Positions 1 to 64,000 of a stretch of DNA of 64,000 nt are shown one piece after another. The notes beneath the pieces were generated by a model, which did not search any database, had not been told where the DNA came from, and saw only the letters and a list, made by a program, of their open reading frames with translations. The position numbers were made by a program, and so were the translations under genes. Positions within the stretch are counted from its first letter, which is position 1; every line of letters begins with the position of its first letter. Where the stretch lies: NCBI GenBank assembly GCA_038561985.1, contig CP073276.1:930001-994000 (forward strand), written 5' to 3'. The stretch is from Petrimonas sulfuriphila (lineage in GTDB: Bacteria; Bacteroidota; Bacteroidia; Bacteroidales; Dysgonomonadaceae).

Positions 1-455
1 TTTATCGTTTTGGGGTCAAAGCTTATCTTGGTGTTTACAGGCATATTGTACAGGTATAGCGGTAGATTTAACTGGGGTACCAGCGATTCATAGTATTCTG
101 CCAATTCCGTCTGATCCATGACAAAATAAAACGGAGGGGTGGAAACTACTGCATCTGCACTGAAACTAGCTGCTGTTTCAGCCAACCGGATACTTTCCGT
201 AATGGAAGTATCTGAAATACCGACCAGCAGGGGCACTCTTTTTCGTATCAACCTGCTCGACTGACGAATCATTTCAATTCGGAGATTGATGGCCAGGTTT
301 GAGGCTTCTCCTGTTGTCCCCAAAATAAAAATGCCGTGTACACCACCCGATATCACGTGTTCAATCAATCTCTCCAAACCGGCAATATCCAGGGTGTTGT
401 TGTCGATAAGCGGAGTTACAAGTGGGGTTACTATTCCCTGAACAATTTTTCTCAT
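1..455 (-). CDS. Dihydrodipicolinate synthase / N-acetylneuraminate lyase family protein (3' end outside window)
   Basis: Reading leftward from an ATG at 455, 151 codons are visible before the window edge. The protein begins MRKIVQGIVTPLVTPL and carries the family's GTTGE motif at residues 46-50 and YNMP at 136-139, with Tyr136 in the catalytic tyrosine position. The Schiff-base lysine, expected near residue 165, lies beyond the window. The family is class I pyruvate-dependent TIM-barrel aldolases: DapA, NanA, KDG aldolase and hydroxyproline-pathway enzymes. Location downstream of a membrane protein and a LacI regulator favours a catabolic lyase over lysine biosynthesis, but the substrate cannot be read from this part. 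Confidence 0.85.
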   Translation of the reverse strand, partial: MRKIVQGIVTPLVTPLIDNNTLDIAGLERLIEHVISGGVHGIFILGTTGEASNLAINLRIEMIRQSSRLIRKRVPLLVGISDTSITESIRLAETAASFSADAVVSTPPFYFVMDQTELAEYYESLVPQLNLPLYLYNMPVNTKISFDPKTI

Positions 456-586
456 ATGATTTAAATTATTTATTTTCAAATTATAAGCAAGGCATCTACT
501 CACTTCAGCATAACAGGAGTACACCAGCCTTAGGCTCCTTTCATGTATCTAAACTTTTAGTTGTGTAAAAAATTGTTCGCATGAAT

Positions 587-1864
587 TTAGAAACGATTTT
601 GTGTTCCCGGCAATCCCTCGTGGAGATTAACTGCAATAAACGACATGACCGTAATAAAAAGTATCACTGCGACAAGCACCTTGAAGAGTTTCCGGGAGTC
701 AACCTGTAACAAAGGATGTGATGAAAAAGGACTTCCCTGTATTCGTGTCAACATCAGTATCACAATTAAATTGACAACATAGAGGTGAATATTCAATGCT
801 GCTTTTCCGCCCATCACTCCGTTGATGATGTATCCAAAAAGAATGTATACTGAGAAGTAGACGATAAAAACAAAACGTATGTCTCCTACATTGAACCCTG
901 TATGGACTTTTTTCAACCTATATCCGATCAAAGCTGCCGATATAACCAAGATAATCAGTGAGGATATGCTGCTTATTTTGCCGGTCAGTTCAGGTTGCAC
1001 AACCTCAGCTCCCGTTCTAAACCGCTCGATAACAGGATCAAACGAAAGAGATTGCTGAAATACAACGAAAGGTATAACCAGAAACACCAGCACAAATGCC
1101 ACTCTGTTTTCCCATGCTTTAACCGGAGAAACGGTTTGGGGCCACACTGAGGTAAAAATACCGTAGGCAAGGGCAATCCCTCCAAAAAATCCGATACTGT
1201 ACTCCATGACATTCCACATATTAAACGGAATCTCCGCGACCATTCCAACAATTTGTAGAAAGTTTCCGAAAGCAAAGCCAAACCCTGTGCCGATACCGGT
1301 AATCAACGATATCCTGGTCGTTGCCGGAAATCCCTTTCGGGCAGTGTACCACAAAAAAGCAAGCGCAGCTCCCAGGCAAATGGCCCAGGCTTCCGAACGG
1401 GGAGGGGTCATTAACCATTCGAGTTGTCGAATCAAGAGCCCGTAAACGATTAGTCCTCCCATGCCCATTTGAGCAAAAAGGACTCCCCACTCCACCTTTC
1501 TCTCTTTCGAGGATTCCAGGGAAAGCCCCGTCAAACCTCCCCCCAATACCCCAAACAGTGTTCCGATAGCAAACAGCATCGTCAATCCGTATAAGGCATT
1601 TGGATAATTATTGCTCATACCGTAACCCACAACAAGACCGTAACTTATCATTCCTGTAATACCCCACCCGACAGATGCTGCAAGCACTGTCGGCAACATT
1701 TTGCTGTACCAGTCTTTACGCCTCGAAACCAAGATCAGGCCCAGAGTGGCTATGCCACCTGCCCATGCTGCTCCCTGCTCATGTCCAAAGTGACCGCGGA
1801 CTGCCCACGCAGTCCCCAGCGTCATCCCAACCATCAGTATATGCAATGCTTGATTTTTATTCAT
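587..1864 (-). CDS. Polytopic membrane protein of unknown function
   Basis: A 425-residue, very hydrophobic protein with about ten to twelve predicted membrane helices spread over its whole length. The first helix region carries the motif RGHFGHEQGAAWAG (about residues 23-36), followed by several Gly-rich helices. I do not recognise a named family. It lies between the LacI-type regulator upstream and the DapA/NanA-like lyase downstream, all on the same strand, so an uptake or sensing role for the compound degraded by the lyase is a reasonable guess but not shown. The start is an ATG at 1864. Confidence 0.75.
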   Translation of the reverse strand: MNKNQALHILMVGMTLGTAWAVRGHFGHEQGAAWAGGIATLGLILVSRRKDWYSKMLPTVLAASVGWGITGMISYGLVVGYGMSNNYPNALYGLTMLFAIGTLFGVLGGGLTGLSLESSKERKVEWGVLFAQMGMGGLIVYGLLIRQLEWLMTPPRSEAWAICLGAALAFLWYTARKGFPATTRISLITGIGTGFGFAFGNFLQIVGMVAEIPFNMWNVMEYSIGFFGGIALAYGIFTSVWPQTVSPVKAWENRVAFVLVFLVIPFVVFQQSLSFDPVIERFRTGAEVVQPELTGKISSISSLIILVISAALIGYRLKKVHTGFNVGDIRFVFIVYFSVYILFGYIINGVMGGKAALNIHLYVVNLIVILMLTRIQGSPFSSHPLLQVDSRKLFKVLVAVILFITVMSFIAVNLHEGLPGTQNRF

Positions 1865-1940
1865 TGTTCAATTCATTGTTTTCTTCTTATTCGTTCTGTC
1901 ATCCAGTGCCTCTTCTTATTATCTTTTTAATCGCAGAAAT

Positions 1941-1956
1941 GCTAAAACGATTCAGC
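1941..1956. promoter_or_regulatory. Candidate LacI-family operator
   Basis: GCTAAAACGATTCAGC is an imperfect palindrome centred on CG: 12 of 16 positions match its own reverse complement. This is the usual form of LacI/PurR-family operators. It lies about 80 bp upstream of the membrane-protein start, in the gap between that gene and the LacI-type regulator gene, so it could let the regulator repress the two catabolic genes. No binding data. Confidence 0.5.
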
Positions 1957-2057
1957 TATGTGGTAAAAAAACAACATGACTTCCAAACCCTTCAGGTACA
2001 AAAAAATAAAAATAATGTTACCAATCCTATACGTTTTTATTAAGAAAAAATTAAGTT

Positions 2058-3098
2058 TTATACGTTATCCATTTTGATGGATGAATGCTGTATAATCAGT
2101 TCCGGTTCGATAAACGTCTTGGAAAACTTACGGTTCTCCCCATATTTTATCTTATCTATCAAGGTATTAACCGCTTCCTCCGTAATCATATCAATCGGTT
2201 GCTTGATATACGTTATCGGAGAATAGTACAAGTCGAACAACTCACTACCATAGAATCCTACCACTGCCACATCGTCGGGAATCCGCTTATTCAATTTGTT
2301 TAAACTACGCAGGCCGGCTACCAACAAGGCATTTGTAATAAAAATTACGGCTTCCGCATTCTTTCTATTGACTAAATAATCAAGTGCTTTTTCAACTTCG
2401 GGAAGCGGATGATCAATATTTACGCTTTTCACGTTAACGTATTCGCCAAGCTCATGGTTATTCATGGTTTCCTTATACCCGAGAATACGGTCTCTGATGT
2501 TACTCAATCCAGATTTATAAGAGATTAACGCAATATTTCTGTACCCTTGTTCAATTAAATGCATCGTAGCCTGTTTAGTCGCATTGAAATTGTTCAGGCA
2601 CGAATAACTTACCTCCAGTTCAGGGAAATACCTGTCGATAAGTACAACAGGAATATTTTTCTTGTGTAATTCGGCGATCATGCCTTGTGATCCCTCGCAC
2701 GGAACGATGATTAATCCAGCAACACCCTTGTCAAGCATGACATCGATCAGTTGTCTGGTTTTTACTAAACTCTCATCGGAACTGCCGAAAATGACCTTGT
2801 AATTAATTTCGTTGGTTTTGTTTTCAATGATACGCGAAATCGTTGAGTAGAAAGGATTTGAAATATCCGTCACGATTAACCCGATGAGTTGAGAGTTACC
2901 GGTACGCAATCCTTTGGCAACCATATTGGGTGAATATTGTAACTCCCTGGCCGCTCGTTTTACCAAAGTAGCCGTCTCCTCGCTTATCCTGTATTGCTTG
3001 GCTTTTCCGTTTAAAACAGCTGAAACCAACGTTTTGGATACGCCGATGTGGTTGGCCAAATCCTTTAAGGAAACTCTATCTCTAGGCTTTTCATCCAC
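2058..3098 (-). CDS. LacI-family transcriptional regulator
   Basis: About 346 residues. An N-terminal helix-turn-helix (VSLKDLANHIGVSKTLVSAVLNG) is followed by the hinge helix region (YSPNMVAKGLRTG) and a periplasmic-binding-protein-like effector domain starting at IGLIVTDISNPFYS. The open frame extends upstream to a TTG at 3149, but those 17 residues do not look like the family. A GTG at 3098 gives a normal LacI length, so I use it. It lies upstream of the membrane protein and lyase on the same strand and probably controls them through the palindrome at 1941-1956. The effector is unknown, presumably a sugar or sugar acid. Confidence 0.85.
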   Translation of the reverse strand: MDEKPRDRVSLKDLANHIGVSKTLVSAVLNGKAKQYRISEETATLVKRAARELQYSPNMVAKGLRTGNSQLIGLIVTDISNPFYSTISRIIENKTNEINYKVIFGSSDESLVKTRQLIDVMLDKGVAGLIIVPCEGSQGMIAELHKKNIPVVLIDRYFPELEVSYSCLNNFNATKQATMHLIEQGYRNIALISYKSGLSNIRDRILGYKETMNNHELGEYVNVKSVNIDHPLPEVEKALDYLVNRKNAEAVIFITNALLVAGLRSLNKLNKRIPDDVAVVGFYGSELFDLYYSPITYIKQPIDMITEEAVNTLIDKIKYGENRKFSKTFIEPELIIQHSSIKMDNV

Positions 3099-3235
3099 AA
3101 CAGTTATTGTTTTTCTCCACAAAAATATCTTGCTGTATCGAATCAGCAAAATATTTTAAGTTAAAAAACAACCTTTATGCTGTAAAACATATATCATCTG
3201 ATTTTAGGGAAATGCCATTTACCTGGATACCTGAG

Positions 3236-4231
3236 TTAATCCGGAAAAATCATTGTAAATTTACTTCCACCTTTTTCCGATCTTACCACTATTTTCCCTT
3301 TGTGGCGCAACATTATTTGTCGGCAAATACTAAGACCTATGCCGGATCCGGTAGGTTTTGTAGAATAAAAGGGAATGAAAATTTTCTCCATGGCTTCGGA
3401 TGAAATACCTTGACCGTTATCCGAAACCGAAATATGGATTTCGCCGCCTATCTTTTCGGCTTTTACCTCTATTTTAGATTTAGGTTGTGTAACGCAAGCT
3501 TCGTGGGCGTTTTTTAGCAGATTGAGCAACAATTGATCCGTCATGCCCTTGTCGGCCTTTAGAATAAGCTGATCGGGATAAACAGAATAGGCAAATTGAA
3601 TACCGCCGGGACCAACCAGTTGTTGCATCGATTTGAGCATCGACTGCACGTGAATAGGCTGAACGGTAGGTTGCGGCAAGTGTGTAAGTTTGCGGTAATT
3701 TTCGATGAACGAAAGTAATCCTTTGCTACGTCGGTGGATGGTTTCCATCCCCTGTTTCATGATGCGATACGCTTCGGGATCGGTATCATCTGGCATTTTG
3801 CGTTCGTTGAGCGTTTCGGAAAGAGAAATAATGGGCGTGATACTGTTCATGATTTCGTGCGTGAGCACACTGATAAGTTTTTGCCACGCTTGTGACTCGG
3901 CTTCGTCCATCATGGCATCGTGCGTACGGGAACGAAAAATATCGAGTGCTTCGTTCATTTCTTGCGAAAGGAGATTGATCTCATCGTTAGCTCCAGAACT
4001 GACAAAGTGTGTAGAGAAGTCGGAATGACGAATACCTGCAATCAATTGTTCCATGCGACTGATCAGTTTTTTGCGATCTAAATACATTGAAACCGCAACC
4101 GCCACAATTGCAACCAATATTATTGCTGACGAGAAGATAAATCCTTTCAGGTAAATCCACGCTACAATCAACGATGACAACACAATCGTGGTGATTTTCA
4201 GGGAAAAGAGGTGCTTGGACTTGAACTTCAT
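3236..4231 (-). CDS. Sensor histidine kinase of an NtrB-like two-component pair
   Basis: A 331-residue protein with two N-terminal membrane helices (about 12-27 and 30-49), a short linker, a dimerisation/phosphoacceptor helix with His125 in SVLTHEIMNSITPI, and a C-terminal ATPase domain. The latter has an N box (LLNLLKNAHEA), a G1 box (DNGQGIS) and a G2 box (GSGIGLSI). There is almost no periplasmic domain, so the signal is probably sensed in or near the membrane. Its ATG overlaps the stop of the response-regulator gene (ATGA), so the two are translationally coupled. The pair lies next to the efflux genes and most likely controls them. Confidence 0.9.
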   Translation of the reverse strand: MKFKSKHLFSLKITTIVLSSLIVAWIYLKGFIFSSAIILVAIVAVAVSMYLDRKKLISRMEQLIAGIRHSDFSTHFVSSGANDEINLLSQEMNEALDIFRSRTHDAMMDEAESQAWQKLISVLTHEIMNSITPIISLSETLNERKMPDDTDPEAYRIMKQGMETIHRRSKGLLSFIENYRKLTHLPQPTVQPIHVQSMLKSMQQLVGPGGIQFAYSVYPDQLILKADKGMTDQLLLNLLKNAHEACVTQPKSKIEVKAEKIGGEIHISVSDNGQGISSEAMEKIFIPFYSTKPTGSGIGLSICRQIMLRHKGKIVVRSEKGGSKFTMIFPD

Positions 4232-5595
4232 CGTTGTTTATATTTATCTATTTTCCGATATAAGGTAAATCTCGAAATACCCAGCAATTCTGCTGCTTGA
4301 TTCATGTTTCCGTCAGCTTGTTCGAGGGCTTTTTCGATGGCTGATTGTTCCAGTTCTTCCAAATTCAGGTTCTCGGATTTCGTTTTTCGCACCGGCGCCG
4401 GTTTCAGCATAAAGTCATCGGCAGAAAGCGTATATCCCGATGCCAAAATCACAGCGCGTTCCATAGCGTGCTGCAATTCGCGCACGTTGCCCGGCCAGTT
4501 GTATGCGTTTAGTTTCCGCAACGCAGATGTAGAAATGCACCGGATGTCTTTCTTGTATTTTTTCGCGAAGCGATGTAAAAAGTGACCGGCAAGTAGTTCA
4601 ATATCTTTTCCACGCTCACGCAATGGCGGAATATGCAACTCGATAGTATTGATGCGATAGAGCAAATCTTGCCGAAAATAGCTACGAGCAACCATTTCGT
4701 GAATATCGACATTTGTGGCGCAAAGCAAACGTACGTTTATGTGTATGGGAGAAGTGCCGCCAAGACGCATTATTTGTTGTTTTTCGATAGCTGTTAACAA
4801 CTTCATTTGCGTTGCTGGCGTGAGATTTCCGATTTCGTCCAGAAAAAGTGTTCCGCCCGATGCAATTTCAAACCGTCCGGCTTTTTCCTTCTTAGCATCG
4901 GTAAACGCCCCTTTTTCGTATCCAAAAAGTTCGCTTTCGAACAGTGTTTCGGGAATAGCGCCTAAATCGATATGCACAAACGGCTTGCCGGCGCGTGGTG
5001 AGCAACAATAAAGCAGGTTGGCAATCAGGTCTTTCCCCGTTCCGTTTTCACCCAGGATCAGTATGTTGGCATCGGCATTTTTCAGTTTGTCGATGGTTTC
5101 AAACAAGGATTGCATTACTTGGCTTTCTCCGATAACTTCGGGAAACGAAAGGTTGCTCTCAAGAGCCGCCACTTGTTTTTTCAGTTGCGAAACTTCTGTA
5201 CGTTTACGGCGTAATTCCACGCCCGAAGCCACCGTGGCCAGCAATTTGTCCTTTGCCCACGGTTTGGGAATAAAATCGGTAGCGCCGGCTTTAATTGCTT
5301 GCACCGCTTTCTCAGTATCGGAATAGGCAGTTACGAAAATCACCACCGCATCGGAATCGGTTTCCTTTATCTTTTTTAGCCAGAAAAAACCTTCATGTCC
5401 GCTATCTGCATCTTTCGTAAAGTTCATGTCGAGTAAAATCACGTCAGGAGCGAACGTTTCTATGAAATGAGCGATGCGTTCGGGTTGTGTTGTGACTTTT
5501 ACCTTTTCCACGTGCGGTTGCAGCAGTAGATTAAGAGCGAAGAGAATGTCTTCGTTATCGTCAACGATGAGTATTTTTCCTTGTTTGGTTGTCAT
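4228..5595 (-). CDS. NtrC-family sigma-54-type response regulator
   Basis: From the ATG at 5595 it has 455 residues. The frame runs on to 5646, but that would overlap the upstream ATPase gene. Domains: receiver with phosphoacceptor Asp in VILLDMNF (about residue 56); AAA+ domain with Walker A GENGTGKD and Walker B GGTLFLDEIGN; and a Fis-type helix-turn-helix at the C-terminus (MNQAAELLGISRFTLYRKI). The sigma-54 contact loop reads GAFTDA instead of the classical GAFTGA. Proteins of this class bind upstream sites and remodel sigma-54 RNA polymerase. Its partner kinase follows with a 4-bp overlap. The efflux operon starting at 7129 is the likely target. Confidence 0.92.
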   Translation of the reverse strand: MTTKQGKILIVDDNEDILFALNLLLQPHVEKVKVTTQPERIAHFIETFAPDVILLDMNFTKDADSGHEGFFWLKKIKETDSDAVVIFVTAYSDTEKAVQAIKAGATDFIPKPWAKDKLLATVASGVELRRKRTEVSQLKKQVAALESNLSFPEVIGESQVMQSLFETIDKLKNADANILILGENGTGKDLIANLLYCCSPRAGKPFVHIDLGAIPETLFESELFGYEKGAFTDAKKEKAGRFEIASGGTLFLDEIGNLTPATQMKLLTAIEKQQIMRLGGTSPIHINVRLLCATNVDIHEMVARSYFRQDLLYRINTIELHIPPLRERGKDIELLAGHFLHRFAKKYKKDIRCISTSALRKLNAYNWPGNVRELQHAMERAVILASGYTLSADDFMLKPAPVRKTKSENLNLEELEQSAIEKALEQADGNMNQAAELLGISRFTLYRKIDKYKQR

Positions 5596-5617
5596 GGTTG
5601 TCGAATTAAAAAACTTA

Positions 5618-6778
5618 TCAAACATCTGTTTCATTCCACGGCACAATTTGTGCTACGGTACGGTTTTGCCTTTCGTTTCCGCCGTAAATCAATGTTTTTG
5701 TGAGTTTCGTTTCTTTTGCGAGTGCAGCGTAATAATTTAATCCCTTAAACAAATCCGGCATAATGGTCTGTGTTGCTTTGATTTCTACAATTTCAGTTTG
5801 CTGCGACTTTTCGAGTACCATGTCCACCTCGTTGCCTTCCGAATCCCGCCAAAACCACGGCTCTATTTGTTTTTCATTTTTATGATGCAGACGCTTTACG
5901 TATTGCGAAATAATCATATTTTCAAACAATGTGCCCTTTATGGATTGATTTTCAATTTTCGATACGTCATTTATTTTTAGCAGATTACTTAATAACCCTG
6001 TGTCGTAGAAATAAAGCTTGGGAGATTTGACAATGCGTTTGCTAAAATTGTTGTAAAAGGGTCTCAGCAGAAAAATGATGTAACTGTTTTCTAATGCCGA
6101 CAGCCACGCCTTTACTGTTGGCGACGAAATGCCACATTCTTTTGCCAAGTTGCTCATATTCAAGATCTGCCCTGCACGAGTTGCACACAATGTCAAAAAC
6201 TTTTGGAAAAGGCTCATATCCTTGATGGCAATCAATTCGCTCACATCGCGCTGAATGTAGGTTTCGATGTAGTTCGGATAAAAATCCGAAGGCTTGATAT
6301 TTCGGTCGTAAATAGCAGGGTAAAAACCTTTTTTCAAATATTCCGCGTATTCTGGTTGAAGTAGTTCCGCATTTGTCAATTCTTGAAAATCGAACGGAAA
6401 AAGCCGAAAAATGGCAACTCTACCCGCCAAACTTTGCGTGATGTTTTGCATCAGATGAAAGTTTTGCGAACCCGAAAAAATAAATTGCCCCATTATTCTG
6501 CTATCGTCAACAATGGATTGAATATATGAAAACAAATGCGGTACGCGCTGCACTTCATCAAAAATAACATATTTACCATACTGGTTTAAAAAACTTTGCG
6601 GATCGGTTTCCGCAAAATTTCGCGTATCCGGATTTTCAAGGTTCACATACCTGTAATCCGAAAACATCTCTTTTAGCAACGTTGTTTTGCCTGATTGTCT
6701 TGGTCCCGTAAGTGCGATAATGGGATATTTTTCTGCAAGTTGTTTCATAGCACCTGCTATTTCCCGATTAACCATCAT
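5618..6778 (-). CDS. AAA ATPase with C-terminal DUF4143 domain (first copy)
   Basis: A 386-residue protein. Walker A is GPRQSGKTTLL (about residues 25-35), Walker B is YVIFDEVQRVP, and a sensor-like IFSGSQNF follows. A winged-helix stretch (ECGISSPTVKAWLSAL) leads into the DUF4143 part (SPKLYFYDTGLLSNLL). The C-terminus has EVDMV about 15 residues before VEIKAT, the spacing of a PD-(D/E)XK nuclease-like core. The family is common in Bacteroidetes and archaea and its function is not established. It lies opposite in strand to the exporter genes, with a 22-bp tandem-repeat array and a TATCTTTG box just upstream. The 378-residue protein at 8709-9845 is a paralogue. Confidence 0.88.
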   Translation of the reverse strand: MMVNREIAGAMKQLAEKYPIIALTGPRQSGKTTLLKEMFSDYRYVNLENPDTRNFAETDPQSFLNQYGKYVIFDEVQRVPHLFSYIQSIVDDSRIMGQFIFSGSQNFHLMQNITQSLAGRVAIFRLFPFDFQELTNAELLQPEYAEYLKKGFYPAIYDRNIKPSDFYPNYIETYIQRDVSELIAIKDMSLFQKFLTLCATRAGQILNMSNLAKECGISSPTVKAWLSALENSYIIFLLRPFYNNFSKRIVKSPKLYFYDTGLLSNLLKINDVSKIENQSIKGTLFENMIISQYVKRLHHKNEKQIEPWFWRDSEGNEVDMVLEKSQQTEIVEIKATQTIMPDLFKGLNYYAALAKETKLTKTLIYGGNERQNRTVAQIVPWNETDV

Positions 6779-6808
6779 AGTTTATTGTTTTTTAGATTGT
6801 TTTGGATG

Positions 6809-6816
6809 CAAAGATA
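6809..6816 (-). promoter_or_regulatory. -7 promoter element for the first DUF4143 ATPase
   Basis: TATCTTTG on the minus strand, a perfect match to the Bacteroidetes -7 element TAnnTTTG, 31 bp before the ATG at 6778. No TTTG is present at the -33 position. Instead the first repeat of the 6834-6928 array starts there. Confidence 0.55.
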
Positions 6817-6833
6817 CTTAATATTTTAAAAAT

Positions 6834-6928
6834 ACAGGACTATAACTTTAAATTTACAGGACCACAACTTTAAATTTACAGAACTCCAACTTTAAATTTG
6901 CAGGATTTGTTGTTTAAATTTACACAAC
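6834..6928. repeat. 22-bp tandem repeat, four units
   Basis: Units start at 6834, 6856, 6878 and 6900. Each consists of a 7-nt part (ACAGGAC, ACAGAAC or GCAGGAT) and a 15-nt part ending in CTTTAAATTT or GTTTAAATTT. A partial fifth unit (ACACAAC) ends at 6928. The fourth unit is the most diverged. The array begins 18 bp upstream of the -7 box of the DUF4143 gene, where a repressor or activator would act, so an operator role is likely. Confidence 0.8.
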
Positions 6929-7128
6929 TTTTACCCTAAACATTCATTAGACTTTAAACATTAAACTTAATTCCCACCACAAATGTAAACAATATATCTT
7001 TACAAAACTGTGCGAAATCGAACTCAATTTGTGCGATTCCACACTTTTTGCAAAAAACATTAAAATCGTAATAATCTAATTATCTTATACATACGCCTTT
7101 GGTACAACTTTTGTTATTTGTTTTTTAT
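6929..7128. other. Upstream region of the exporter operon with a TGTGCGA direct repeat
   Basis: A 200-bp AT-rich gap between the repeat array and tolC. It holds TGTGCGA at 7009-7015 and again at 7030-7036, 21 bp apart (two helical turns). The second copy is also part of a short dyad, TGTGcgattcCACA. At about 7099 there is TGGTAC-N5-TTGT, which has the spacing of a sigma-54 -24/-12 promoter but GT in place of the usual GC. These would suit control by the NtrC-type regulator. The assignment is tentative. Confidence 0.35.
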
Positions 7129-8640
7129 ATGAAACAAATCATCGTCATTCTCTCCTTGTTTGCCTTCGGGCATTTGGCAGCAGCTCAAGACACACTTCGG
7201 CTCACATTGGACGAAGCGGTGGCGCTTGCCCGGAAGCAGTCGCCGCAGGCGGTGGCGGCACGCCATCAATACCGGGCGGCTTATTGGAATTGGCGGTCGT
7301 TCAAGGCCGATTACCTGCCCAGCCTGACGTTCTCGTCCAATTCGCAGCTCAACCGGTCCATCAGTCCGGTTACGCTGCCCGATGGAACCGATAGTTTTGT
7401 ACACCGCAACCAATTGCTCAACGACGGCTCAATGACCATCAATCAAAATATTGCCCCACTTGGAGGTAGCGTGTTCGTACAGAGCGGTTTGCAGCGATTG
7501 GATATTTTCTCCGAAAACCAATACTCGTTCAAATCCACGCCCGTGGTCGTCGGATATTCGCAAAATCTGTTCGGTTACAACTACCTGAAATGGAATAAGC
7601 GCATCGAGCCTGTACGATACAGCACAGCACAAAAACACTACGCCGAAACGCTCGAATTAGTGGCTTCGGAGGCGGCAATGAAATTTTTTCAGTTGGCTAC
7701 GGCGCAAAGCAATTTACGTTCGGCAAACTACAATTACGCCAATGCCGATACCCTTTATACTTACGCCAAAGGACGTTACGAAATAGGCACCATAACCGAA
7801 AACGAGATGCTGCAACTGGAAATCAATTACCTTTCGGAACAAACCAATCGCCTGAATGCCCGCATTGAAATGGACGACCGAATACAGGATTTACGCAGTT
7901 TTTTGGGAATTACGGAAAACATGGAAATGGTGGCGGAAGTGAGTGAAGCAGTGCCCCATTTTACTGTTCCCGTGGACGATGCGCTACAACTTGCGCGCCA
8001 AAACAGTCCCGACATGGAGCTGCTTGCCTTGCAAAAACTTCAAAGCGAAAGTGCGGTGGCCTATGCCAAAGCTTCGCGAGGATTTAAGGCTGATTTGTAT
8101 ATGCAGTTCGGCTTGTCGCAAACCGACCGCAGTTTTGCCAACGTCTATCACAATCCGCTTAACCAGCAATTGGCTAGTTTGGGCATTCGCATCCCGATTT
8201 TGGATTGGGGCGTGGGGCGCGGACGGGTGGAAGTGGCAAAAAGCAACCTCGAAAAAGTAAAAATAGACATTGCGCAAGCGCGAACCGATTTTGATTCCAA
8301 CGTGATAAAACTTGTGAAGCAGTTTAACCTGCAAGCCGATAAAGTGGCTATCGCGCAGAAAACATCGGTACGTGCCGCTCGCCGGAACGATGTGGCCTAC
8401 CGTCTTTATTTATTAGGCAAATCCACCGTTCTCGACCTCAACGCCGCCACTGCCGAAAAAGACCGTTCGCAACGCGACTATATCCGCGAACTGCAAAACT
8501 ACTGGAGCCTCTATTACGGATTGCGGAGCATCACGGGATGGGATTTTGAGAAGAATAGTCCGATTTTGAATGTGTCAGTACAGAAAATAGAGTACAGATG
8601 TCAGAAGACGGAAGACAATTTTTATAGTTTAATTAAATAA
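7129..8640 (+). CDS. TolC-family outer-membrane efflux protein
   Basis: I start at the ATG at 7129, which gives MKQIIVILSLFAFGHLAAAQ, a clear signal peptide. The frame itself opens ten codons earlier. The mature part of about 480 residues shows the duplicated TolC pattern: LTLDEAVALARKQSPQAVAARHQYRAA near the N-terminus and a second start at VDDALQLARQNSPDMELLALQK near residue 290, each followed by long amphipathic helices. It would form the trimeric outer-membrane channel for the adaptor and permeases downstream. The last 25 residues are poorly conserved-looking. The second DUF4143 gene lies on the opposite strand between it and the adaptor gene. Confidence 0.9.
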   Translation: MKQIIVILSLFAFGHLAAAQDTLRLTLDEAVALARKQSPQAVAARHQYRAAYWNWRSFKADYLPSLTFSSNSQLNRSISPVTLPDGTDSFVHRNQLLNDGSMTINQNIAPLGGSVFVQSGLQRLDIFSENQYSFKSTPVVVGYSQNLFGYNYLKWNKRIEPVRYSTAQKHYAETLELVASEAAMKFFQLATAQSNLRSANYNYANADTLYTYAKGRYEIGTITENEMLQLEINYLSEQTNRLNARIEMDDRIQDLRSFLGITENMEMVAEVSEAVPHFTVPVDDALQLARQNSPDMELLALQKLQSESAVAYAKASRGFKADLYMQFGLSQTDRSFANVYHNPLNQQLASLGIRIPILDWGVGRGRVEVAKSNLEKVKIDIAQARTDFDSNVIKLVKQFNLQADKVAIAQKTSVRAARRNDVAYRLYLLGKSTVLDLNAATAEKDRSQRDYIRELQNYWSLYYGLRSITGWDFEKNSPILNVSVQKIEYRCQKTEDNFYSLIK

Positions 8641-8708
8641 AACCGGTACAGCAAAGCGTTGCTCTACTTCAAAAATTGAAATAATAATATAAGCGAAAAT
8701 TGATCTGA

Positions 8709-9845
8709 TCAAAAGAAATCGCCGCTCCAAAGCATCGACAAGAATTGTAACACGGGATAAATCTCCACATTGTTCATCCTTCGCGGATTTTTATCCAACG
8801 AAACAATAATCAGCCGGCAATCGGGAAATTCTTCCGAAAATGCCTTTAATCCCTTTGTGTGATGCGATTGCACTTCGTCGGATGATTTTATTTCAATGGC
8901 TGTTTCGGCATTTCCGATAATGGCGTCCACTTCGTAACCCGATGTTGTGCGCCAATAGGACAAGCTGAGTTGAGGCTTGAAATAACCAAGGTAGGCTATA
9001 AGTTCTTGCATGATTAAATGTTCGAAAGCATGTCCAAATTCGGGTGAACCGGGGTTTATCTCAGTTCTTTTGAGAAGAAAATTAGCAATGCCTACATCAA
9101 AATAGTAAAACTTGGGAGATTGGATAACACGACGTTTCACGTTTCGGGTAAAAGCGGGAATGGTATAACCTATCAGCGTTTCTTCCAAAATAGAAAAATA
9201 CTCTTTCACTGTAGGTGCACTCACGCCGCATTCCGAAGCAATGTTGTTGTAATTGAGAATTTCACCATTGCTCAAAGCCGCAATCTCCATAAACCGAGAA
9301 AAAGTATTCAGGTTTCGCGTAAGTGCTTCGGCTTTTATTTCCTGTTGCAAATAATCGCCCACGTAAGCGTGAAGCCGGTTTGTGGCGTTTTCCACTAAAT
9401 AGTGGCGCGGCAGCATACCGTTATTGCAGGCTTTTACAAGGTCGAAATCGGGAATTTCGGCGCTGACAAACGGATACAAGTGCTTTCGAATAGCTCTGCC
9501 TCCAAGCAAATTCACACCGCTTCGGCGTAACTTGCGTGCACTGGAGCCGCTCAGGATAAAACGAAGATTATGATTGCTTATCAACCAATGCACTTCGTCA
9601 AGTAAAGCAGGGATTTTCTGAATTTCGTCGATGATAACCAACTCGTTTACGAACAGGCTTAGTTCTTCGCGTAACAGTGCCGGACGGCGGTTATAACGTT
9701 CAAATTCATCCGATTTCAACAAATCGATGATTCGTTTGTCGGGAAACAGCATTTTCAGCAGCGTACTCTTACCGGTTTGCCGCGCACCCCAAAGAAAAAT
9801 GCTTTCGTTCTCTATATCCTGAATTGTTATTTTTCGTGATAACAT
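8709..9845 (-). CDS. AAA ATPase with C-terminal DUF4143 domain (second copy)
   Basis: A 378-residue paralogue of the protein at 5618-6778. Walker A is GARQTGKSTLL, Walker B is LVIIDEIQKIP, and a sensor-like ILSGSSARKL follows. A winged-helix part (ECGVSAPTVKEYFSIL) leads to SPKFYYFDVGIANFLL. The C-terminus has YEVDAII followed by AIEIKSS, again a PD-(D/E)XK-like spacing. It is inserted against the direction of the exporter operon, between tolC and the adaptor gene. A 31-bp tandem repeat lies just upstream of its TATCTTTG box. Function unknown. Confidence 0.88.
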   Translation of the reverse strand: MLSRKITIQDIENESIFLWGARQTGKSTLLKMLFPDKRIIDLLKSDEFERYNRRPALLREELSLFVNELVIIDEIQKIPALLDEVHWLISNHNLRFILSGSSARKLRRSGVNLLGGRAIRKHLYPFVSAEIPDFDLVKACNNGMLPRHYLVENATNRLHAYVGDYLQQEIKAEALTRNLNTFSRFMEIAALSNGEILNYNNIASECGVSAPTVKEYFSILEETLIGYTIPAFTRNVKRRVIQSPKFYYFDVGIANFLLKRTEINPGSPEFGHAFEHLIMQELIAYLGYFKPQLSLSYWRTTSGYEVDAIIGNAETAIEIKSSDEVQSHHTKGLKAFSEEFPDCRLIIVSLDKNPRRMNNVEIYPVLQFLSMLWSGDFF

Positions 9846-9884
9846 TCTGATTTGTTTTTTGTGAATAATAAGGTAAAACCGTTA

Positions 9885-9892
9885 CAAAGATA
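9885..9892 (-). promoter_or_regulatory. -7 promoter element for the second DUF4143 ATPase
   Basis: TATCTTTG on the minus strand, 40 bp before the ATG at 9845. As with the first ATPase, no clear -33 element is present and a tandem repeat occupies that position. Confidence 0.55.
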
Positions 9893-9902
9893 CATTATTT
9901 TT

Positions 9903-9968
9903 CATGAATATCTAAAGTATAGCTTTGTTTTTTCATGAATATCTAAAGTACAACTTTGTTTTTTCATA
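9903..9968. repeat. 31-bp tandem repeat, two units plus a stub
   Basis: Units start at 9903 and 9934 (CATGAATATCTAAAGTA followed by TAGCTTTG or CAACTTTG and a T run). A third copy begins at 9965 and stops after CATA. It starts about 10 bp upstream of the ATPase -7 box. The core TA(T/C)A(A/G)CTTT resembles the core of the 22-bp array at 6834-6928. Confidence 0.75.
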
Positions 9969-10091
9969 CAGATTTCAGATAATAGACTTTTAACGCCAAT
10001 GGCCAACATAAAAATGAACAACCCGGAACTCGAAACTCAGAACTCAAAACTTAGAACCGATAACTCTTTCCACGAATCCCGCGACAGCGCT

Positions 10092-11342
10092 ATGGACAAA
10101 CGCTTGCCCAAACGTTCGTTTTTCCAAAAATACAAATACCACCTGCTTGCCGGAGCGGCGTTTGTGGCGTTCCTCGTATTTGTTATCGTGAGCGTATCGG
10201 GCGGACGAAAACTGCGTGTGGACAACGAAAAAATCGCGATTGCCGACGTGGCGGAAGCGCCGTTTCTCGATTACGTGGATGCCGAAGGCATCGTGCAGCC
10301 CATCCAAACCATCAAGCTCAACGCGCTGGAAAGCGGAATGGTACAGGAAGTGATTGCCGAAGAAGGCGCGATGCTGAAAAAAGGCGACGTGATTCTTGTG
10401 TTGCAAAATCCCGAATTAGAGCGCATCATCGAAGAGCAGCAAGCCGAATGGGAAAAACAGCGTATCCTCTACGAGGAGAAAAAGCTGGAAATGGAGCAGA
10501 AAACCATCCTGCTCAAGCAGCAAACACTTCAGGCGCGATACGAACTGAGCCGTTTGCAAAAAGACTTCGCGCTGGGCGAAGAAGAATTTAAGATGGGTGT
10601 AAAAAGCAAGGCGCAACTCAATGTGCAACGCGAAGAATTTACCTACAAAACCCAAAGCACCGCCCTGCAATTAGACGGGCTAAGACAAGACAGCGCCGCC
10701 ACACACCTGCGCCGAACGCTGATGGACAACGACCTCGAGCGGGTACGAAAAACCACCTCACACGCCCGCGGACGAATGGATAATTTAATTGTGCGCGCCC
10801 CGATGGACGGACAATTGAGTTTCCTCAACGTTACGCTCGGCCTGCGGGTGGGACAATCGGAAAGCATTGGCGAAATAAAAGTGATGGACAATTTCAAGAT
10901 ACATACCCGATTGAGCGAGTATTACATCGACCGCGTACAGGTGGGATTGCCTGCATCGGTAACCTATCAGGGAAAGAAATATCCGCTACGCGTGTCGAAA
11001 GTCGTTCCCGAAGTGAAAGACCGGCAATTTGATGTGGATTTGGTGTTTACGGAGACCATGCCCGACAACGTACGCATTGGCAAAAGTTTCCGGGTGCAGG
11101 TGGAGCTGGGACAACCGGAAACGGCCATCGTCATTCCACGCGGCGATTTTTTCCAAACCACCGGCGGACAGTGGATTTATAAGTTGAACAAATCGGGCGA
11201 CAGGGCAGTGAAAACACCCATCAGCGTTGGTCGGCAAAATCCGGTGCAGTACGAAATAGTGAGCGGACTGCAAGCCGGCGACCGCGTGGTGGTGAGTGGA
11301 TACGCTAATTTTGGCGATGTGGAGGAACTGGTAATAAAATAG
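10092..11342 (+). CDS. HlyD/RND-type periplasmic adaptor (membrane fusion) protein
   Basis: From the ATG at 10092 the protein has 416 residues: MDKRLPKRSFFQKYK, one N-terminal membrane helix (HLLAGAAFVAFLVFVIVSV), a barrel-sandwich half (VDAEGIVQPIQTIKLNALESG), a long coiled-coil hairpin rich in Glu, Gln and Lys (about 110-190), the second lipoyl half (NLIVRAPMDGQLSF), and beta-barrel and membrane-proximal domains. The frame opens at 9999, but the extra 31 codons come from a low-complexity spacer (runs like GAACTCGAAACTCAGAACTC) and look non-coding. It would bridge the inner-membrane permeases to the TolC protein. Confidence 0.9.
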   Translation: MDKRLPKRSFFQKYKYHLLAGAAFVAFLVFVIVSVSGGRKLRVDNEKIAIADVAEAPFLDYVDAEGIVQPIQTIKLNALESGMVQEVIAEEGAMLKKGDVILVLQNPELERIIEEQQAEWEKQRILYEEKKLEMEQKTILLKQQTLQARYELSRLQKDFALGEEEFKMGVKSKAQLNVQREEFTYKTQSTALQLDGLRQDSAATHLRRTLMDNDLERVRKTTSHARGRMDNLIVRAPMDGQLSFLNVTLGLRVGQSESIGEIKVMDNFKIHTRLSEYYIDRVQVGLPASVTYQGKKYPLRVSKVVPEVKDRQFDVDLVFTETMPDNVRIGKSFRVQVELGQPETAIVIPRGDFFQTTGGQWIYKLNKSGDRAVKTPISVGRQNPVQYEIVSGLQAGDRVVVSGYANFGDVEELVIK

Positions 11343-11486
11343 TTTTAAGTGCTGAGTTGGTAATTATTAGTAAGTTTAAGGTTTAAAGTTTGAAAATTTA
11401 TCAAACCGCCGGCTGCAAACTTCGGTTTTCGGACTTCTAACAGTCTATTTAGTATTTGGTAATTAATAATTTGTAATTAAAAATAT

Positions 11487-12809
11487 ATGCTGTTACATTA
11501 TCTAAAAATCGCGTGGAGAAATCTCCTGAAATACAAAACCCAAACCATCATCAGTGTATTGGGATTGACCATCGGCGTGGTGTTTTTCGCGTACGGATAC
11601 CATTGGTATAAATACGAAACATCGTATGACGGTTTTTATCCTAATTCGGGCAGGATTTATCGAGTGTATGGCATTGAGAAAAACACGATGAATCAAAACG
11701 CAAAAATCCCTTATTTGGCAGTTGCCAAGATAAAAAATGGGTTTCCCGAAGTGGAGAAAATTGCCGTTCTGTACGATCAGTTTTCTATATCGTTTACTTA
11801 CGAAAACGAAAGGTTGGAAATTCGGGATATCGAGAATGTTGATGAGAACTTCTTCAAAATGTTCCCTCCAATAGTAATTTGCGGTTCGTTGGACGACGAT
11901 TTGTTTTTGGAAAAAGAGATAGCCGATATGGTAGTTACGGAAGATTTCGCCCGAAAGTTCTTCAATACACCCGAAGAAGCTCTCGGTAAAATGTTTATAT
12001 CAACCTACAAAAACAGCTACGTCATAAAAGCGGTGATAAAAAATCCACCTGTCAATTCAAACTTTCAAGCGCAGTGTTATATTGCCGATATAAACGTAAG
12101 GGCGATATCAAGTGAGTCGGAAGAAAAAATTCAATGGACGAGCTTCTATCAAACACAACTGTATGTTCAGTTGCATAAAAACGCAAACAGAAAGGCTTTT
12201 GAAGAAAAATTGCGCAGCTACGCGGTCGATAATGATTTAAACACTAATTTGTTGTTCGCGATAAGCCCATTGAGAACCGTTAAGTACGACATTCAACAAG
12301 CAGGAAACGTGTTTGAACAACATAACAGCCTCAATTTAACCTACATACACACATTCCTGTTTGTCGGCGTGTTGCTGATTTTATCGGTTTTCTTTAACTA
12401 CCTGAACATTCTTATCAACAGTATAGTGCAACGAACGCGCGAAATGAATCTTCGTAAAGTGTCGGGGGCACACACCCGAAATCTTTTTGTACAACTTTTT
12501 GTAGAAATTGGTTTGTTAATCTTGTTTGTTATCCTCTTATCCTTATCTGTTGCCGAATTAACTGCATCATCTTTCGAGAAAGTGTTTCAAACCGTTATCC
12601 TGAAACATCAATTGTTCGGAATACTTTTTGAGACTATCGCCATAGTGGGTGTTTCGCTTTGCAGTATCGTTTTTGTATCCCTTTACCGATTTCTCCAAAA
12701 AACATCTTTCAGGAAAAACATTACCCGTGTTCAAATGCAAAGAACACTGTCTGCGGGGAAAATAAGTATGGCCGTTCAACTGCTTGTCTTGTCGGCGCAT
12801 TTTTTATGA
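11487..12809 (+). CDS. FtsX/MacB-type ABC permease, N-terminal part of a split gene
   Basis: The first 440 residues of what should be a permease of about 800 residues. It has an N-terminal helix after AWRNLLKYKTQTIISVLGLT, a large extracytoplasmic domain (about 50-270), three helices of the first FtsX unit (YIHTFLFVGVLLILSVFFNYLNIL and following), and then the start of the next helix (KISMAVQLLV). It ends at TGA 12807-12809, inside a membrane helix. The rest continues in the -1 frame at 12806. The three downstream paralogues are intact at 773-805 residues. The product could be two coupled polypeptides, a frameshift product or a mutated gene. Confidence 0.85.
   Translation: MLLHYLKIAWRNLLKYKTQTIISVLGLTIGVVFFAYGYHWYKYETSYDGFYPNSGRIYRVYGIEKNTMNQNAKIPYLAVAKIKNGFPEVEKIAVLYDQFSISFTYENERLEIRDIENVDENFFKMFPPIVICGSLDDDLFLEKEIADMVVTEDFARKFFNTPEEALGKMFISTYKNSYVIKAVIKNPPVNSNFQAQCYIADINVRAISSESEEKIQWTSFYQTQLYVQLHKNANRKAFEEKLRSYAVDNDLNTNLLFAISPLRTVKYDIQQAGNVFEQHNSLNLTYIHTFLFVGVLLILSVFFNYLNILINSIVQRTREMNLRKVSGAHTRNLFVQLFVEIGLLILFVILLSLSVAELTASSFEKVFQTVILKHQLFGILFETIAIVGVSLCSIVFVSLYRFLQKTSFRKNITRVQMQRTLSAGKISMAVQLLVLSAHFL
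12800..12809 (+). other. Frame-change site: T_TTT_TTA slippery heptamer with ATGA stop/start overlap
   Basis: In the frame of the first half, the codons cat-ttt-tta-tga end the protein. T TTT TTA (12800-12806) has the X_XXY_YYZ form used for -1 ribosomal frameshifting. The next -1-frame codon is ATG (12806-12808), which overlaps the stop as ATGA. A -1 slip would give an uninterrupted 809-residue permease. Alternatively one base is missing near 12790: the -1 frame just upstream reads LVGAFFMM, which is more membrane-like than LSAHFL. Confidence 0.55.
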
Positions 12810-13915
12810 TGAGTGCTCTTGCTTTTTGGAGACAAGTGCGATTTATGCAAACTTCCGATTGGGGAATACAAACAAAAAACACCATTCAGGTAGGCGTTAT
12901 GGGAGGTCCCAATAAAAAAGTTATTCTTGAGGAGATTAAGCAATTGGCCACCGTTGAAGAAATTTGCCCCACCGAATTATTCACAGTTAGCAACGAAGCT
13001 GGACCTTTTTCTCAAAACAATGTGAATTGGGAAGGCAGGCAACCCGATTACAGGCCTTTTTTCCAGACAGTGGATGTGGGGTTGAATTTTGCCTCATTTT
13101 TCGGATTGGAAATAATACAAGGACGCGATTTTACGGAAGCTGATTGGAAGACGGATGTTGCCAAAACGTTAATCAATGAAGAGGCTGCCCGCGTAATGCA
13201 ACTGACAGATCCGATTGGGCAGAAAATAGAAATCGACCTTGATTATTATACACCCGAAGGGCCTGGTAGGGGAACGATGGAAATAATTGGCGTATTTCGT
13301 GATTTTCACGGCATCGGGCTTAAACAACCCATTATGCCGATGATACTGAAAAGCGTATCGTCGTGGCGCGAAACTATTTATTACGTGCGCTCCACACCAG
13401 GAACGGAAACGGAGACGCTACAGTCCATCCGTTCAATTTTAGAAGAGTATATTGAAGAATCTCAGGTTTCTAAGATTCCGCTCATAACAATGACCGACTT
13501 ATTAAACAAACTAAGCCAACCCGAGCAGGATCTGTTGAAACTTTTCCTCACCGTTTCTTTGCTCTGTATTCTGATTGCCGTTTTCGGCATCTATTCCGTG
13601 TCGCAGCGCGAAACGCAACGCCGCCGCAAGGAAATTGCCATTCGCAAAACGGCGGGAGCGAAAACGCGCGAGATAATGGTGATGTTCATTCGCGAGTACC
13701 TGATTATTACGCTTGCAGCGTGCGCCGGGGCGTTCCCGTTGGCCGGATTATTTATGCACCGTTGGCTGCAAGGGTTTGCCTATCGCATTTCCATTTCGTG
13801 GTGGATGTTTGCGGTGGTGAGTTTGGTTGTGGCGGTTATCGTGCTGCTTACAATTTTTAGTCAGGTAAACAGAGCGTCAAATCAAAATCCGGCGGAGGTG
13901 GTGAAATCGGAATAA
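12806..13915 (+). CDS. FtsX/MacB-type ABC permease, C-terminal part of the split gene
   Basis: 369 residues from the ATG overlapping the stop of the first half. It holds the second FtsX unit: a helix (MMSALAFWRQV), an extracytoplasmic domain (about 25-240), and the three C-terminal helices. The family's cytoplasmic loop motif REIAIRKTAGAKTREIM lies between the first two of these, and the protein ends NPAEVVKSE, as its paralogues end NPVESLKSE. The frame is open further upstream, to 12659, but that part overlaps the first half. Its sequence is well kept, with no further damage, which argues against an old pseudogene. Confidence 0.8.
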   Translation: MMSALAFWRQVRFMQTSDWGIQTKNTIQVGVMGGPNKKVILEEIKQLATVEEICPTELFTVSNEAGPFSQNNVNWEGRQPDYRPFFQTVDVGLNFASFFGLEIIQGRDFTEADWKTDVAKTLINEEAARVMQLTDPIGQKIEIDLDYYTPEGPGRGTMEIIGVFRDFHGIGLKQPIMPMILKSVSSWRETIYYVRSTPGTETETLQSIRSILEEYIEESQVSKIPLITMTDLLNKLSQPEQDLLKLFLTVSLLCILIAVFGIYSVSQRETQRRRKEIAIRKTAGAKTREIMVMFIREYLIITLAACAGAFPLAGLFMHRWLQGFAYRISISWWMFAVVSLVVAVIVLLTIFSQVNRASNQNPAEVVKSE

Positions 13916-13963
13916 AAGTCTAAAGTCTTGACTCTTAACTTTTATCATCTAAAAAACAAGTAT

Positions 13964-16309
13964 ATGTTCAAAACGGCACTTAAATTAATATTCCGAAATT
14001 GGTGGCGCAACAAAACGTTCACACTTATTTCCATCCTCAGCCTTACCGTGGGTATTGCTTGCACGGCTCTGCTGATTTCTTTCGTCAGCTACGAATACGG
14101 AATCGAGAAGAACAATCCCAACCGCAATAAACTGGTGTGGGTGATGCAGGATATGCCGTCCAACCCCGGAGAAAAAGTGGCGTATATGAGCAGCGATGTT
14201 CCCAAACAACTGCAAGAGAAGTATCCCGAAATGGAAGGGTTCCTGCAACTGAACAGTTTTGGCATGAAGTATATCGAGGTGAACAACCAACATCTTGAGC
14301 CAATGGAAATTCTCAACGTGGATGCCTCTTTTCCGGAATTCTTTCCGTTCGAACTGCTGTACGGTTCATGGAACGCTTTCCACAATCCGCAGTCGATCGT
14401 TCTTAGCGAAAAGCAGACACAAAAGTTTTTCGGCAACGAAAACGCTCTGGGAAAACAGATTACGGTGTGTAAGGAGGACGGTTTCGGCTCGGAAAAAATA
14501 ATCGTTTACACGGTTGGGGCAGTAACAAAAAGCCGCACGCAGTCGGCCATTATCTTCGACGGGCTTGTCTGCGACCCCGAAAACAACTGGGGCGGTCCCA
14601 CACTGTTGATGATGCCGGTGCATACAGACCGCTCCCAATTTGAAGAAAAGGTGAAGAAAGACCGGATACCGACGCTCGCAGGAGGACAGTATTATTTTTA
14701 TTCGTTCGATCAATCCATTTCATCCACTTATAACCAGCAACAACTCAATTACTGGCATTACAGAAAAAACAGCCTGTTGCTCGTCGGGCTGATTTCCGCG
14801 ATCCTGGTGTTCCTCACGGCAGTGTTCAATTACGTGAACATGAGTTTTTCACGCGTCCTGCAACAGGTAAAAGCACTCCACACACAAAAATTGATGGGTG
14901 CCCGCGCATCCGATGTGCGGATACAGATTTTTGCGGACACCTTCCTTGCCGTTCTCATCTCTTTCGTATTGGCAATACTGATGATGCACGATTTGCTGCC
15001 GGTTTTCAACCAGGTGGTGTCGGTCGATTTTTCACCGGGATATTTCTACAGCAAAGATTTTTACCCGATACTGATACTGTTCATTGTTGTGCTTACGGTG
15101 ATCCCGGCCTGGATAATGAGCCGGAAAATCAGCCGCCTGTCGGGAAGCGACTACCGCCTGTTTTTCGCTACCCGTAAAAACCGATGGATTGGCACGTTGA
15201 TTACCGTGCAGTTTGTTGTTGCTTTCGCTTTGATCATCGCCACCCTTACGGCAAACCGGCAGGTAAGCCTGGTGAAACAAACCGGCAACCGGTACCGGAA
15301 CCTGATAGAGATATCTGGGGTGATGGAGATTCAGGAACTTCAAAAACTGACATCCCGGTTAAAAAATATTCCCGGCGTATCCGGTGTTTCCATAGGAAAC
15401 CTGCCCGTGATGAACTCATGGATTATGCACGGCACGTTACGAAAAGAAACCGGGGAAGAAATTGAAACGGCGGTGCTGCAACTCTCGGGAGATGAAGAAT
15501 TATTAGACATACTTAATCTCCGGCAACTTTCGGGAGACGATTGGAGGTCATCATTCCAAATCAATCCATATTCGGTACTGGTGAACAAGACGTTTGTCGA
15601 TATATTGGGCAAACGGGAAACGGAGTTAACGAACGAGCCCTTATCCAAGTATTTCGATGTGGGAGATTCGGTATCCGTTATCGCCGGAGTAGTGGAAGAT
15701 TTTCACTTCAATTCCTTAGAAGAAAAAACAACGTCGTTTGTGATAGGGCGATATGCTTATGATCCGAGATACACCAGCACATTGCGTGTCAGGCTCGACG
15801 GCAAGAATGATTCCGAAACCTTTTCCGCCATTAAATCGGCATGGAGGCAAACCTTTCCCGATGACGGGTTCACTTACATCGACACCTATAATGAATTTAT
15901 CAAACTCAACATTAAAATCTTCGAGATGTCGCGTCTGCTCAACATGTATTCGTTTATCAGCATCCTGCTTACCTGTTTCGGCTTGTTCGGTATCACATTT
16001 TATGCGGTTCGTCAACGCACCAAAGAAATCGGTATCCGAAAAATCAACGGGGCGAAAACGCCGCAACTCTTATGGTTGCTGATGAAACCGATATTTATAT
16101 GGATGGCAATAGCCTTTGTGGTAGCAGTGCCGATAGCGTGGTGGTTTATAGAAAGATGGTTGCAACAGTTTGTTTACCGGATAGATGTATCGGTAAGCTC
16201 GTTTTTACTTGCATTGTTATTAGTCGCCGTTATCACATTTTTAACCGTTAACTGGCACGTATGGCGCACGGCGCGAAGCAATCCGGTGGAGAGTTTGAAA
16301 TCGGAATAA
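13964..16309 (+). CDS. FtsX/MacB-type ABC permease
   Basis: 781 residues from the ATG at 13964 (MFKTALKLIFRNWWRNKTF); the frame opens 12 codons earlier. It has two FtsX units, each with an extracytoplasmic domain, and a cytoplasmic motif KEIGIRKINGAKTPQLL near the C-terminus. It ends RSNPVESLKSE. It is a close paralogue of the permease at 16766-19087, with near-identical N-terminal 50 residues and C-terminal helices. Such permeases work with a LolD/MacB-type ATPase to move substrates through an adaptor and TolC channel without taking them through the inner membrane themselves. The substrate is unknown. Confidence 0.9.
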   Translation: MFKTALKLIFRNWWRNKTFTLISILSLTVGIACTALLISFVSYEYGIEKNNPNRNKLVWVMQDMPSNPGEKVAYMSSDVPKQLQEKYPEMEGFLQLNSFGMKYIEVNNQHLEPMEILNVDASFPEFFPFELLYGSWNAFHNPQSIVLSEKQTQKFFGNENALGKQITVCKEDGFGSEKIIVYTVGAVTKSRTQSAIIFDGLVCDPENNWGGPTLLMMPVHTDRSQFEEKVKKDRIPTLAGGQYYFYSFDQSISSTYNQQQLNYWHYRKNSLLLVGLISAILVFLTAVFNYVNMSFSRVLQQVKALHTQKLMGARASDVRIQIFADTFLAVLISFVLAILMMHDLLPVFNQVVSVDFSPGYFYSKDFYPILILFIVVLTVIPAWIMSRKISRLSGSDYRLFFATRKNRWIGTLITVQFVVAFALIIATLTANRQVSLVKQTGNRYRNLIEISGVMEIQELQKLTSRLKNIPGVSGVSIGNLPVMNSWIMHGTLRKETGEEIETAVLQLSGDEELLDILNLRQLSGDDWRSSFQINPYSVLVNKTFVDILGKRETELTNEPLSKYFDVGDSVSVIAGVVEDFHFNSLEEKTTSFVIGRYAYDPRYTSTLRVRLDGKNDSETFSAIKSAWRQTFPDDGFTYIDTYNEFIKLNIKIFEMSRLLNMYSFISILLTCFGLFGITFYAVRQRTKEIGIRKINGAKTPQLLWLLMKPIFIWMAIAFVVAVPIAWWFIERWLQQFVYRIDVSVSSFLLALLLVAVITFLTVNWHVWRTARSNPVESLKSE

Positions 16310-16464
16310 AAACAAGGAATTAACGTGCCAATATGCTAATGAGTCAGTCTATTGCTGAGAATAAAAAGGATAACATACAAATAAACAACAGCCGGCTGTC
16401 TTAATTTTTAATTCTTCATTTTTAATTATTTATTATTGACTCTTGGCTCTAAAATCTAAAAAAA

Positions 16465-16644
16465 ATGCAAACAAAAACAATTTTTTTCGCTCTCGCAAGC
16501 CTGTTTTTACTGACAAGTTGCACTGGTAAAAACAAACAACCAAAAGACGAATCGCCTTTGAATAAAACAGAACAGACCGAAGCCGTGGACACCAACAAAG
16601 TTTACGAGGTATGGGAAGTGGACGAACCGCCTGTTATGCCTTAA
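16465..16644 (+). CDS. Small putative lipoprotein (59 residues)
   Basis: ATG at 16465, stop TAA at 16642-16644. It begins MQTKTIFFALASLFLLTSC, a signal peptide with a lipobox (LLTSC, Cys19). A Lys/Asn-rich linker and an acidic tail ending EVWEVDEPPVMP follow. It lies between two paralogous permease genes on the same strand, so it is probably co-transcribed with the exporter. I know no family for it. An accessory or sensing role at the outer membrane is possible. The lipobox and the clean start and stop make it more likely real than chance. Confidence 0.65.
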   Translation: MQTKTIFFALASLFLLTSCTGKNKQPKDESPLNKTEQTEAVDTNKVYEVWEVDEPPVMP

Positions 16645-16683
16645 ACCAAATTAATTCGGTTATTGACAAAACTAATAATAAAC

Positions 16684-16745
16684 GGGTGAAGCGACTTCCA
16701 AGTCGCTTAAGAAAAGAATAAAGCGAGCCGGAACTCGCTTCACCC
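16684..16745. repeat. 62-nt imperfect palindrome with two alternative folds
   Basis: The outer arms GGGTGAAGCGA (16684-16694) and TCGCTTCACCC (16735-16745) are perfect complements. Inside, AAGCGACTT pairs with AAGTCGCTT, and AGCGAG pairs with CTCGCT. The RNA can therefore form either two small hairpins or one long one. It lies 20 bp before the next permease ATG. Confidence 0.65.
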
Positions 16746-16765
16746 ACTCTAAAAATCAAAAAAAT

Positions 16766-19087
16766 ATGTTCAAAACAACTCTAAAACTCATTTTCAGGAA
16801 TTGGTGGCGTAACAAAACGTTCACACTCATTTCCATGCTCAGCCTTACCGTGGGCATCGCCTGCACGGCATTGTTGATTTCATTCGTCAGCTACGAATAC
16901 GGCATCGAGAAAAACAATCCCAACCGCGACCAATTGGTGTGGGTGATGCAGGGATCTTCTGATGACTCGGGATCCAAATGGGCATTTATGAAAAAGGAAA
17001 TCGCCGGACAACTCAAGCAAAAATATCCTGAAGTGGAAGATGTTTTGCAGTTTGGTTCGCCGTTTATAAAGTATGTTGAGGTAAATAACCAAAAGTTTGA
17101 TGCACCTGTCATTCTCAATGTAGATGCTTCGTTTCCGTCGTTCTTCCCGTTCGAGTTGCTTTACGGAAGTTGGAACGCTTTCAATAATCCCAACTCCATT
17201 CTCCTGAGTGAAAAACAGGCACAATTGTTTTTTGGCGATGAAAATCCGATAGGCAAACAGATACGGATTTCCGAAGTTTTCGGAAATGACAACGATTACA
17301 CGGTGGAAGGTGTAATAAAAAATCGGGAACAATCGGGTATTGCTTTCGATGCTTTATTTTGTAATCCGGATACAAAAGACGGAGGAAACACGTTTTTAAA
17401 ACTCGCAAAAGGAACTAATTTGCAGCAATTTGAGCAGAAAGTAAGAAAAGAGAAATTAGCAGCGAAAGACAAAGTGTATTATTTTTATGATTTCGACGAT
17501 GCTCTCTCTTTCGAAAATTCGAGACACACCAAACTGCATTCCCGAAAAGATACTTTATTACTTATCGGGTTTATTTCAGCTATTTTAGTGCTTCTTATCG
17601 CTATTTTCAATTATGTGAATTTGAGTTTTTCGCGCGTGTTGCAGCAAGTAAGAACCCTGCATACGCAAAAACTGATGGGCGCAAAACCTGTTGACGTGCG
17701 GTGGCAGATTTTTTTGGATACGTTTCTCACAGTTTTCATCTCGTTTGTACTGGCGATGTTCCTGATGCACGATTTATTGCCCGTTTTCAAACAGGTAGTG
17801 GCCGTCGATTTTTCATCGAGATATTTCTACAACAAGGACTTTTTCCCGTTACTGATGCTGTTGATTTTTCTGCTGACGGTAATTCCCGCCTTAATAATAA
17901 GCCGGAAAATCAGTCGCCTGTCGGGAAGCGATTACACCCTGTTTTTCGTAACCAGGAAAAACCGTTGGATAGCCGCTATGGTGACGGTTCAATTTATCGT
18001 TGCTTTCGCGCTTATTATCGGAACACTAACGGTAAACAAACAGGTTAATCTGGTAGAAAAGGACATAGAGCGTTACAAGGATGTGATTGAGGTGGGAAGT
18101 CCGCTTGCTAAAGAATCCATCGTGCCATTCGAGTCTCGGTTGAAAAGCATTCAAGGCATCCAAAGCTACGCTTTCAGTGAAGGTGGAGTAAATTCCATAT
18201 TTGTTGGTGAAAACACTTTCCGGAAAAAGAACGGTGAAGAACAAAAAAGTAATGTGTTGCTGATTACCGGTAGCGATGGATTTGCCGAAGTATTGCAACT
18301 TAATCAGATTTCAGGTGTTGGTTGGGACAGTGCACACGAAAAGTATCCCCATCCGGTTTTCGTAAACAAAACATTTGCCGATGTAGCCGAAACATCGCCG
18401 GAGAATATGGTAGGTAATTCGTTGCGCAGTTATATTGACAACCATGACTCGTTGGCCGTTGTAGCCGGAGTGGTGGAAGATTTTTACATTGGTTCGGTGG
18501 AAAACAAAGCTATTCCTGCAATAATAAGATATAAAGATAAAACAAAGCAACTCATCAACATTTATATTCGAACGCAAAAAGGAGAAACCAAAAACGTGGT
18601 AAAATCGCTTAAACAAGCTTGGGCACAGGCATACCCCGATGATTTTTTTATGTATGGCGAAGTATATGACACTATGATTGGAGCCAACAGCAAAATCTTC
18701 GAGATGTCGCGCCTGCTCGACATGTACTCGCTGATCAGCATCCTGCTTACCTGTTTCGGGTTGTTCGGCATCACGTTTTACGCCGTGCGGCAGCGAACCA
18801 AAGAAATCGGAATCCGAAAAATAAACGGGGCGAAAACGCCGCAACTCTTATGGCTGCTGATGAAACCGATGTTCGTGTGGTTGGCGGTGGGATTTGTGGT
18901 TGCCGCGCCGTTGGCGTGGTGGCTGATGGAACGGTGGCTGCAGCAGTTTGTTTACCGGATAGATGTATCGGTAAGCTCGTTTTTACTTGCATTGTTATTA
19001 GTCGCCGTTATCACATTTTTAACCGTTGGCTGGCACGTGTGGCGCATGGCGCGGAGCAATCCGGTGGAAAGTTTGAAGGCAGAGTAA
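16766..19087 (+). CDS. FtsX/MacB-type ABC permease
   Basis: 773 residues, beginning MFKTTLKLIFRNWWRNKTF. It has the same architecture as the 13964-16309 protein and high identity to it at both ends, while the two large extracytoplasmic domains have diverged (for example residues 85-260 and 450-640). The cytoplasmic loop motif is KEIGIRKINGAKTPQLL and the C-terminus RSNPVESLKAE. A stretch of 84 nt near the 3' end is identical to the paralogue. It is probably a duplicate whose substrate-facing domains have specialised. Confidence 0.9.
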   Translation: MFKTTLKLIFRNWWRNKTFTLISMLSLTVGIACTALLISFVSYEYGIEKNNPNRDQLVWVMQGSSDDSGSKWAFMKKEIAGQLKQKYPEVEDVLQFGSPFIKYVEVNNQKFDAPVILNVDASFPSFFPFELLYGSWNAFNNPNSILLSEKQAQLFFGDENPIGKQIRISEVFGNDNDYTVEGVIKNREQSGIAFDALFCNPDTKDGGNTFLKLAKGTNLQQFEQKVRKEKLAAKDKVYYFYDFDDALSFENSRHTKLHSRKDTLLLIGFISAILVLLIAIFNYVNLSFSRVLQQVRTLHTQKLMGAKPVDVRWQIFLDTFLTVFISFVLAMFLMHDLLPVFKQVVAVDFSSRYFYNKDFFPLLMLLIFLLTVIPALIISRKISRLSGSDYTLFFVTRKNRWIAAMVTVQFIVAFALIIGTLTVNKQVNLVEKDIERYKDVIEVGSPLAKESIVPFESRLKSIQGIQSYAFSEGGVNSIFVGENTFRKKNGEEQKSNVLLITGSDGFAEVLQLNQISGVGWDSAHEKYPHPVFVNKTFADVAETSPENMVGNSLRSYIDNHDSLAVVAGVVEDFYIGSVENKAIPAIIRYKDKTKQLINIYIRTQKGETKNVVKSLKQAWAQAYPDDFFMYGEVYDTMIGANSKIFEMSRLLDMYSLISILLTCFGLFGITFYAVRQRTKEIGIRKINGAKTPQLLWLLMKPMFVWLAVGFVVAAPLAWWLMERWLQQFVYRIDVSVSSFLLALLLVAVITFLTVGWHVWRMARSNPVESLKAE

Positions 19088-19137
19088 AGTCAAAGTCTAT
19101 TAAATAAAACTATATTTATTAAAATATAAGATAAATA

Positions 19138-21555
19138 ATGAAATTACTAGCATTGCCGTTTAGAGTTTTAGGCCGATTCAGACTGTATTCAATTGTCAAC
19201 ATGTTGGGATTGGCAATAAGTCTGGCGTGTGTTATTGTTATTACGAGGTATATCAATCAGGAAACTACCGTAAATCATTTTGCTTCGGATCTGAAACACA
19301 CTTACATCTTATCGATAGAGAATCCCGAAGACGGGCGAAAACGTTTTGGTGGAGCTACTGTACGAGCCGAAGACAACATCCCCTTTCCTCCCTTGTTGAA
19401 TAATCCTTCGGTAAAAAATACAACTACATTTTTTGCATACGAAGAAGACTTTATCGTTTCAGGCAACCACCGTATCAATGTAAAAGCAATAGCTGCCGAC
19501 AGCAATTTCTTTAAAATTCTACCGTTTCCAATACGTTACGGAAGCCATAAAATGATTGATCCCAGCGATGCAATCATTACCGAAAAATTCGCACAAAAGC
19601 TTTTCGGGAAAGAAAATCCAATAGGGAAAAAATTCACCCACTCTTCGGGCGACGAACTAAAAGTGGTTGGAGTTACCGGAAAGCCTTCTTCCAAATCGTT
19701 CCTCGCTTTTGATATTCTCCTTGACAAGGATCAGCGCCAATTTATGGCTATACAAGCGTTTACCCTGATCAAATTACACACAGGAGCCGATGTGCGGAAA
19801 TTAAACGACAGCAATAGACAGTTAGACGAGTCGAGATCTGTCGCTCCCAATCCTGTCCGTCTTCAGTTGTTTCCCTTGAAAGATTTTTACTTCGACCGTA
19901 CACACGAGGTATGGAAAATAACACGTAACAATGATCTTTCGGTATTTGTGAAGGGGAACAGAGATGCCGTGAAAATACTTCTCGTTGTAGGTATACTCAT
20001 CTTGTTGGTGGGGCTTTTTAACCTCATCAATATCTATACGGTCATCACATTGAAACGCGGAAAGGAGTTTGGTGTAAAAAAAATATTCGGAGCCGGTAAA
20101 GGACAAATATTTTGGCAAATCTATGGTGAAAATCTCCTGATGACGCTTATTGCGGTCTTTTTAGCCTGGTTCTTCATCGAGATAGCACAATCGTATTTAT
20201 CAACCCGGCTTAACTTTGAGGTGATACCAAACCCTGTGTTCAGTATCTTATTTTCAGTTTTAATCCTGATTTTTCTGCCTTTAATAACCTCACTACATCC
20301 TTATCTCAGGTATCATTATTCAAAGCCCATCGCGTCGCTCCAATCTGTATATGTGCGAGGGGTTTCACTGGCCTCACGCAAAACGTTCCTGTTTCTGCAA
20401 TATGTCATCACTTTCGGGTTGATAGTTATTGCTCTCTTTTTTATGAAACAATTGAATTATATGCTAGCCGTCAATCCTGGATACAACACCAAAGATGTAA
20501 TTATGGCAAGAATGATGCACCGTGATCTGAATGCTTTCAGGAGCTCCGACATGGAAGCAGCATTCCGCAAAATAAGCGAAAATGCGACTCTTGTTAGGGA
20601 CAAGATGAACAAATCGCCTTTATTTTCAGACTGGGAGTTCGGGCTTCCTGTGTATAATCTGGAAGCGAAAGTTCCGATGAAACGTTCCGACAGAAGTAAT
20701 TATCAACCCGTAAGTTCTGTCGGGATGTCGCCTCAATACATGAAGATGTTCGGTTTTCAGTTAAAAGAAGGCCGCTTATGGGATTCAACCGATGTGAACG
20801 GTGAATTTAAATACATCATCAATGAATCGGCTGCGAAATTATTTGAAATAACTGATATTCGAACGGTAAAACTCGAATCGCAATATAAAAGAGAAGGAGA
20901 AACAGCGCCGATTCATCAGGTAGTGGGTATAATAAAGGATTTTCATACCGGACATTTATCCAAAACGACCACACCATTAGTAATTTCTTACACTGAACGC
21001 GGTTTCCATTTCGATTACCTAATGGCACGTTTCGTTCCCGGAAAACAGAAAGAAGCTTTAGCTTATTTGGAAAATTTATACAAGGAAATTAACAACGACG
21101 CAGAATTTACGTACAGCCTACTGGAAGACGATATTGCCAAACTTTATGAAGAAGACAAACGGATAAGCCGCGTTTACCTGTTATTTTCCATCATAGCTAT
21201 TCTGGTTTCCTGTATGGGATTATTTGCAATTTCGGTTTTCGATATTCGGCAACGTTACCGCGAAATTGCGTTGCGAAAAGTAAACGGTGCTACGACAAAC
21301 AATATCATGCATCTGTTTCTGAATAAATACCTGATGCTATTAGCCGTATCTTTTCTAACCGCTATTCCGATCTCATATGTTGTGATAAGCAAACACCTCG
21401 AAAATTTCGCTTATAAAATTTCCGTTTCATCATGGATAGCGATGTTTTCCGTGATATCGGCAATTATTGTAATTTTCGTATCGCTGCTTACCCTCGTGTG
21501 GCAAATAAAGACTGCCATGAGAACAAATCCCGCGAATGCACTAAAGTTGGAATAA
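19138..21555 (+). CDS. FtsX/MacB-type ABC permease
   Basis: 805 residues. An N-terminal helix (YSIVNMLGLAISLACVIVITRY) is followed by an extracytoplasmic domain, three helices with the loop motif GKEFGVKKIFGAGKGQI, and a second unit from about residue 420 (TFLFLQYVITFGLIVIALFFM). The C-terminal helices have the motif YREIALRKVNGATTNNIM, and the protein ends NPANALKLE. It is more distant from the other three permeases. The 47-nt gap to the ATPase gene suggests one operon. Confidence 0.9.
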   Translation: MKLLALPFRVLGRFRLYSIVNMLGLAISLACVIVITRYINQETTVNHFASDLKHTYILSIENPEDGRKRFGGATVRAEDNIPFPPLLNNPSVKNTTTFFAYEEDFIVSGNHRINVKAIAADSNFFKILPFPIRYGSHKMIDPSDAIITEKFAQKLFGKENPIGKKFTHSSGDELKVVGVTGKPSSKSFLAFDILLDKDQRQFMAIQAFTLIKLHTGADVRKLNDSNRQLDESRSVAPNPVRLQLFPLKDFYFDRTHEVWKITRNNDLSVFVKGNRDAVKILLVVGILILLVGLFNLINIYTVITLKRGKEFGVKKIFGAGKGQIFWQIYGENLLMTLIAVFLAWFFIEIAQSYLSTRLNFEVIPNPVFSILFSVLILIFLPLITSLHPYLRYHYSKPIASLQSVYVRGVSLASRKTFLFLQYVITFGLIVIALFFMKQLNYMLAVNPGYNTKDVIMARMMHRDLNAFRSSDMEAAFRKISENATLVRDKMNKSPLFSDWEFGLPVYNLEAKVPMKRSDRSNYQPVSSVGMSPQYMKMFGFQLKEGRLWDSTDVNGEFKYIINESAAKLFEITDIRTVKLESQYKREGETAPIHQVVGIIKDFHTGHLSKTTTPLVISYTERGFHFDYLMARFVPGKQKEALAYLENLYKEINNDAEFTYSLLEDDIAKLYEEDKRISRVYLLFSIIAILVSCMGLFAISVFDIRQRYREIALRKVNGATTNNIMHLFLNKYLMLLAVSFLTAIPISYVVISKHLENFAYKISVSSWIAMFSVISAIIVIFVSLLTLVWQIKTAMRTNPANALKLE

Positions 21556-21602
21556 TCGCAAAGACACAATTGGTAATTAATAATTTATAATTTAAAAAAA
21601 CT

Positions 21603-22277
21603 ATGATTAAAACAGAAAACTTACAAAAAATCTTCCGCACGGAAGAAGTGGAAACCTGGGCATTGTCCGAAGTAAACATCGAAATCAACGAAGGTGAGTT
21701 TGTCGCCATTATGGGGCCGTCGGGCTGCGGAAAAACCACGTTGCTCAATATATTGGGTTTGCTGGACAACCCCACATCGGGACAGTATTTCCTCAACGGA
21801 ACCGACGTATCTAAATTTACTGAAAACGAACGGACAAACTTGCGGAAAGGTATTATTGGTTTCGTGTTCCAAAGTTTCAACCTCATTGAGGAACTCAACG
21901 TGTACGAAAACATCGAGCTTCCACTCTTATATATGCGAATCCCGGCCGCCGAGCGAAAACAACGGGTGAAAGAGGCAATGAACCGTATGGCCATTTCGCA
22001 TCGGGAGAAACATTTTCCGCAGCAACTTTCGGGCGGTCAGCAACAACGCGTTGCCATTGCTCGTGCCGTAGTCGCCAATCCCAAGCTTATCCTTGCTGAC
22101 GAACCTACCGGAAACTTGGACAGTAAGAACGGCGCAGAAGTGATGAGTTTGCTCACTGATTTGAATAGTGAAGGAACAACCATTGTGATGGTTACGCACA
22201 GCCAACACGATGCCGGTTATGCCAACCGCATAATTAAATTGTTTGATGGCAAAGTGGTACCGGAAGTGGTGTTGTAG
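21603..22277 (+). CDS. ABC transporter ATP-binding protein, LolD/MacB type
   Basis: 224 residues: Walker A GPSGCGKTT (about 38-46), Q loop FVFQSFNLI, signature LSGGQQQRVAIARA, Walker B LILADEPTGNLD and H loop VTHS. This is the typical size and sequence of ATPases that pair with FtsX/MacB permeases. It is the only ATPase in the exporter locus, so it probably serves all four permeases. A strong hairpin terminator follows 11 bp downstream. Confidence 0.95.
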   Translation: MIKTENLQKIFRTEEVETWALSEVNIEINEGEFVAIMGPSGCGKTTLLNILGLLDNPTSGQYFLNGTDVSKFTENERTNLRKGIIGFVFQSFNLIEELNVYENIELPLLYMRIPAAERKQRVKEAMNRMAISHREKHFPQQLSGGQQQRVAIARAVVANPKLILADEPTGNLDSKNGAEVMSLLTDLNSEGTTIVMVTHSQHDAGYANRIIKLFDGKVVPEVVL

Positions 22278-22288
22278 TCATATTCCTT

Positions 22289-22335
22289 AAAAGAAAATCC
22301 CTTGCAAATTATTTATTTGCAAGGGATTTTCTTTC
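22289..22335 (+). terminator. Intrinsic terminator after the exporter operon
   Basis: AAAGAAAATCCCTTGCAAAT and its exact reverse complement enclose a 6-nt loop, giving a stem of about 20 bp with A/T-rich ends. The near-perfect symmetry means it should also stop transcription arriving from the tRNA side. Confidence 0.85.
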
Positions 22336-22339
22336 TTAG

Positions 22340-22426
22340 CGGAAGCGGGGGGATTCGAACCCCCGGTACAGTTACCCGTACGTCAGTTTAGCAAACTGGT
22401 GGTTTCAGCCACTCACCCACACTTCC
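22340..22426 (-). tRNA. tRNA-Ser (anticodon GCT)
   Basis: 87 nt on the minus strand. Acceptor arm GGAAGTG pairs with CGCTTCC and the discriminator is G. The anticodon loop (CAGTTTGCTAAACTG) has anticodon GCT. A long variable arm (ACGTACGGGTAACTGTAC region) is typical of class II tRNAs, and the T arm is GGGGGTTCGAATCCCCC. The 3' CCA is not encoded. It reads AGC/AGU serine codons. Confidence 0.95.
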
Positions 22427-22515
22427 CGGTAGGACTTCCGACCAAATTGGGTGCAAATATACAAGATTGTTTTCATCTTGTCAAAAAAAACGGAAGATTT
22501 CTATTTAAATCTTCC

Positions 22516-22523
22516 TACATTTG
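22516..22523 (+). promoter_or_regulatory. -7 promoter element for mltG
   Basis: TACATTTG matches TAnnTTTG and lies 28 bp before the chosen mltG ATG at 22552, which supports that start. No good -33 element was found. Confidence 0.45.
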
Positions 22524-22551
22524 TGCAGTTTTTCAAATCACTTTTGGACGT

Positions 22552-23592
22552 ATGGAGCAGAAACCAAAAAGAAAAGGCAGGAAAATTTTTCTATGGGCAG
22601 TACTTTCCCTGTTGATGATAGTAATTGTGGGGGCAGTTGTTGTCAGAAAAACCATTTTCAAGCCATTCAACCTGGAAGAAACGGTGTACATTTATATCGA
22701 TAACGAGAAGAACTACGAAGAGGTAATCACCCAATTAAAAAAAGCGGACCTGCCGTCGGAACAACTCTTCAGGATCTTGTCGGAAAGAATGAACTATCCC
22801 GGCAACATAAAAACCGGAAGATACGCCATTAAAGACGGGATGACCATGCTCGACGTGATTCGCGTGCTGCGTGCCGGAAATCAGACACCGGTAAAACTCA
22901 CGTTCAACAATGTCCGCACCAGGGAAGACCTGGCCGGCAGGATCTCACAGCAACTGATGATGGACAGCGCCCTGCTAGCAAACGCACTGAATGATCCGGA
23001 AAAAATAAAAGAGGCCGGGTTTGACGAAAACACGCTGCCGGCCCTGTTTATCCCCAACACCTATGAAGTATACTGGGATACAAGCATTGACCATCTCCTC
23101 AACCGGATGAAAAAGGAATACGACCGATTCTGGGATGACGCCCGGAAAAGTAAAGCGGAAAAAATCGGATTGTCACCGGTGCAGGTTTCTACGCTGGCAT
23201 CGATTGTGGAAGAAGAGGCCACCTACTCCGAGGAGTATCCGGTTGTGGCCGGATTGTATCTCAACCGGTTAAAAAAAGGGATGCGGCTGGAGGCTGATCC
23301 GACGGTGAAATTTGCCGTTGGCGATTTCTCGTTGCGGCGTATCTTGTTCCGCCACCTGGAAGTGGAATCACCTTATAACACCTACAGGAATACCGGATTA
23401 CCACCCGGGCCAATCCGAATACCATCCATCCAGGCTATTGACGGAACCTTGTCTCCACAACAGCACAATTACCTGTTCATGTGCGCTAAAGAAGATCTGT
23501 CGGGAAAGCATAATTTTGCGGCCACTCACGCAGAGCATGCGCGCAATGCAGCGCGTTACCAGCGAGCGCTCAATGAAAGGGGTATCTTTTAA
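22552..23592 (+). CDS. mltG: Endolytic murein transglycosylase MltG (YceG-like)
   Basis: 346 residues from ATG 22552 (MEQKPKRKGRK). The open frame extends back into the tRNA gene, so the upstream part is not coding. It has one N-terminal membrane helix (IFLWAVLSLLMIVIVGAVVV), then a LysM-like subdomain and the YceG catalytic domain. The catalytic Glu lies in ASIVEEEA, followed by ADPTVKFAVGD, SPYNTY and GLPPGPIRIPS. It cuts nascent glycan strands at the inner membrane and sets their length. The neighbouring aldo/keto reductase gene converges on it. Confidence 0.95.
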   Translation: MEQKPKRKGRKIFLWAVLSLLMIVIVGAVVVRKTIFKPFNLEETVYIYIDNEKNYEEVITQLKKADLPSEQLFRILSERMNYPGNIKTGRYAIKDGMTMLDVIRVLRAGNQTPVKLTFNNVRTREDLAGRISQQLMMDSALLANALNDPEKIKEAGFDENTLPALFIPNTYEVYWDTSIDHLLNRMKKEYDRFWDDARKSKAEKIGLSPVQVSTLASIVEEEATYSEEYPVVAGLYLNRLKKGMRLEADPTVKFAVGDFSLRRILFRHLEVESPYNTYRNTGLPPGPIRIPSIQAIDGTLSPQQHNYLFMCAKEDLSGKHNFAATHAEHARNAARYQRALNERGIF

Positions 23593-23598
23593 AACACC

Positions 23599-24423
23599 TC
23601 AGAAAGTTATCTCGTCGGGGTGGATACCCGTCCGGTAATTTCTGTCGAGTGACCGGATGAACTGCATCTCTTCCGAGGTGAGTTCAAAATCAAAAATATC
23701 CAGGTTGGCTTGTTGCCGTTCTTTACCGGACGACTTGGGAATAGCAATCACTCCACGCTGAAGATTCCACCTCAACACGACCTGAGCGGTTGATTTTCCA
23801 TACCTCCCTCCTATTTCCTGCAATACCTGCTCTTTGAGAAGAGGGATCTTATTGCTACCCAACGGGCTCCAGGCTTCACATATGATTCCGTTTTCGGCAC
23901 AGAACCCGACCAAATCATCCAATACCACATAAGGATGCATCTCGACCTGGTTCACAGCCGGTGGAATGTTTGCCTCTTCCAGAATTGTTTCAAGATGATG
24001 TTGCAGGTGGTTGCTTAATCCAATGGCTTTCGCTTTTCCCGAAGCGTAGATCTTCTCCATTTCCCGCCAGGTGGAAACAAGTTTATTTTTTACGGGCCAG
24101 TGGACCAGGTAAAGATCGATGTAGTCGATATCCAACAGTTGCATGCTTCTGTCGAAAGCCTGCGGAACGGCGTCTTTCACCACATCATCCCCCCAAAGTT
24201 TGGTGGTAATAAAGATCTCTTCACGCGGTATTCCGCTCTCACGAATAGCTTTGCCGATCGGAGCTTCGTTGCCGTATAAAGTTGCCGTGTCAATATGCCT
24301 GTAACCCACATCCAAAGCCGTCCTTATAGCACGATAAACATCATTATCTGTTTTTCCAATTCTGTAGGTTCCTAGACCCAGCATAGGTATTTTGATACCG
24401 TTATTCAATAAAGTATATTCCAT
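23599..24423 (-). CDS. Aldo/keto reductase
   Basis: 274 residues of the soluble AKR type. The catalytic tetrad is visible: Asp and Tyr in DVGYRHIDTATLYGNE, Lys in TTKLWGDD and His in LVHWPV. The NADPH-binding part is at IAIPKSSGKERQQANLDIFDF. It resembles bacterial 2,5-diketo-D-gluconate reductase/methylglyoxal reductase-type enzymes. The actual carbonyl substrate is not predictable. It starts 2 nt after the ribF stop on the same strand. Confidence 0.92.
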   Translation of the reverse strand: MEYTLLNNGIKIPMLGLGTYRIGKTDNDVYRAIRTALDVGYRHIDTATLYGNEAPIGKAIRESGIPREEIFITTKLWGDDVVKDAVPQAFDRSMQLLDIDYIDLYLVHWPVKNKLVSTWREMEKIYASGKAKAIGLSNHLQHHLETILEEANIPPAVNQVEMHPYVVLDDLVGFCAENGIICEAWSPLGSNKIPLLKEQVLQEIGGRYGKSTAQVVLRWNLQRGVIAIPKSSGKERQQANLDIFDFELTSEEMQFIRSLDRNYRTGIHPDEITF

Positions 24424-24425
24424 GT

Positions 24426-25418
24426 TTATACGTTTTTCAACCGTTTTATCACATTGTCCTTATCCCGGTATATTTGTTCAATAAGCCGTTGAATACTTTC
24501 AAATTTTTCATCCCCACGGATGAAATCGATAAATTCAACCGTCAGCGACTCGTTGTACAGGTCTCCGTCAAAATCAAAAATATTTACTTCTACACTGATC
24601 TCCGTTCCGTTTTGCAATGTCGGGCGCGTACCGACATACAACATTCCCTGATGTGTTCTATCCCTAAAGTGAACCAACACGGCGTAAACTCCGAGCAGGG
24701 GAATTACTTTATATTTCTCCCAAGCCTTCACGTTAGCAGTCGGAAAGCCGATAGTACGCCCTACCTGGTAACCTTCCACAATTTTTCCCGACAGGGTGTA
24801 ATTGTAAGTCAGCAACTGATTGGCTTTCGCAATTTCGCCTTTCATCAACAAGCGCCTGATCCGCGAAGAACTCACATCTTCGTCATCCACACGCATCTCC
24901 GTAGCCTGAATAATGTTCATCCCCACGGCTTTGCCGTATAATACATACTCCTCAATGCCCTCTTCCCGATTGTGTCCGAACCGGTGATCGTAACCAACCA
25001 GCATCGTGTGGACGTGAATCTTCTCTTTCAGTATCCGGGTAATAAATTCACTGGCCGTCAGCTTCGACAGCTCCCTGGTAAACGGCAAACTGATGCAATA
25101 ATCTATTCCTGTTTCAGCCAACTGCTCCAGTTTTTCTTCATAACCGCAAAGCAGTTTAGGCTGATAATCGGCGTGCAGCACCTTTCTCGGATGCACAGGA
25201 AAAGTGATCACGGCTGACGGCAGACCCAACCGGCCAGCTTCCGTTTTCACCTGTTCTATCAGGTGTCGGTGGCCGATGTGAACTCCGTCAAAAAAGCCCA
25301 GAGTACCGGCGACTTCGGGCAGTCCCGTTTCAATTCTATGAGTTAAATCAATGACTTGCAAAATCTCTTCTTTTGTGAGTACTCTTAACGTTTGAACGTT
25401 GTTTTTGGTTTTTGGCAC
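24426..25418 (-). CDS. ribF: Bifunctional riboflavin kinase / FAD synthetase
   Basis: 330 residues. The N-terminal adenylyltransferase half has GFFDGVHIGHRHLI and later SSSRIRRLLMKGEI; the C-terminal kinase half has GRTIGFPTANV and LGVYAVLVHFRD. It converts riboflavin to FMN and FAD. The frame starts with GTG at 25418. The family's usual N-terminus corresponds to LQVIDLTHRI, so a TTG at 25361 is an alternative start. The terminator of the upstream gene lies directly before 25418, so the start cannot be much earlier. Confidence 0.93.
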   Translation of the reverse strand: MPKTKNNVQTLRVLTKEEILQVIDLTHRIETGLPEVAGTLGFFDGVHIGHRHLIEQVKTEAGRLGLPSAVITFPVHPRKVLHADYQPKLLCGYEEKLEQLAETGIDYCISLPFTRELSKLTASEFITRILKEKIHVHTMLVGYDHRFGHNREEGIEEYVLYGKAVGMNIIQATEMRVDDEDVSSSRIRRLLMKGEIAKANQLLTYNYTLSGKIVEGYQVGRTIGFPTANVKAWEKYKVIPLLGVYAVLVHFRDRTHQGMLYVGTRPTLQNGTEISVEVNIFDFDGDLYNESLTVEFIDFIRGDEKFESIQRLIEQIYRDKDNVIKRLKNV

Positions 25419-25420
25419 GT

Positions 25421-25453
25421 AACAAAAGACCCCGAAACAGAATTTCGAGGTCT
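25421..25453 (-). terminator. Intrinsic terminator of the SPT-like gene
   Basis: On the minus strand AGACCTCGAAA and TTTCGGGGTCT pair (one G-T) around a short loop, followed by TTTTGTT. It lies between the stop of the SPT-like gene and the ribF start. Confidence 0.8.
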
Positions 25454-25474
25454 CACCACCGTCTGTGCCGTATG

Positions 25475-26665
25475 TTAGATTACGCCAAACTTCCTGAACA
25501 TTTTTTCGATATGATCTATGGCGTAGTCAATTTGTTCGTATGTATGTGTAGCCATCAACGAGAAACGGAGAAGGGTTTCGTTGGGTGCAACGGCAGGCGG
25601 AACAACCGGATTCACAAAAATCCCTTCCTCAAACAGTTGTTTCGTAATGGCAAACGTTTTCTCGTCGCTGCGTATATAGAGCGGAATAATCGGCGTGGAA
25701 GTAGGTCCTACCTCGAACCCGCGGTCTTTGAATTGCTGAATGGTGTAATGCGTCAGCTCCCACAAATTCTTTATCCTTTCGGGTTCCGCACGCAAGATAT
25801 CCAGAGCTGCAGATGCAGCGGCTGTAGCAGCAGGTGTTATGCTCGCACTAAAAATATAAGTTCGGGCATTGTGTCTCAGGTAGTTGATCGTGTGATAATC
25901 CCCCGCGATGAACCCACCGATAGAGGCCAGGGATTTGCTGAAAGTCCCCATAATAAGGTCCACATCGGGAAGCAATCCGAAATGGTCGCAAGTCCCCTTT
26001 CCGTTGTACCTCTTTCCCAAAACTCCCAAGCCGTGCGCTTCATCTACCATGATGTTGGCGTTATACTTTCTGGCCAGCTTAACAATTCCCGGCAAATCCG
26101 CCAGATCTCCTTCCATACTGAATACGCCATCCACCACAATCAGTTTCACTTTGTTGGGATCGCAGCGCTTCAGTTGTCTTTCGAGCGATACCATATCGTT
26201 GTGACGGAATTTGAACTTGGTAGAGAAAGAGACACGAATACCTTCGATAATGGAAGCGTGGTTCCTTTCGTCCCAAATGATGTAATCCTCTCGTCCGGTA
26301 ACCGCACCCAGCACCCCTTCGTTAACCGTGAATCCGGTGGAGAAAACGATGGCGTCATCTTTTCTTAAAAAATTTGCCAGCTTACGCTCGAGTTCTATAT
26401 GAATATCCAGTGTCCCGTTTAAAAAACGGGAACCTGCCATACCTGTTCCGTATTTTTGGGTGGCTTCAACAGCTGCTTCTTTTACTTTTGGATGATTGGT
26501 GAGTCCCAAGTAAGCGTTTGATCCAAACATCAACACTTTCTTACCGTTGATAACCACCTCCGTATCCTGATCGCTTTCGATAACCCTGAAATATGGATAA
26601 ATGCCTGCCGATTTAAATTTCTGCGGAGCATCATATTTCATCATTTTCTCTTTTAACAGATTCAT
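25475..26665 (-). CDS. spt: Alpha-oxoamine synthase, probable serine palmitoyltransferase
   Basis: 396 residues, PLP fold type I. It has the AOS-family glycine-rich start MFGSNAYLGLTNHPKV, GTGMAGSRFLNGT, the cofactor Asp and His in VDEAHGLGVLG, and the PLP lysine in GTFSKSLASIGG. The N-terminus (LLKEKMMKYDAPQKF...GIYPYFR) resembles Bacteroides serine palmitoyltransferase, which condenses serine with palmitoyl-CoA to start sphingolipid synthesis. 2-amino-3-ketobutyrate CoA ligase is the main alternative. It is monocistronic, with its own terminator. Confidence 0.8.
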   Translation of the reverse strand: MNLLKEKMMKYDAPQKFKSAGIYPYFRVIESDQDTEVVINGKKVLMFGSNAYLGLTNHPKVKEAAVEATQKYGTGMAGSRFLNGTLDIHIELERKLANFLRKDDAIVFSTGFTVNEGVLGAVTGREDYIIWDERNHASIIEGIRVSFSTKFKFRHNDMVSLERQLKRCDPNKVKLIVVDGVFSMEGDLADLPGIVKLARKYNANIMVDEAHGLGVLGKRYNGKGTCDHFGLLPDVDLIMGTFSKSLASIGGFIAGDYHTINYLRHNARTYIFSASITPAATAAASAALDILRAEPERIKNLWELTHYTIQQFKDRGFEVGPTSTPIIPLYIRSDEKTFAITKQLFEEGIFVNPVVPPAVAPNETLLRFSLMATHTYEQIDYAIDHIEKMFRKFGVI

Positions 26666-26722
26666 CAGATAAAAATTAAAATGAGTTGGATATTTTATCT
26701 ATTTCCAATAAAAACCAGGATA

Positions 26723-26730
26723 CAAAGATA
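26723..26730 (-). promoter_or_regulatory. -7 promoter element for the SPT-like gene
   Basis: TATCTTTG on the minus strand, 58 bp before the ATG at 26665, in the 275-bp divergent gap with ferritin. I saw nothing comparable for ferritin in the rest of that gap. Confidence 0.5.
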
Positions 26731-26940
26731 CGAATATTTCTCATAATGCGAAGTGGGCGGGTAAAAATATACCTACGAAGAAAAGTGTCTGACAATAAGA
26801 GACTTCATCGCTATTTCACTCCTGTTTCGTGCTATTGAAAAACCGGTCGTGGTGTATAAAAAGCAAAATCAAACGTAAACATTTTCAGGAGAAAAACGTT
26901 TAACAGGGTAGGATTAACGAATCATTTAAAAACGAACACT

Positions 26941-27462
26941 ATGGTAAGTAAAAATTTAGAAAAAGCTATTAACGAACAAGTTAATGCAGAATTCTGGTCG
27001 GCCTATCTCTATCTGTCCATGTCGGCTCATTTCGCCAATGAGGGATTGATGGGGTTTGCAAACTGGTTTAGAGTACAGTTTCAGGAAGAACAAGATCACG
27101 CCCTCAAATTCATGGACTACCTGATTGCCAAAGGCAATCAGGTCGAACTGAAACCGATTGGGAAAGTAGATACGTCGTGGGAATCGATATTGAAAGCTTT
27201 TGAAGACACCCTGGCGCACGAAAAAGTGGTGACCGGACTGATTAACAACCTGGTAAGCTTAGCAAGGAACGAGAACGACTATGCAACCGAAAATATGCTT
27301 CAATGGTTTGTAAACGAGCAAGTTGAAGAAGAAGAAACCGCACAGGGAATGATTGACAGCCTGAAGTTGATCGGCACCAACGGATTCGGAATCTATACGA
27401 TGGACAAAGAGCTGGCACAACGCAGTTATACTCCGCTGAACGCCACTGCAGCAGGCGCATAG
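26941..27462 (+). CDS. ftnA: Bacterial non-haem ferritin
   Basis: 173 residues, four-helix ferritin. Ferroxidase-centre residues are visible in LEKAINEQVNAEFWSAYLYLSMSA (Glu17-type), FQEEQDHALKFMDYL (EExxH) and WFVNEQVEEEETAQG. It oxidises and stores iron in a 24-subunit cytoplasmic shell. It stands alone, with a terminator 22 bp after the stop. The last residues (TPLNATAAGA) form an unstructured tail. Confidence 0.95.
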   Translation: MVSKNLEKAINEQVNAEFWSAYLYLSMSAHFANEGLMGFANWFRVQFQEEQDHALKFMDYLIAKGNQVELKPIGKVDTSWESILKAFEDTLAHEKVVTGLINNLVSLARNENDYATENMLQWFVNEQVEEEETAQGMIDSLKLIGTNGFGIYTMDKELAQRSYTPLNATAAGA

Positions 27463-27484
27463 ATTTTTTTGTCGTACTTATTCA

Positions 27485-27516
27485 GGAGCCTTCTTCGTCG
27501 AAAGGCTCCTTTTTTG
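27485..27516 (+). terminator. Intrinsic terminator after ferritin
   Basis: GGAGCCTT (27485-27492) pairs with AAGGCTCC (27502-27509), followed by a run of seven T. Confidence 0.9.
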
Positions 27517-27638
27517 TTTGGTTAAATTTTCAACGAAAAGAGTCTCTGAATAAACTTTTTGGGTTTAACTTCATCTAACCTCCTGTTCTTTGTCGAACTT
27601 TGGCAAGTACAAGCATAATGTATATTAAAAACTTGAAA

Positions 27639-27944
27639 ATGGAAAGAAAATACAAAAAGCTTCTCAAATGCATGGTGCTCGACGCTATCGGTATGGCGTC
27701 AGCTGCTTTGCCCGTCGTTGATGTTGTGTGGGCACCCATTGCGGCATCCATCAGCTACAGGATGTTCGGGGAAAAAAGGGGAAAATACACATCCGTTATC
27801 ACCTTTATTGAAGAAATACTACCCGTTACCGATGTAATTCCATCGTTCACCATTTTTTGGTTTTTGTTCGATTTTCTGGGTGTCGGGGAAAAAGCAAAAA
27901 CGGCCAATTCGCCTGTGGATACAGATTTTATTGAAATCAACTGA
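27639..27944 (+). CDS. Small membrane protein of unknown function
   Basis: 101 residues from the ATG at 27639 (MERKYKKLLKCMVLDAIGM); the frame opens 13 codons earlier. It has hydrophobic segments at about 12-40 (AIGMASAALPVVDVVWAPIAASISYRMF, with a Pro kink) and 52-83 (ITFIEEILPVTDVIPSFTIFWFLFDFL), and a polar tail. I recognise no named family. The 15-nt gap to the TraB/GumN gene suggests co-transcription. Confidence 0.7.
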   Translation: MERKYKKLLKCMVLDAIGMASAALPVVDVVWAPIAASISYRMFGEKRGKYTSVITFIEEILPVTDVIPSFTIFWFLFDFLGVGEKAKTANSPVDTDFIEIN

Positions 27945-27959
27945 TGTCGCTATAATTTT

Positions 27960-28865
27960 ATGAATTTACGAAAACTAACCGGCTGCCTGGTCCTTTTTTT
28001 CACCCTGACAGCCTGTGCGAACACAACAGAGGAGACAAACGCGTTGTTGTGGAAAATCTCGGGAAGCGGTCTTGAATCTCCGTCCTACCTGTTTGGAACA
28101 CATCATCTGGTTCCGTTGTCATTTTTAGACAGCATCACCGGCCTGGAAGAAGCGTTCGAAGCGACTGAACAAACAGTGGGGGAGCTCGATATGAACAAAA
28201 TGAGCGAGATGCAGATGAAGATCATGGGTGCTGCCGTTATGCCCAACGGGTACGACTACCGGACGCTCACAAGCGAAGCGGATTTTCAGCTGCTCGACAA
28301 AACGCTGAAAGAGCTTATCGGCGTCGGGTTGGATCAGCTTGGCAGGATGAAACCGGCCATGCTGAGCAATTTAATTTCCGTCTCTTTATATCAAAAATAT
28401 TATCCTGCCCTATCGGGTGGAATAAGCGTCGACCAGCACTTCCAGGAAGAGGCGGTCAGGCGTTCCCGCCCCGTACGACCGTTGGAAACGGCCGAAGAAC
28501 AGATTCACCTGTTGCTGGGCACCCAGACCATCGAAAGACAGGCCGAGCTGCTTACCTGCATGGTGAATCATCCCGGGATGCTGAAAGAGCAAATGGACAG
28601 GTTGCAAACGGCGTACATGGCTCAGGACATTAACGCGCTGAACGCTTTGTACGAAGAGGAGTTGCCCGGAGATCCCTGCCCCGGCACCCCGGAAGAAAAA
28701 GACGCGATGAACAAGGACCGGAACGAGAGGTGGTTAAAACTCCTTCCGGATATTATGCGGGAAAAACCATCGTTCATCGCTGTCGGATGCCTTCACCTGG
28801 TGGGCAAAGACGGACTGATCGTGGGACTACAGAAGATGGGATACCGGGTTGAACCGGTGAAATAG
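27960..28865 (+). CDS. TraB/GumN-family lipoprotein
   Basis: 301 residues. The signal peptide ends in a lipobox (LFFTLTAC, Cys19), so it is probably a lipoprotein. The TraB/GumN pattern is clear: LLWKISGSGLESPSYLFGTHHLV near the start, GELDM at about 77, and a C-terminal SFIAVGCLHLVGKDGLI. The GTHH and GCLHL motifs carry the conserved histidines thought to form a metal site, related to Tiki proteases. Its substrate is unknown. Confidence 0.85.
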   Translation: MNLRKLTGCLVLFFTLTACANTTEETNALLWKISGSGLESPSYLFGTHHLVPLSFLDSITGLEEAFEATEQTVGELDMNKMSEMQMKIMGAAVMPNGYDYRTLTSEADFQLLDKTLKELIGVGLDQLGRMKPAMLSNLISVSLYQKYYPALSGGISVDQHFQEEAVRRSRPVRPLETAEEQIHLLLGTQTIERQAELLTCMVNHPGMLKEQMDRLQTAYMAQDINALNALYEEELPGDPCPGTPEEKDAMNKDRNERWLKLLPDIMREKPSFIAVGCLHLVGKDGLIVGLQKMGYRVEPVK

Positions 28866-28871
28866 GCAAAA

Positions 28872-30284
28872 CTAGGTCCGTCTCTCCAGCAAGGCCACAT
28901 TCTCCACGTGATGGGTTTGCGGAAACATATCCACCGGCTGTACGCGGGCGACCCGGTATTTACTGTCCAGCAGGTTGAGGTCTCGCGCCTGAGTGGCAGG
29001 ATTGCAACTTACATAAACAATCCGCTGCGGTTCGGCAAAAATAATGGCCTCGATCACATCGTCATGCATCCCGGCTCGGGGAGGATCGGTGATGATCACA
29101 TCGGGACGGCCATGTTCACGAATAAAATCTTCCGTCAGAATTTTTCTCATATCTCCGGCAAAAAACGACGTGTTTTCGATATTGTTGTTGCGTGAATTTT
29201 TTCGCGCATCCTCGACAGCCTCTTCCACAAATTCAATCCCGATAACTTTTCCAGCATTTCGCGCAACAAAATTGGCAATCGTTCCCGTTCCGGTATACAG
29301 ATCATACACCCGTTCACTGCCCGATAACCCGGCAAACTCCCGCGCAATCTTATACAGGTTGTAAGCCTGACGGCTATTGGTCTGGTAAAACGATTTCGGA
29401 CCTATTTTAAATTGCAGGCCTTCCATTTCTTCCACAATATACTCACGCCCTTTCCAACAGATTACTTCCTGGTCGGTAATGGTGTCATTGGCCTTCCGGT
29501 TAATGATGTAGAGCAGCGAAGTGATTTGCGGAAACTTGCCGGCAAGAAAATTCAAGAGCATCTCCCTTTTTTCAGCATCATCTTCGTAAAACACTACAAT
29601 AACCATCCACTCTCCAACAGAGGTGTTGCGCAGGATAAGCGTACGCATCAGCCCGGTCTGGTTACGGAGGTCGAAAAACGAGAAATTGTTTTTCAGGCAA
29701 AAATCCCGGGCAGCATTCCGTATTTGGTTAGACAGGTCGTCCTGCAACCAGCATTTGTTTATATCAAGCACTTTATCGAACATACCGGGGATATGAAACC
29801 CCAACGCATCCATCTGCCTGAGCTCACTCCCTGAGCTAATCTCCTTCTCCGTCAGCCACCGTTTATCGGAAAAAGTAAATTCCAGTTTGTTCCGGTAAAA
29901 AGTGGTTTCAGGAGCGCCCAGAATGGGTGAAATTTCCGGCAATTCTACCTTGCCGATGCGCGTCAGGTTATCCTCAACCTGTTTTTGTTTGTATTTCAAC
30001 TGTTCCCCATAAGGCAGGATCTGCCACTTACAGCCCCCGCATGTTCCAAAATGTTCGCAAAAAGGGTCCGCCCTGTTTTCGGAAAACGATTCAAACCGGG
30101 TCACTTTGCCTTCAGCGTAATTACTTTTCTTTTTGGTGATCTGTATATCGGCCACATCACCGGGAACGGCATACGGGACAAAAACCGTCATTCCGTCCAC
30201 CCGGGCAATTGCTTTGCCTTCTGCCGCTACACCGGTAACAGGTACCTTTTCCAATAAAGGAAGTTGCTTTCTCTTTTTTGCCAT
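28872..30284 (-). CDS. rlmD: 23S rRNA (uracil-C5)-methyltransferase, RumA/RlmD type
   Basis: 470 residues. It has an N-terminal TRAM domain (about 1-65), the iron-sulfur cysteines in CEHFGTCGGCKWQ plus a later Cys, and a Rossmann domain with YDLYTGTGTIANFVA. Near the C-terminus are DPPRAGMHDD and the catalytic Cys in VYVSCNPATQARDL. It methylates U in 23S rRNA using SAM. RlmCD-like dual specificity cannot be excluded from sequence alone. It converges on the TraB/GumN gene. Confidence 0.92.
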   Translation of the reverse strand: MAKKRKQLPLLEKVPVTGVAAEGKAIARVDGMTVFVPYAVPGDVADIQITKKKSNYAEGKVTRFESFSENRADPFCEHFGTCGGCKWQILPYGEQLKYKQKQVEDNLTRIGKVELPEISPILGAPETTFYRNKLEFTFSDKRWLTEKEISSGSELRQMDALGFHIPGMFDKVLDINKCWLQDDLSNQIRNAARDFCLKNNFSFFDLRNQTGLMRTLILRNTSVGEWMVIVVFYEDDAEKREMLLNFLAGKFPQITSLLYIINRKANDTITDQEVICWKGREYIVEEMEGLQFKIGPKSFYQTNSRQAYNLYKIAREFAGLSGSERVYDLYTGTGTIANFVARNAGKVIGIEFVEEAVEDARKNSRNNNIENTSFFAGDMRKILTEDFIREHGRPDVIITDPPRAGMHDDVIEAIIFAEPQRIVYVSCNPATQARDLNLLDSKYRVARVQPVDMFPQTHHVENVALLERRT

Positions 30285-30304
30285 TGCCTATTTTTTTGAA
30301 GGTG

Positions 30305-30312
30305 CAAAGGTA
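30305..30312 (-). promoter_or_regulatory. -7 promoter element for rlmD
   Basis: TACCTTTG on the minus strand, 21 bp before the rlmD ATG; no clear -33 element. Confidence 0.45.
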
Positions 30313-30337
30313 TGCAATATTCCATTCAGCCCGTCAT

Positions 30338-32830
30338 CTATTTTACCAGAATCTCAATCCTTCCGCTTTGTACTCCTTTTGCTTTTGCCTCCAGCACGAT
30401 CGTTCCCGGTTCTTCTCCGGCCTGCACCAACGCAGTAAGCTGTCCGCTAAAAAGCTTCATTCTGGGGAGTTGGAACGATTCCAGACTGGCTGCATTTCCA
30501 TTGGCAACAGCTTTAAATACACCGGCACCTTTTACCGTAAAAGAAATTTCCCTGTCTTCAACCGGGCAGAAATTTCCAGCTTTATCCACAAGCTTCACGT
30601 TGACGAACGAAATGTCCTCGCCGTCAGCGTTAATCACGTTGCGATCGGCCTGCATAACAACGCGATACGGTTTTCCAGCGGTACGCACTTCTTTCTCGGC
30701 AACCGCTTTTCCGTTGTTGTCGTACGCCACCACCTTCACCGTTCCCGGTTCATAACGGGTATCCATCCACATCAACCGGTAGCGCTTCTGCCGTTCGAAA
30801 CTCTTTTGCGCTTCTGTCGTATAACTTCCTTCAAGCGGGACAGACAGTTCCTTAGTACGTTTTCCCTGGCTTTTCCCGTTGATAAACAACTCTGCCGACG
30901 GATAACTGGTGTACACAAAAACGGGCGTCACTTCCCCTTCACGCCCTTCCCAATTCCAGTGGGGCAGGATGTGCAGCGTTTCTTCCTCTTTATTCCAGTG
31001 GCTGCGATAGAGATAAAAACGGTCCTTGGGAATTCCCGCCAGATCAACCGCGCCAAAAAGGGAGCTGTGACTGGGCCACGCGCTGTAGTATGGCGTCGGT
31101 TCTCCCAGGTAATCGATGCCCGTCCAGATAAACTCTCCGATGGTATACGGCAAATCTTCGTGTTGAATAAAATCATCCTCAGGAAGATTCGACCAACCGC
31201 AATGCTCTACATCGTATGAAGAGGCCTGATGATCATCGTACTGCGCCATGGATTTACGCTCCACCGGAAACTTGTATACCCCTCGGGAACTAAGCGTAGA
31301 TGCCGTTTCACTGCCTAAGATTACCTGTTGCGGTAAGCGGTCGTACGCCTCCTGATAACGAAACGGACGATAATTGAATCCTGGAACCTCCATCACGGCC
31401 CCCATGTTGTTGGAAAGCACATGGTCGGGACGGTCCATTCCGTTGGTTACCGGACGAGTCGGGTCTTCGCGGTGGCAAATATCTTGCAGGAAACGTGCCA
31501 CCCTTGAACCGTGCTTGTCACTTTGCTCCTCTACTTCATTGCCTATGCACCACATCACCACACTGGGATTGTTCCGATAATGATGCAGCACGTTCGTCAG
31601 GTCCTTCTCCGCCCACTCGTTAAAATAGCGGTTGTAGCCGTTTTTCACTTTCGGAATGGCCCATTCGTCAAACGTTTCCACCATCAGCATCATTCCCATT
31701 TCATCGGCAATCCGAACATATTCAGGTGCAGGCATATTGTGTGAAGTGCGGATAGCGTTTACACCCATATCCTGCATCGTACGGATCTGGCGACGGATGG
31801 CAGCTTCGTTCACTGCAGCCCCCAGCGGTCCCAAATCGTGATGCAGGCATACACCCTGAAATTTTATCTTCTCGCCATTCAGGTAAAAACCGTCGTTGGG
31901 CTTAATCTCCAGGGTACGTATGCCGAAAGGCGTAGTGTACTCGTCAACCAATTGATTGTTTTCGTAGAGCCTGGACACCGCCGTATACAGGTTCGGCTGT
32001 TTAATCCCCCACAATTGGGGATTTTCCACGGCCAGGTTTTGTGAAAATTCACCCATGTCGGCTTTAGAGAGCGTATTCTCTGCGGAAGCGATTGTATTGA
32101 ACGACTTGTCCCGGATCTCGGTAACCAGTTTCAGATTGCCTTCTCCGGAGGCATGTACCCGGGTGCGGACATTCACACGCGCAACATCTTTTTCCACAAC
32201 AGGCGTTGTAACGTAAGTCCCCCAGATGGGAATGTGTGTCTTGTCCGTAACGATCAGGTGAACGTTTCGGTAGAGTCCCGCACCGGGATACCAGCGCGAT
32301 TGTTCTTCAAAATTTTCGAGGCGGACTGCAAGCACATTCTCCTTTCCATCGTTGTTTATAAGACCGGTAATATCAAGATAAAACGTGTTGTATCCGTTCG
32401 GCCAATATCCAGCCTCTTTCCCGTTGACGTAAACTCGGGCATTGCTCATTGCCCCGTCGAACTGAATTTTCACCCGCTTGTCACCGGTAAAATCCGGAAT
32501 CGAGAATCTATTCCTGTACCATCCGGCGCCGGTGAAAGGAAGTCCTCCCGTCCTTCCGTAATGTTCGGTCGCTTTTGTCTGACCGTCCTGGACAATAGCC
32601 ATCCGGTGGATATCGTTAGACCGGTCAAACGGGCCGTAAATAGCCCAATCGTGGGGCACCTCCACCGACTGCCAAGAGGCATCGTTGAAATTTATTCCCG
32701 AGGCAGATGCGTTGTCTTCACGCGAAAACTTCCAGCCTTTTTTTAACGTTAATTGTACACGGGTTTGCGCTTCAGCAGAAAAAGTCACTGCTAGATAAAA
32801 CAGAACCATCAAAAGTTGAGCTATCCTCAT
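30338..32830 (-). CDS. Glycoside hydrolase family 2 enzyme, beta-galactosidase-like, secreted
   Basis: 830 residues with a signal peptide (MRIAQLLMVLFYLAVTFSAEAQ). The order is: a GH2 sugar-binding domain (VPHDWAIYGPFD, GAGWYRNRF), an immunoglobulin-like domain, and a TIM barrel starting near KFQGVCLHHDLGPLG. The acid/base Glu is in VVMWCIGNEVEEQ and the nucleophile Glu in GEFIWTGIDYLGEP. A DUF4982-like part (VFVYTSYPSAELFINGKSQGK) and a C-terminal Ig-like domain follow. It probably acts in the periplasm on galactosides. No SusC/SusD pair is next to it, so it is not part of a visible polysaccharide locus here. Confidence 0.9.
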   Translation of the reverse strand: MRIAQLLMVLFYLAVTFSAEAQTRVQLTLKKGWKFSREDNASASGINFNDASWQSVEVPHDWAIYGPFDRSNDIHRMAIVQDGQTKATEHYGRTGGLPFTGAGWYRNRFSIPDFTGDKRVKIQFDGAMSNARVYVNGKEAGYWPNGYNTFYLDITGLINNDGKENVLAVRLENFEEQSRWYPGAGLYRNVHLIVTDKTHIPIWGTYVTTPVVEKDVARVNVRTRVHASGEGNLKLVTEIRDKSFNTIASAENTLSKADMGEFSQNLAVENPQLWGIKQPNLYTAVSRLYENNQLVDEYTTPFGIRTLEIKPNDGFYLNGEKIKFQGVCLHHDLGPLGAAVNEAAIRRQIRTMQDMGVNAIRTSHNMPAPEYVRIADEMGMMLMVETFDEWAIPKVKNGYNRYFNEWAEKDLTNVLHHYRNNPSVVMWCIGNEVEEQSDKHGSRVARFLQDICHREDPTRPVTNGMDRPDHVLSNNMGAVMEVPGFNYRPFRYQEAYDRLPQQVILGSETASTLSSRGVYKFPVERKSMAQYDDHQASSYDVEHCGWSNLPEDDFIQHEDLPYTIGEFIWTGIDYLGEPTPYYSAWPSHSSLFGAVDLAGIPKDRFYLYRSHWNKEEETLHILPHWNWEGREGEVTPVFVYTSYPSAELFINGKSQGKRTKELSVPLEGSYTTEAQKSFERQKRYRLMWMDTRYEPGTVKVVAYDNNGKAVAEKEVRTAGKPYRVVMQADRNVINADGEDISFVNVKLVDKAGNFCPVEDREISFTVKGAGVFKAVANGNAASLESFQLPRMKLFSGQLTALVQAGEEPGTIVLEAKAKGVQSGRIEILVK

Positions 32831-32877
32831 AAAAAGAAATTTTATTGTATTGAGTTAGTAAAATTCAGTAAAAATGT

Positions 32878-34296
32878 TCAATCCAGAGGTTTGGTCATAT
32901 TCCCGGGTTTCACCCATTCATCGAAGTCTTCGGCGGTAACATAACCCAACCGCACCGCCTCCTCCTTTAAGGTGGTTCCGTTTTTGTGAGCAGCTTTGGC
33001 TATCTCGGCCGCCTTGTAGTAACCGATTTTTGTATTCAAAGCCGTTACAAGCATTAAGGAATTATTCACCAATGCCTTGATTCTTCCTAAGTTCGGCCTT
33101 ATTCCTGAAACGCAATGTTCATTGAAAGATACGGCGGCATCTCCAAGAAGGCGGGCGCTCTGTAAAAAGTTCGCCGCCATAACCGGTTTAAAAACATTTA
33201 ATTCAAAATGGCCCTGCATGCCGGCGACACCTATCGTCACATCGTTTCCCAGGATTTGTGCGCAAACCATCGTTACAGCTTCTGCCTGAGTAGGATTCAC
33301 CTTCCCCGGCATGATGGAAGAACCCGGCTCATTGGCAGGGATCGTTATCTCTCCAATTCCACTTCGTGGCCCGGATGCAAGCATACGGATATCATTGGCT
33401 ATCTTGTTAAGCGAAACCGCCACCTGTCTCAATGCTCCGTGCGTTTCAACCAGGGCATCGTGTGCGGCAAGTGCTTCGAATTTATTTTTTGCAGTCACGA
33501 AAGGCAACCCGGTAAACTCCGCTATGTATTTTGCTGCGAGGACATCGTAATTTCTGGGAGCATTCAGGCCGGTCCCTACCGCGGTTCCGCCAAGAGCCAG
33601 TTCGGCCAGGTGAGTCAAGGTGGTTTCAATGGCTTTTATACCGTATTCCAGCTGAGCAGCATATCCACTGAACTCTTGTCCCAATGTCAGGGGGGTAGCA
33701 TCCATAAAGTGAGTACGCCCGATCTTGACCACTTCTTCCGTTTCGATGGATTTTACAGCAAGTGTTCTTTGTAAACCACGCAATCCCGGCAAGGTAACCT
33801 CAACAATTTTTTTATAGCAGGCAATGGACATCGCCGTTGGAAACGTATCGTTGGATGACTGCGATTTATTTACATCATCGTTCGGGTGAAGGGGCTTCTC
33901 TCCATCGCCGACTTCCCTCCCGGAAATCTGATAAGCGCGGTTGGCAATCACTTCGTTTACGTTCATGTTGCTTTGCGTTCCAGAGCCGGTCTGCCAGATA
34001 ACCAAAGGGAACTGATCGTCCAGCTTCCCCTCCAGTATTTCATCACACACCTGCGCAATCAGGTCCCGTTTTTCCTGCGACAACACCCCCAGCTCGCAAT
34101 TGGCGTACGCAGCACTTTTTTTCAGGTACGCAAATCCATAAATAATATCCAGAGGCATGGAAGCAGGCGCTCCTATTTTAAAATTGTGGAGCGAACGTGC
34201 GGTTTGCGCACCCCAGAGTTTATCAGCAGGAACTTTTACCTCCCCCATCGTATCTTTCTCAACTCTGTATTTTATTTTGGATTTTTTAGAATTCAT
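32878..34296 (-). CDS. fumC: Fumarate hydratase, class II
   Basis: 472 residues. Motifs: [43 protein letters not shown] and the signature [24 protein letters not shown], rather than PAKVNPV, separates fumarase from aspartase. It interconverts fumarate and malate without an iron-sulfur cluster. It lies 47 bp upstream of the GH2 gene on the same strand, with no obvious functional link. Confidence 0.95.
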
Positions 34297-34699
34297 CCCT
34301 TTTCTGATTTTCTTTATTTAACTTTTGTACCCGTTACTGCTACGGCCAAATCTTCCAACAGACGATATATTGTGCCTCATTCCCCAAGTCAGTAAAAAGG
34401 CAGACCTGCCCTTTCCTTCAAAGCCTGATAACCAAACAGCGTCCAACCTTATTAATGCGAGTAGATAATCAGGATGGAAACATCTTCTGTATATCACTGA
34501 ACCAAATAGACCGCACGCTGTAGCAAAGAAACAATTTTTTACTCAACAGACCAAATTCAAGTTTAACAGCTATACCTTTTTATTATAAAAAATAATATAA
34601 AATTATTGAACAATTTGCCGGGATTTTCGTTTATTTCTTACAAAAATATTTCCCTGTTTTTGCGGTAAAATCCCGGTATCACTTTTTAATAACACTCAC
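34297..34699. other. Divergent intergenic region with a perfect inverted repeat
   Basis: 403 bp without a gene. The only structure I see is CCGGGATTTT (34618-34627) and its exact complement AAAATCCCGG (34667-34676), separated by 39 bp and ending 23 bp before the next ATG. It could be an operator pair or a 5' UTR hairpin for the outer-membrane protein. The rest is AT-rich and unremarkable. Confidence 0.6.
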
Positions 34700-35485
34700 A
34701 TGAAAAAAACAGCTTTATTATCCCTTTTGGCACTGATGATTATGGGTGGTGTCAACGCACAACAAATTAACAGACAATCGAATGCCGCTGACGGGCTGCT
34801 GTCGGGAGGCAAAACCATCCTAAAGGCCAATGTCCTGGGGTGGGCGACTCGGAATTTCGGGTTTTACGGAGAACAGATCATTAGCAAAAACATCAGCGCC
34901 GTACTGGGAGTGAACATTATGCCCCAGGGCGGGGTCCCTTATATCAGCCGTTTTTCAGATGATCCTCAACTCGAAGACATCCGGATTGGCACGTTCTCCT
35001 TTACACCCGAGGTGCGTTTTTACTTAAGCAGATCCGGCTACGGTAAAGGCTTCTATATTGCCCCATATTACAAATACGAACGCTTTAAAGCTTCAAACCT
35101 CTTAATAGAATTTGAAGATCAGAATAGTGTGCCGCAAGAAATTAACCTTAAGGGTAATTTGAATACCCACAGTGGGGGAGCAATTATCGGAATACAATGG
35201 TTAGCCGGGAAAAAGAAAAGGATCGCGCTTGACTGGACAATCATTGGTGCTCACTACGGCACGAACAAAGCCCTATTTAACGGAACTTCCAGCCATGAAA
35301 TGTCTGCAGAAGAGCAAGCAAGCCTGAAACAGGAGATTATAAAGAACCTGAACGACATTGAAATTGGAGGGAAAAAAATTGCGGAGGTAGAGCGTGTTGA
35401 TGTCTCTTCCACTTCGGCAGAAGCAAAGACCAAAGGCCCGTGGGCTTTTATCCGCTCTTCTTTCTCCATAGGATACAGGTTTTAA
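34700..35485 (+). CDS. Outer-membrane beta-barrel protein of unknown function
   Basis: 261 residues with a signal peptide (MKKTALLSLLALMIMGGVNAQ). The rest alternates polar and hydrophobic residues as in a small beta-barrel (VLGWATRNFGFYGEQIISKNISAVLGV, FTPEVRFYLSR, GFYIAPYYKYERF) and ends with an aromatic residue (SFSIGYRF), the usual signal for outer-membrane insertion. It resembles the DUF3575 type loosely. An insert of about 50 polar, helical residues (SAEEQASLKQEIIKNLNDIE) precedes the last strand. It lies directly upstream of the trp leader. Confidence 0.75.
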   Translation: MKKTALLSLLALMIMGGVNAQQINRQSNAADGLLSGGKTILKANVLGWATRNFGFYGEQIISKNISAVLGVNIMPQGGVPYISRFSDDPQLEDIRIGTFSFTPEVRFYLSRSGYGKGFYIAPYYKYERFKASNLLIEFEDQNSVPQEINLKGNLNTHSGGAIIGIQWLAGKKKRIALDWTIIGAHYGTNKALFNGTSSHEMSAEEQASLKQEIIKNLNDIEIGGKKIAEVERVDVSSTSAEAKTKGPWAFIRSSFSIGYRF

Positions 35486-35526
35486 ATGTAAGAAACATTT
35501 TTTAAATGTTAAAGTTTGAAAAATAC

Positions 35527-35557
35527 ATTGCTTTTTATTTTTTTAAACCTACATTTG
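35527..35557 (+). promoter_or_regulatory. trp operon promoter
   Basis: ATTG (35527-35530) and TACATTTG (35550-35557) are separated by 19 bp, which is the spacing and sequence of the Bacteroidetes -33/-7 promoter. The leader peptide ATG follows 18 bp after the -7 element. Confidence 0.8.
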
Positions 35558-35575
35558 CAGCAAAATAATTGGAAT

Positions 35576-35635
35576 ATGAACATTTCTCTTGCTAACGGAT
35601 ATTGGTGGCGCTACTTACAACTCAACCGGTCGTAA
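35576..35635 (+). CDS. trpL: trp operon leader peptide
   Basis: A 19-codon frame, MNISLANGYWWRYLQLNRS, with tandem Trp codons (TGG TGG, 35603-35608) flanked by Tyr codons. It lies right after a good promoter and 48 nt before an intrinsic terminator that precedes trpB. This is the classical arrangement for translation-dependent attenuation: ribosomes stalled at the Trp codons would alter folding and let transcription pass the terminator. Confidence 0.85.
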   Translation: MNISLANGYWWRYLQLNRS

Positions 35636-35682
35636 GGGAAGCAGTCGTATCTATAGCAAGAACTCAATAACAATAAACATAG

Positions 35683-35714
35683 AAGAGCCTGTCGCACCTG
35701 CGACAGGCTCTTTT
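35683..35714 (+). terminator. trp attenuator (intrinsic terminator in the leader)
   Basis: AAGAGCCTGTCGC (35683-35695) pairs perfectly with GCGACAGGCTCTT (35700-35712) around an ACCT loop and runs into TTTT. It is a 13-bp, GC-rich stem located 28 nt before trpB. I could not identify a convincing antiterminator pairing by eye. Confidence 0.88.
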
Positions 35715-35742
35715 CGTTGGTATCAAACAAAAAAAACAGTAT

Positions 35743-36930
35743 ATGCAGAATTTTTCAGTAGATAAGTCCGGATTTTACGGTGAATTTGGCGGAGCCTATA
35801 TTCCTGAAATCCTTCACAGATGCGTTACCGAATTGCAGGACGCCTATCTCAGAATCCTGGAAAGCGAATCGTTTAAAAAAGATTTTGACCAGCTTCTCCG
35901 GGATTACGTAGGCAGGCCTTCTCCGCTTTACTGGTCTGGGTACCTTTCCGGTAAACACGGATGCAGCATCTACCTCAAACGGGAAGACTTAAACCATACC
36001 GGGGCACACAAGATCAACAATACAGTCGGCCAGATTCTTGTTGCTAAACGATTGGGGAAAACCCGAATTATCGCCGAGACGGGTGCCGGGCAGCACGGTG
36101 TGGCAACCGCTACTGTTTGTGCTTTGATGCAGATGGAATGTATTGTTTATATGGGAAAAACCGATGTGGAACGCCAAGCCGTAAACGTCAAGAAGATGCA
36201 GATGCTGGGTGCAACGGTCGTTCCGGTTACTTCGGGGAACATGACGTTGAAGGATGCTACCAACGAAGCCATCCGCGACTGGTGCTGCAACCCGACGGAC
36301 ACACATTATATCATCGGATCCACCGTTGGGCCTCACCCCTATCCCGATATGGTAGCCCGGTTACAATCAGTCATCAGTGAAGAGATCAGGAAGCAGCTGA
36401 TGGAAAAGGAAAACCGTGCCGTTCCCGATTATCTTTTCGCCTGCGTGGGAGGGGGAAGCAACGCTGCGGGAACCATCTATCACTTCCTGAACGATGATGC
36501 GGTGAAAATCGTACTCGCCGAAGCAGGCGGCAAGGGAATCGACAGCGGAGAAACGGCAGCCACCATACAAATGGGCTCTATTGGAATTATCCACGGGTGC
36601 AAAACGTTGGTGATGCAAACGGAAGACGGACAAATCACGGAACCTTATTCCATTTCCGCCGGGCTGGACTATCCGGGTATTGGGCCCATCCACGCCCACC
36701 TGACAACTACCCGGCGGGCACAGGTAGTTGCCGTAAACGATGACGAAGCCCTAAAAGCCGCTTTCGAACTTACGCGTTATGAAGGCATTATCCCTGCATT
36801 GGAGTCGGCTCACGCACTCGCTGCGCTCGATAAAATCACTTTCAAACCGTCCGACATAGTTGTCCTGACACTTTCGGGAAGGGGGGATAAAGACCTGGAG
36901 ACTTACTTTAAACAGATTGATGCAGATTGA
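35743..36930 (+). CDS. trpB: Tryptophan synthase beta chain
   Basis: 395 residues, usual length. PLP lysine in [14 protein letters not shown], glycine-rich phosphate site in GGGSNAAGT, and the N-terminal [12 protein letters not shown]. It joins indole to serine, in complex with TrpA. It is the first structural gene of the operon, while its partner trpA is last, beyond the IS element. Confidence 0.97.
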
Positions 36931-36970
36931 TTTAAGATTGAAAACAGGTTGTTGTATACAGTCTGGAAAT

Positions 36971-37016
36971 CAATCTCTTTCAATCTCTTTCAATCTCTTT
37001 CAATCTCTTTCAATCT
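36971..37016 (+). repeat. 10-bp tandem repeat in the trpB-trpE gap
   Basis: CAATCTCTTT is repeated four times without change, followed by CAATCT. It occupies most of the 93-bp spacer and ends 8 bp before the trpE ATG. Copy number could vary by slippage and alter translation initiation. Confidence 0.85.
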
Positions 37017-37023
37017 AAAAAAT

Positions 37024-38430
37024 ATGACTTACAAATTCACAACAAACTGCAAAAAGGTCATGGGCGACCTGCATACACCGGTAAGCCTTTATCTGAAAAT
37101 CCGGGATGCCTTTCCCCAATCGGCATTGCTCGAAAGTTCCGATTATCATGCCAACGAAAACAGCACGTCGTACATCGGGCTGAATCCCATGGCGCATATC
37201 GACATAAACCGGGGCGAGTGCATCGAAACCTATCCCGACGGGAACACCGTCAGGAACAGGATATCCGGAGAGTTTACCATTTCCGGGGCATTAAACAATT
37301 TCATCAACAACTTCTGCATAAACGGCGACAACTCCTCCCTGACGGGGCTTTTTGGCTATACCACGTTCAACTGTGTGAAATATACCGAGGGGATCAACGT
37401 CAAGGAGAGTACCGAGGACCGTAACGACGCCCCCGACATGCGGTATATCCTCTATAAATACCTGATGGTTTTTAATCATCAGAAAGACGAACTGCTGCTG
37501 ATCGAACTGCTTGGCAATGAAGAGGAAAGCAAACTCTACAAGGTGGAGAGCCTTATCAATGCCCGGAATTTTGCATCGTACGACTTTTTTATTCACGGTC
37601 AGGAATCGAGCCCCATTACCGACGACCTGTTCAAGTCTTATGTCCGGCAGGGCATTGAACACTGCCACCGGGGCGATGTGTTTCAGATCGTTCTCTCGCG
37701 ACGCTTCGTGCAGGAATTTTCGGGAGACGACTTTAAGGTTTACCGCGCACTGCGAACCATCAACCCGTCCCCCTATCTCTTCTACTTTGATTTCGGCGGT
37801 TTTCGCATTTTCGGTTCTTCACCCGAAACACATTGTCAGATCAAGGGTAAAACCATCAGCATAGACCCTATTGCCGGAACGGCTAAGCGAACAGGGAACC
37901 TTCAGGAGGACGCGGAAGCTACCGAACGCCTCAAAAGCGACCCGAAAGAAAATGCCGAACACGTGATGCTAGTCGATCTGGCCCGGAACGATCTGAGCCG
38001 AAACGCACACAAAGTAAAACTCGATTTTTACCGGCAAGTACAGTATTATTCGCATGTCATTCATTTGGTCTCCCGCGTAAGCGGCACGCTCGACGAGGAC
38101 GTTAATCCCGTCCAGGCGTTTTTCGATACCTTCCCGGCCGGGACATTATCGGGAGCACCCAAGGTGAGGGCCATGCAACTGATATCGGAGATCGAGGAAC
38201 ACAACCGCGGGGCATATGGCGGCTGCATCGGGTTTATCGGATTTAACGGCGATATCAACCAGGCCATAACCATCCGCACGTTTGTAAGCCGGAATAACCA
38301 GCTCTGGTATCAGGCAGGCGCAGGGATTGTATCGCAGAGCATCGAAGAGAACGAGCTCCAGGAAGTTAAAAACAAACTGGGGGCCTTGAAGAAAGCAATT
38401 GACCTCGCGGAGAAGTTGAATAATGTGTGA
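37024..38430 (+). CDS. trpE: Anthranilate synthase component I
   Basis: 468 residues from the ATG at 37024; the open frame upstream crosses the 10-bp repeats and is not used. The N-terminal LLESSDYHAN region contains the ESS motif that forms the tryptophan feedback site. The catalytic chorismate domain has IDPIAGTAKRTG, DLARNDLSR, FPAGTLSGAPKVRAM and GGCIGFIGFNGD. It makes anthranilate from chorismate with TrpG. Confidence 0.96.
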   Translation: MTYKFTTNCKKVMGDLHTPVSLYLKIRDAFPQSALLESSDYHANENSTSYIGLNPMAHIDINRGECIETYPDGNTVRNRISGEFTISGALNNFINNFCINGDNSSLTGLFGYTTFNCVKYTEGINVKESTEDRNDAPDMRYILYKYLMVFNHQKDELLLIELLGNEEESKLYKVESLINARNFASYDFFIHGQESSPITDDLFKSYVRQGIEHCHRGDVFQIVLSRRFVQEFSGDDFKVYRALRTINPSPYLFYFDFGGFRIFGSSPETHCQIKGKTISIDPIAGTAKRTGNLQEDAEATERLKSDPKENAEHVMLVDLARNDLSRNAHKVKLDFYRQVQYYSHVIHLVSRVSGTLDEDVNPVQAFFDTFPAGTLSGAPKVRAMQLISEIEEHNRGAYGGCIGFIGFNGDINQAITIRTFVSRNNQLWYQAGAGIVSQSIEENELQEVKNKLGALKKAIDLAEKLNNV

Positions 38431-38459
38431 AGCTAAAACTGTCTAACTGTCTTAAAAAA

Positions 38460-39026
38460 ATGAAAATTCTGATATTCGATAATTACGATTCCTTCACCTA
38501 CAACCTGCGACACGTCGTCTGGGAGCTTGGGTACACCGATATAGACGTTATCCGGAACGATAAAATCGATCTGGACGATGTGGATAGATACGACAAAATC
38601 ATTCTTTCACCCGGTCCGGGAATTCCGGAGGAAGCAGGAGACCTGTTACCGCTAATCCACCGATATGCGCCGGGCAAAAGCATGCTGGGGGTTTGCCTGG
38701 GGCATCAGGCGATCGGATTGTCCTTTGGCGCCACCCTCGAGAATACTCCCCTGGTGCACCACGGCGTGCAAACACCCATCAGGATGGTAGGCAGCGATTA
38801 TATCTTCGATGCCCTCCCAACCCGGATAGAAGTGGGGCGGTACCATTCCTGGATTGTATCGGACAAAAACTTTCCCTCCCATCTGGAGATTACGGCCACA
38901 GATGAATCGGGCAACATAATGGCTTTGAAGCACAAAACATTAGACGTTCACGGCGTTCAGTTTCATCCCGAATCTGTCCTTACCCCGTTGGGCACGGAAA
39001 TCATAAAAAACTTTTTAGAAAAATGA
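38460..39026 (+). CDS. trpG: Anthranilate synthase component II (glutamine amidotransferase)
   Basis: 188 residues from the ATG at 38460 (MKILIFDNYDSFTYNL). The class I amidotransferase triad is visible: Cys in GVCLGHQAIG, and His and Glu in VQFHPESVLT. It supplies ammonia to TrpE. It could also serve folate synthesis as PabA, but the operon context favours Trp. Its stop overlaps the trpD start (ATGA). Confidence 0.95.
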   Translation: MKILIFDNYDSFTYNLRHVVWELGYTDIDVIRNDKIDLDDVDRYDKIILSPGPGIPEEAGDLLPLIHRYAPGKSMLGVCLGHQAIGLSFGATLENTPLVHHGVQTPIRMVGSDYIFDALPTRIEVGRYHSWIVSDKNFPSHLEITATDESGNIMALKHKTLDVHGVQFHPESVLTPLGTEIIKNFLEK

Positions 39027-40018
39027 AACATATACTTGTCAAACTACTGGATTATCAGTACCTGAGCCGCGACGAATCGCGCGAATTATTGATAGCAATC
39101 GTGAGGGGAGAAGTGCCCGACACACAGGTGGCGGCACTTATCACCATATTTCTGATGCGCAGCATTTCGGTAGAAGAAGTGCTCGGTTTCCGCGAAGCGC
39201 TGGTGGAGATGCGGGTTCCCGTCGACCTAAAAGAGTACAAGGCCATTGATATTGTAGGTACCGGTGGCGATGGGAAAAACACGTTCAACATTTCCACTTC
39301 GGCCTGTTTTGTAGTTGCCGGAGCCGGATACCCCGTTGTGAAACACGGAAATTACGGTGCCACTTCGGTCAGCGGCTCGAGCAACGCCATGGAACAGCAA
39401 GGGGTCAAATTCACAACCGACATCCACGTCCTGAGAAAAAGCATCGAGGCCGCCAACATCGCGTACCTTCACGCGCCTTTCTTCAGCCCTGCCCTAAAAG
39501 CGGTCGCCCCGGTGAGGAAAAGCCTGGGCGTGAGAAACTTTTTCAATGTACTCGGACCGCTCATCAACCCTTCCGATCCGGAGTATCAGTTGCTGGGCGT
39601 CTACGACTTATCGATGTCGCGGCTGTACAGCTATATTTACCAGGCAAGCCGAAAAAAATTCGGTATCGTTCACAGCCTGGACGGTTATGATGAAATTTCA
39701 CTCACCGGGCAATTCAAAGTGGTGACCAACAAGGGAGAACAACTTTTTATGCCCGAAGAGCTGGGGTTTAATCGTGTGAGACAGGAAGAAATTTTCGGAG
39801 GAAACACAATCGAAGATGTGGTTTCTGTATTCAACAGGGTACTCAACTGTACGGCAACGCAACCCCAGATGGATGTGGTTATTGCCAATGCCGCATTTGC
39901 CATTCAGATCATCGAAAACAAAAAACCGATTGCGGAGTGTATTGAGATTGCCAAAAACTCGTTGTACGGGAAAAAGGCATTGAATGCGCTCAAGAAATTC
40001 GTGGAAATAAACAGATAA
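39023..40018 (+). CDS. trpD: Anthranilate phosphoribosyltransferase
   Basis: 331 residues. The PRPP/Mg loop GTGGDGKNTFNIST and the KHGNYGATSVSGSSNAME stretch (KHGNRA... in most bacteria) identify the family. ALKAVAPVRKSLGVRNFFNVLGPLINP fits the conserved anthranilate-binding part. It transfers phosphoribose to anthranilate. Translationally coupled to trpG. Confidence 0.96.
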   Translation: MKHILVKLLDYQYLSRDESRELLIAIVRGEVPDTQVAALITIFLMRSISVEEVLGFREALVEMRVPVDLKEYKAIDIVGTGGDGKNTFNISTSACFVVAGAGYPVVKHGNYGATSVSGSSNAMEQQGVKFTTDIHVLRKSIEAANIAYLHAPFFSPALKAVAPVRKSLGVRNFFNVLGPLINPSDPEYQLLGVYDLSMSRLYSYIYQASRKKFGIVHSLDGYDEISLTGQFKVVTNKGEQLFMPEELGFNRVRQEEIFGGNTIEDVVSVFNRVLNCTATQPQMDVVIANAAFAIQIIENKKPIAECIEIAKNSLYGKKALNALKKFVEINR

Positions 40019-40027
40019 ACCACCCAT

Positions 40028-40816
40028 ATGAAAGATATTCTAAATGAAATAATCGCCCACAAACGGAACGAAATAGCGGCACAAAAAAACAGCATACCTT
40101 ATTCCCTGCTGGAACGGGAACTGGCAGACTGCCATTTACCCGTCTATTCCCTCAAGGATGCGTTGCTGCAATCCAGTACAGGAATCATTGCGGAGTTTAA
40201 ACGCCGCTCGCCAAGCAAGGGATGGATAAATCAACATGCCAACGCAGGGAATGCAACTAAAGGATATGAGGTTGCCGGAGCCACTGCACTATCGGTACTG
40301 ACCGATTCAACCTATTTTGGCGGCACGCTTGCCGATTTGCAGCATGCAGCCCGACAGGCAAAAATACCGGTAATACGCAAAGAATTTATCATAGACGAAT
40401 ACCAGATCCTGCAAGCCCGGTTATCGGGTGCAAGCGCCATCTTACTTATTGCTGCAGCACTGAGCATAGAAGAAACGCATCGGTTTATCCGGTTATCGAA
40501 ACAACTGGGTTTGGAGGTTTTACTGGAGCTTCATGATGAGAAGGAAATTGAATACACTTCTCTCGAAACCACCATTATCGGCATCAACAACCGGAACCTG
40601 GGTACTTTCGTAACGGACCTGAAAAAGTCGTACAGAATGGTAGAGTTGTTGCCTCGGGATGCCGTCTGGGTATCGGAAAGCGGAATTTCAAACCCAGAAA
40701 CGGTAAAAGAGTTACGCAAAGCCGGATACCGGGGATTTCTTATCGGAGAAAACTTCATGCGATCAGCTAATCCCGGTGCAAGCCTGGAAGAATTTATAAA
40801 AGGAGTGCTACAATAA
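40028..40816 (+). CDS. trpC: Indole-3-glycerol phosphate synthase
   Basis: 262 residues, TIM barrel. Catalytic Glu and Lys lie in IIAEFKRRSPSKGWI, the second active-site Lys in VIRKEFIIDEYQI, and INNRNLGTF and VSESGI follow. It is monofunctional; trpF is a separate gene 12 nt downstream. Confidence 0.96.
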   Translation: MKDILNEIIAHKRNEIAAQKNSIPYSLLERELADCHLPVYSLKDALLQSSTGIIAEFKRRSPSKGWINQHANAGNATKGYEVAGATALSVLTDSTYFGGTLADLQHAARQAKIPVIRKEFIIDEYQILQARLSGASAILLIAAALSIEETHRFIRLSKQLGLEVLLELHDEKEIEYTSLETTIIGINNRNLGTFVTDLKKSYRMVELLPRDAVWVSESGISNPETVKELRKAGYRGFLIGENFMRSANPGASLEEFIKGVLQ

Positions 40817-40828
40817 CAAAATATACAC

Positions 40829-41476
40829 ATGAAATTAGTTAAAGTATGCGGGATGCGCGAAGCAACCAACATCCGCGAAGTAGAACAAGCGGGAGCGGAT
40901 TGGATAGGATTTATTTTTTATCCGGAATCACCGCGTTTTGTGCATGAGGTTCCGGACTATTTACCCAGGAAATCCAAACGAGTTGGAGTTTTTGTGAACG
41001 CGCCGAAAGAAAAAATTAGTGAAACGATATCTCTTTTCGGATTGGATCTGGTACAGCTTCATGGCAATGAATCGCCCGAATTTTGTGAGAATATACGCCG
41101 AAGCGGGGTAAAAGTAATCAAATCCTTCCGGGTCGGCGATGAATTCAAGGAGGAAGAGGTGGAGCCCTATCACGGCAAATGCGACTATTTTCTGTTCGAT
41201 ACCCAAACATCGTTGTACGGCGGTTCGGGGGAGAAATTTAACTGGGAGACTCTTTTAAATTACCGTGGTAATACGTTTTTTTTACTGAGCGGCGGCATAA
41301 CACCGGGCGATGCAGAAGCATTAAAAACTTTCTCGTACCCGAAATGCATCGGAGTAGATATCAACAGTAAATTTGAAATCAGCCCCGCTGTTAAAGACGC
41401 AAAGTTGGTTAAACAGTTTATTAAAGTCATAAAAAATCCGGGAAACAAGATAGACAACAAAACATTATTAATTTAG
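40829..41476 (+). CDS. trpF: Phosphoribosylanthranilate isomerase
   Basis: 215 residues. The N-terminal KVCGMRE carries the catalytic Cys. Then come LDLVQLHGNESPEFC, a catalytic Asp region in FLFDTQ, and LSGGITPGDAE with GVDINSKFE at the phosphate site. The last residues (NPGNKIDNKTLLI) look looser than the family usually shows. The IS element begins shortly after the stop, so the native end may have been altered by the insertion. Confidence 0.94.
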   Translation: MKLVKVCGMREATNIREVEQAGADWIGFIFYPESPRFVHEVPDYLPRKSKRVGVFVNAPKEKISETISLFGLDLVQLHGNESPEFCENIRRSGVKVIKSFRVGDEFKEEEVEPYHGKCDYFLFDTQTSLYGGSGEKFNWETLLNYRGNTFFLLSGGITPGDAEALKTFSYPKCIGVDINSKFEISPAVKDAKLVKQFIKVIKNPGNKIDNKTLLI

Positions 41477-41588
41477 TTCCTATGTTTAAACTTGGAAAAG
41501 ACGGATAGGTAGTCCAGTAAAAAAGCTATATCATTTTAGTTAACTTTGTTTTTGAGAGATAACAATCTTAACTTAAACAATATAGCTT

Positions 41589-42674
41589 ATGAATACAAGG
41601 CAAAGTAACAAATTAGATTTCAAAGGACAAAATATTTACATAGGAATTGATGTCCATTTGAAGAGTTGGTCGGTATCGGTATTGTCGGAACATTCGGTTC
41701 TAAAGAGGTTCAGTCAATCTCCAAGTCCGGAATCGCTGCACAAGTTTTTGACAACCCATTATCCGGGAGCGGATTATCATTCGGTTTATGAAGCGGGCTT
41801 CAGCGGGTTCTGGATACATGAGAAGTTAGTAACATTGGGGATCAACAATATCGTAGTCAATCCGGCGGATGTGCCGACCATGAGTAAGGAGAAATTGCGC
41901 AAGACCGACGCGGTTGATTGCGGGAAACTGGCCAGGGAGTTACGGTCGGGAACATTAAAAGGTATTTATGTGCCGGATATAGCCACCCTGGAAATGCGTT
42001 CTTTGATAAGGTTGAGAAACAGGATCGTAAAAGACACCACGAGGGAGAAGAACCGGATAAAGTCATTTTTACGCTTCCACGGGATAGATATCCCGGAGGA
42101 ATTCACACGTTATTCGGTGGGTAACTGGTCAAAGCGGTTTCTGGCATGGCTACGCGAAGTACTCCTTTCTACCGAATATGGAAAGGAAGCACTGGGGATA
42201 CATATTGAGCAGTTTGTACGCCTGCGGGGCATACTCCTGGGGCAAACACGCCTGCTGCGTGCGTTATCCCGCAGTGATGCACTCAAGGAGCCAATACGTC
42301 TGCTGACTTCGGTCCCGGGAATAGGGATAACCACCGCCATGTCGTTGGCGGTCGAGATAGACGATATCGGGCGGTTTTGCAATGCCGATGCGCTGGCCTC
42401 CTACATCGGTCTGATACCGATGTGTCATTCCAGCGGGGAAAGTCAGGCAAACGGTAACATCACGGTTCGCAAGCACGCCATGTTGCGCTGTTATATAATC
42501 GAGGCTGCCTGGATAGCCATAAGGAAAGACCCGGCAATGACGATGGCTTACCAAGGGTACCGTAAACGGATGAACGCTCAGAAGGCCATCGTCAAGATTG
42601 CCCGTAAACTGGTGAACAGGATATTTTTCGTACTCAAACATGGACAGGAATATGTGCCTTGTGTTGTCAATTAA
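41589..42674 (+). CDS. IS110-family transposase (DEDD recombinase)
   Basis: 361 residues. The N-terminal RuvC-like DEDD domain begins YIGIDVHLKSWSVSV (first Asp), with YEAGFSGFWIHEKL (Glu) and RKTDAVDCGKLARELRSG (Asp pair). The C-terminal Tnp20 domain has LLTSVPGIGITTAMSLAVEI, ALASYIGLIPMCHSSG, and the catalytic Ser region of this family near MCHSSGESQANGNITVRKH. It appears full length. IS110 enzymes act with a bridge RNA made from the element's own non-coding end. Confidence 0.95.
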   Translation: MNTRQSNKLDFKGQNIYIGIDVHLKSWSVSVLSEHSVLKRFSQSPSPESLHKFLTTHYPGADYHSVYEAGFSGFWIHEKLVTLGINNIVVNPADVPTMSKEKLRKTDAVDCGKLARELRSGTLKGIYVPDIATLEMRSLIRLRNRIVKDTTREKNRIKSFLRFHGIDIPEEFTRYSVGNWSKRFLAWLREVLLSTEYGKEALGIHIEQFVRLRGILLGQTRLLRALSRSDALKEPIRLLTSVPGIGITTAMSLAVEIDDIGRFCNADALASYIGLIPMCHSSGESQANGNITVRKHAMLRCYIIEAAWIAIRKDPAMTMAYQGYRKRMNAQKAIVKIARKLVNRIFFVLKHGQEYVPCVVN

Positions 42675-42896
42675 CATACAATCCTACAGTGTAAGCAATT
42701 TTTCCACGGGGGAAACACTATCATAATGTTGCAGCTTTGAAGTCTGCTTAAATTAGTATGTGACCCCCGCCTATCGTAAACTGATACAGGAATTTGCAGC
42801 TCCCGCCGAAAGGACGGACAGTCTGCTGTGGAAAGATTGTTTACCGTAGGATGTAGGATCGGGTTTTCTTAGCCATATGGACAGTATCAGTAATAC
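42675..42896 (+). ncRNA. Candidate bridge RNA region of the IS110 element
   Basis: About 220 nt of non-coding DNA with clear folding potential. AGTGT...ACACT closes a hairpin with inner TTTCC/GGAAA (42690s-42720). GCAG/CTGC closes another near 42731. CTGATAC (42781-42787) pairs with GTATCAG (about 42884-42890), enclosing GCAG...CTGC around CCGCC-GAAA-GG. IS1111-group members of the IS110 family place their bridge RNA 3' of the transposase, which this would fit. The guide loops cannot be assigned without the empty site. Confidence 0.35.
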
Positions 42897-42924
42897 AAAA
42901 AGGGAGGTAGAATCTCGACCTCCC
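42897..42924 (-). terminator. Intrinsic terminator of the candidate small RNA
   Basis: On the minus strand GGGAGGT and ACCTCCC form a 7-bp GC-rich stem with a 9-nt loop, followed directly by TTTTTG. Confidence 0.65.
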
Positions 42925-43006
42925 CCAGTAGCATTACTGCGTACCGTCAGGGTGCTTATTGCTGACAGGTTGCCCCCCGGCAGAGCCTGTTTCCTCTTAA
43001 CACCCT
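42897..43006 (-). ncRNA. Candidate small structured RNA on the minus strand
   Basis: A TATCTTTG -7 box (43018-43011, minus) is followed at the right distance by a structured stretch. It has an outer stem GTCAGGGTG/CACCCTGAC enclosing ACAGG/CCTGT and TGCC/GGCA, then a CAGTA/TACTG hairpin. Last comes GGGAGGT/ACCTCCC with TTTTTG, a good intrinsic terminator. Together this makes a transcription unit of about 110 nt with no convincing reading frame. It is not a class I recognise. SRP RNA, 6S RNA and known riboswitch cores were considered and do not fit. Confidence 0.5.
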
Positions 43007-43010
43007 GACA

Positions 43011-43018
43011 CAAAGATA
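43011..43018 (-). promoter_or_regulatory. -7 promoter element for the candidate small RNA
   Basis: TATCTTTG on the minus strand. The structured RNA starts 2-5 nt downstream. The upstream 19-21 bp hold no clear TTTG. Confidence 0.45.
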
Positions 43019-43081
43019 AAATTTAAAAGTTAATTAAAGTGAATTGTCCAATTTTATTTGGATTTTAAATGGAAAATAATT

Positions 43082-43858
43082 ATGAACAGAATAGATGAGT
43101 TATTTCAACGAAAAAAGAACAACATTTTATCCGTCTATTTCACGGCTGGATTCCCCAACCTCGGTGACACCGTTCCGGTCATTCAATCGCTCGAAAAAAA
43201 CGGTGTGGAACTGATTGAAATAGGCATCCCTTTCAGCGACCCTATGGCAGACGGTCCCGTCATCCAGGCGTCGGGGACACAGGCACTCAAGAACGGCATG
43301 AGCCTTCGGGTGCTCTTCGAGCAACTCTCGCGGGTCCGCTCGTCGGCGCAGATCCCTCTGGTATTGATGGGTTACCTGAACCCCATTCTTCAATTCGGCT
43401 TTAACACATTCTGCTCCGAAGCGCAACGCTGCGGGATCGACGGGATCATCATTCCCGATTTACCGTTTGCCGAATACATGAGGGAGTATAAAGCCGTTGC
43501 CGAAAAACACGGATTGCGTATGATCATGCTCATCACTACGGAAACGTCGGAAGAACGCATCCGTTTAATTGACAAAAATACTGGCGGGTTTATCTATATG
43601 GTCTCGTCGGCATCGGTTACCGGAGCAAAAACCGGTTTCGGGGAAGACAACCTGCAATATTTTAAGCGCGTTAACGCTATGAACCTCAGGAACCCCAGGC
43701 TTATCGGGTTCGGCATCTCCAACAAAATCACCTTCGATGCGGCTTGTGAACATGCTTCGGGAGCCATTATCGGCAGTAAGTTCGTCTCCTTGCTCGGAAG
43801 TGAAAAATCGGTGGAGGCTGCGGTACAAAAATTGAAAAAATCTATTGCCAATTATTAA
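43082..43858 (+). CDS. trpA: Tryptophan synthase alpha chain
   Basis: 258 residues from ATG 43082 (MNRIDELFQRKK). Catalytic Glu and Asp lie in LIEIGIPFSDPMADGPVIQ and IDGIIIPDLPFAEY; loop VSSASVTGAKTGF and phosphate site GFGISNK follow. It cleaves indole-3-glycerol phosphate and channels indole to TrpB. The IS element separates it from the rest of the operon, so its expression depends on read-through or on a promoter supplied by the insertion. Confidence 0.96.
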   Translation: MNRIDELFQRKKNNILSVYFTAGFPNLGDTVPVIQSLEKNGVELIEIGIPFSDPMADGPVIQASGTQALKNGMSLRVLFEQLSRVRSSAQIPLVLMGYLNPILQFGFNTFCSEAQRCGIDGIIIPDLPFAEYMREYKAVAEKHGLRMIMLITTETSEERIRLIDKNTGGFIYMVSSASVTGAKTGFGEDNLQYFKRVNAMNLRNPRLIGFGISNKITFDAACEHASGAIIGSKFVSLLGSEKSVEAAVQKLKKSIANY

Positions 43859-43880
43859 TGGGAAATTTTCAATATTCACC

Positions 43881-43888
43881 TACCTTTG
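43881..43888 (+). promoter_or_regulatory. -7 promoter element for the DMT transporter gene
   Basis: TACCTTTG, 38 bp before the ATG at 43927. No -33 match. Confidence 0.45.
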
Positions 43889-43926
43889 CATGATTTTTCG
43901 GACAAATATAGCCCACATTACATTTC

Positions 43927-44811
43927 ATGCTTTTTCAATCACATATTGGCGAGATCGCTTCGATACTGACGGCAATCTGCTGGACGCTGAGCGCCCTTTT
44001 TTTTCAAAGAGCGGGAGCGAAAGTCGGTTCGCTGTCGGTAAACATCATCCGGATTTTCCTGGGAATTTTGTTTCTGGGAGTCACCACGTTCTTCACCCGC
44101 GGGATGTTCTTCCCTATGGATGCCACTCCGTACAACTGGTTCTGGCTAGGGTTATCAGGTGTGGTGGGCTTCTTTCTGGGCGACCTGTTCCTCTTTAAGT
44201 CCTACACCCTGATCGGTTCGCGCACCTCGCAGCTTATCATGAGCCTGGCGCCGATGATAACGGCAATTATCGGCTGGCTTTTTCTGTCGGAAATACTGCC
44301 AGTAAAAAGTATCCTGGGGATTATTGTCAGCATTTCGGGAATTATGATTGCCGTCGCTGGCAAAAAACTGAAACTCAATATTCCGCTCAAGGGTTTCCTC
44401 TATGCGCTTGGCGGCGCTTTAGGGCAAGCCGTCGGGTTGGTGTTGAGTAAAAAAGGGATGGGCGATTACGATGCCGTTGCGGCAACGCAGATAAGGGCTA
44501 TTTTCGGATTTGTTTGCTTCTTTTTGCTGGTCACTTTTTTGAAACGGTGGCGAAGGGTCTCCCTGGCCGTGAAAGACCGGACAAGCATGAAGTCCATCAC
44601 CCTGGGAGCTGTTTTCGGGCCGTTCGTGGGCGTAACGCTATCGCTATATGCCGTGCAGCATACCCATACCGGCATTGCCGCTACGTTGATGGCACTGGTT
44701 CCCATTTTTATCATTGTGCCTTCGGCCATCATGTTCAACGAAAAAATCACCGCCCGCCAGGTAATCGGGGCAGTAATCAGTATTGCCGGGGCAAGCATCT
44801 TCTTTCTGTGA
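43927..44811 (+). CDS. EamA/DMT-family membrane transporter
   Basis: 294 residues with ten predicted helices in two EamA halves. The first half runs from ILTAICWTLSALFFQRAGAKVG to MIAVAGKKL. The second runs from GFLYALGGALGQAVGLVLSKKG to the C-terminal VIGAVISIAGASIFFL. The family exports or imports small metabolites such as amino acids; the substrate is not predictable. It follows trpA by 68 bp but has its own -7 box. Confidence 0.88.
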   Translation: MLFQSHIGEIASILTAICWTLSALFFQRAGAKVGSLSVNIIRIFLGILFLGVTTFFTRGMFFPMDATPYNWFWLGLSGVVGFFLGDLFLFKSYTLIGSRTSQLIMSLAPMITAIIGWLFLSEILPVKSILGIIVSISGIMIAVAGKKLKLNIPLKGFLYALGGALGQAVGLVLSKKGMGDYDAVAATQIRAIFGFVCFFLLVTFLKRWRRVSLAVKDRTSMKSITLGAVFGPFVGVTLSLYAVQHTHTGIAATLMALVPIFIIVPSAIMFNEKITARQVIGAVISIAGASIFFL

Positions 44812-44817
44812 GAAAGC

Positions 44818-45969
44818 TTACCTTGGAACAGTGTTTTTACCGCCCGGATAAGGTGGTATCTGAATGCGCTTAGATGTATATGACATAGATCCCACAAACC
44901 CGATTCCGTTGTGTACGTTGGAGTAGGTAACCCTAGGTTCGGAGATAACATCAAACTCTTCGTCGTAATTCCACTTTTCAACCGATTTCAGGTACGAATA
45001 ATAATCGTGAGACAGCGTGTAAATCCACACCTCGATTGGCGGATTTTTCACTTCGTGACTTAAATATTCCGGTTTCTCCCCCTCCTTTTCCGGTTTGGTG
45101 TGTTCCACCTTCACCGTGTATAGTTCTCCGGTGGAGACATTTAACGTATAGGCATTCTCTGTAAACAAGTTATCCGTAAAAACAGATGAACTATTTGTGG
45201 AGTAATTGTTATTGAACAGCTTTTCTAGAAAAAGGTTTTTAGGATCTCTCGCAAAAATGGGATCATCCTGTGTTTCGACAGGCAAGTTAAAAGGATAATC
45301 TTTATACTCCGTATTTTCCGCGATGATCCTCAAAAGAAAATAATGTGCCACATCGTTTTTTTGTTTTCGAACCCCAATATGCAAGCGCATCCTCCGATAA
45401 AACGGCTCGTAAAATATTTCCGGAACTGGAATATAATATCCGCCGTACCCCCATCCGCTGTCTGAATTCCAGGAATACTCGCCGTATGGATTCCAGTAGA
45501 ATCCGAACGTATTGTTGCCTGTTGCCGGTACGAAAAACGTTGCCGTATCCACTTTTTCAATCGCAGCCGGTGTGGGAATAACGGTCTCCACCCATGCGGT
45601 CTCGAGGCCTAGTGCCGAAACCTTAATCTTAACCCGGTCGCCGACTTTAACGTGTGACTCGGAACGGAAATAAGAATTTCCTCTTCGAGCCCGGTACTTG
45701 GCAGTATCTATGGTGAAGCGTTGCAGTTTTTCAACAAATGTATCGTTAACGTGCAATTCCACCGAAACATCTTTCAAATAAGGCGCAGTGCTGTCGGTAT
45801 CGGTGAACAAGAAACTTTTGCTGACAGCAACGCTTATTGGCTTATCGGGTTCAACAACTCCATTCATCACAATAAGCGGCTTTTCATCGGAAAAATTCAC
45901 TTCAAGCATACGCTCACACGACAGCAATAGAATCGTTGTTATCAGAAACGAAATATATTTTCTCTTCAT
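44818..45969 (-). CDS. DUF4249-family lipoprotein
   Basis: 383 residues from ATG 45969 (MKRKYISFLITTILLLSCER), a signal peptide with lipobox LLLSC. The N-terminal part, KPLIVMNGVVEPDKPISVAVSKS, is typical of DUF4249, followed by beta-rich sequence with many aromatic residues. Such lipoproteins are encoded next to TonB receptors in Bacteroidetes and are thought to sit on the cell surface as receptor partners. Here it follows the receptor gene by 87 bp on the same strand. Confidence 0.85.
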   Translation of the reverse strand: MKRKYISFLITTILLLSCERMLEVNFSDEKPLIVMNGVVEPDKPISVAVSKSFLFTDTDSTAPYLKDVSVELHVNDTFVEKLQRFTIDTAKYRARRGNSYFRSESHVKVGDRVKIKVSALGLETAWVETVIPTPAAIEKVDTATFFVPATGNNTFGFYWNPYGEYSWNSDSGWGYGGYYIPVPEIFYEPFYRRMRLHIGVRKQKNDVAHYFLLRIIAENTEYKDYPFNLPVETQDDPIFARDPKNLFLEKLFNNNYSTNSSSVFTDNLFTENAYTLNVSTGELYTVKVEHTKPEKEGEKPEYLSHEVKNPPIEVWIYTLSHDYYSYLKSVEKWNYDEEFDVISEPRVTYSNVHNGIGFVGSMSYTSKRIQIPPYPGGKNTVPR

Positions 45970-46056
45970 TTTAGAATCTGTCTTGAATTTTATATTTCTA
46001 TTTATTTCTACTTTCTTCACGTGTCGAGAGACCTATGAACCACCCGATACAGTCGG

Positions 46057-48792
46057 TCAAAACTTATACGTGTAAGAAAATGATGGGATAATAGGGAAAA
46101 TCGACAAACTTTTTAATACCGGTTTACTCCTGTCCTGTTTCTCTTCCCGAGTAAAAAACTCGGCCTCGGTAGCGGGCACCAGAATAAACGAATTGTGATG
46201 CGAATACGCATTGTAAATACTTAAATTCCAAATTCCCAACCGCCCTTTCTTTTTGTGGCGGTAATAATTGAAACTTAAATCGAGGCGGTGATAGGAAGGC
46301 ATTTTAAAGTTGTTGAGTTTATCGATATAATCTGTTTCCTCTCCCATGTCGTTAATATACTTTTGCTTTGCCAGCGTAGCCCAGTTACCGGTAGAATATA
46401 TCCAAGACGTGCTCACATCGAATTTCCTCCCGAATCTGCGCATCACTACCGCATTTATTTTGTGGCGGTTATCGTATTTCGCCGGATAGACAAGTCCTCG
46501 GTTTATTTCACCGTTCGGGAAATGACGGTTCGACCACGATAGCGTATAGCCCAGCCACCCCGAAGTATTTCCGAAAGTCTTGCTCGCCATCATTTCCACT
46601 CCGTATGATTTACTTAATCCTTGAGTTATACGCTGTTCCCAATTAAGATTACCCGAAAGCAAGGACGTACCTTCCCTATATTCCACTTGATTCCTGGAAG
46701 ATTTGTAATATCCTTCCAATGAAAGGTCAAACCTGCGCCAACGCCCGAAAAGTCCACCTGAAACCTGATGTGAGACCATCGGTTTTACATTTTTTGTGAT
46801 GGGGACCCACAAATCGTTAGGCAAACTTATTTTACTGCTTTGCAACAAATGTACATACTGGTTCATTTTGCCATACGATACTTTCACCGACCAATCGTTA
46901 TTGAGCAGGTAACGTGCCGAAAGACGTGGCTGTGCGCTGATATAAGATCTTCCCTGCACCAGGAATCCAGAAAAATGTACTCCCGCATTCACTTTCATGC
47001 GTTCGTTCAAAATCATTTCATCTTCAGCATAGAACGAAAGTTCCTTTACCAAAACTCGTTCGTTGGCAAAAGTAACGGTATCGTTTCGCTTCTCTGTATC
47101 GTTTTCTGTTATCAAGGTAATTCCGCTTTGTTCGGGGCGAAACCGGTGGTGCAACAACGATGTCCCGAAACGAATAAAATGATTGTTCACCGGTGTATAG
47201 TCAAACTCCAGGCGATAACCTATGTCCTGAATTCCGGAACGGTAATGAGTATTCTCTTTTGTTTTATCGACCCGTCTCTCAATCTTGTCCGAATTCTCTT
47301 CCGATAGAGTTAATTCTTTTTCGCTACTCGATTTCATTACAATATCCGACGAGTATCGGCTGTAAATTAATGCAACATTGCTAAACAACTTACTGTTAAT
47401 AGCATAGGCCCAATTGAGCGATGCCATTCGCGTGCCCCAACCGGTGTCAAAATTGGTTTTATTCTTATTTATTTCGTGATGTGTGTTGAATGCCGGATTA
47501 GGAGAATTGTTATCCGAATCTAAATTGTAAGAACCTTCACTTTTGGCGTTCATATTTAGAAAGAGCTTGTCCTTTCCGTCGTAAACACTTAAATACAATC
47601 GACTTTGTTCTGAAAACTTATGATTGACTTTGACATTGAAATCATAAAAAAAATATCCCACATCCGATCTGTTATAATCATCGGGATTATCTTTTTCATC
47701 TTTCTTCCCTACAAAATATAATGCAGGGCGCACGATTAAATCTAAATACGTACGGCGAAGAGAAACATTGAATGAAGTCTTCTCTTTCACTAACGGACCT
47801 TGAAAATTAAATCGCGATGAAATCAACCCGATAGAGGCCGTGCCGCCAAGTTTATTCATATCGCCGTCATTCATACGCACATCTACTACCGACGAAAGAC
47901 GACCGCCATAACGCGCAGGAAAGCTGCCTTTATAAAAATCCATGGTTTTCACCGCCTCAGGATTGAATGTGGAAAACATGCCACCCAGGTGATTCACGTG
48001 ATAAAGCGGATTCCCATCCACCAAGTAGAGATTTTCATCTAAATTTCCACCCCGCACGTACATACCTGCCACACCTTCGGTCCCGGCGGCCACCCCCGGC
48101 AAAAGTTGCAGGGTTTTAATCACATCTTTTTCTCCCAAAAAAGAAGGCAAAGCCTGCAGCGTCTGCGTAGTAAGTGTTATCTTTCCGGTTTCGACGTTAT
48201 GTAGTGGTCCGGTTTGTCTACCCTCTATCACCACTTCTTTAAGCAAAGAAGTAGGCTCTAAAAAAAAATGGATAACCGTGTCGTTATCCACAACAAAAGT
48301 TATCTCCTGCGATGTGTATCCTACGTAACTTCCCCTTAAACGGACTTCTCCAGGGGGAAGGGAAAGGCTGAAAAAACCGAAATTGTTGCTTACGGCTCCT
48401 TTTTGCGAAAGCAAGTCAAATACATTGGCGCCGATAAGTGTTTCGCGCGATCCAGATTCGTGGATAAATCCGCTTATCGTAACGTTCTTCTGACGCTCTT
48501 TCAAAATAATATAATTGTCGCGGATAATAAATTGGATATCGGTCTTGCCAAAAAGCTTTTCCAGTAAAGGCTGCAACAACATATTCTCTACCTGAAGCGT
48601 TACGGGCGGAAAATTTCTCAACAGTGCCGGATTGTATGAAAACGTATATCCTGACTGCTTCTCAATCTTTTGCAGAACGGAAGCAACCGGCTGTTTTTCA
48701 ACGTTAATCGTAATGTTTTGCTGGGCTGATGCTCCTAAAAAGGAGCAAACAGCCAACAAAACAAGGATAGTATAGCGTTTCGAGAATTTCAA
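46057..48792 (-). CDS. TonB-dependent receptor with STN signalling domain
   Basis: 911 residues. After a signal peptide come an STN domain (NITINVEKQPVASVLQKIEKQSGY), a carboxypeptidase-like regulatory domain (TISGFIHESGSRETLIGANV), the plug (LPSFLGEKDVIKTLQLLPGV, GMYVRGGNLDENLYLVDGNP) and a 22-strand barrel ending FSYTYKF. The STN domain is the part that contacts FecR-type anti-sigma factors, and the sigma/FecR genes are upstream, so this receptor probably signals its own induction. The start codon is TTG. The ligand is unknown. Confidence 0.93.
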   Translation of the reverse strand: MKFSKRYTILVLLAVCSFLGASAQQNITINVEKQPVASVLQKIEKQSGYTFSYNPALLRNFPPVTLQVENMLLQPLLEKLFGKTDIQFIIRDNYIILKERQKNVTISGFIHESGSRETLIGANVFDLLSQKGAVSNNFGFFSLSLPPGEVRLRGSYVGYTSQEITFVVDNDTVIHFFLEPTSLLKEVVIEGRQTGPLHNVETGKITLTTQTLQALPSFLGEKDVIKTLQLLPGVAAGTEGVAGMYVRGGNLDENLYLVDGNPLYHVNHLGGMFSTFNPEAVKTMDFYKGSFPARYGGRLSSVVDVRMNDGDMNKLGGTASIGLISSRFNFQGPLVKEKTSFNVSLRRTYLDLIVRPALYFVGKKDEKDNPDDYNRSDVGYFFYDFNVKVNHKFSEQSRLYLSVYDGKDKLFLNMNAKSEGSYNLDSDNNSPNPAFNTHHEINKNKTNFDTGWGTRMASLNWAYAINSKLFSNVALIYSRYSSDIVMKSSSEKELTLSEENSDKIERRVDKTKENTHYRSGIQDIGYRLEFDYTPVNNHFIRFGTSLLHHRFRPEQSGITLITENDTEKRNDTVTFANERVLVKELSFYAEDEMILNERMKVNAGVHFSGFLVQGRSYISAQPRLSARYLLNNDWSVKVSYGKMNQYVHLLQSSKISLPNDLWVPITKNVKPMVSHQVSGGLFGRWRRFDLSLEGYYKSSRNQVEYREGTSLLSGNLNWEQRITQGLSKSYGVEMMASKTFGNTSGWLGYTLSWSNRHFPNGEINRGLVYPAKYDNRHKINAVVMRRFGRKFDVSTSWIYSTGNWATLAKQKYINDMGEETDYIDKLNNFKMPSYHRLDLSFNYYRHKKKGRLGIWNLSIYNAYSHHNSFILVPATEAEFFTREEKQDRSKPVLKSLSIFPIIPSFSYTYKF

Positions 48793-48810
48793 TGTTTTTG
48801 CTCTTTATTC

Positions 48811-49641
48811 TTAATTCGAACCCTTCTTTATTATCAAGTGCGTATCCAGTGTTAAATTAATAATATCAACAATTTCAATACTGTTTTTTTGTGCAAATGA
48901 CGAGGTAAAAGTGAGCGTGGATTCCTCTTCCGGCAATTCTACCTGCACGTTATAGAAGTGCGACAAAACCAACGCCACGTCTTTCAGCTGCGTATTATTG
49001 AAGACCAGGGAGCGGTCTTTTCCGTTGATTTCCATTGAGCTTCCGGGCGAAACAACCTTTACGGTTTCGGTTACGGAAGTGTAATGCACGGTCATACCGG
49101 CGGTGCACAATAGCGGAATAACGGGACTTTCGGGCGTAAACTGCACTGTCCCCGACACCACGCCAAGGCGGGTTTCCGCGTCGTCGGCCAGTACGGTAAA
49201 TTCCGTGCCGAGCACCCGGATCTCTGCTCCGGGTGTGGAAACGACAAAGGGCAGGGCTTCGTTTCGGGCAACGGCAAACGAAATTTCTCCCGACATGGAA
49301 ACACGGCGCTCTGCCTTACCGAAATTTTTACCGTATTTCAGTTTTGCTCCCTGTTGCATTCCGATGCGGGAACTGTCGGGCAACACATAGGAAGCATTAT
49401 CGGCTTTGGCTACTAGTCTTGTGCCGGTATTTGACGTGAAATAAAAAACACTTACAACCAGCAATAAAGCGACAGCGGCCGCAGTGCCATAAAGCATCCT
49501 CATAGCGAGAATGTTGCGTTCGGGTGCAATGTATTTTTGTATCTTTCCCCATCCTTTCCGGGAATCAAAAACATTGGGCTTGTAATACCGGGCTACAAAC
49601 CGGATACCCTCATCTATATTATGTCTTGACTGGTTTTCCAT
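48811..49641 (-). CDS. FecR-family anti-sigma regulator
   Basis: 276 residues from ATG 49641 (MENQSRHNIDEG). It has a short cytoplasmic N-terminus, one membrane helix (MLYGTAAAVALLLVVSVFYFTS), and the periplasmic FecR domain (LPDSSRIGMQQGAKLKYGK, EIRVLGTEFTVLA, VVSGTVQF). A C-terminal DUF4974/STN-like domain follows (LKDVALVLSHFYNVQVELP). It would hold the ECF sigma factor inactive until the receptor binds its ligand. It lies 18 bp before the receptor gene. Confidence 0.92.
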   Translation of the reverse strand: MENQSRHNIDEGIRFVARYYKPNVFDSRKGWGKIQKYIAPERNILAMRMLYGTAAAVALLLVVSVFYFTSNTGTRLVAKADNASYVLPDSSRIGMQQGAKLKYGKNFGKAERRVSMSGEISFAVARNEALPFVVSTPGAEIRVLGTEFTVLADDAETRLGVVSGTVQFTPESPVIPLLCTAGMTVHYTSVTETVKVVSPGSSMEINGKDRSLVFNNTQLKDVALVLSHFYNVQVELPEEESTLTFTSSFAQKNSIEIVDIINLTLDTHLIIKKGSN

Positions 49642-49660
49642 TATTTTCAGTTTTGGCAAT

Positions 49661-50161
49661 CTACAGATTTATTCCGGCCTTCAACAATACGCCGGAACTG
49701 GATTCTCTGTTAAAATACGGCTGCATAAATGCTTTGACTCCGATGAAAAATCGATCATTTATTGAATAAGAATCTTCAACAATTAAATTAAAACCGAATG
49801 CACTGCGAATTACAGGCTGGTTAAACTTGTAAAAACTTAATCCACCCCCAATCCTGAAATCGTTTCTCCTGTTATTGCGAAAAGGAGATAAAAAAACATT
49901 CATGTTTGCTTGAAATAATTTTTCCGAATCCGACTTCCACTTATCCGCAACACTTAGCACAATGGATGGAGCAACTGTAAAATAATCTGACAGTTTAGCA
50001 TCAAGTTCATACTCACTAAGCACCAAAAAAACATTTCCCTGCTTAAGTGTAGAAAATCCCAGTCCTATTCGCAGGTCTGTGTCACTATCCCGGGCTTGTG
50101 TATTTACAACGAATACAGGACAAATAATAAGGCAAAGGGACACGATAATTTTTCTACACAT
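49661..50161 (-). CDS. Small beta-barrel protein inside the ECF-sigma locus
   Basis: 166 residues from ATG 50161 (MCRKIIVSLCLIICPVFVVNTQA), with a signal peptide. The rest has alternating beta-strand character (DLRIGLGFSTLKQGNVFLVLSEYEL, FRIGGGLSFYKF, FFIGVKAFMQPYF) and ends VLLKAGINL. I know no family name. It lies between the sigma factor and FecR genes, where usually nothing is found, so it may be a target or modulator of the same system. Confidence 0.65.
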   Translation of the reverse strand: MCRKIIVSLCLIICPVFVVNTQARDSDTDLRIGLGFSTLKQGNVFLVLSEYELDAKLSDYFTVAPSIVLSVADKWKSDSEKLFQANMNVFLSPFRNNRRNDFRIGGGLSFYKFNQPVIRSAFGFNLIVEDSYSINDRFFIGVKAFMQPYFNRESSSGVLLKAGINL

Positions 50162-50236
50162 TTCTTCTCTTCCATTACTTTTTCTATTTATAAGATGCAA
50201 AAAAGTATAAAATCCCTCTTTCTAAAGGGAAATATT

Positions 50237-50746
50237 TTAAGCAAAGAAGAAAAGATAAGCCTTGATGTCTTTTGCACGTAACGACTGCATGGCACGCAGG
50301 ACATGGTTCTCCACAGTTTTTACGGTTAGCCCGGTTTGTTCGGCAATGTCTTTGTAGCGCATCCCATCGCGCTTAGCCATTAAAAAGATTTCGCGGCGGC
50401 GTTCCGGAAGTTCGTCGATCATCTTCCAGATACGTGCTTCCATCTCGGCACGTTCCATTTGCTCGTCCTCCGTAAGAAACTCTTCTCCGGACAATTTATC
50501 GAGAGAGGTAGTTGGCTTGGCGTCACGTATTCGGGTAAGGCAGTTGTTTCGAACAGCAGTATAAAGATACGCTTTCACCGATTTTATCGTTTCCAGCTGT
50601 TCCCTTTTATCCCATAAGTTCACGAATGTTTCTTGCACAACATCTTCCGCCTCATCGGTGTCGCACATGAAATGCAAGGCGTGCAAGCAAAGTTGACGAT
50701 AATAACTGTGGTAATATTCCGAAAACTGTTTTTTTGAAATCAGCAT
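50237..50746 (-). CDS. ECF RNA polymerase sigma factor
   Basis: 169 residues from ATG 50746. Region 2 (YRQLCLHALHFMCDTDEAEDVVQETFVNLWDKR) and region 4 (RREIFLMAKRDGMRYKDIAEQTGLTVKTVENHV) are clear, with the short linker typical of the Bacteroidetes FecI-like ECF group. It is expected to drive the receptor and lipoprotein genes downstream. It ends with LFFFA, a loose hydrophobic tail. Confidence 0.94.
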   Translation of the reverse strand: MLISKKQFSEYYHSYYRQLCLHALHFMCDTDEAEDVVQETFVNLWDKREQLETIKSVKAYLYTAVRNNCLTRIRDAKPTTSLDKLSGEEFLTEDEQMERAEMEARIWKMIDELPERRREIFLMAKRDGMRYKDIAEQTGLTVKTVENHVLRAMQSLRAKDIKAYLFFFA

Positions 50747-50772
50747 CAAATCTTTAGTAATAGAATAAGTTG

Positions 50773-50780
50773 CAAAACTA
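50773..50780 (-). promoter_or_regulatory. -7 promoter element for the ECF sigma gene
   Basis: TAGTTTTG on the minus strand, 26 bp before the sigma ATG; fits TAnnTTTG, without a clear -33 element. Confidence 0.4.
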
Positions 50781-50896
50781 GTAAAAAAGGGGGAATATTA
50801 AAAAGAAAATCCGGTTGGACCGTACGCACGCTTAAAGTGAACGAACGGCCGGATCTTATTCATCGTAGGTTTAAAACGTTCCACAAAAACGACACA

Positions 50897-51316
50897 TCAA
50901 ATCCTATCGTACGGTAGCGATGCTATAACGTCGGAAATTTTCTCCAGTCCTTCTTTCAGTGGTTTTGAGACCATTCCCTTGATGAATGGATTGAGGTCGG
51001 CGCGAAGCGTAATTTTCATTTTGGTATCCTTCTCGGCTTTCTGCACAAGTTGGATCCACAGGAAAACATCAAACGGCAAGTTTTCGGATTTAAACTTGAC
51101 CAGTTTACAGGGTTCCCGTTCTATCACGCAAAACCTTACCTCTCCAATCGGGTCGACGCGAAACGAACAGGAATCACTGTCGAACCTAAAATCCCTGATC
51201 TTATCCCCAGGTATTTGGTCCTTTATCAAATCGAGCTTGCTTAAATCCGAGAGCACACGAAAGATATCCACGTCATTGTGAGATATATTTTTCACATCGC
51301 TGATAAATTCAGTCAT
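50897..51316 (-). CDS. SRPBCC-family protein
   Basis: 139 residues with the helix-grip pattern: FISDVKNISHNDVDIFRVLSDLSKL at the start, beta strands in the middle (CSFRVDPIGEVRFCVIEREPCKLVKFKSE) and a long C-terminal helix (FIKGMVSKPLKEGLEKISDVIA). The family binds hydrophobic ligands; no specific function can be given. Its ATG overlaps the pyrE stop (ATGA), so the two are coupled, a pairing that has no obvious metabolic reason. Confidence 0.8.
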   Translation of the reverse strand: MTEFISDVKNISHNDVDIFRVLSDLSKLDLIKDQIPGDKIRDFRFDSDSCSFRVDPIGEVRFCVIEREPCKLVKFKSENLPFDVFLWIQLVQKAEKDTKMKITLRADLNPFIKGMVSKPLKEGLEKISDVIASLPYDRI

Positions 51317-51966
51317 TTATTCATTTTTTTGGTGGTGGTTCCCCACGTTTCGGGATTTCTACGCCAATCCTGCAATGTCTTCACTTCAGATTCAGCGATA
51401 TAATCAATCAAGAGCGCTTCGTCCAGAATGGCATCGTAATGAGTCAAAGTGGTCAACTCCACGCGAGCCTCTTTCATGTTGGTTTCTGCCGCAGGGAAAC
51501 CGTACGTAAATATCGCTACCATTCCGAGCACATCCGATCCGCTTTGGCGAATCGCTTCTACAGCCTTCAGGCTGCTTTGTCCCGTAGAAATGAGATCTTC
51601 GATAACTACAACCTTTTGCCGGGGTTTCAAATCACCCTCGATAAGATTTTCCAACCCGTGATCTTTCGGCGCCGACCGAACGTAAACAAACGGAAGGCCC
51701 AACGCATCGGCAACAATCGCTCCTGGAGCAATCGCTCCTGTAGCTACCCCCGCAATAGCTTCAACCTGCGGATACTTTTCAAGGATGATCCGTGCAAATT
51801 CTACTTTTATAAAGTTGCGGGTGGCAGGATAGGACATCAGTTTCCTGTTATCACAATAGATGGGTGACTTCCACCCCGATGCCCAGGTAAACGGGTTGGA
51901 TGGTTGTAACTTGACCGCTTTTATCTTGAGAAGCTTTTCGGCTGTTAATTTTTCTACAGTATTCAT
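51313..51966 (-). CDS. pyrE: Orotate phosphoribosyltransferase
   Basis: 217 residues from ATG 51966 (MNTVEKLTAEKLL); the frame also has a TTG three codons earlier. It has FTWASGWKSPIYCDNRKL near the N-terminus, YVRSAPKDHGLENLIEG as the flexible loop, and the PRPP motif VVVIEDLISTGQSS. It forms OMP from orotate in pyrimidine synthesis. Confidence 0.95.
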   Translation of the reverse strand: MNTVEKLTAEKLLKIKAVKLQPSNPFTWASGWKSPIYCDNRKLMSYPATRNFIKVEFARIILEKYPQVEAIAGVATGAIAPGAIVADALGLPFVYVRSAPKDHGLENLIEGDLKPRQKVVVIEDLISTGQSSLKAVEAIRQSGSDVLGMVAIFTYGFPAAETNMKEARVELTTLTHYDAILDEALLIDYIAESEVKTLQDWRRNPETWGTTTKKMNK

Positions 51967-51991
51967 ATTTTCCAAACTTAAAAATGAAATG

Positions 51992-51999
51992 CAAAAATA
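51992..51999 (-). promoter_or_regulatory. -7 promoter element for pyrE
   Basis: TATTTTTG on the minus strand, 25 bp before the pyrE ATG at 51966. Confidence 0.35.
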
Positions 52000-52054
52000 G
52001 TGTTTTTAAAGCAAAAAATGGCACAAAACATGAGTGGTAAAATAAAATATCCAT

Positions 52055-52750
52055 TCAAAACACTTCTCCAAGTGTCGCAACACTTATCTTTATATCTGGA
52101 CTTTTCAGCAAAGCGTAAGCACAAGCTTCCAGCGTTGAGCCTGTGGTAATGATATCGTCAATCAACAAAATATGTTTTCCAGCATACAGGGATGGATGCA
52201 ACAAATCGAAAATACCTTTTACGTTTTCCCATCGCTGCGTTTTGGTACGTTGGGTTTGCGTGGGGTTAAAAATGGCACGCACTAAGTTACCACTGGAAAC
52301 AGGAATGGAGGTAACTTCCGATAAACCGTAAGCAATCGTTTCCGCCTGATTAAAGCCCCTTTCTTTCTGTTTCTGGGGATGCAGCGGAACAGGGACTATT
52401 AAATCGATGGGTAGAATAAATTCACTACCTATCAAATCCTTGCCAAACAGTTTTCCCAACAACACTCCTATTTCTTTTTTGTTGTTGTACTTGAGTTGGT
52501 GAATAAGCGGCTGTAAAACACCTCCTCTTGAATATACGCAGAAAGTGGCAGCCCGCTCAAACGGGAATCTTCCTGCCAAAAGAGTTTCAGCAAGATTATC
52601 CGGCTCCATAAAATTGTTCGTTTTGGGAAGGGCATGTAAGCATTGTAAACAAACGCCCTGCTCGGAAGGCAAAAGTCGAATACTACAAACCGGGCAGCAT
52701 TCCGGAAAAAAGAGATTCGATAATTCGTTTAACAGGCTTTTCACACTCAT
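52055..52750 (-). CDS. comF: ComF-family phosphoribosyltransferase-like protein
   Basis: 231 residues. An N-terminal zinc ribbon (CPVCSIRLLPSEQGVCLQC) and a C-terminal PRTase domain with PVPLHPQKQKERGFNQAE and the PRPP-type motif ILLIDDIITTGSTL are visible. ComF proteins take part in DNA uptake in competent bacteria and are widely conserved beyond them. The ATG follows the recX stop with no gap (TGAATG). Confidence 0.92.
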   Translation of the reverse strand: MSVKSLLNELSNLFFPECCPVCSIRLLPSEQGVCLQCLHALPKTNNFMEPDNLAETLLAGRFPFERAATFCVYSRGGVLQPLIHQLKYNNKKEIGVLLGKLFGKDLIGSEFILPIDLIVPVPLHPQKQKERGFNQAETIAYGLSEVTSIPVSSGNLVRAIFNPTQTQRTKTQRWENVKGIFDLLHPSLYAGKHILLIDDIITTGSTLEACAYALLKSPDIKISVATLGEVF

Positions 52751-53236
52751 TCAATTCTCCTCCGGCATTTTTCCCAGGCATTCCAGAATATCCGGCATCG
52801 AAAATCCTCTGCCCAGCGCAAAACGAATAACCTTAGTCCGCTTTTCATATCCGGACTTTCCTTTTACTGATTTCAGCTTCTTCTCCAACAAAGGTTTTAA
52901 CGATTGAAGGAGAACCTCATCAGAAAACGCCTCCAATGCCTGGTCAATAGTTTCCTGCGAAATTTGTTTCTGTCGCAGGGTAAAAACAATTTTAGTTTTT
53001 CCCCACTTGCTAAAACGGAGTTTATCGCTGATGAAGCTGCGAGTATATCGGGAATCGTCGATGTATTTCTGTTTCAACAAAAGAGACATAATGTTGTTGA
53101 CTGCATTATCAGCAAGTTGCATCCGTAGCAATTTCTGCCGGATGTCAAACGAACAACACTCCTTCATGGAACAGAGTCTCGCCATACGCTGGTAAGCTGT
53201 TTTTTCGGAAACTGGTTTTCGTTCTACTCGTTCCAT
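52751..53236 (-). CDS. recX: Regulatory protein RecX
   Basis: 161 residues with RecX three-helix repeats: YQRMARLCSMKECCSFDIRQKLLRM, LLKQKYIDDSRYTRSFISDKLRFSKWGKTKI and KVIRFALGRGFSMPDILECL. It modulates RecA filaments. recA is not in this window. It sits 3 bp after prmC, in a run of prmC-recX-comF-like genes. Confidence 0.92.
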   Translation of the reverse strand: MERVERKPVSEKTAYQRMARLCSMKECCSFDIRQKLLRMQLADNAVNNIMSLLLKQKYIDDSRYTRSFISDKLRFSKWGKTKIVFTLRQKQISQETIDQALEAFSDEVLLQSLKPLLEKKLKSVKGKSGYEKRTKVIRFALGRGFSMPDILECLGKMPEEN

Positions 53237-53239
53237 ACC

Positions 53240-54079
53240 CTACTCTTTTACCGCTTTTATCATCCTTTCGTTACCCGAAATATCCTTTACCCGTTCGATA
53301 TTTTTGAATCCTCTTTGCTGGAGCAATGCTTCAACCTGGCATCCCTTTTCCCGATTGATCTCGAAAAAAAGGACCCCTCCCTTGTTCAGGTATATCCGGG
53401 CAAAGTCCGCTATCTTTTCGTAGAAAACCAACGCATTTTCGTCCGTAACGAACAGAGCCAGGTGAGGCTCAAACCTCAAGACATTGTCCTCCATGTCCGA
53501 TTTTTCAGATTCAGTCACATAAGGGGGGTTGCTCACAATAATGTCAAACATCTTATCCGAAACAGATTCCTGCAAAATATCTTTTTCCAGGAAAAACAAA
53601 TGTACTCCGTTTCTTTCCGCATTTTTTCGGGCCACTTCCAGCGCATCTGGCGAAATATCCCACGCATGTACTTCTGCATGAGGCAGTTTTTTTGCCAACG
53701 TAACGGCAATACAGCCGCTTCCGGTTCCAATGTCAAGAATTTTTGCGGATGCATTGTTTGTCGAAGTTATCACCCACTGTACCAATTCTTCCGTTTCGGG
53801 ACGGGGAATTAAAACAGAACTATCGAGGTAAAAGGGTAATCCAAAAAAATCGGTTTCACCCAAAATGTATTGAATGGGTTCAGCATTCTTTAATTTATCG
53901 ATAATTTCGCTCAGTTTCTTCACCGCTGCATCGGATAAATGGTTAAATTTGCATGTTAAAATATCTGCCAGTGGGATCGAAAACTCTTTTTCCAGAATCA
54001 GCCGGGTTAAGCTACTGATCTCCTCCGGCGAAAAGTGAGTTTTTAATTCATTTTTTAGGAAGTTTTTCACATCTTGCAT
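53240..54079 (-). CDS. prmC: Peptide chain release factor N5-glutamine methyltransferase
   Basis: 279 residues. The N-terminal helical domain is followed by a SAM-binding fold with ILDIGTGSGCIAVTLAKKLP and the catalytic NPPY in VSNPPYVTESEKSD. LIPRPETEELV is the usual HemK/PrmC motif. It methylates the GGQ glutamine of release factors. Divergent from ribD across 34 bp. Confidence 0.95.
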   Translation of the reverse strand: MQDVKNFLKNELKTHFSPEEISSLTRLILEKEFSIPLADILTCKFNHLSDAAVKKLSEIIDKLKNAEPIQYILGETDFFGLPFYLDSSVLIPRPETEELVQWVITSTNNASAKILDIGTGSGCIAVTLAKKLPHAEVHAWDISPDALEVARKNAERNGVHLFFLEKDILQESVSDKMFDIIVSNPPYVTESEKSDMEDNVLRFEPHLALFVTDENALVFYEKIADFARIYLNKGGVLFFEINREKGCQVEALLQQRGFKNIERVKDISGNERMIKAVKE

Positions 54080-54099
54080 TGTTGGATCGTTTTACTAAA

Positions 54100-54107
54100 C
54101 AAAGATA
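54100..54107 (-). promoter_or_regulatory. -7 promoter element for prmC
   Basis: TATCTTTG on the minus strand, 20 bp before the prmC ATG and only 6 bp from the ribD ATG on the other strand, so its -33 region lies inside ribD. Confidence 0.5.
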
Positions 54108-54113
54108 GAAAAA

Positions 54114-55175
54114 ATGACGACAGACGAAAAATTTATGTACCGATGCCTGCAGCTCGCTCAAAAGGGTGAAGGTTTTGCAAGACCCAATCCCATGGTGGGA
54201 GCAGTCATTGTGCATAACGGACAAATTATCGGTGAAGGTTATCACCGGCAGTTTGCCGAGGCGCATGCCGAAGTGAATGCCGTACTCTCCGTGAAAGATC
54301 AGGCATTACTTTCTTCTTCTACCTTGTACGTCTCACTCGAACCTTGCGCTCACCATGGAAAAACTCCCCCTTGTGCTGAGTTGATCATTGAAAAAAAAAT
54401 TCCGAAAGTGGTCATCGCCGTTTCAGACCCGAATCCTAAAGTGTCGGGAAAGGGTATTGAGAAGATACAAAAATCTGGAATTGAAGTAACTACAGGTATT
54501 CTCCAAAAAGAAGCCGAAGAATTAAACCGGGCCTTTTTTGTGAACCAATTATATAACCGTCCCTATGTGATTCTTAAATGGGCACAGAGTTCCGACGGAT
54601 TTATCGATTACCGACGGTCAACGGCAGAAGAAGCGCCTGCACAGATATCCAATGATCTGACTCATAGCATTGTCCATAGGTTCCGCACTCACGTGCAGGG
54701 AATAATGGTGGGAACCGACACAGCCTTATTGGATAACCCAAAGCTGACAGCCCGGAAGTGGTTCGGTAACAATCCTACCCGGATTGTTATTGACAGGGAA
54801 GCCAAAATCCCTTCAAATGCAGCAATCTTCAGCGAAGACTCGGCCGTTATCGTTTTTACCCAATCAGGCTATCCAGTAAGAAAAAGAAACATCAAGCCCA
54901 TCATCATTGATTTCAACAGAGATACCAACAGGCAGATTCTAAAACATTTATATGCGGAAAAAATCTATTCAGTCCTCGTTGAAGGTGGCACCCGCCTCTT
55001 ATCAACCTTTATAGATAAAAATCTTTGGGACGAAGCGTATATTGAAATTGCTGCAACGAAACTAATTTCAGGAGTGAAAGCCCCCGAAATCTCTATGGAT
55101 AACGCTATTACTAAAAAGTATTTAGACTCTACCCAACATCATTTAAAGAATAAAATAACTCAAAATTTTCTTTAA
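54114..55175 (+). CDS. ribD: Bifunctional diaminohydroxyphosphoribosylaminopyrimidine deaminase / reductase
   Basis: 353 residues. The deaminase half has the zinc ligands in AHAEVNAVLS and PCAHHGKTPPCAELI and the start PNPMVGAVIV. The reductase half has LKWAQSSDGFI, VGTDTALLDNPKLTARK and VLVEGGTRLLSTFI. It carries out two steps of riboflavin synthesis. ribF is at 24426-25418. Confidence 0.95.
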   Translation: MTTDEKFMYRCLQLAQKGEGFARPNPMVGAVIVHNGQIIGEGYHRQFAEAHAEVNAVLSVKDQALLSSSTLYVSLEPCAHHGKTPPCAELIIEKKIPKVVIAVSDPNPKVSGKGIEKIQKSGIEVTTGILQKEAEELNRAFFVNQLYNRPYVILKWAQSSDGFIDYRRSTAEEAPAQISNDLTHSIVHRFRTHVQGIMVGTDTALLDNPKLTARKWFGNNPTRIVIDREAKIPSNAAIFSEDSAVIVFTQSGYPVRKRNIKPIIIDFNRDTNRQILKHLYAEKIYSVLVEGGTRLLSTFIDKNLWDEAYIEIAATKLISGVKAPEISMDNAITKKYLDSTQHHLKNKITQNFL

Positions 55176-55212
55176 ATATTTATTTTGCTATGGTTTAAGT
55201 GAAAAATCTTTC

Positions 55213-55220
55213 TACTTTTG
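55213..55220 (+). promoter_or_regulatory. -7 promoter element for the 55260 lipoprotein gene
   Basis: TACTTTTG, 39 bp before the ATG at 55260. A TTTG lies further upstream at 55184-55187 but the spacing (25 bp) is longer than usual. Confidence 0.45.
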
Positions 55221-55259
55221 CAGAACTTATACGTATTGTACAATATTTTTTTGAAACAA

Positions 55260-56615
55260 ATGACATTAAAATATCTCCACCAGACTGCTTCTATACTATT
55301 ATGGGTTCTGGTATTCTCTTCCTGTCTTAATTCATCGCAAAGCGATATCGAGTTGTCTCACGATGCTCAGATTTATTCGTTCAGCATGTCCTCCAAAAAA
55401 GACACAACCAGCGCACTTTCGGGGACGAGGTTCACTATTGACCAGATTAACAACAAGATTTTCAACCGCGACTCTCTGCCTTATCTTTTCCACGTAGACA
55501 GCATCTACCTGAATATCGCCGGGAAATCAAGTTACACCCTTCCCAGAATTGTAATTAACCTGCAAGACAAGGACAGCTCTTACCTATGGAACGGAAAAGA
55601 CTCTGTCGCTTTTAAACGGTTAAAATCCATTGAAACAACTGCTGAAGACGGTAAAACGGTGAAGTTATACGAGTTCAAAGCAAACATTCACCAACAGGAC
55701 CCCTATATCTTAAACTGGGCAAAAATCACTCAAAATCAACTAATCAATCCAGTAGAACAACAAAAAACCATTCTTCACGGCGGGAAATTTATCACTTACT
55801 ACAAATCGGGGGCAATGATCAAGGCTTCCTCTTCTTTATCTTCAGACGGAAAGAACTGGACCCCGGTAACTGTCTCCGGGCTGCCGGTCACTGTAAAAAC
55901 CAACACTATTCTCTCAACAACAAACAACTCAGGATCAACTGCTTATGCCCTGAATACAGATAATAGCATATATACATCGACCGATGGATTGGTCTGGAGT
56001 AAAGTAACTTCCGATTATCCGGTTATCGCTATATACGGAAAACTACCTTCAGCGTCGGGAGAATTTGCGATACTTACCGCTGTTAATGATGCGGGGACAC
56101 TTAAATTTGCTCTCACAAAGGATTTCACAACATTCACCGTGAAGAGTGCACTACCTTCCGACAACACATTACCAACTGTTGATTTCTCGGCGGTAAGTTT
56201 AGAGAATCCCACAGTTTTCTCTGCCAAATACATCATTCTCTCCGGAGGAAAAGACAAGAACAATATCGTGAACAATAAGCTCTGGATTATCCAGGAATTA
56301 AACGGAGATATCACGCATCTCTCAGAGGTTTCGTCCATTTCCCTCCAGTTAAGTCGGTTGTTCCTGTACGATAACAAAGTATATTTGATGACGTATGAAA
56401 CAGGTAAAAACAAGTTATATTATTCAGAGAATTATGGGCTAAACTGGATTTCGGGGGGAACCAATCAAACGCTTCCCGACAATTTCACAGGGAGAATGCA
56501 CGCATCGGTAATTACCGATACCAATAATTTCATCTGGATTCTCGGCGGAGAATCCGGAGCCCAGGTACCCATCGTAGATGTTTGGAGAGGAAGGCTCAAC
56601 AAGTTAGCGGAATAG
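55260..56615 (+). CDS. Putative lipoprotein with beta-propeller-like repeats (DUF6242-like)
   Basis: 451 residues from ATG 55260 (MTLKYLHQTASILLWVLVFSSC), a signal peptide with lipobox VFSSC. The N-terminal 150 residues form a beta domain. The rest contains repeats of the kind SSDGKNWTPVT, STDGLVWSKVTSDYP and SENYGLNWISGG, as in Asp-box or Kelch-like beta-propellers, ending with WILGGESGAQVPIVDVWRGRL. It resembles the Bacteroidetes DUF6242 group; function unknown. It lies upstream of the outer-membrane assembly genes. Confidence 0.75.
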   Translation: MTLKYLHQTASILLWVLVFSSCLNSSQSDIELSHDAQIYSFSMSSKKDTTSALSGTRFTIDQINNKIFNRDSLPYLFHVDSIYLNIAGKSSYTLPRIVINLQDKDSSYLWNGKDSVAFKRLKSIETTAEDGKTVKLYEFKANIHQQDPYILNWAKITQNQLINPVEQQKTILHGGKFITYYKSGAMIKASSSLSSDGKNWTPVTVSGLPVTVKTNTILSTTNNSGSTAYALNTDNSIYTSTDGLVWSKVTSDYPVIAIYGKLPSASGEFAILTAVNDAGTLKFALTKDFTTFTVKSALPSDNTLPTVDFSAVSLENPTVFSAKYIILSGGKDKNNIVNNKLWIIQELNGDITHLSEVSSISLQLSRLFLYDNKVYLMTYETGKNKLYYSENYGLNWISGGTNQTLPDNFTGRMHASVITDTNNFIWILGGESGAQVPIVDVWRGRLNKLAE

Positions 56616-56664
56616 TTGAAAAACCGGGAATTAGAAGTTGGATAACCGGGGTATTAATTCGGCA

Positions 56665-57360
56665 ATGAAAAAAAGTGAATTTGTCTTTTTTCTGCTTTTG
56701 ATCGCTGCAGTTTTTGACACCGACGAAGTTAAAGCGCAGGAATACAAGCACGAATCCGGCGGGATGTTGGGAATATCTTTCTATTTGGGTGATGCCAACA
56801 AAACAAGACTCTATCTACATCCGGGATTTACGGGAGGCATTTTGTACCGGTACAACATTAATTTTCATTGGGCAGCAAAAGCAAACCTGCTTGCCGGTAA
56901 GGTATCGGGAAATACAAGAGATGCAAATACTGTTTTTCCGCTGGCGCAACAGACATCGTTTAACAGGACATTTATCGATTGGGGCGGACAGATTGAATTC
57001 AACTTTCTGCCTTTCAGTGATAAGTTCACCTACAAGGATGCAAAGCCATATACCCCGTATGTTTTTGCCGGTGCCGGAGTAACTTTTGCCACAGGTAGCA
57101 AGCCATTTTTCAATACAAATGTACCGGTAGGTATCGGTTTTAAATACAAGATAAAAGAAAGGCTAAACATCGGGCTCGAGTTTTCCGTACGGAAATTATT
57201 CGGAGACGGTTTCGATGCGGCGGAGAAAAATGCTGATTGGGGTTTAGATGCTCCTTACGGCATTAAAAGCAGTATTTTTAAAAACCAGGACTGGTATTCA
57301 CTTACAATGATCTTTCTGACCTGGGACTTCGGAATCAGACATGATCCGTGCTGTGAATGA
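56665..57360 (+). CDS. Outer-membrane beta-barrel protein, DUF6089-like
   Basis: 231 residues from ATG 56665 (MKKSEFVFFLLLIAAVFDTDEVKAQ), with a signal peptide. Sequence features are GGMLGISFYLGDANK, GGILYRYNINFHWAAKANLLAG, YTPYVFAGAGVTFATG and a long C-terminal part with WDFGIRHDPCCE. Proteins of this type are often encoded directly before uppS and bamA in Bacteroidetes, which suggests a link with envelope assembly. Function unknown. The gap to uppS is 24 bp. Confidence 0.78.
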   Translation: MKKSEFVFFLLLIAAVFDTDEVKAQEYKHESGGMLGISFYLGDANKTRLYLHPGFTGGILYRYNINFHWAAKANLLAGKVSGNTRDANTVFPLAQQTSFNRTFIDWGGQIEFNFLPFSDKFTYKDAKPYTPYVFAGAGVTFATGSKPFFNTNVPVGIGFKYKIKERLNIGLEFSVRKLFGDGFDAAEKNADWGLDAPYGIKSSIFKNQDWYSLTMIFLTWDFGIRHDPCCE

Positions 57361-57384
57361 TCAACAGAGAATTTAAAAAAACAT

Positions 57385-58137
57385 ATGTCATTACTTGACA
57401 AGATTGATAAGGAGAATATTCCGCAACACGTTGCCATCATTATGGATGGCAATGGCAGGTGGGCTAAAGCCAGAGGTTTGGACAGGACCGAAGGACACAA
57501 AGAAGGCGCTTTATCCGTACAAAAAGTGGTGAAAGCAGCTGCGAAAGCAAAGGTGAAGTTTCTTACCTTGTACGCTTTTTCTACCGAGAACTGGCTTAGA
57601 CCTGAAGAAGAAATACATACATTGATGGAGTTGATGGTGTACACCATTGCCAACGAAACAGACAACTTGGTCAAAAACGGAATCCGCTTACAGTGCATTG
57701 GAAATATTCAACGGCTGCCGGAAAATACCCGAAAAGCGCTGAATCGCTGTATCGAACAAACGTCCTCTGGAGAAGACCTGACCTTGGTATTGGCCTTGAG
57801 TTATTCATCGCGATGGGAACTGGCCAATGCGGCAAAAGCTATTGCTTCCAGCGTCAAAAACGGAGAGTTGGATGAAAGTTCCATTACCGAGGAGACCATT
57901 AATGAATACCTGGCTACAAAAGGTATGCCCGAACTTGATTTACTCATCAGAACCGGAGGGGATATTCGTATCAGTAACTTTCTGTTGTGGCAGGCAGCCT
58001 ACTCCGAGTTATATTTTACCGGCGTTTTCTGGCCCGACTTCGATGAAGAATGCTTTTATGAAGCCATCCTCGATTTCCAGAAGAAAGAAAGGCGCTTTGG
58101 AAAAACCAGTGAACAATTAGAAAAGGAAAACCAATAA
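57385..58137 (+). CDS. uppS: Undecaprenyl diphosphate synthase
   Basis: 250 residues. Motifs: HVAIIMDGNGRWAKARGL (catalytic Asp), GHKEGA, TLYAFSTENWLRPEEE, and the C-terminal LLIRTGGDIRISNFLLWQAAYSELYF. The last reads TGGDIRIS where most bacteria have TSGExRLS. It makes the C55 lipid carrier for peptidoglycan. It is followed by bamA, a common pairing. Confidence 0.96.
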   Translation: MSLLDKIDKENIPQHVAIIMDGNGRWAKARGLDRTEGHKEGALSVQKVVKAAAKAKVKFLTLYAFSTENWLRPEEEIHTLMELMVYTIANETDNLVKNGIRLQCIGNIQRLPENTRKALNRCIEQTSSGEDLTLVLALSYSSRWELANAAKAIASSVKNGELDESSITEETINEYLATKGMPELDLLIRTGGDIRISNFLLWQAAYSELYFTGVFWPDFDEECFYEAILDFQKKERRFGKTSEQLEKENQ

Positions 58138-58195
58138 ATTTCGATATACAGTACTGAAAAGCTGAACAGTTGAAGCGAAAGAAAAAAAAATCACA

Positions 58196-60895
58196 ATGTT
58201 GAAGAAAACATTCCATTTAGTTATACTCTTAATCCTGTTTTCCCAGGTGAGGTCGTTTGGACAAATAACCACCAACGATACTGTTAAAACTGCACCTGCT
58301 GAAGATGTTCCCGTGGTGAATTACACGGCAACACCAAAAAAATACATTATTGCCGGTATTGATGTTACCGGCATAGAAGGAACGATGTATGAAGCACAGC
58401 CTTTTGTATTGGTCAGTTTTTCCGGATTGGCAAAAGGACAGGAAATTCAGATTCCCGGAGAGGAGATCACCAATGCCATACAACGGTTTTGGAAACAAGG
58501 CCTGTTCTCCGATATTAAAATCCTGCAAACCAAGATTGAGGGTGACAGCACCTGGCTCGAGATCAAACTGACAGACAGACCGCGCGTATCGGATATCCGG
58601 TATATCGGTATGAAAAAAAGCGAACGCGACGATATCGAAAAAAAGATTTCCGTGGTCAAGGGAAATCAAATCACACCAAACCAGATAAACAGTGCAAAAA
58701 CCATCATAGAAAAGTACTTTGATGAAAAAGGGTTTGGAGAAGCTGTCATTTCCATTATGCAACGTCCCGATGCAAGTGCGAAAAATCAAGTCATTCTTGA
58801 TATCGAAGTAGATAAGAAAGAAAAAATCAAAGTCAACAGAATCAACATAGAGGGTAATGAATCCATCTCGGATCGAACGCTTAAATGGGCGATGAAGAAG
58901 ACGAACGAGAAAGGCAACATTTTACACCTGTTCCGTACAAAGAAATTTGTTGAGGATCTCTACAAGGAAGACAAGAAAAATTTCATCAACAAATACCACG
59001 AGTTCGGCTACCGTGATGCTGAGATAATACGTGACTCCGTCTATAAGAACGATGAAAAAACAGTCAATATCGATATCGTGGTAGAGGAGGGCCCTAAATA
59101 TCATGTACGCTCCATCAACTGGGTGGGAAATACTCAATACAATTCCATCGATCTGGGCAGAATGTTAAACATGAGCCCGGGTGATGTCTATAACCAGAAA
59201 AAACTACAGGAAAGGCTGACTACCGACGATGATGCTGCCATCAACCTCTATCAAAACAACGGTTACCTGTTTTCGGGCATTGACCCGATTGAAATAAACA
59301 TAGAAAACGATTCAGTTGATCTGGAACTTCGGGTTACCGAAGGCCCCAAGGCAACAATCAAGAAAGTTATCATTCAAGGGAACGATCGCCTCTATGAAGA
59401 CGTCATCCGCCGTGAATTACGGACTAAACCGGGAGCTGTTTTCAGTAAAGAAGACCTCATTCGCTCGGTGCGTGAAATAGCCCAGACCGGACATTTCGAC
59501 CCCGAAAACCTGCAGCCGGGCGTAAATCCAAATCCGGAAGACGGTACCGTAGACCTTACCTACCCGTTAACATCCAAAGGCAACGACCAAATTGAATTTT
59601 CAGCCGGATGGGGTGTTACCGGATTGGTAGGTAAACTGAGCTTGAAACTCAATAATTTTTCGTTGAAAAACCTGATTAACCGGGAAAACTACAGAGGTAT
59701 TATTCCTCAAGGTGAAGGACAAACGCTCATTCTTAGTGCACAGACCAATGGACGTTATTATCAGTCCTACCAGTTTTCATTTATCGAACCTTGGTTTGGC
59801 GGAAAACGCCCTAACAACTTTTCATTAAGCGCTTACTACTCAAGGTATACTGGACTAAACTCCGATTATTACACCCAGATGAACCCCTATATGTACGGTG
59901 GCGGGTACGGAGGATACAGCCCCTACGGATACGGAGGGTATGGAGGATACAGTCCATATGGATATGGTGGATACGGTGGATATGGTGGATACGGTGGATA
60001 CGGCTATCAGGATATGATGGAATATTCGTACGACCCAAATCAGGTATTCGAAATGATCGGAGCTTCCATCGGCTACGGGAAAAGACTGGAGTGGCCAGAT
60101 GACTATTTTCAGGTTATGGCCGAGTTGGGATATCAGCGCTACAACCTCAAAAACTGGTCGTGGCAACAGTTCCCCTTCCAGACAGGTTCGAGCAATAGTG
60201 TTACATTCGGTATAACGCTGCAAAGAAATTCCATCGACAATCCCATCTACACACGCCTGGGCTCGCAATTTACATTGAGCGTAAGTGCAACCCCGCCGTT
60301 CTCGCTCTTCAATAACATCGATTACTCCAAAATGGCCTACTCCGATCCTGCAAAATACACTTGGAACGAGTATCACAAATGGAAGCTAAAAATAAGGACA
60401 TATACTCCCCTGGCTCCGCTCACCGTAAAAAGAACTCCGGTCGTGGCAACCCGGGCAGAATTCGGAATTTTAGGACACTACAACAAAAATAAACTGACTC
60501 CTTTCGAAACGTTCGACGTGGGTGGTGACGGAATGAGCGGCTACTCCTCTTCTTTTGCAACGGAGAATATTGCACTACGCGGGTACGACAACAACTCCAT
60601 CGCACAACAGGGACGCGCTTATACCCGTTTGGGACTGGAGCTCCGTTATCCGTTAATACTTGAGCCTAACTCAACCATTTACGCCGTAGGATTCCTGGAA
60701 GCAGGGAATGCCTGGTATAACCTGAAAGACATGAACCCTTTCGATCTGAAACGCTCTGCCGGTGTCGGAGCCCGTATCTTCCTGCCCATGATCGGTTTGA
60801 TGGGGATAGATTGGGCATACGGATTCGACCCGATCCGGGGAAGCCGGTCGAACAGCGGAAGCCAGTTTCACTTCATCATCGGACAGGAATTTTAA
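58196..60895 (+). CDS. bamA: Outer-membrane assembly factor BamA
   Basis: 899 residues with a signal peptide (HLVILLILFSQVRSFGQ). Five POTRA domains span about 45-440 (for example VNRINIEGNESISDRTLKWAM and KKVIIQGNDRLYEDVIRREL). A C-terminal barrel follows, with the family's GVGARIFLPMIGLMGIDWAYGFD and a terminal Phe (FIIGQEF). Between strands at about residues 565-605 there is a Gly/Tyr/Ser/Pro-rich insertion. It folds outer-membrane proteins into the membrane and is essential. Two Skp/OmpH chaperones follow. Confidence 0.96.
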   Translation: MLKKTFHLVILLILFSQVRSFGQITTNDTVKTAPAEDVPVVNYTATPKKYIIAGIDVTGIEGTMYEAQPFVLVSFSGLAKGQEIQIPGEEITNAIQRFWKQGLFSDIKILQTKIEGDSTWLEIKLTDRPRVSDIRYIGMKKSERDDIEKKISVVKGNQITPNQINSAKTIIEKYFDEKGFGEAVISIMQRPDASAKNQVILDIEVDKKEKIKVNRINIEGNESISDRTLKWAMKKTNEKGNILHLFRTKKFVEDLYKEDKKNFINKYHEFGYRDAEIIRDSVYKNDEKTVNIDIVVEEGPKYHVRSINWVGNTQYNSIDLGRMLNMSPGDVYNQKKLQERLTTDDDAAINLYQNNGYLFSGIDPIEINIENDSVDLELRVTEGPKATIKKVIIQGNDRLYEDVIRRELRTKPGAVFSKEDLIRSVREIAQTGHFDPENLQPGVNPNPEDGTVDLTYPLTSKGNDQIEFSAGWGVTGLVGKLSLKLNNFSLKNLINRENYRGIIPQGEGQTLILSAQTNGRYYQSYQFSFIEPWFGGKRPNNFSLSAYYSRYTGLNSDYYTQMNPYMYGGGYGGYSPYGYGGYGGYSPYGYGGYGGYGGYGGYGYQDMMEYSYDPNQVFEMIGASIGYGKRLEWPDDYFQVMAELGYQRYNLKNWSWQQFPFQTGSSNSVTFGITLQRNSIDNPIYTRLGSQFTLSVSATPPFSLFNNIDYSKMAYSDPAKYTWNEYHKWKLKIRTYTPLAPLTVKRTPVVATRAEFGILGHYNKNKLTPFETFDVGGDGMSGYSSSFATENIALRGYDNNSIAQQGRAYTRLGLELRYPLILEPNSTIYAVGFLEAGNAWYNLKDMNPFDLKRSAGVGARIFLPMIGLMGIDWAYGFDPIRGSRSNSGSQFHFIIGQEF
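59887..60009 (+). repeat. Gly-Tyr-rich in-frame repeat within bamA
   Basis: The DNA repeats units such as GGATACGGTGGATATGGT and encodes GGY, GYGGY and SPYGY units. GGYGGYSPYGY occurs twice in tandem, followed by four GGY steps. It lies between barrel strands, so it is probably in a surface loop. The neighbouring sequence is ordinary bamA. Confidence 0.85.
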
Positions 60896-60982
60896 TTTAA
60901 CAAAATTTATTTCTGCTGGTATAAACGAAATGCAATTTTTGTTGTCTTTACATTCACAGAACAATTAAAACGACTAATGAAT

Positions 60983-61495
60983 ATGAAAAAGACTTTATTT
61001 TTAGTTGGCTTCTTTTTAGCCCTGGCGATCGGAACTACATATGCACAAAAATTTGCTTTCATTGATATGGAGTATATTCTTGGAAAAATTCCGGCTTACG
61101 AAAATGGCAACATGCAGCTTGAAAATGTATCAAAACAATGGCAAAGCGAAGTGGATAAAGCAGCACAGGAAGTAGAAGCCATGTACAAAAAATATCAGGC
61201 GGACCTGGTTTTTCTGGCTGGTGAGGAGAAAACGAAACGCGAGAACGAAATAGTTGCGAAGGAAAACGAAATCAACACGCTACGTAACAAATATTTCGGG
61301 CAGCAAGGTGAGTTATTCAAACGACGCGAAGCGATAATGAAACCTATCCAAGATGACATTTACAATGCTGTAAAGGAGATTGCCGCGGCCAACTCTTACC
61401 AGGCAGTTGTCGACAGAGCTTCGGCCACATCCATCATATTTGCATCGCCGGACATTGATATCAGCAATCAAGTTTTAGCTCGATTAGGGTATTAA
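60983..61495 (+). CDS. OmpH/Skp-family periplasmic chaperone (first copy)
   Basis: 170 residues from the ATG at 60983 (MKKTLFLVGFFLALAIGTTYAQ); an in-frame ATG two codons earlier at 60977 is an alternative start. It has a signal peptide, a short beta part (KFAFIDMEYILGKIPAYE), a long charged coiled coil (about 40-110), and a returning beta part (YQAVVDRASATSIIFA). Skp-like proteins form trimers that hold unfolded outer-membrane proteins for BamA. Confidence 0.93.
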   Translation: MKKTLFLVGFFLALAIGTTYAQKFAFIDMEYILGKIPAYENGNMQLENVSKQWQSEVDKAAQEVEAMYKKYQADLVFLAGEEKTKRENEIVAKENEINTLRNKYFGQQGELFKRREAIMKPIQDDIYNAVKEIAAANSYQAVVDRASATSIIFASPDIDISNQVLARLGY

Positions 61496-61510
61496 TAACC
61501 AAATATTTAT

Positions 61511-61518
61511 TATCTTTG
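61511..61518 (+). promoter_or_regulatory. -7 promoter element for the second ompH
   Basis: TATCTTTG in the 108-bp gap between the two ompH genes, 85 bp before the second ATG. It implies an additional transcript for the second copy. Confidence 0.5.
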
Positions 61519-61603
61519 CGACGCAAAAACAGAAACTGATCAAGACTAAACCGACGTTGATTCAGTCTAAACGAAAAAATTAATAAAATTCAATACACCA
61601 ATC

Positions 61604-62113
61604 ATGACTAAAAAATTAATCATCTTATTGCTCGCGATTGCTCCTATCGCTGCCTTTGCACAGAATGCAAAACTAGCACACATAAACACTTCCGAGCTTT
61701 TTAACCAAATGCCTGAAATCCCGGGTATCGAGACTCAGTTGAACACCAAGCAGGAAGAGATTTCTAAAAACGGCCAGGCACTGGTTGACGAATTCAATAA
61801 AAAAGCAGAAGAATTCCAAAAATTGGCACCCACTTCATCCGAGACCGTTAAAGCCGATCAACAGAAACAGTTGGATCAGATTAATGAAAGGTATCAAATG
61901 TTTTTGCAAAACAGCCAACGGGAAATGGAAGAGTTGCGCCAGAAACTTCTGGCTCCGGTTCAACAAAAGATTGCTACCGCTATTAAAGCTGTGGGTGACG
62001 AAAAAGGATACACCTATATTTTTGACCTGGCTGCTGGAAATCCGGTTTACTTCAATGCTACAACCGCAGAGGATGCCACTCCTTTGGTTAAAACCAAACT
62101 GGGTATCAAATAA
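61604..62113 (+). CDS. OmpH/Skp-family periplasmic chaperone (second copy)
   Basis: 169 residues with a signal peptide (MTKKLIILLLAIAPIAAFAQ), AKLAHINTSELFNQMPEIPG, a coiled coil (about 45-115) and YTYIFDLAAGNPVYFNA. It is a paralogue of the preceding gene with quite different coiled-coil sequence. A bidirectional terminator follows 25 bp after the stop. Confidence 0.93.
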   Translation: MTKKLIILLLAIAPIAAFAQNAKLAHINTSELFNQMPEIPGIETQLNTKQEEISKNGQALVDEFNKKAEEFQKLAPTSSETVKADQQKQLDQINERYQMFLQNSQREMEELRQKLLAPVQQKIATAIKAVGDEKGYTYIFDLAAGNPVYFNATTAEDATPLVKTKLGIK

Positions 62114-62138
62114 TTATCTCTCGCAGAGGCATAAAAAA

Positions 62139-62164
62139 ACTCCCGAATTTCGGGAGTTTTTTTA
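62139..62164. terminator. Bidirectional intrinsic terminator
   Basis: ACTCCCGA and TCGGGAGT form an 8-bp stem around ATT, with A-rich sequence before and seven T after. It serves the ompH gene on the plus strand and the 62168-62524 gene on the minus strand. Confidence 0.88.
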
Positions 62165-62167
62165 TGC

Positions 62168-62524
62168 CTAGTCCTCTTTAGCACCCGTTTCCGTATCCTG
62201 TGCCATACCTGAAGCTGTGTCAGTCTCTTTTTTGAAAGCTTGTTTAACCCGCTCAAAATCTTCTTTCCACGCTTCCCCTACTTTAGAAAAGAAATTGGAG
62301 GCACTTTCTCTAACTACATCCCATTTATTTTCAGCAATATCATCAAACTTTCCCAACTTTTCCGACAGTTCATCTTTCAAGCTTTTCAATTTTTCTATTT
62401 GCTCGGCATATTCTTCTTTGGCGTCTTCGGTAATGTTGCTGATGCCTTGCTTCATTTCATCAATTTTTGCATCGAGCTGATCCAATATCTCCTGCGTCTT
62501 TTGCTTAAACTCCTGTTTGTTCAT
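62168..62524 (-). CDS. Small charged coiled-coil protein of unknown function
   Basis: 118 residues from ATG 62524 (MNKQEFKQKTQEILDQLDAK); the frame runs 20 codons further upstream. It is almost entirely helical and rich in Glu and Lys, with heptad-like spacing over about 5-75 and an acidic, disordered tail (TASGMAQDTETGAKED). There is no signal peptide or membrane helix. I recognise no family. It looks like the small stress-type or apolipoprotein-like helical proteins, which is only an impression. Confidence 0.65.
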   Translation of the reverse strand: MNKQEFKQKTQEILDQLDAKIDEMKQGISNITEDAKEEYAEQIEKLKSLKDELSEKLGKFDDIAENKWDVVRESASNFFSKVGEAWKEDFERVKQAFKKETDTASGMAQDTETGAKED

Positions 62525-62612
62525 ACGATATTTTTTTAAAAAGTTTTCTGACATTAAAACAGATATCGCCCTAATTAAGTTCAAAACGATAAATTAAAAG
62601 CAAAAAAAACCT

Positions 62613-62620
62613 TATCTTTG
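62613..62620 (+). promoter_or_regulatory. -7 promoter element upstream of adk
   Basis: TATCTTTG, 171 bp before the adk ATG, which would give a long 5' UTR. The intervening AT-rich stretch holds no gene that I can support. Confidence 0.4.
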
Positions 62621-62791
62621 TAATCATTAAAGTAATTCAATAGATATTCAATTGTAATTTGATTGTAACGATGAAATTTTCAACGCTACAACAAATATCA
62701 ATTAAATAATACGAAACAAATCATCGTTGGATATCTGTTAGTTATATCTTTATATGGATTATTACACAAACTTATCTCATAGATAATTTTT

Positions 62792-63370
62792 ATGTTAAAC
62801 ATCGTGATTTTTGGCGCTCCCGGTTCTGGAAAAGGAACACAAAGTGATTTATTGATTAAAAAATACGGACTGAAGCACGTATCAACGGGAGATATATTGA
62901 GATTTGAAATAAAGGCTGGCTCAGCGTTAGGCAAAATAGCAGATCAATATATTTCGAAAGGACATTTGGTTCCCGACGAGATTATGATCGAAATGCTGGA
63001 AGATCTGATCCGGAAAAACCTGGATAAAAAAGGATTTATTTTCGATGGATTTCCCCGTACACTTCCGCAAGGAGAAGCCTTGGACAACAAAATGAAGAAA
63101 AACGGTTTGGACATCACCTCTGTACTAAGCCTGGAGGTTAAGGACGAAGAACTGATTGACAGGCTGCTGAAACGCGGGCAACTATCGGGTCGCTCCGATG
63201 ACAACGGGCATACCATCAAATCGAGGCTCAACGTATACCACCAGCAAACAGAACCGTTGAAAGAGTATTATGCCGGACAGAACAAATTAGTATGCATACC
63301 CGGTGAGGGAGCTATCGAGGAGATCTTTAATTCGATAGTAGAAGTGGTTGATAATCTTACTGGCAGATAA
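62792..63370 (+). CDS. adk: Adenylate kinase
   Basis: 192 residues. P loop [23 protein letters not shown], the AMP-binding [15 protein letters not shown], and a short LID without zinc cysteines ([19 protein letters not shown]). The length is that of the short, lidless type common in Bacteroidetes. It interconverts ATP plus AMP with two ADP. obgE starts 1 bp after its stop. Confidence 0.96.
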
Positions 63371-63371
63371 A

Positions 63372-64000
63372 ATGGCTGAAACAAATTTTGTTGATTATGT
63401 AAAAATCTTTTGCAGATCGGGAAAGGGAGGACGAGGGTCAACCCATTTCAGAAGAGAAAAATATATCCCAAAGGGCGGGCCTGACGGTGGAAACGGTGGC
63501 GATGGAGGACATATAATCTTACGCGGCAACAGAAACTACTGGACACTGCTCCATTTGAAATTCCAACGCCATATCTTTGCCGGACATGGTGAAAGCGGCT
63601 CAAGACGTAACAGCTCTGGCAAGAGAGGCGACAGCAAAATCATTGAAGTACCGTGCGGAACTGTGGCCTATGACGCTCATACGGGTGAATACCTGTGCGA
63701 CATTACCGACGATGGACAAGAAATAGTTTTGCTGAAGGGTGGACGTGGAGGATTGGGAAACACGAACTTCAAATCGGCAACCAACCAGGCACCGCGTTAT
63801 TCCCAACCGGGAGAGCCTTACGAAGAGAAATGGATTATTCTTGAATTGAAATTGCTCGCCGACGTGGGATTGGTTGGCTTTCCCAACGCCGGAAAATCAA
63901 CACTCCTGTCCGTGGTGTCTGCAGCGAAGCCAAAGATTGGTAATTATCCATTCACCACATTGGAACCCAATTTGGGGATAGTAAGTTATCGCGAAGGAAA
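63372..64000 (+). CDS. obgE: GTPase ObgE/CgtA (3' end outside window)
   Basis: 209 codons are visible from ATG 63372 ([20 protein letters not shown]). The glycine-rich Obg domain is complete ([59 protein letters not shown]). The GTPase domain begins with the P loop [29 protein letters not shown] before the window ends. It is a ribosome-associated GTPase in large-subunit assembly and stress response. The single-base gap to adk indicates one operon. Confidence 0.96.

Follow-up and report, generated by a model that had tools for sequence, protein, structure and literature searches.

A trp attenuator of Petrimonas sulfuriphila related to Bacteroid-trp, with a probable reversed antiterminator directed at the terminator loop and 3' arm

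In the trp operon of Escherichia coli, attenuation is built from tandem Trp codons, a ribosome whose position acts as the sensor, mutually exclusive hairpins and an intrinsic terminator. The second strand of this leader pairs with the 5' arm of the terminator (2:3 pairing), and an antiterminator that captures the 5' arm is the rule in other attenuators.

For Bacteroidota, Rfam describes RF01692 (Bacteroid-trp) as a tryptophan peptide leader. It was tabulated as a probable cis-regulatory RNA by Weinberg et al. (2010; PMC2864571), the main text of which names it once, in Table 1. The element of F. psychrophilum has been described as resembling the E. coli trp leader in structure (PMC6414381), and Bacteroid-trp is also named in PMC4977773. 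A Trp attenuator is not new for Bacteroidota, because RF01692 is this element; a description of its antiterminator, and hence of its switching, was not found in the accessible parts of the open-licence literature (main text of PMC2864571, PMC6414381, PMC3766115, PMC4833913).

The DNA analysed here, referred to as the window, is a stretch of 64,000 nucleotides from Petrimonas sulfuriphila (Dysgonomonadaceae; contig CP073276.1, positions 930,001 to 994,000), the genome of which is one contig of 3.83 Mb. A promoter, a 19-codon frame with TGG TGG and a 13-bp terminator followed by trpB had been proposed by a sequence-only reading, and all are present (Table 1). The spacing from the Trp codons to the terminator, given there as about 75 nt, is 74 nt between the end of the second W codon and the start of the stem. 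The segment 35560–35720 folds with −52.6 kcal/mol (z −5.5), and none of 200 shuffles was as good. The −7 box belongs to the TAnnTTTG type, termed Bacteroidetes-specific in PMC6414381, and such a box lies at most 75 nt 5' of the W run in 110 of the 144 leaders introduced below (two of the 110 without the full 75 nt). The gene of a DUF3575 protein (34700–35485) ends about 40 nt 5' of the trp promoter, and a simple scan called no terminator between the two. Farther downstream, an IS110-type transposase gene (41589–42674) lies between trpF and trpA and ends about 0.4 kb 5' of trpA.

Table 1. Features of the trp leader and operon in the window (P, Q, R and S denote the RNA strands discussed in the text).
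Feature	Position	Strand	Basis or remark
Upstream promoter element ATTG	35527..35530	+	19 nt 5' of the −7 box; read from sequence
−7 box TACATTTG (TAnnTTTG type)	35550..35557	+	read from sequence
Leader ORF MNISLANGYWWRYLQLNRS with TAA stop	35576..35635	+	19 codons; ATG at 35576, stop 35633–35635
Sensing codons TGG TGG	35603..35608	+	codons 10 and 11; read from sequence
Leader hairpin, holding P and Q without ribosome	35587..35661	+	fold; coincides with the RF01692 structure region
Strand P (CUUAC)	35614..35618	+	fold; pairs with GUAAG of Q; taken to be covered by a ribosome stalled on WW
Strand Q (GUCGUAAG), proposed antiterminator strand	35629..35636	+	spans the stop codon
Terminator 5' arm R (AAGAGCCUGUCGC)	35683..35695	+	sequence, fold, terminator finder
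Terminator loop ACCU	35696..35699	+	35697–35699 opposite Q in the proposed antiterminator
Terminator 3' arm S (GCGACAGGCUCUU)	35700..35712	+	sequence, fold, terminator finder
Loop and top of 3' arm (CCUGCGAC), proposed partner of Q	35697..35704	+	duplex search, alignment
T run (TTTT)	35711..35714	+	read from sequence
trpB, first gene of the operon	35743..36930	+	ATG at 35743
trpE, trpG, trpD, trpC, trpF, IS110-type transposase, trpA	36949..43858	+	gene order 3' of trpB

Aligned directly with RF01692, the leader of the window scores 38.5 bits (E 0.0079) over the full length of the model (1–131), below the gathering cut-off of 49 bits. Twenty related loci were chosen for comparison, and 16 of them passed this cut-off, among which are L006 of the same genus (52.0 bits) and L154 of B. 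fragilis (108.5 bits); the four below it are L004 from the same species, L007 from the same genus, L017 and L050. Among 392 genomes drawn from the phylum 45 had a match, 41 of them over the cut-off, and among 295 drawn from the order 28 had one, 15 over the cut-off; the own genome gave no match in either search, the filters of which are stricter than those of the direct alignment. Other traits of the family are found: the leader lies upstream of a trp operon in Bacteroidota, and according to alignment and fold its hairpin carries the WW codons in the 5' part and UCGUAA in the inner 3' arm. The leader can be regarded as a divergent relative of RF01692, with homology that extends over all 131 positions of the model and, as in that family, a location upstream of trp genes. 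Unlike the complete element in the window, the match stops inside the 5' arm of the terminator, at 35693; the loop, the 3' arm and any pairing of Q with them are therefore absent from the model. RF00513 (Trp_leader), the model of the E. coli attenuator, has no match listed on the window (E up to 1, nor at the gathering cut-off), and matches to ar14, Thr_leader, OrzO-P, BTnc201, sau-63 and AaHKsRNA41 lie far below their Rfam cut-offs and were taken as chance.

Conservation was assessed in the own family, Dysgonomonadaceae. Of its 101 genomes 81 have TrpB, and 80 upstream stretches were used (one genome is without a trpB start). A short ATG ORF with TGGTGG was found by plain pattern in 74. The six misses comprise three cuts at contig ends, one leader located farther upstream behind an N-masked stretch, and two leaders with TGG CGG (W-R). 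All 77 uncut stretches thus hold a leader, 75 with WW and two with W-R, and the tandem Trp codons prove to be kept among relatives. A further 67 leaders are RF01692 matches outside the own family, giving 144 leaders with 17 family labels; it should be noted that the 77 were found via TrpB, whereas the 67 were picked by a model covering WW and Q and leaving out the loop and S. Our own terminator finder placed an intrinsic terminator before the first gene in all 144. Applied to 80 named TrpB loci (the best 80 of at least 592), the plain pattern detected a leader in 19, which is an undercount because it misses L152, identical in contig to G050, where a leader is present.

Ribosome-mediated attenuation is the best reading of this leader, WW being kept and an alternative pairing being available; neither of the outcomes that would have refuted it according to the sequence-only reading, loss of WW among relatives or lack of an alternative fold, was observed. 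The sequence-only reading as a whole is supported in part, since the element is not new for the phylum, RF01692 already covering it, and the alternative pairing involves another part of the terminator than the 5' arm. The suggestion that Tyr codons on both sides of WW add a second input fared poorly. Of the 144 leaders, 74 carry Tyr before the W run and 19 carry it as the second residue behind the run; for the 77 leaders of the own family the figures are 66 and 16. A second Tyr input was rejected, since Tyr is not conserved 3' of the W run.

For the alternative pairing, the part of every leader between the W run and the terminator was searched for duplexes with a target made up of the terminator loop and the adjoining 6 nt of S. 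The best site overlaps Q (GUCGURAG, which holds the stop of the ORF) in 140 of 144 leaders, a loose criterion under which at least five of the 140 are too weak to count as support (two f4 leaders, the f6 leader, G481 and G129, −3.4 to −4.3 kcal/mol). In the own family the median duplex energy is −11.0 kcal/mol against a shuffle mean of −6.2 kcal/mol. The leader of the window by itself would not reveal the pairing, because its Q:S duplex is unremarkable and 7 out of 100 shuffles equal it. When loop and S were swapped in from other families, the own-family mean was −8.4 kcal/mol compared with the native median of −11.0; much of the energy is kept because few Q/S types exist.

In a sequence-only MAFFT alignment, 1019 of 1151 cells in the register of eight Q:S pairs are standard pairs, as opposed to 21–52% when the register is slid by 1–3 columns. 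Permutation of S among the 81 distinct rows reached the observed value of 0.875 in none of 2000 trials (mean 0.829, sd 0.006; the test ignores the tree). The register is partly fixed by bases that are unpaired in the terminator, with Q6 opposite a loop U or C. In 117 of 144 leaders the stop starts at Q5 and Q6 is its middle base (UAA or UGA), and the choice between the two follows the loop base: Q6 and its partner form GC in 80 leaders, AU in 55, GU in 4 and other combinations in 5. Two-sided changes are seen in G595 (ACCGUGAG/CUUACGGU), in G772 (GUCGUGAA/UUCACGAC) and in L167 (Q5 C-G). The helix of the window type is broken by one A·C mismatch, which is mended by a loop insertion in G001–G003 and by an A to G change in G036. 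A TrpB tree of 87 rows requires a minimum of 4 changes at Q6 and 7 at its partner; a test of independent pairs gave two supported pairs, both concordant, with too few independent changes to reach significance. Conservation of the elements, their complementarity and the compensatory changes can thus be read from the aligned leaders.

Fewer than five contiguous in-register pairs are present in 8 of 144 leaders, including the two f4 and the one f6. These three (G461 and G449, f4; G381, f6) are RF01692 matches with a W-rich short ORF and a terminator and have no convincing in-register Q:loop pairing. They may use a different switch or be false family members.

Contact of Q with the loop might also leave most of the terminator closed, as a loop contact or pseudoknot that acts as a stabiliser or timing device. 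In some leaders the pairing overlaps only the top three terminator pairs, and a lower stem of about 8–9 pairs could persist. We nevertheless regard this as unlikely: if Q:loop promoted termination, starvation, which sets Q free, would shut the operon, which is the wrong sign, and in the in-register cases the pairing includes stem bases of S.

The sequence-only reading had suggested seeking the alternative pairing, which does exist, at the 5' arm R. This is the topology of the E. coli leader, with which the leader of the window shares tandem Trp codons, sensing by ribosome position, exclusive hairpins and an intrinsic terminator; the second strand in E. coli pairs with the 5' arm, whereas Q is itself similar to the 5' arm and would pair with the loop and the 3' arm. 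The match of Q with the loop could then be a mere by-product of this resemblance, the actual partner being R as in other attenuators. A comparison was possible with his and phe leaders from the own family. In the own genome (G000, contig 1), a his leader (L232, MKVNKLHHHHFHTCNQAS) with promoter-like TATCTTTG and a terminator precedes hisG at about 3.199 Mb on the minus strand, and a Phe/Tyr leader (L233, MKQNHFAYSFYFYFYFSK) with a terminator precedes a prephenate dehydratase gene at about 1.486 Mb; both prefer the 5' arm. Counts for the own family are based on 30 of 37 places each, no leader being found in 2 of the 30 his and 3 of the 30 phe loci, and three phe frames judged to be misread (L264, L266, L273) were dropped before the preferred arm was compared. 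The 5' arm is preferred by 26 of 28 his and 24 of 24 phe leaders, but by none of the 77 trp leaders of the own family and 6 of the 67 outside it; loop plus S is preferred by 77 of 77 and 61 of 67, respectively. One measure therefore yields the textbook answer where it is expected and the opposite for trp. The his and phe leaders share with trp a short ORF with sensing codons, a terminator before a biosynthetic gene and a stop near the switching strand, and differ in their preference for the 5' arm and in their variable loops (26 distinct loops in 28 his, 16 in 24 phe and 10 in 77 trp leaders).

Pairing of the trp leader with R thus fits the his and phe leaders and the few trp leaders outside the own family that favour the 5' arm. 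It is, however, very unlikely for the trp leaders of the own family, which show no better pairing with R than their shuffles do (a mean fraction of 0.67 of the shuffles reaches the native value), and the loop bases, unpaired in the terminator, co-vary with Q. Attenuators beyond Proteobacteria were reportedly treated by Vitreschak in 2004, and his and phe attenuation in Bacteroidetes may already be in print.

That the element merely yields a short RNA, made constitutively and always ended by the terminator, while trpB is unregulated, would agree with the short T run of the window's terminator (TTTT), which the simple scan did not call on the plus strand; we consider it highly improbable in view of W codons, stop position and alternative pairing being kept in most of the 144 leaders. 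Scarcely credible is the conservation of Q as a peptide acting on the ribosome (a C-terminal motif such as L-Q-L-x-K/R-S): the leader peptides end alike in much of the own family, yet Q RNA is unchanged in G037, G038, G040, G070 and G077, where the frame extends beyond Q, the synonymous stop choice follows the loop base, and nascent-peptide arrest is disfavoured by the frame-shifted leaders that retain Q.

The reversed pairing of Q with loop and S was further explored by computing three states, with energies for naked RNA at 37 °C, an idealised RNA polymerase and an assumed footprint of the stalled ribosome reaching up to 15 nt past the first base of the first W. In folds without ribosome, at least four of the eight Q bases are held by the P region in 140 of 144 leaders. 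A ribosome stalled at the second W would cover P and expose Q, and one that has reached the stop would occupy Q, the first base of the stop being Q5 in 117 of 144 leaders. Among the five leaders with an extended frame, four have a stop that begins 9–11 nt past Q1. In G040 the distance is 24 nt, and a ribosome that has reached this stop may fail to cover Q.

Forced comparison of Q:S with R:S was made for 138 leaders, leaving out six without an in-register run of 4 bp. For the stalled ribosome, Q:S is predicted to beat R:S in 124 of the 138 once 7 nt of S have emerged, and the number falls to 88 at 8 nt and 9 at 10 nt; without ribosome it is 5 of 138 at 7 nt. Unforced folds gave a similar picture: with 6 nt of the 3' arm out, the upstream pairing appeared in 137 of 144 stalled leaders, in none of the 144 with the ribosome at the stop and in 22 of 144 without ribosome, and with shuffled linkers in the stalled state it appeared in 240 of 1440. 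At 10 nt it was found in 9 of 144 stalled folds. Both the comparison of leaders and the energy model point to an antiterminator that excludes the terminator and depends on the position of the ribosome. Since R:S overtakes as S emerges, even in the stalled state, the switch would have to be kinetic, and we infer that Q:S pairing antiterminates in the cell in this manner.

According to this model, P and Q would pair in the leader hairpin when the leader is not translated, the terminator R:S would form and transcription would stop. With enough Trp, the ribosome would reach the stop inside Q and mask Q, again permitting R:S and termination. Under Trp starvation, a ribosome stalled on WW would cover P and free Q, which could then capture the loop and the top of the emerging 3' arm before R closes on it; once Q:S has formed, RNA polymerase would continue into trpB. 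Taken together, we consider it likely that the window contains a ribosome-mediated trp attenuator that is related to RF01692, though diverged from it, and that works by a reversed antiterminator.

Beyond this locus, Bacteroid-trp leaders across Bacteroidota probably use the same reversed arrangement, in which a strand adjacent to the stop imitates the 5' arm and binds the loop together with the top of the 3' arm. The loop would be a dedicated receptor, the UAA/UGA stop changing with it, and with textbook his and phe leaders opposite topologies would occur in one genome. Textbooks usually present trp attenuation with one topology. Should the proposal be true, a family long known as a structure model would gain a mechanism, and the loop and 3' arm that it acts on would be an unusual target. 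Because the loop bases lie outside the stem, the antiterminator would be separable from the terminator and its target easily testable. The arrangement would also supply a rule for finding uncatalogued attenuators, namely a terminator loop complementary to the strand over the stop of a short ORF.
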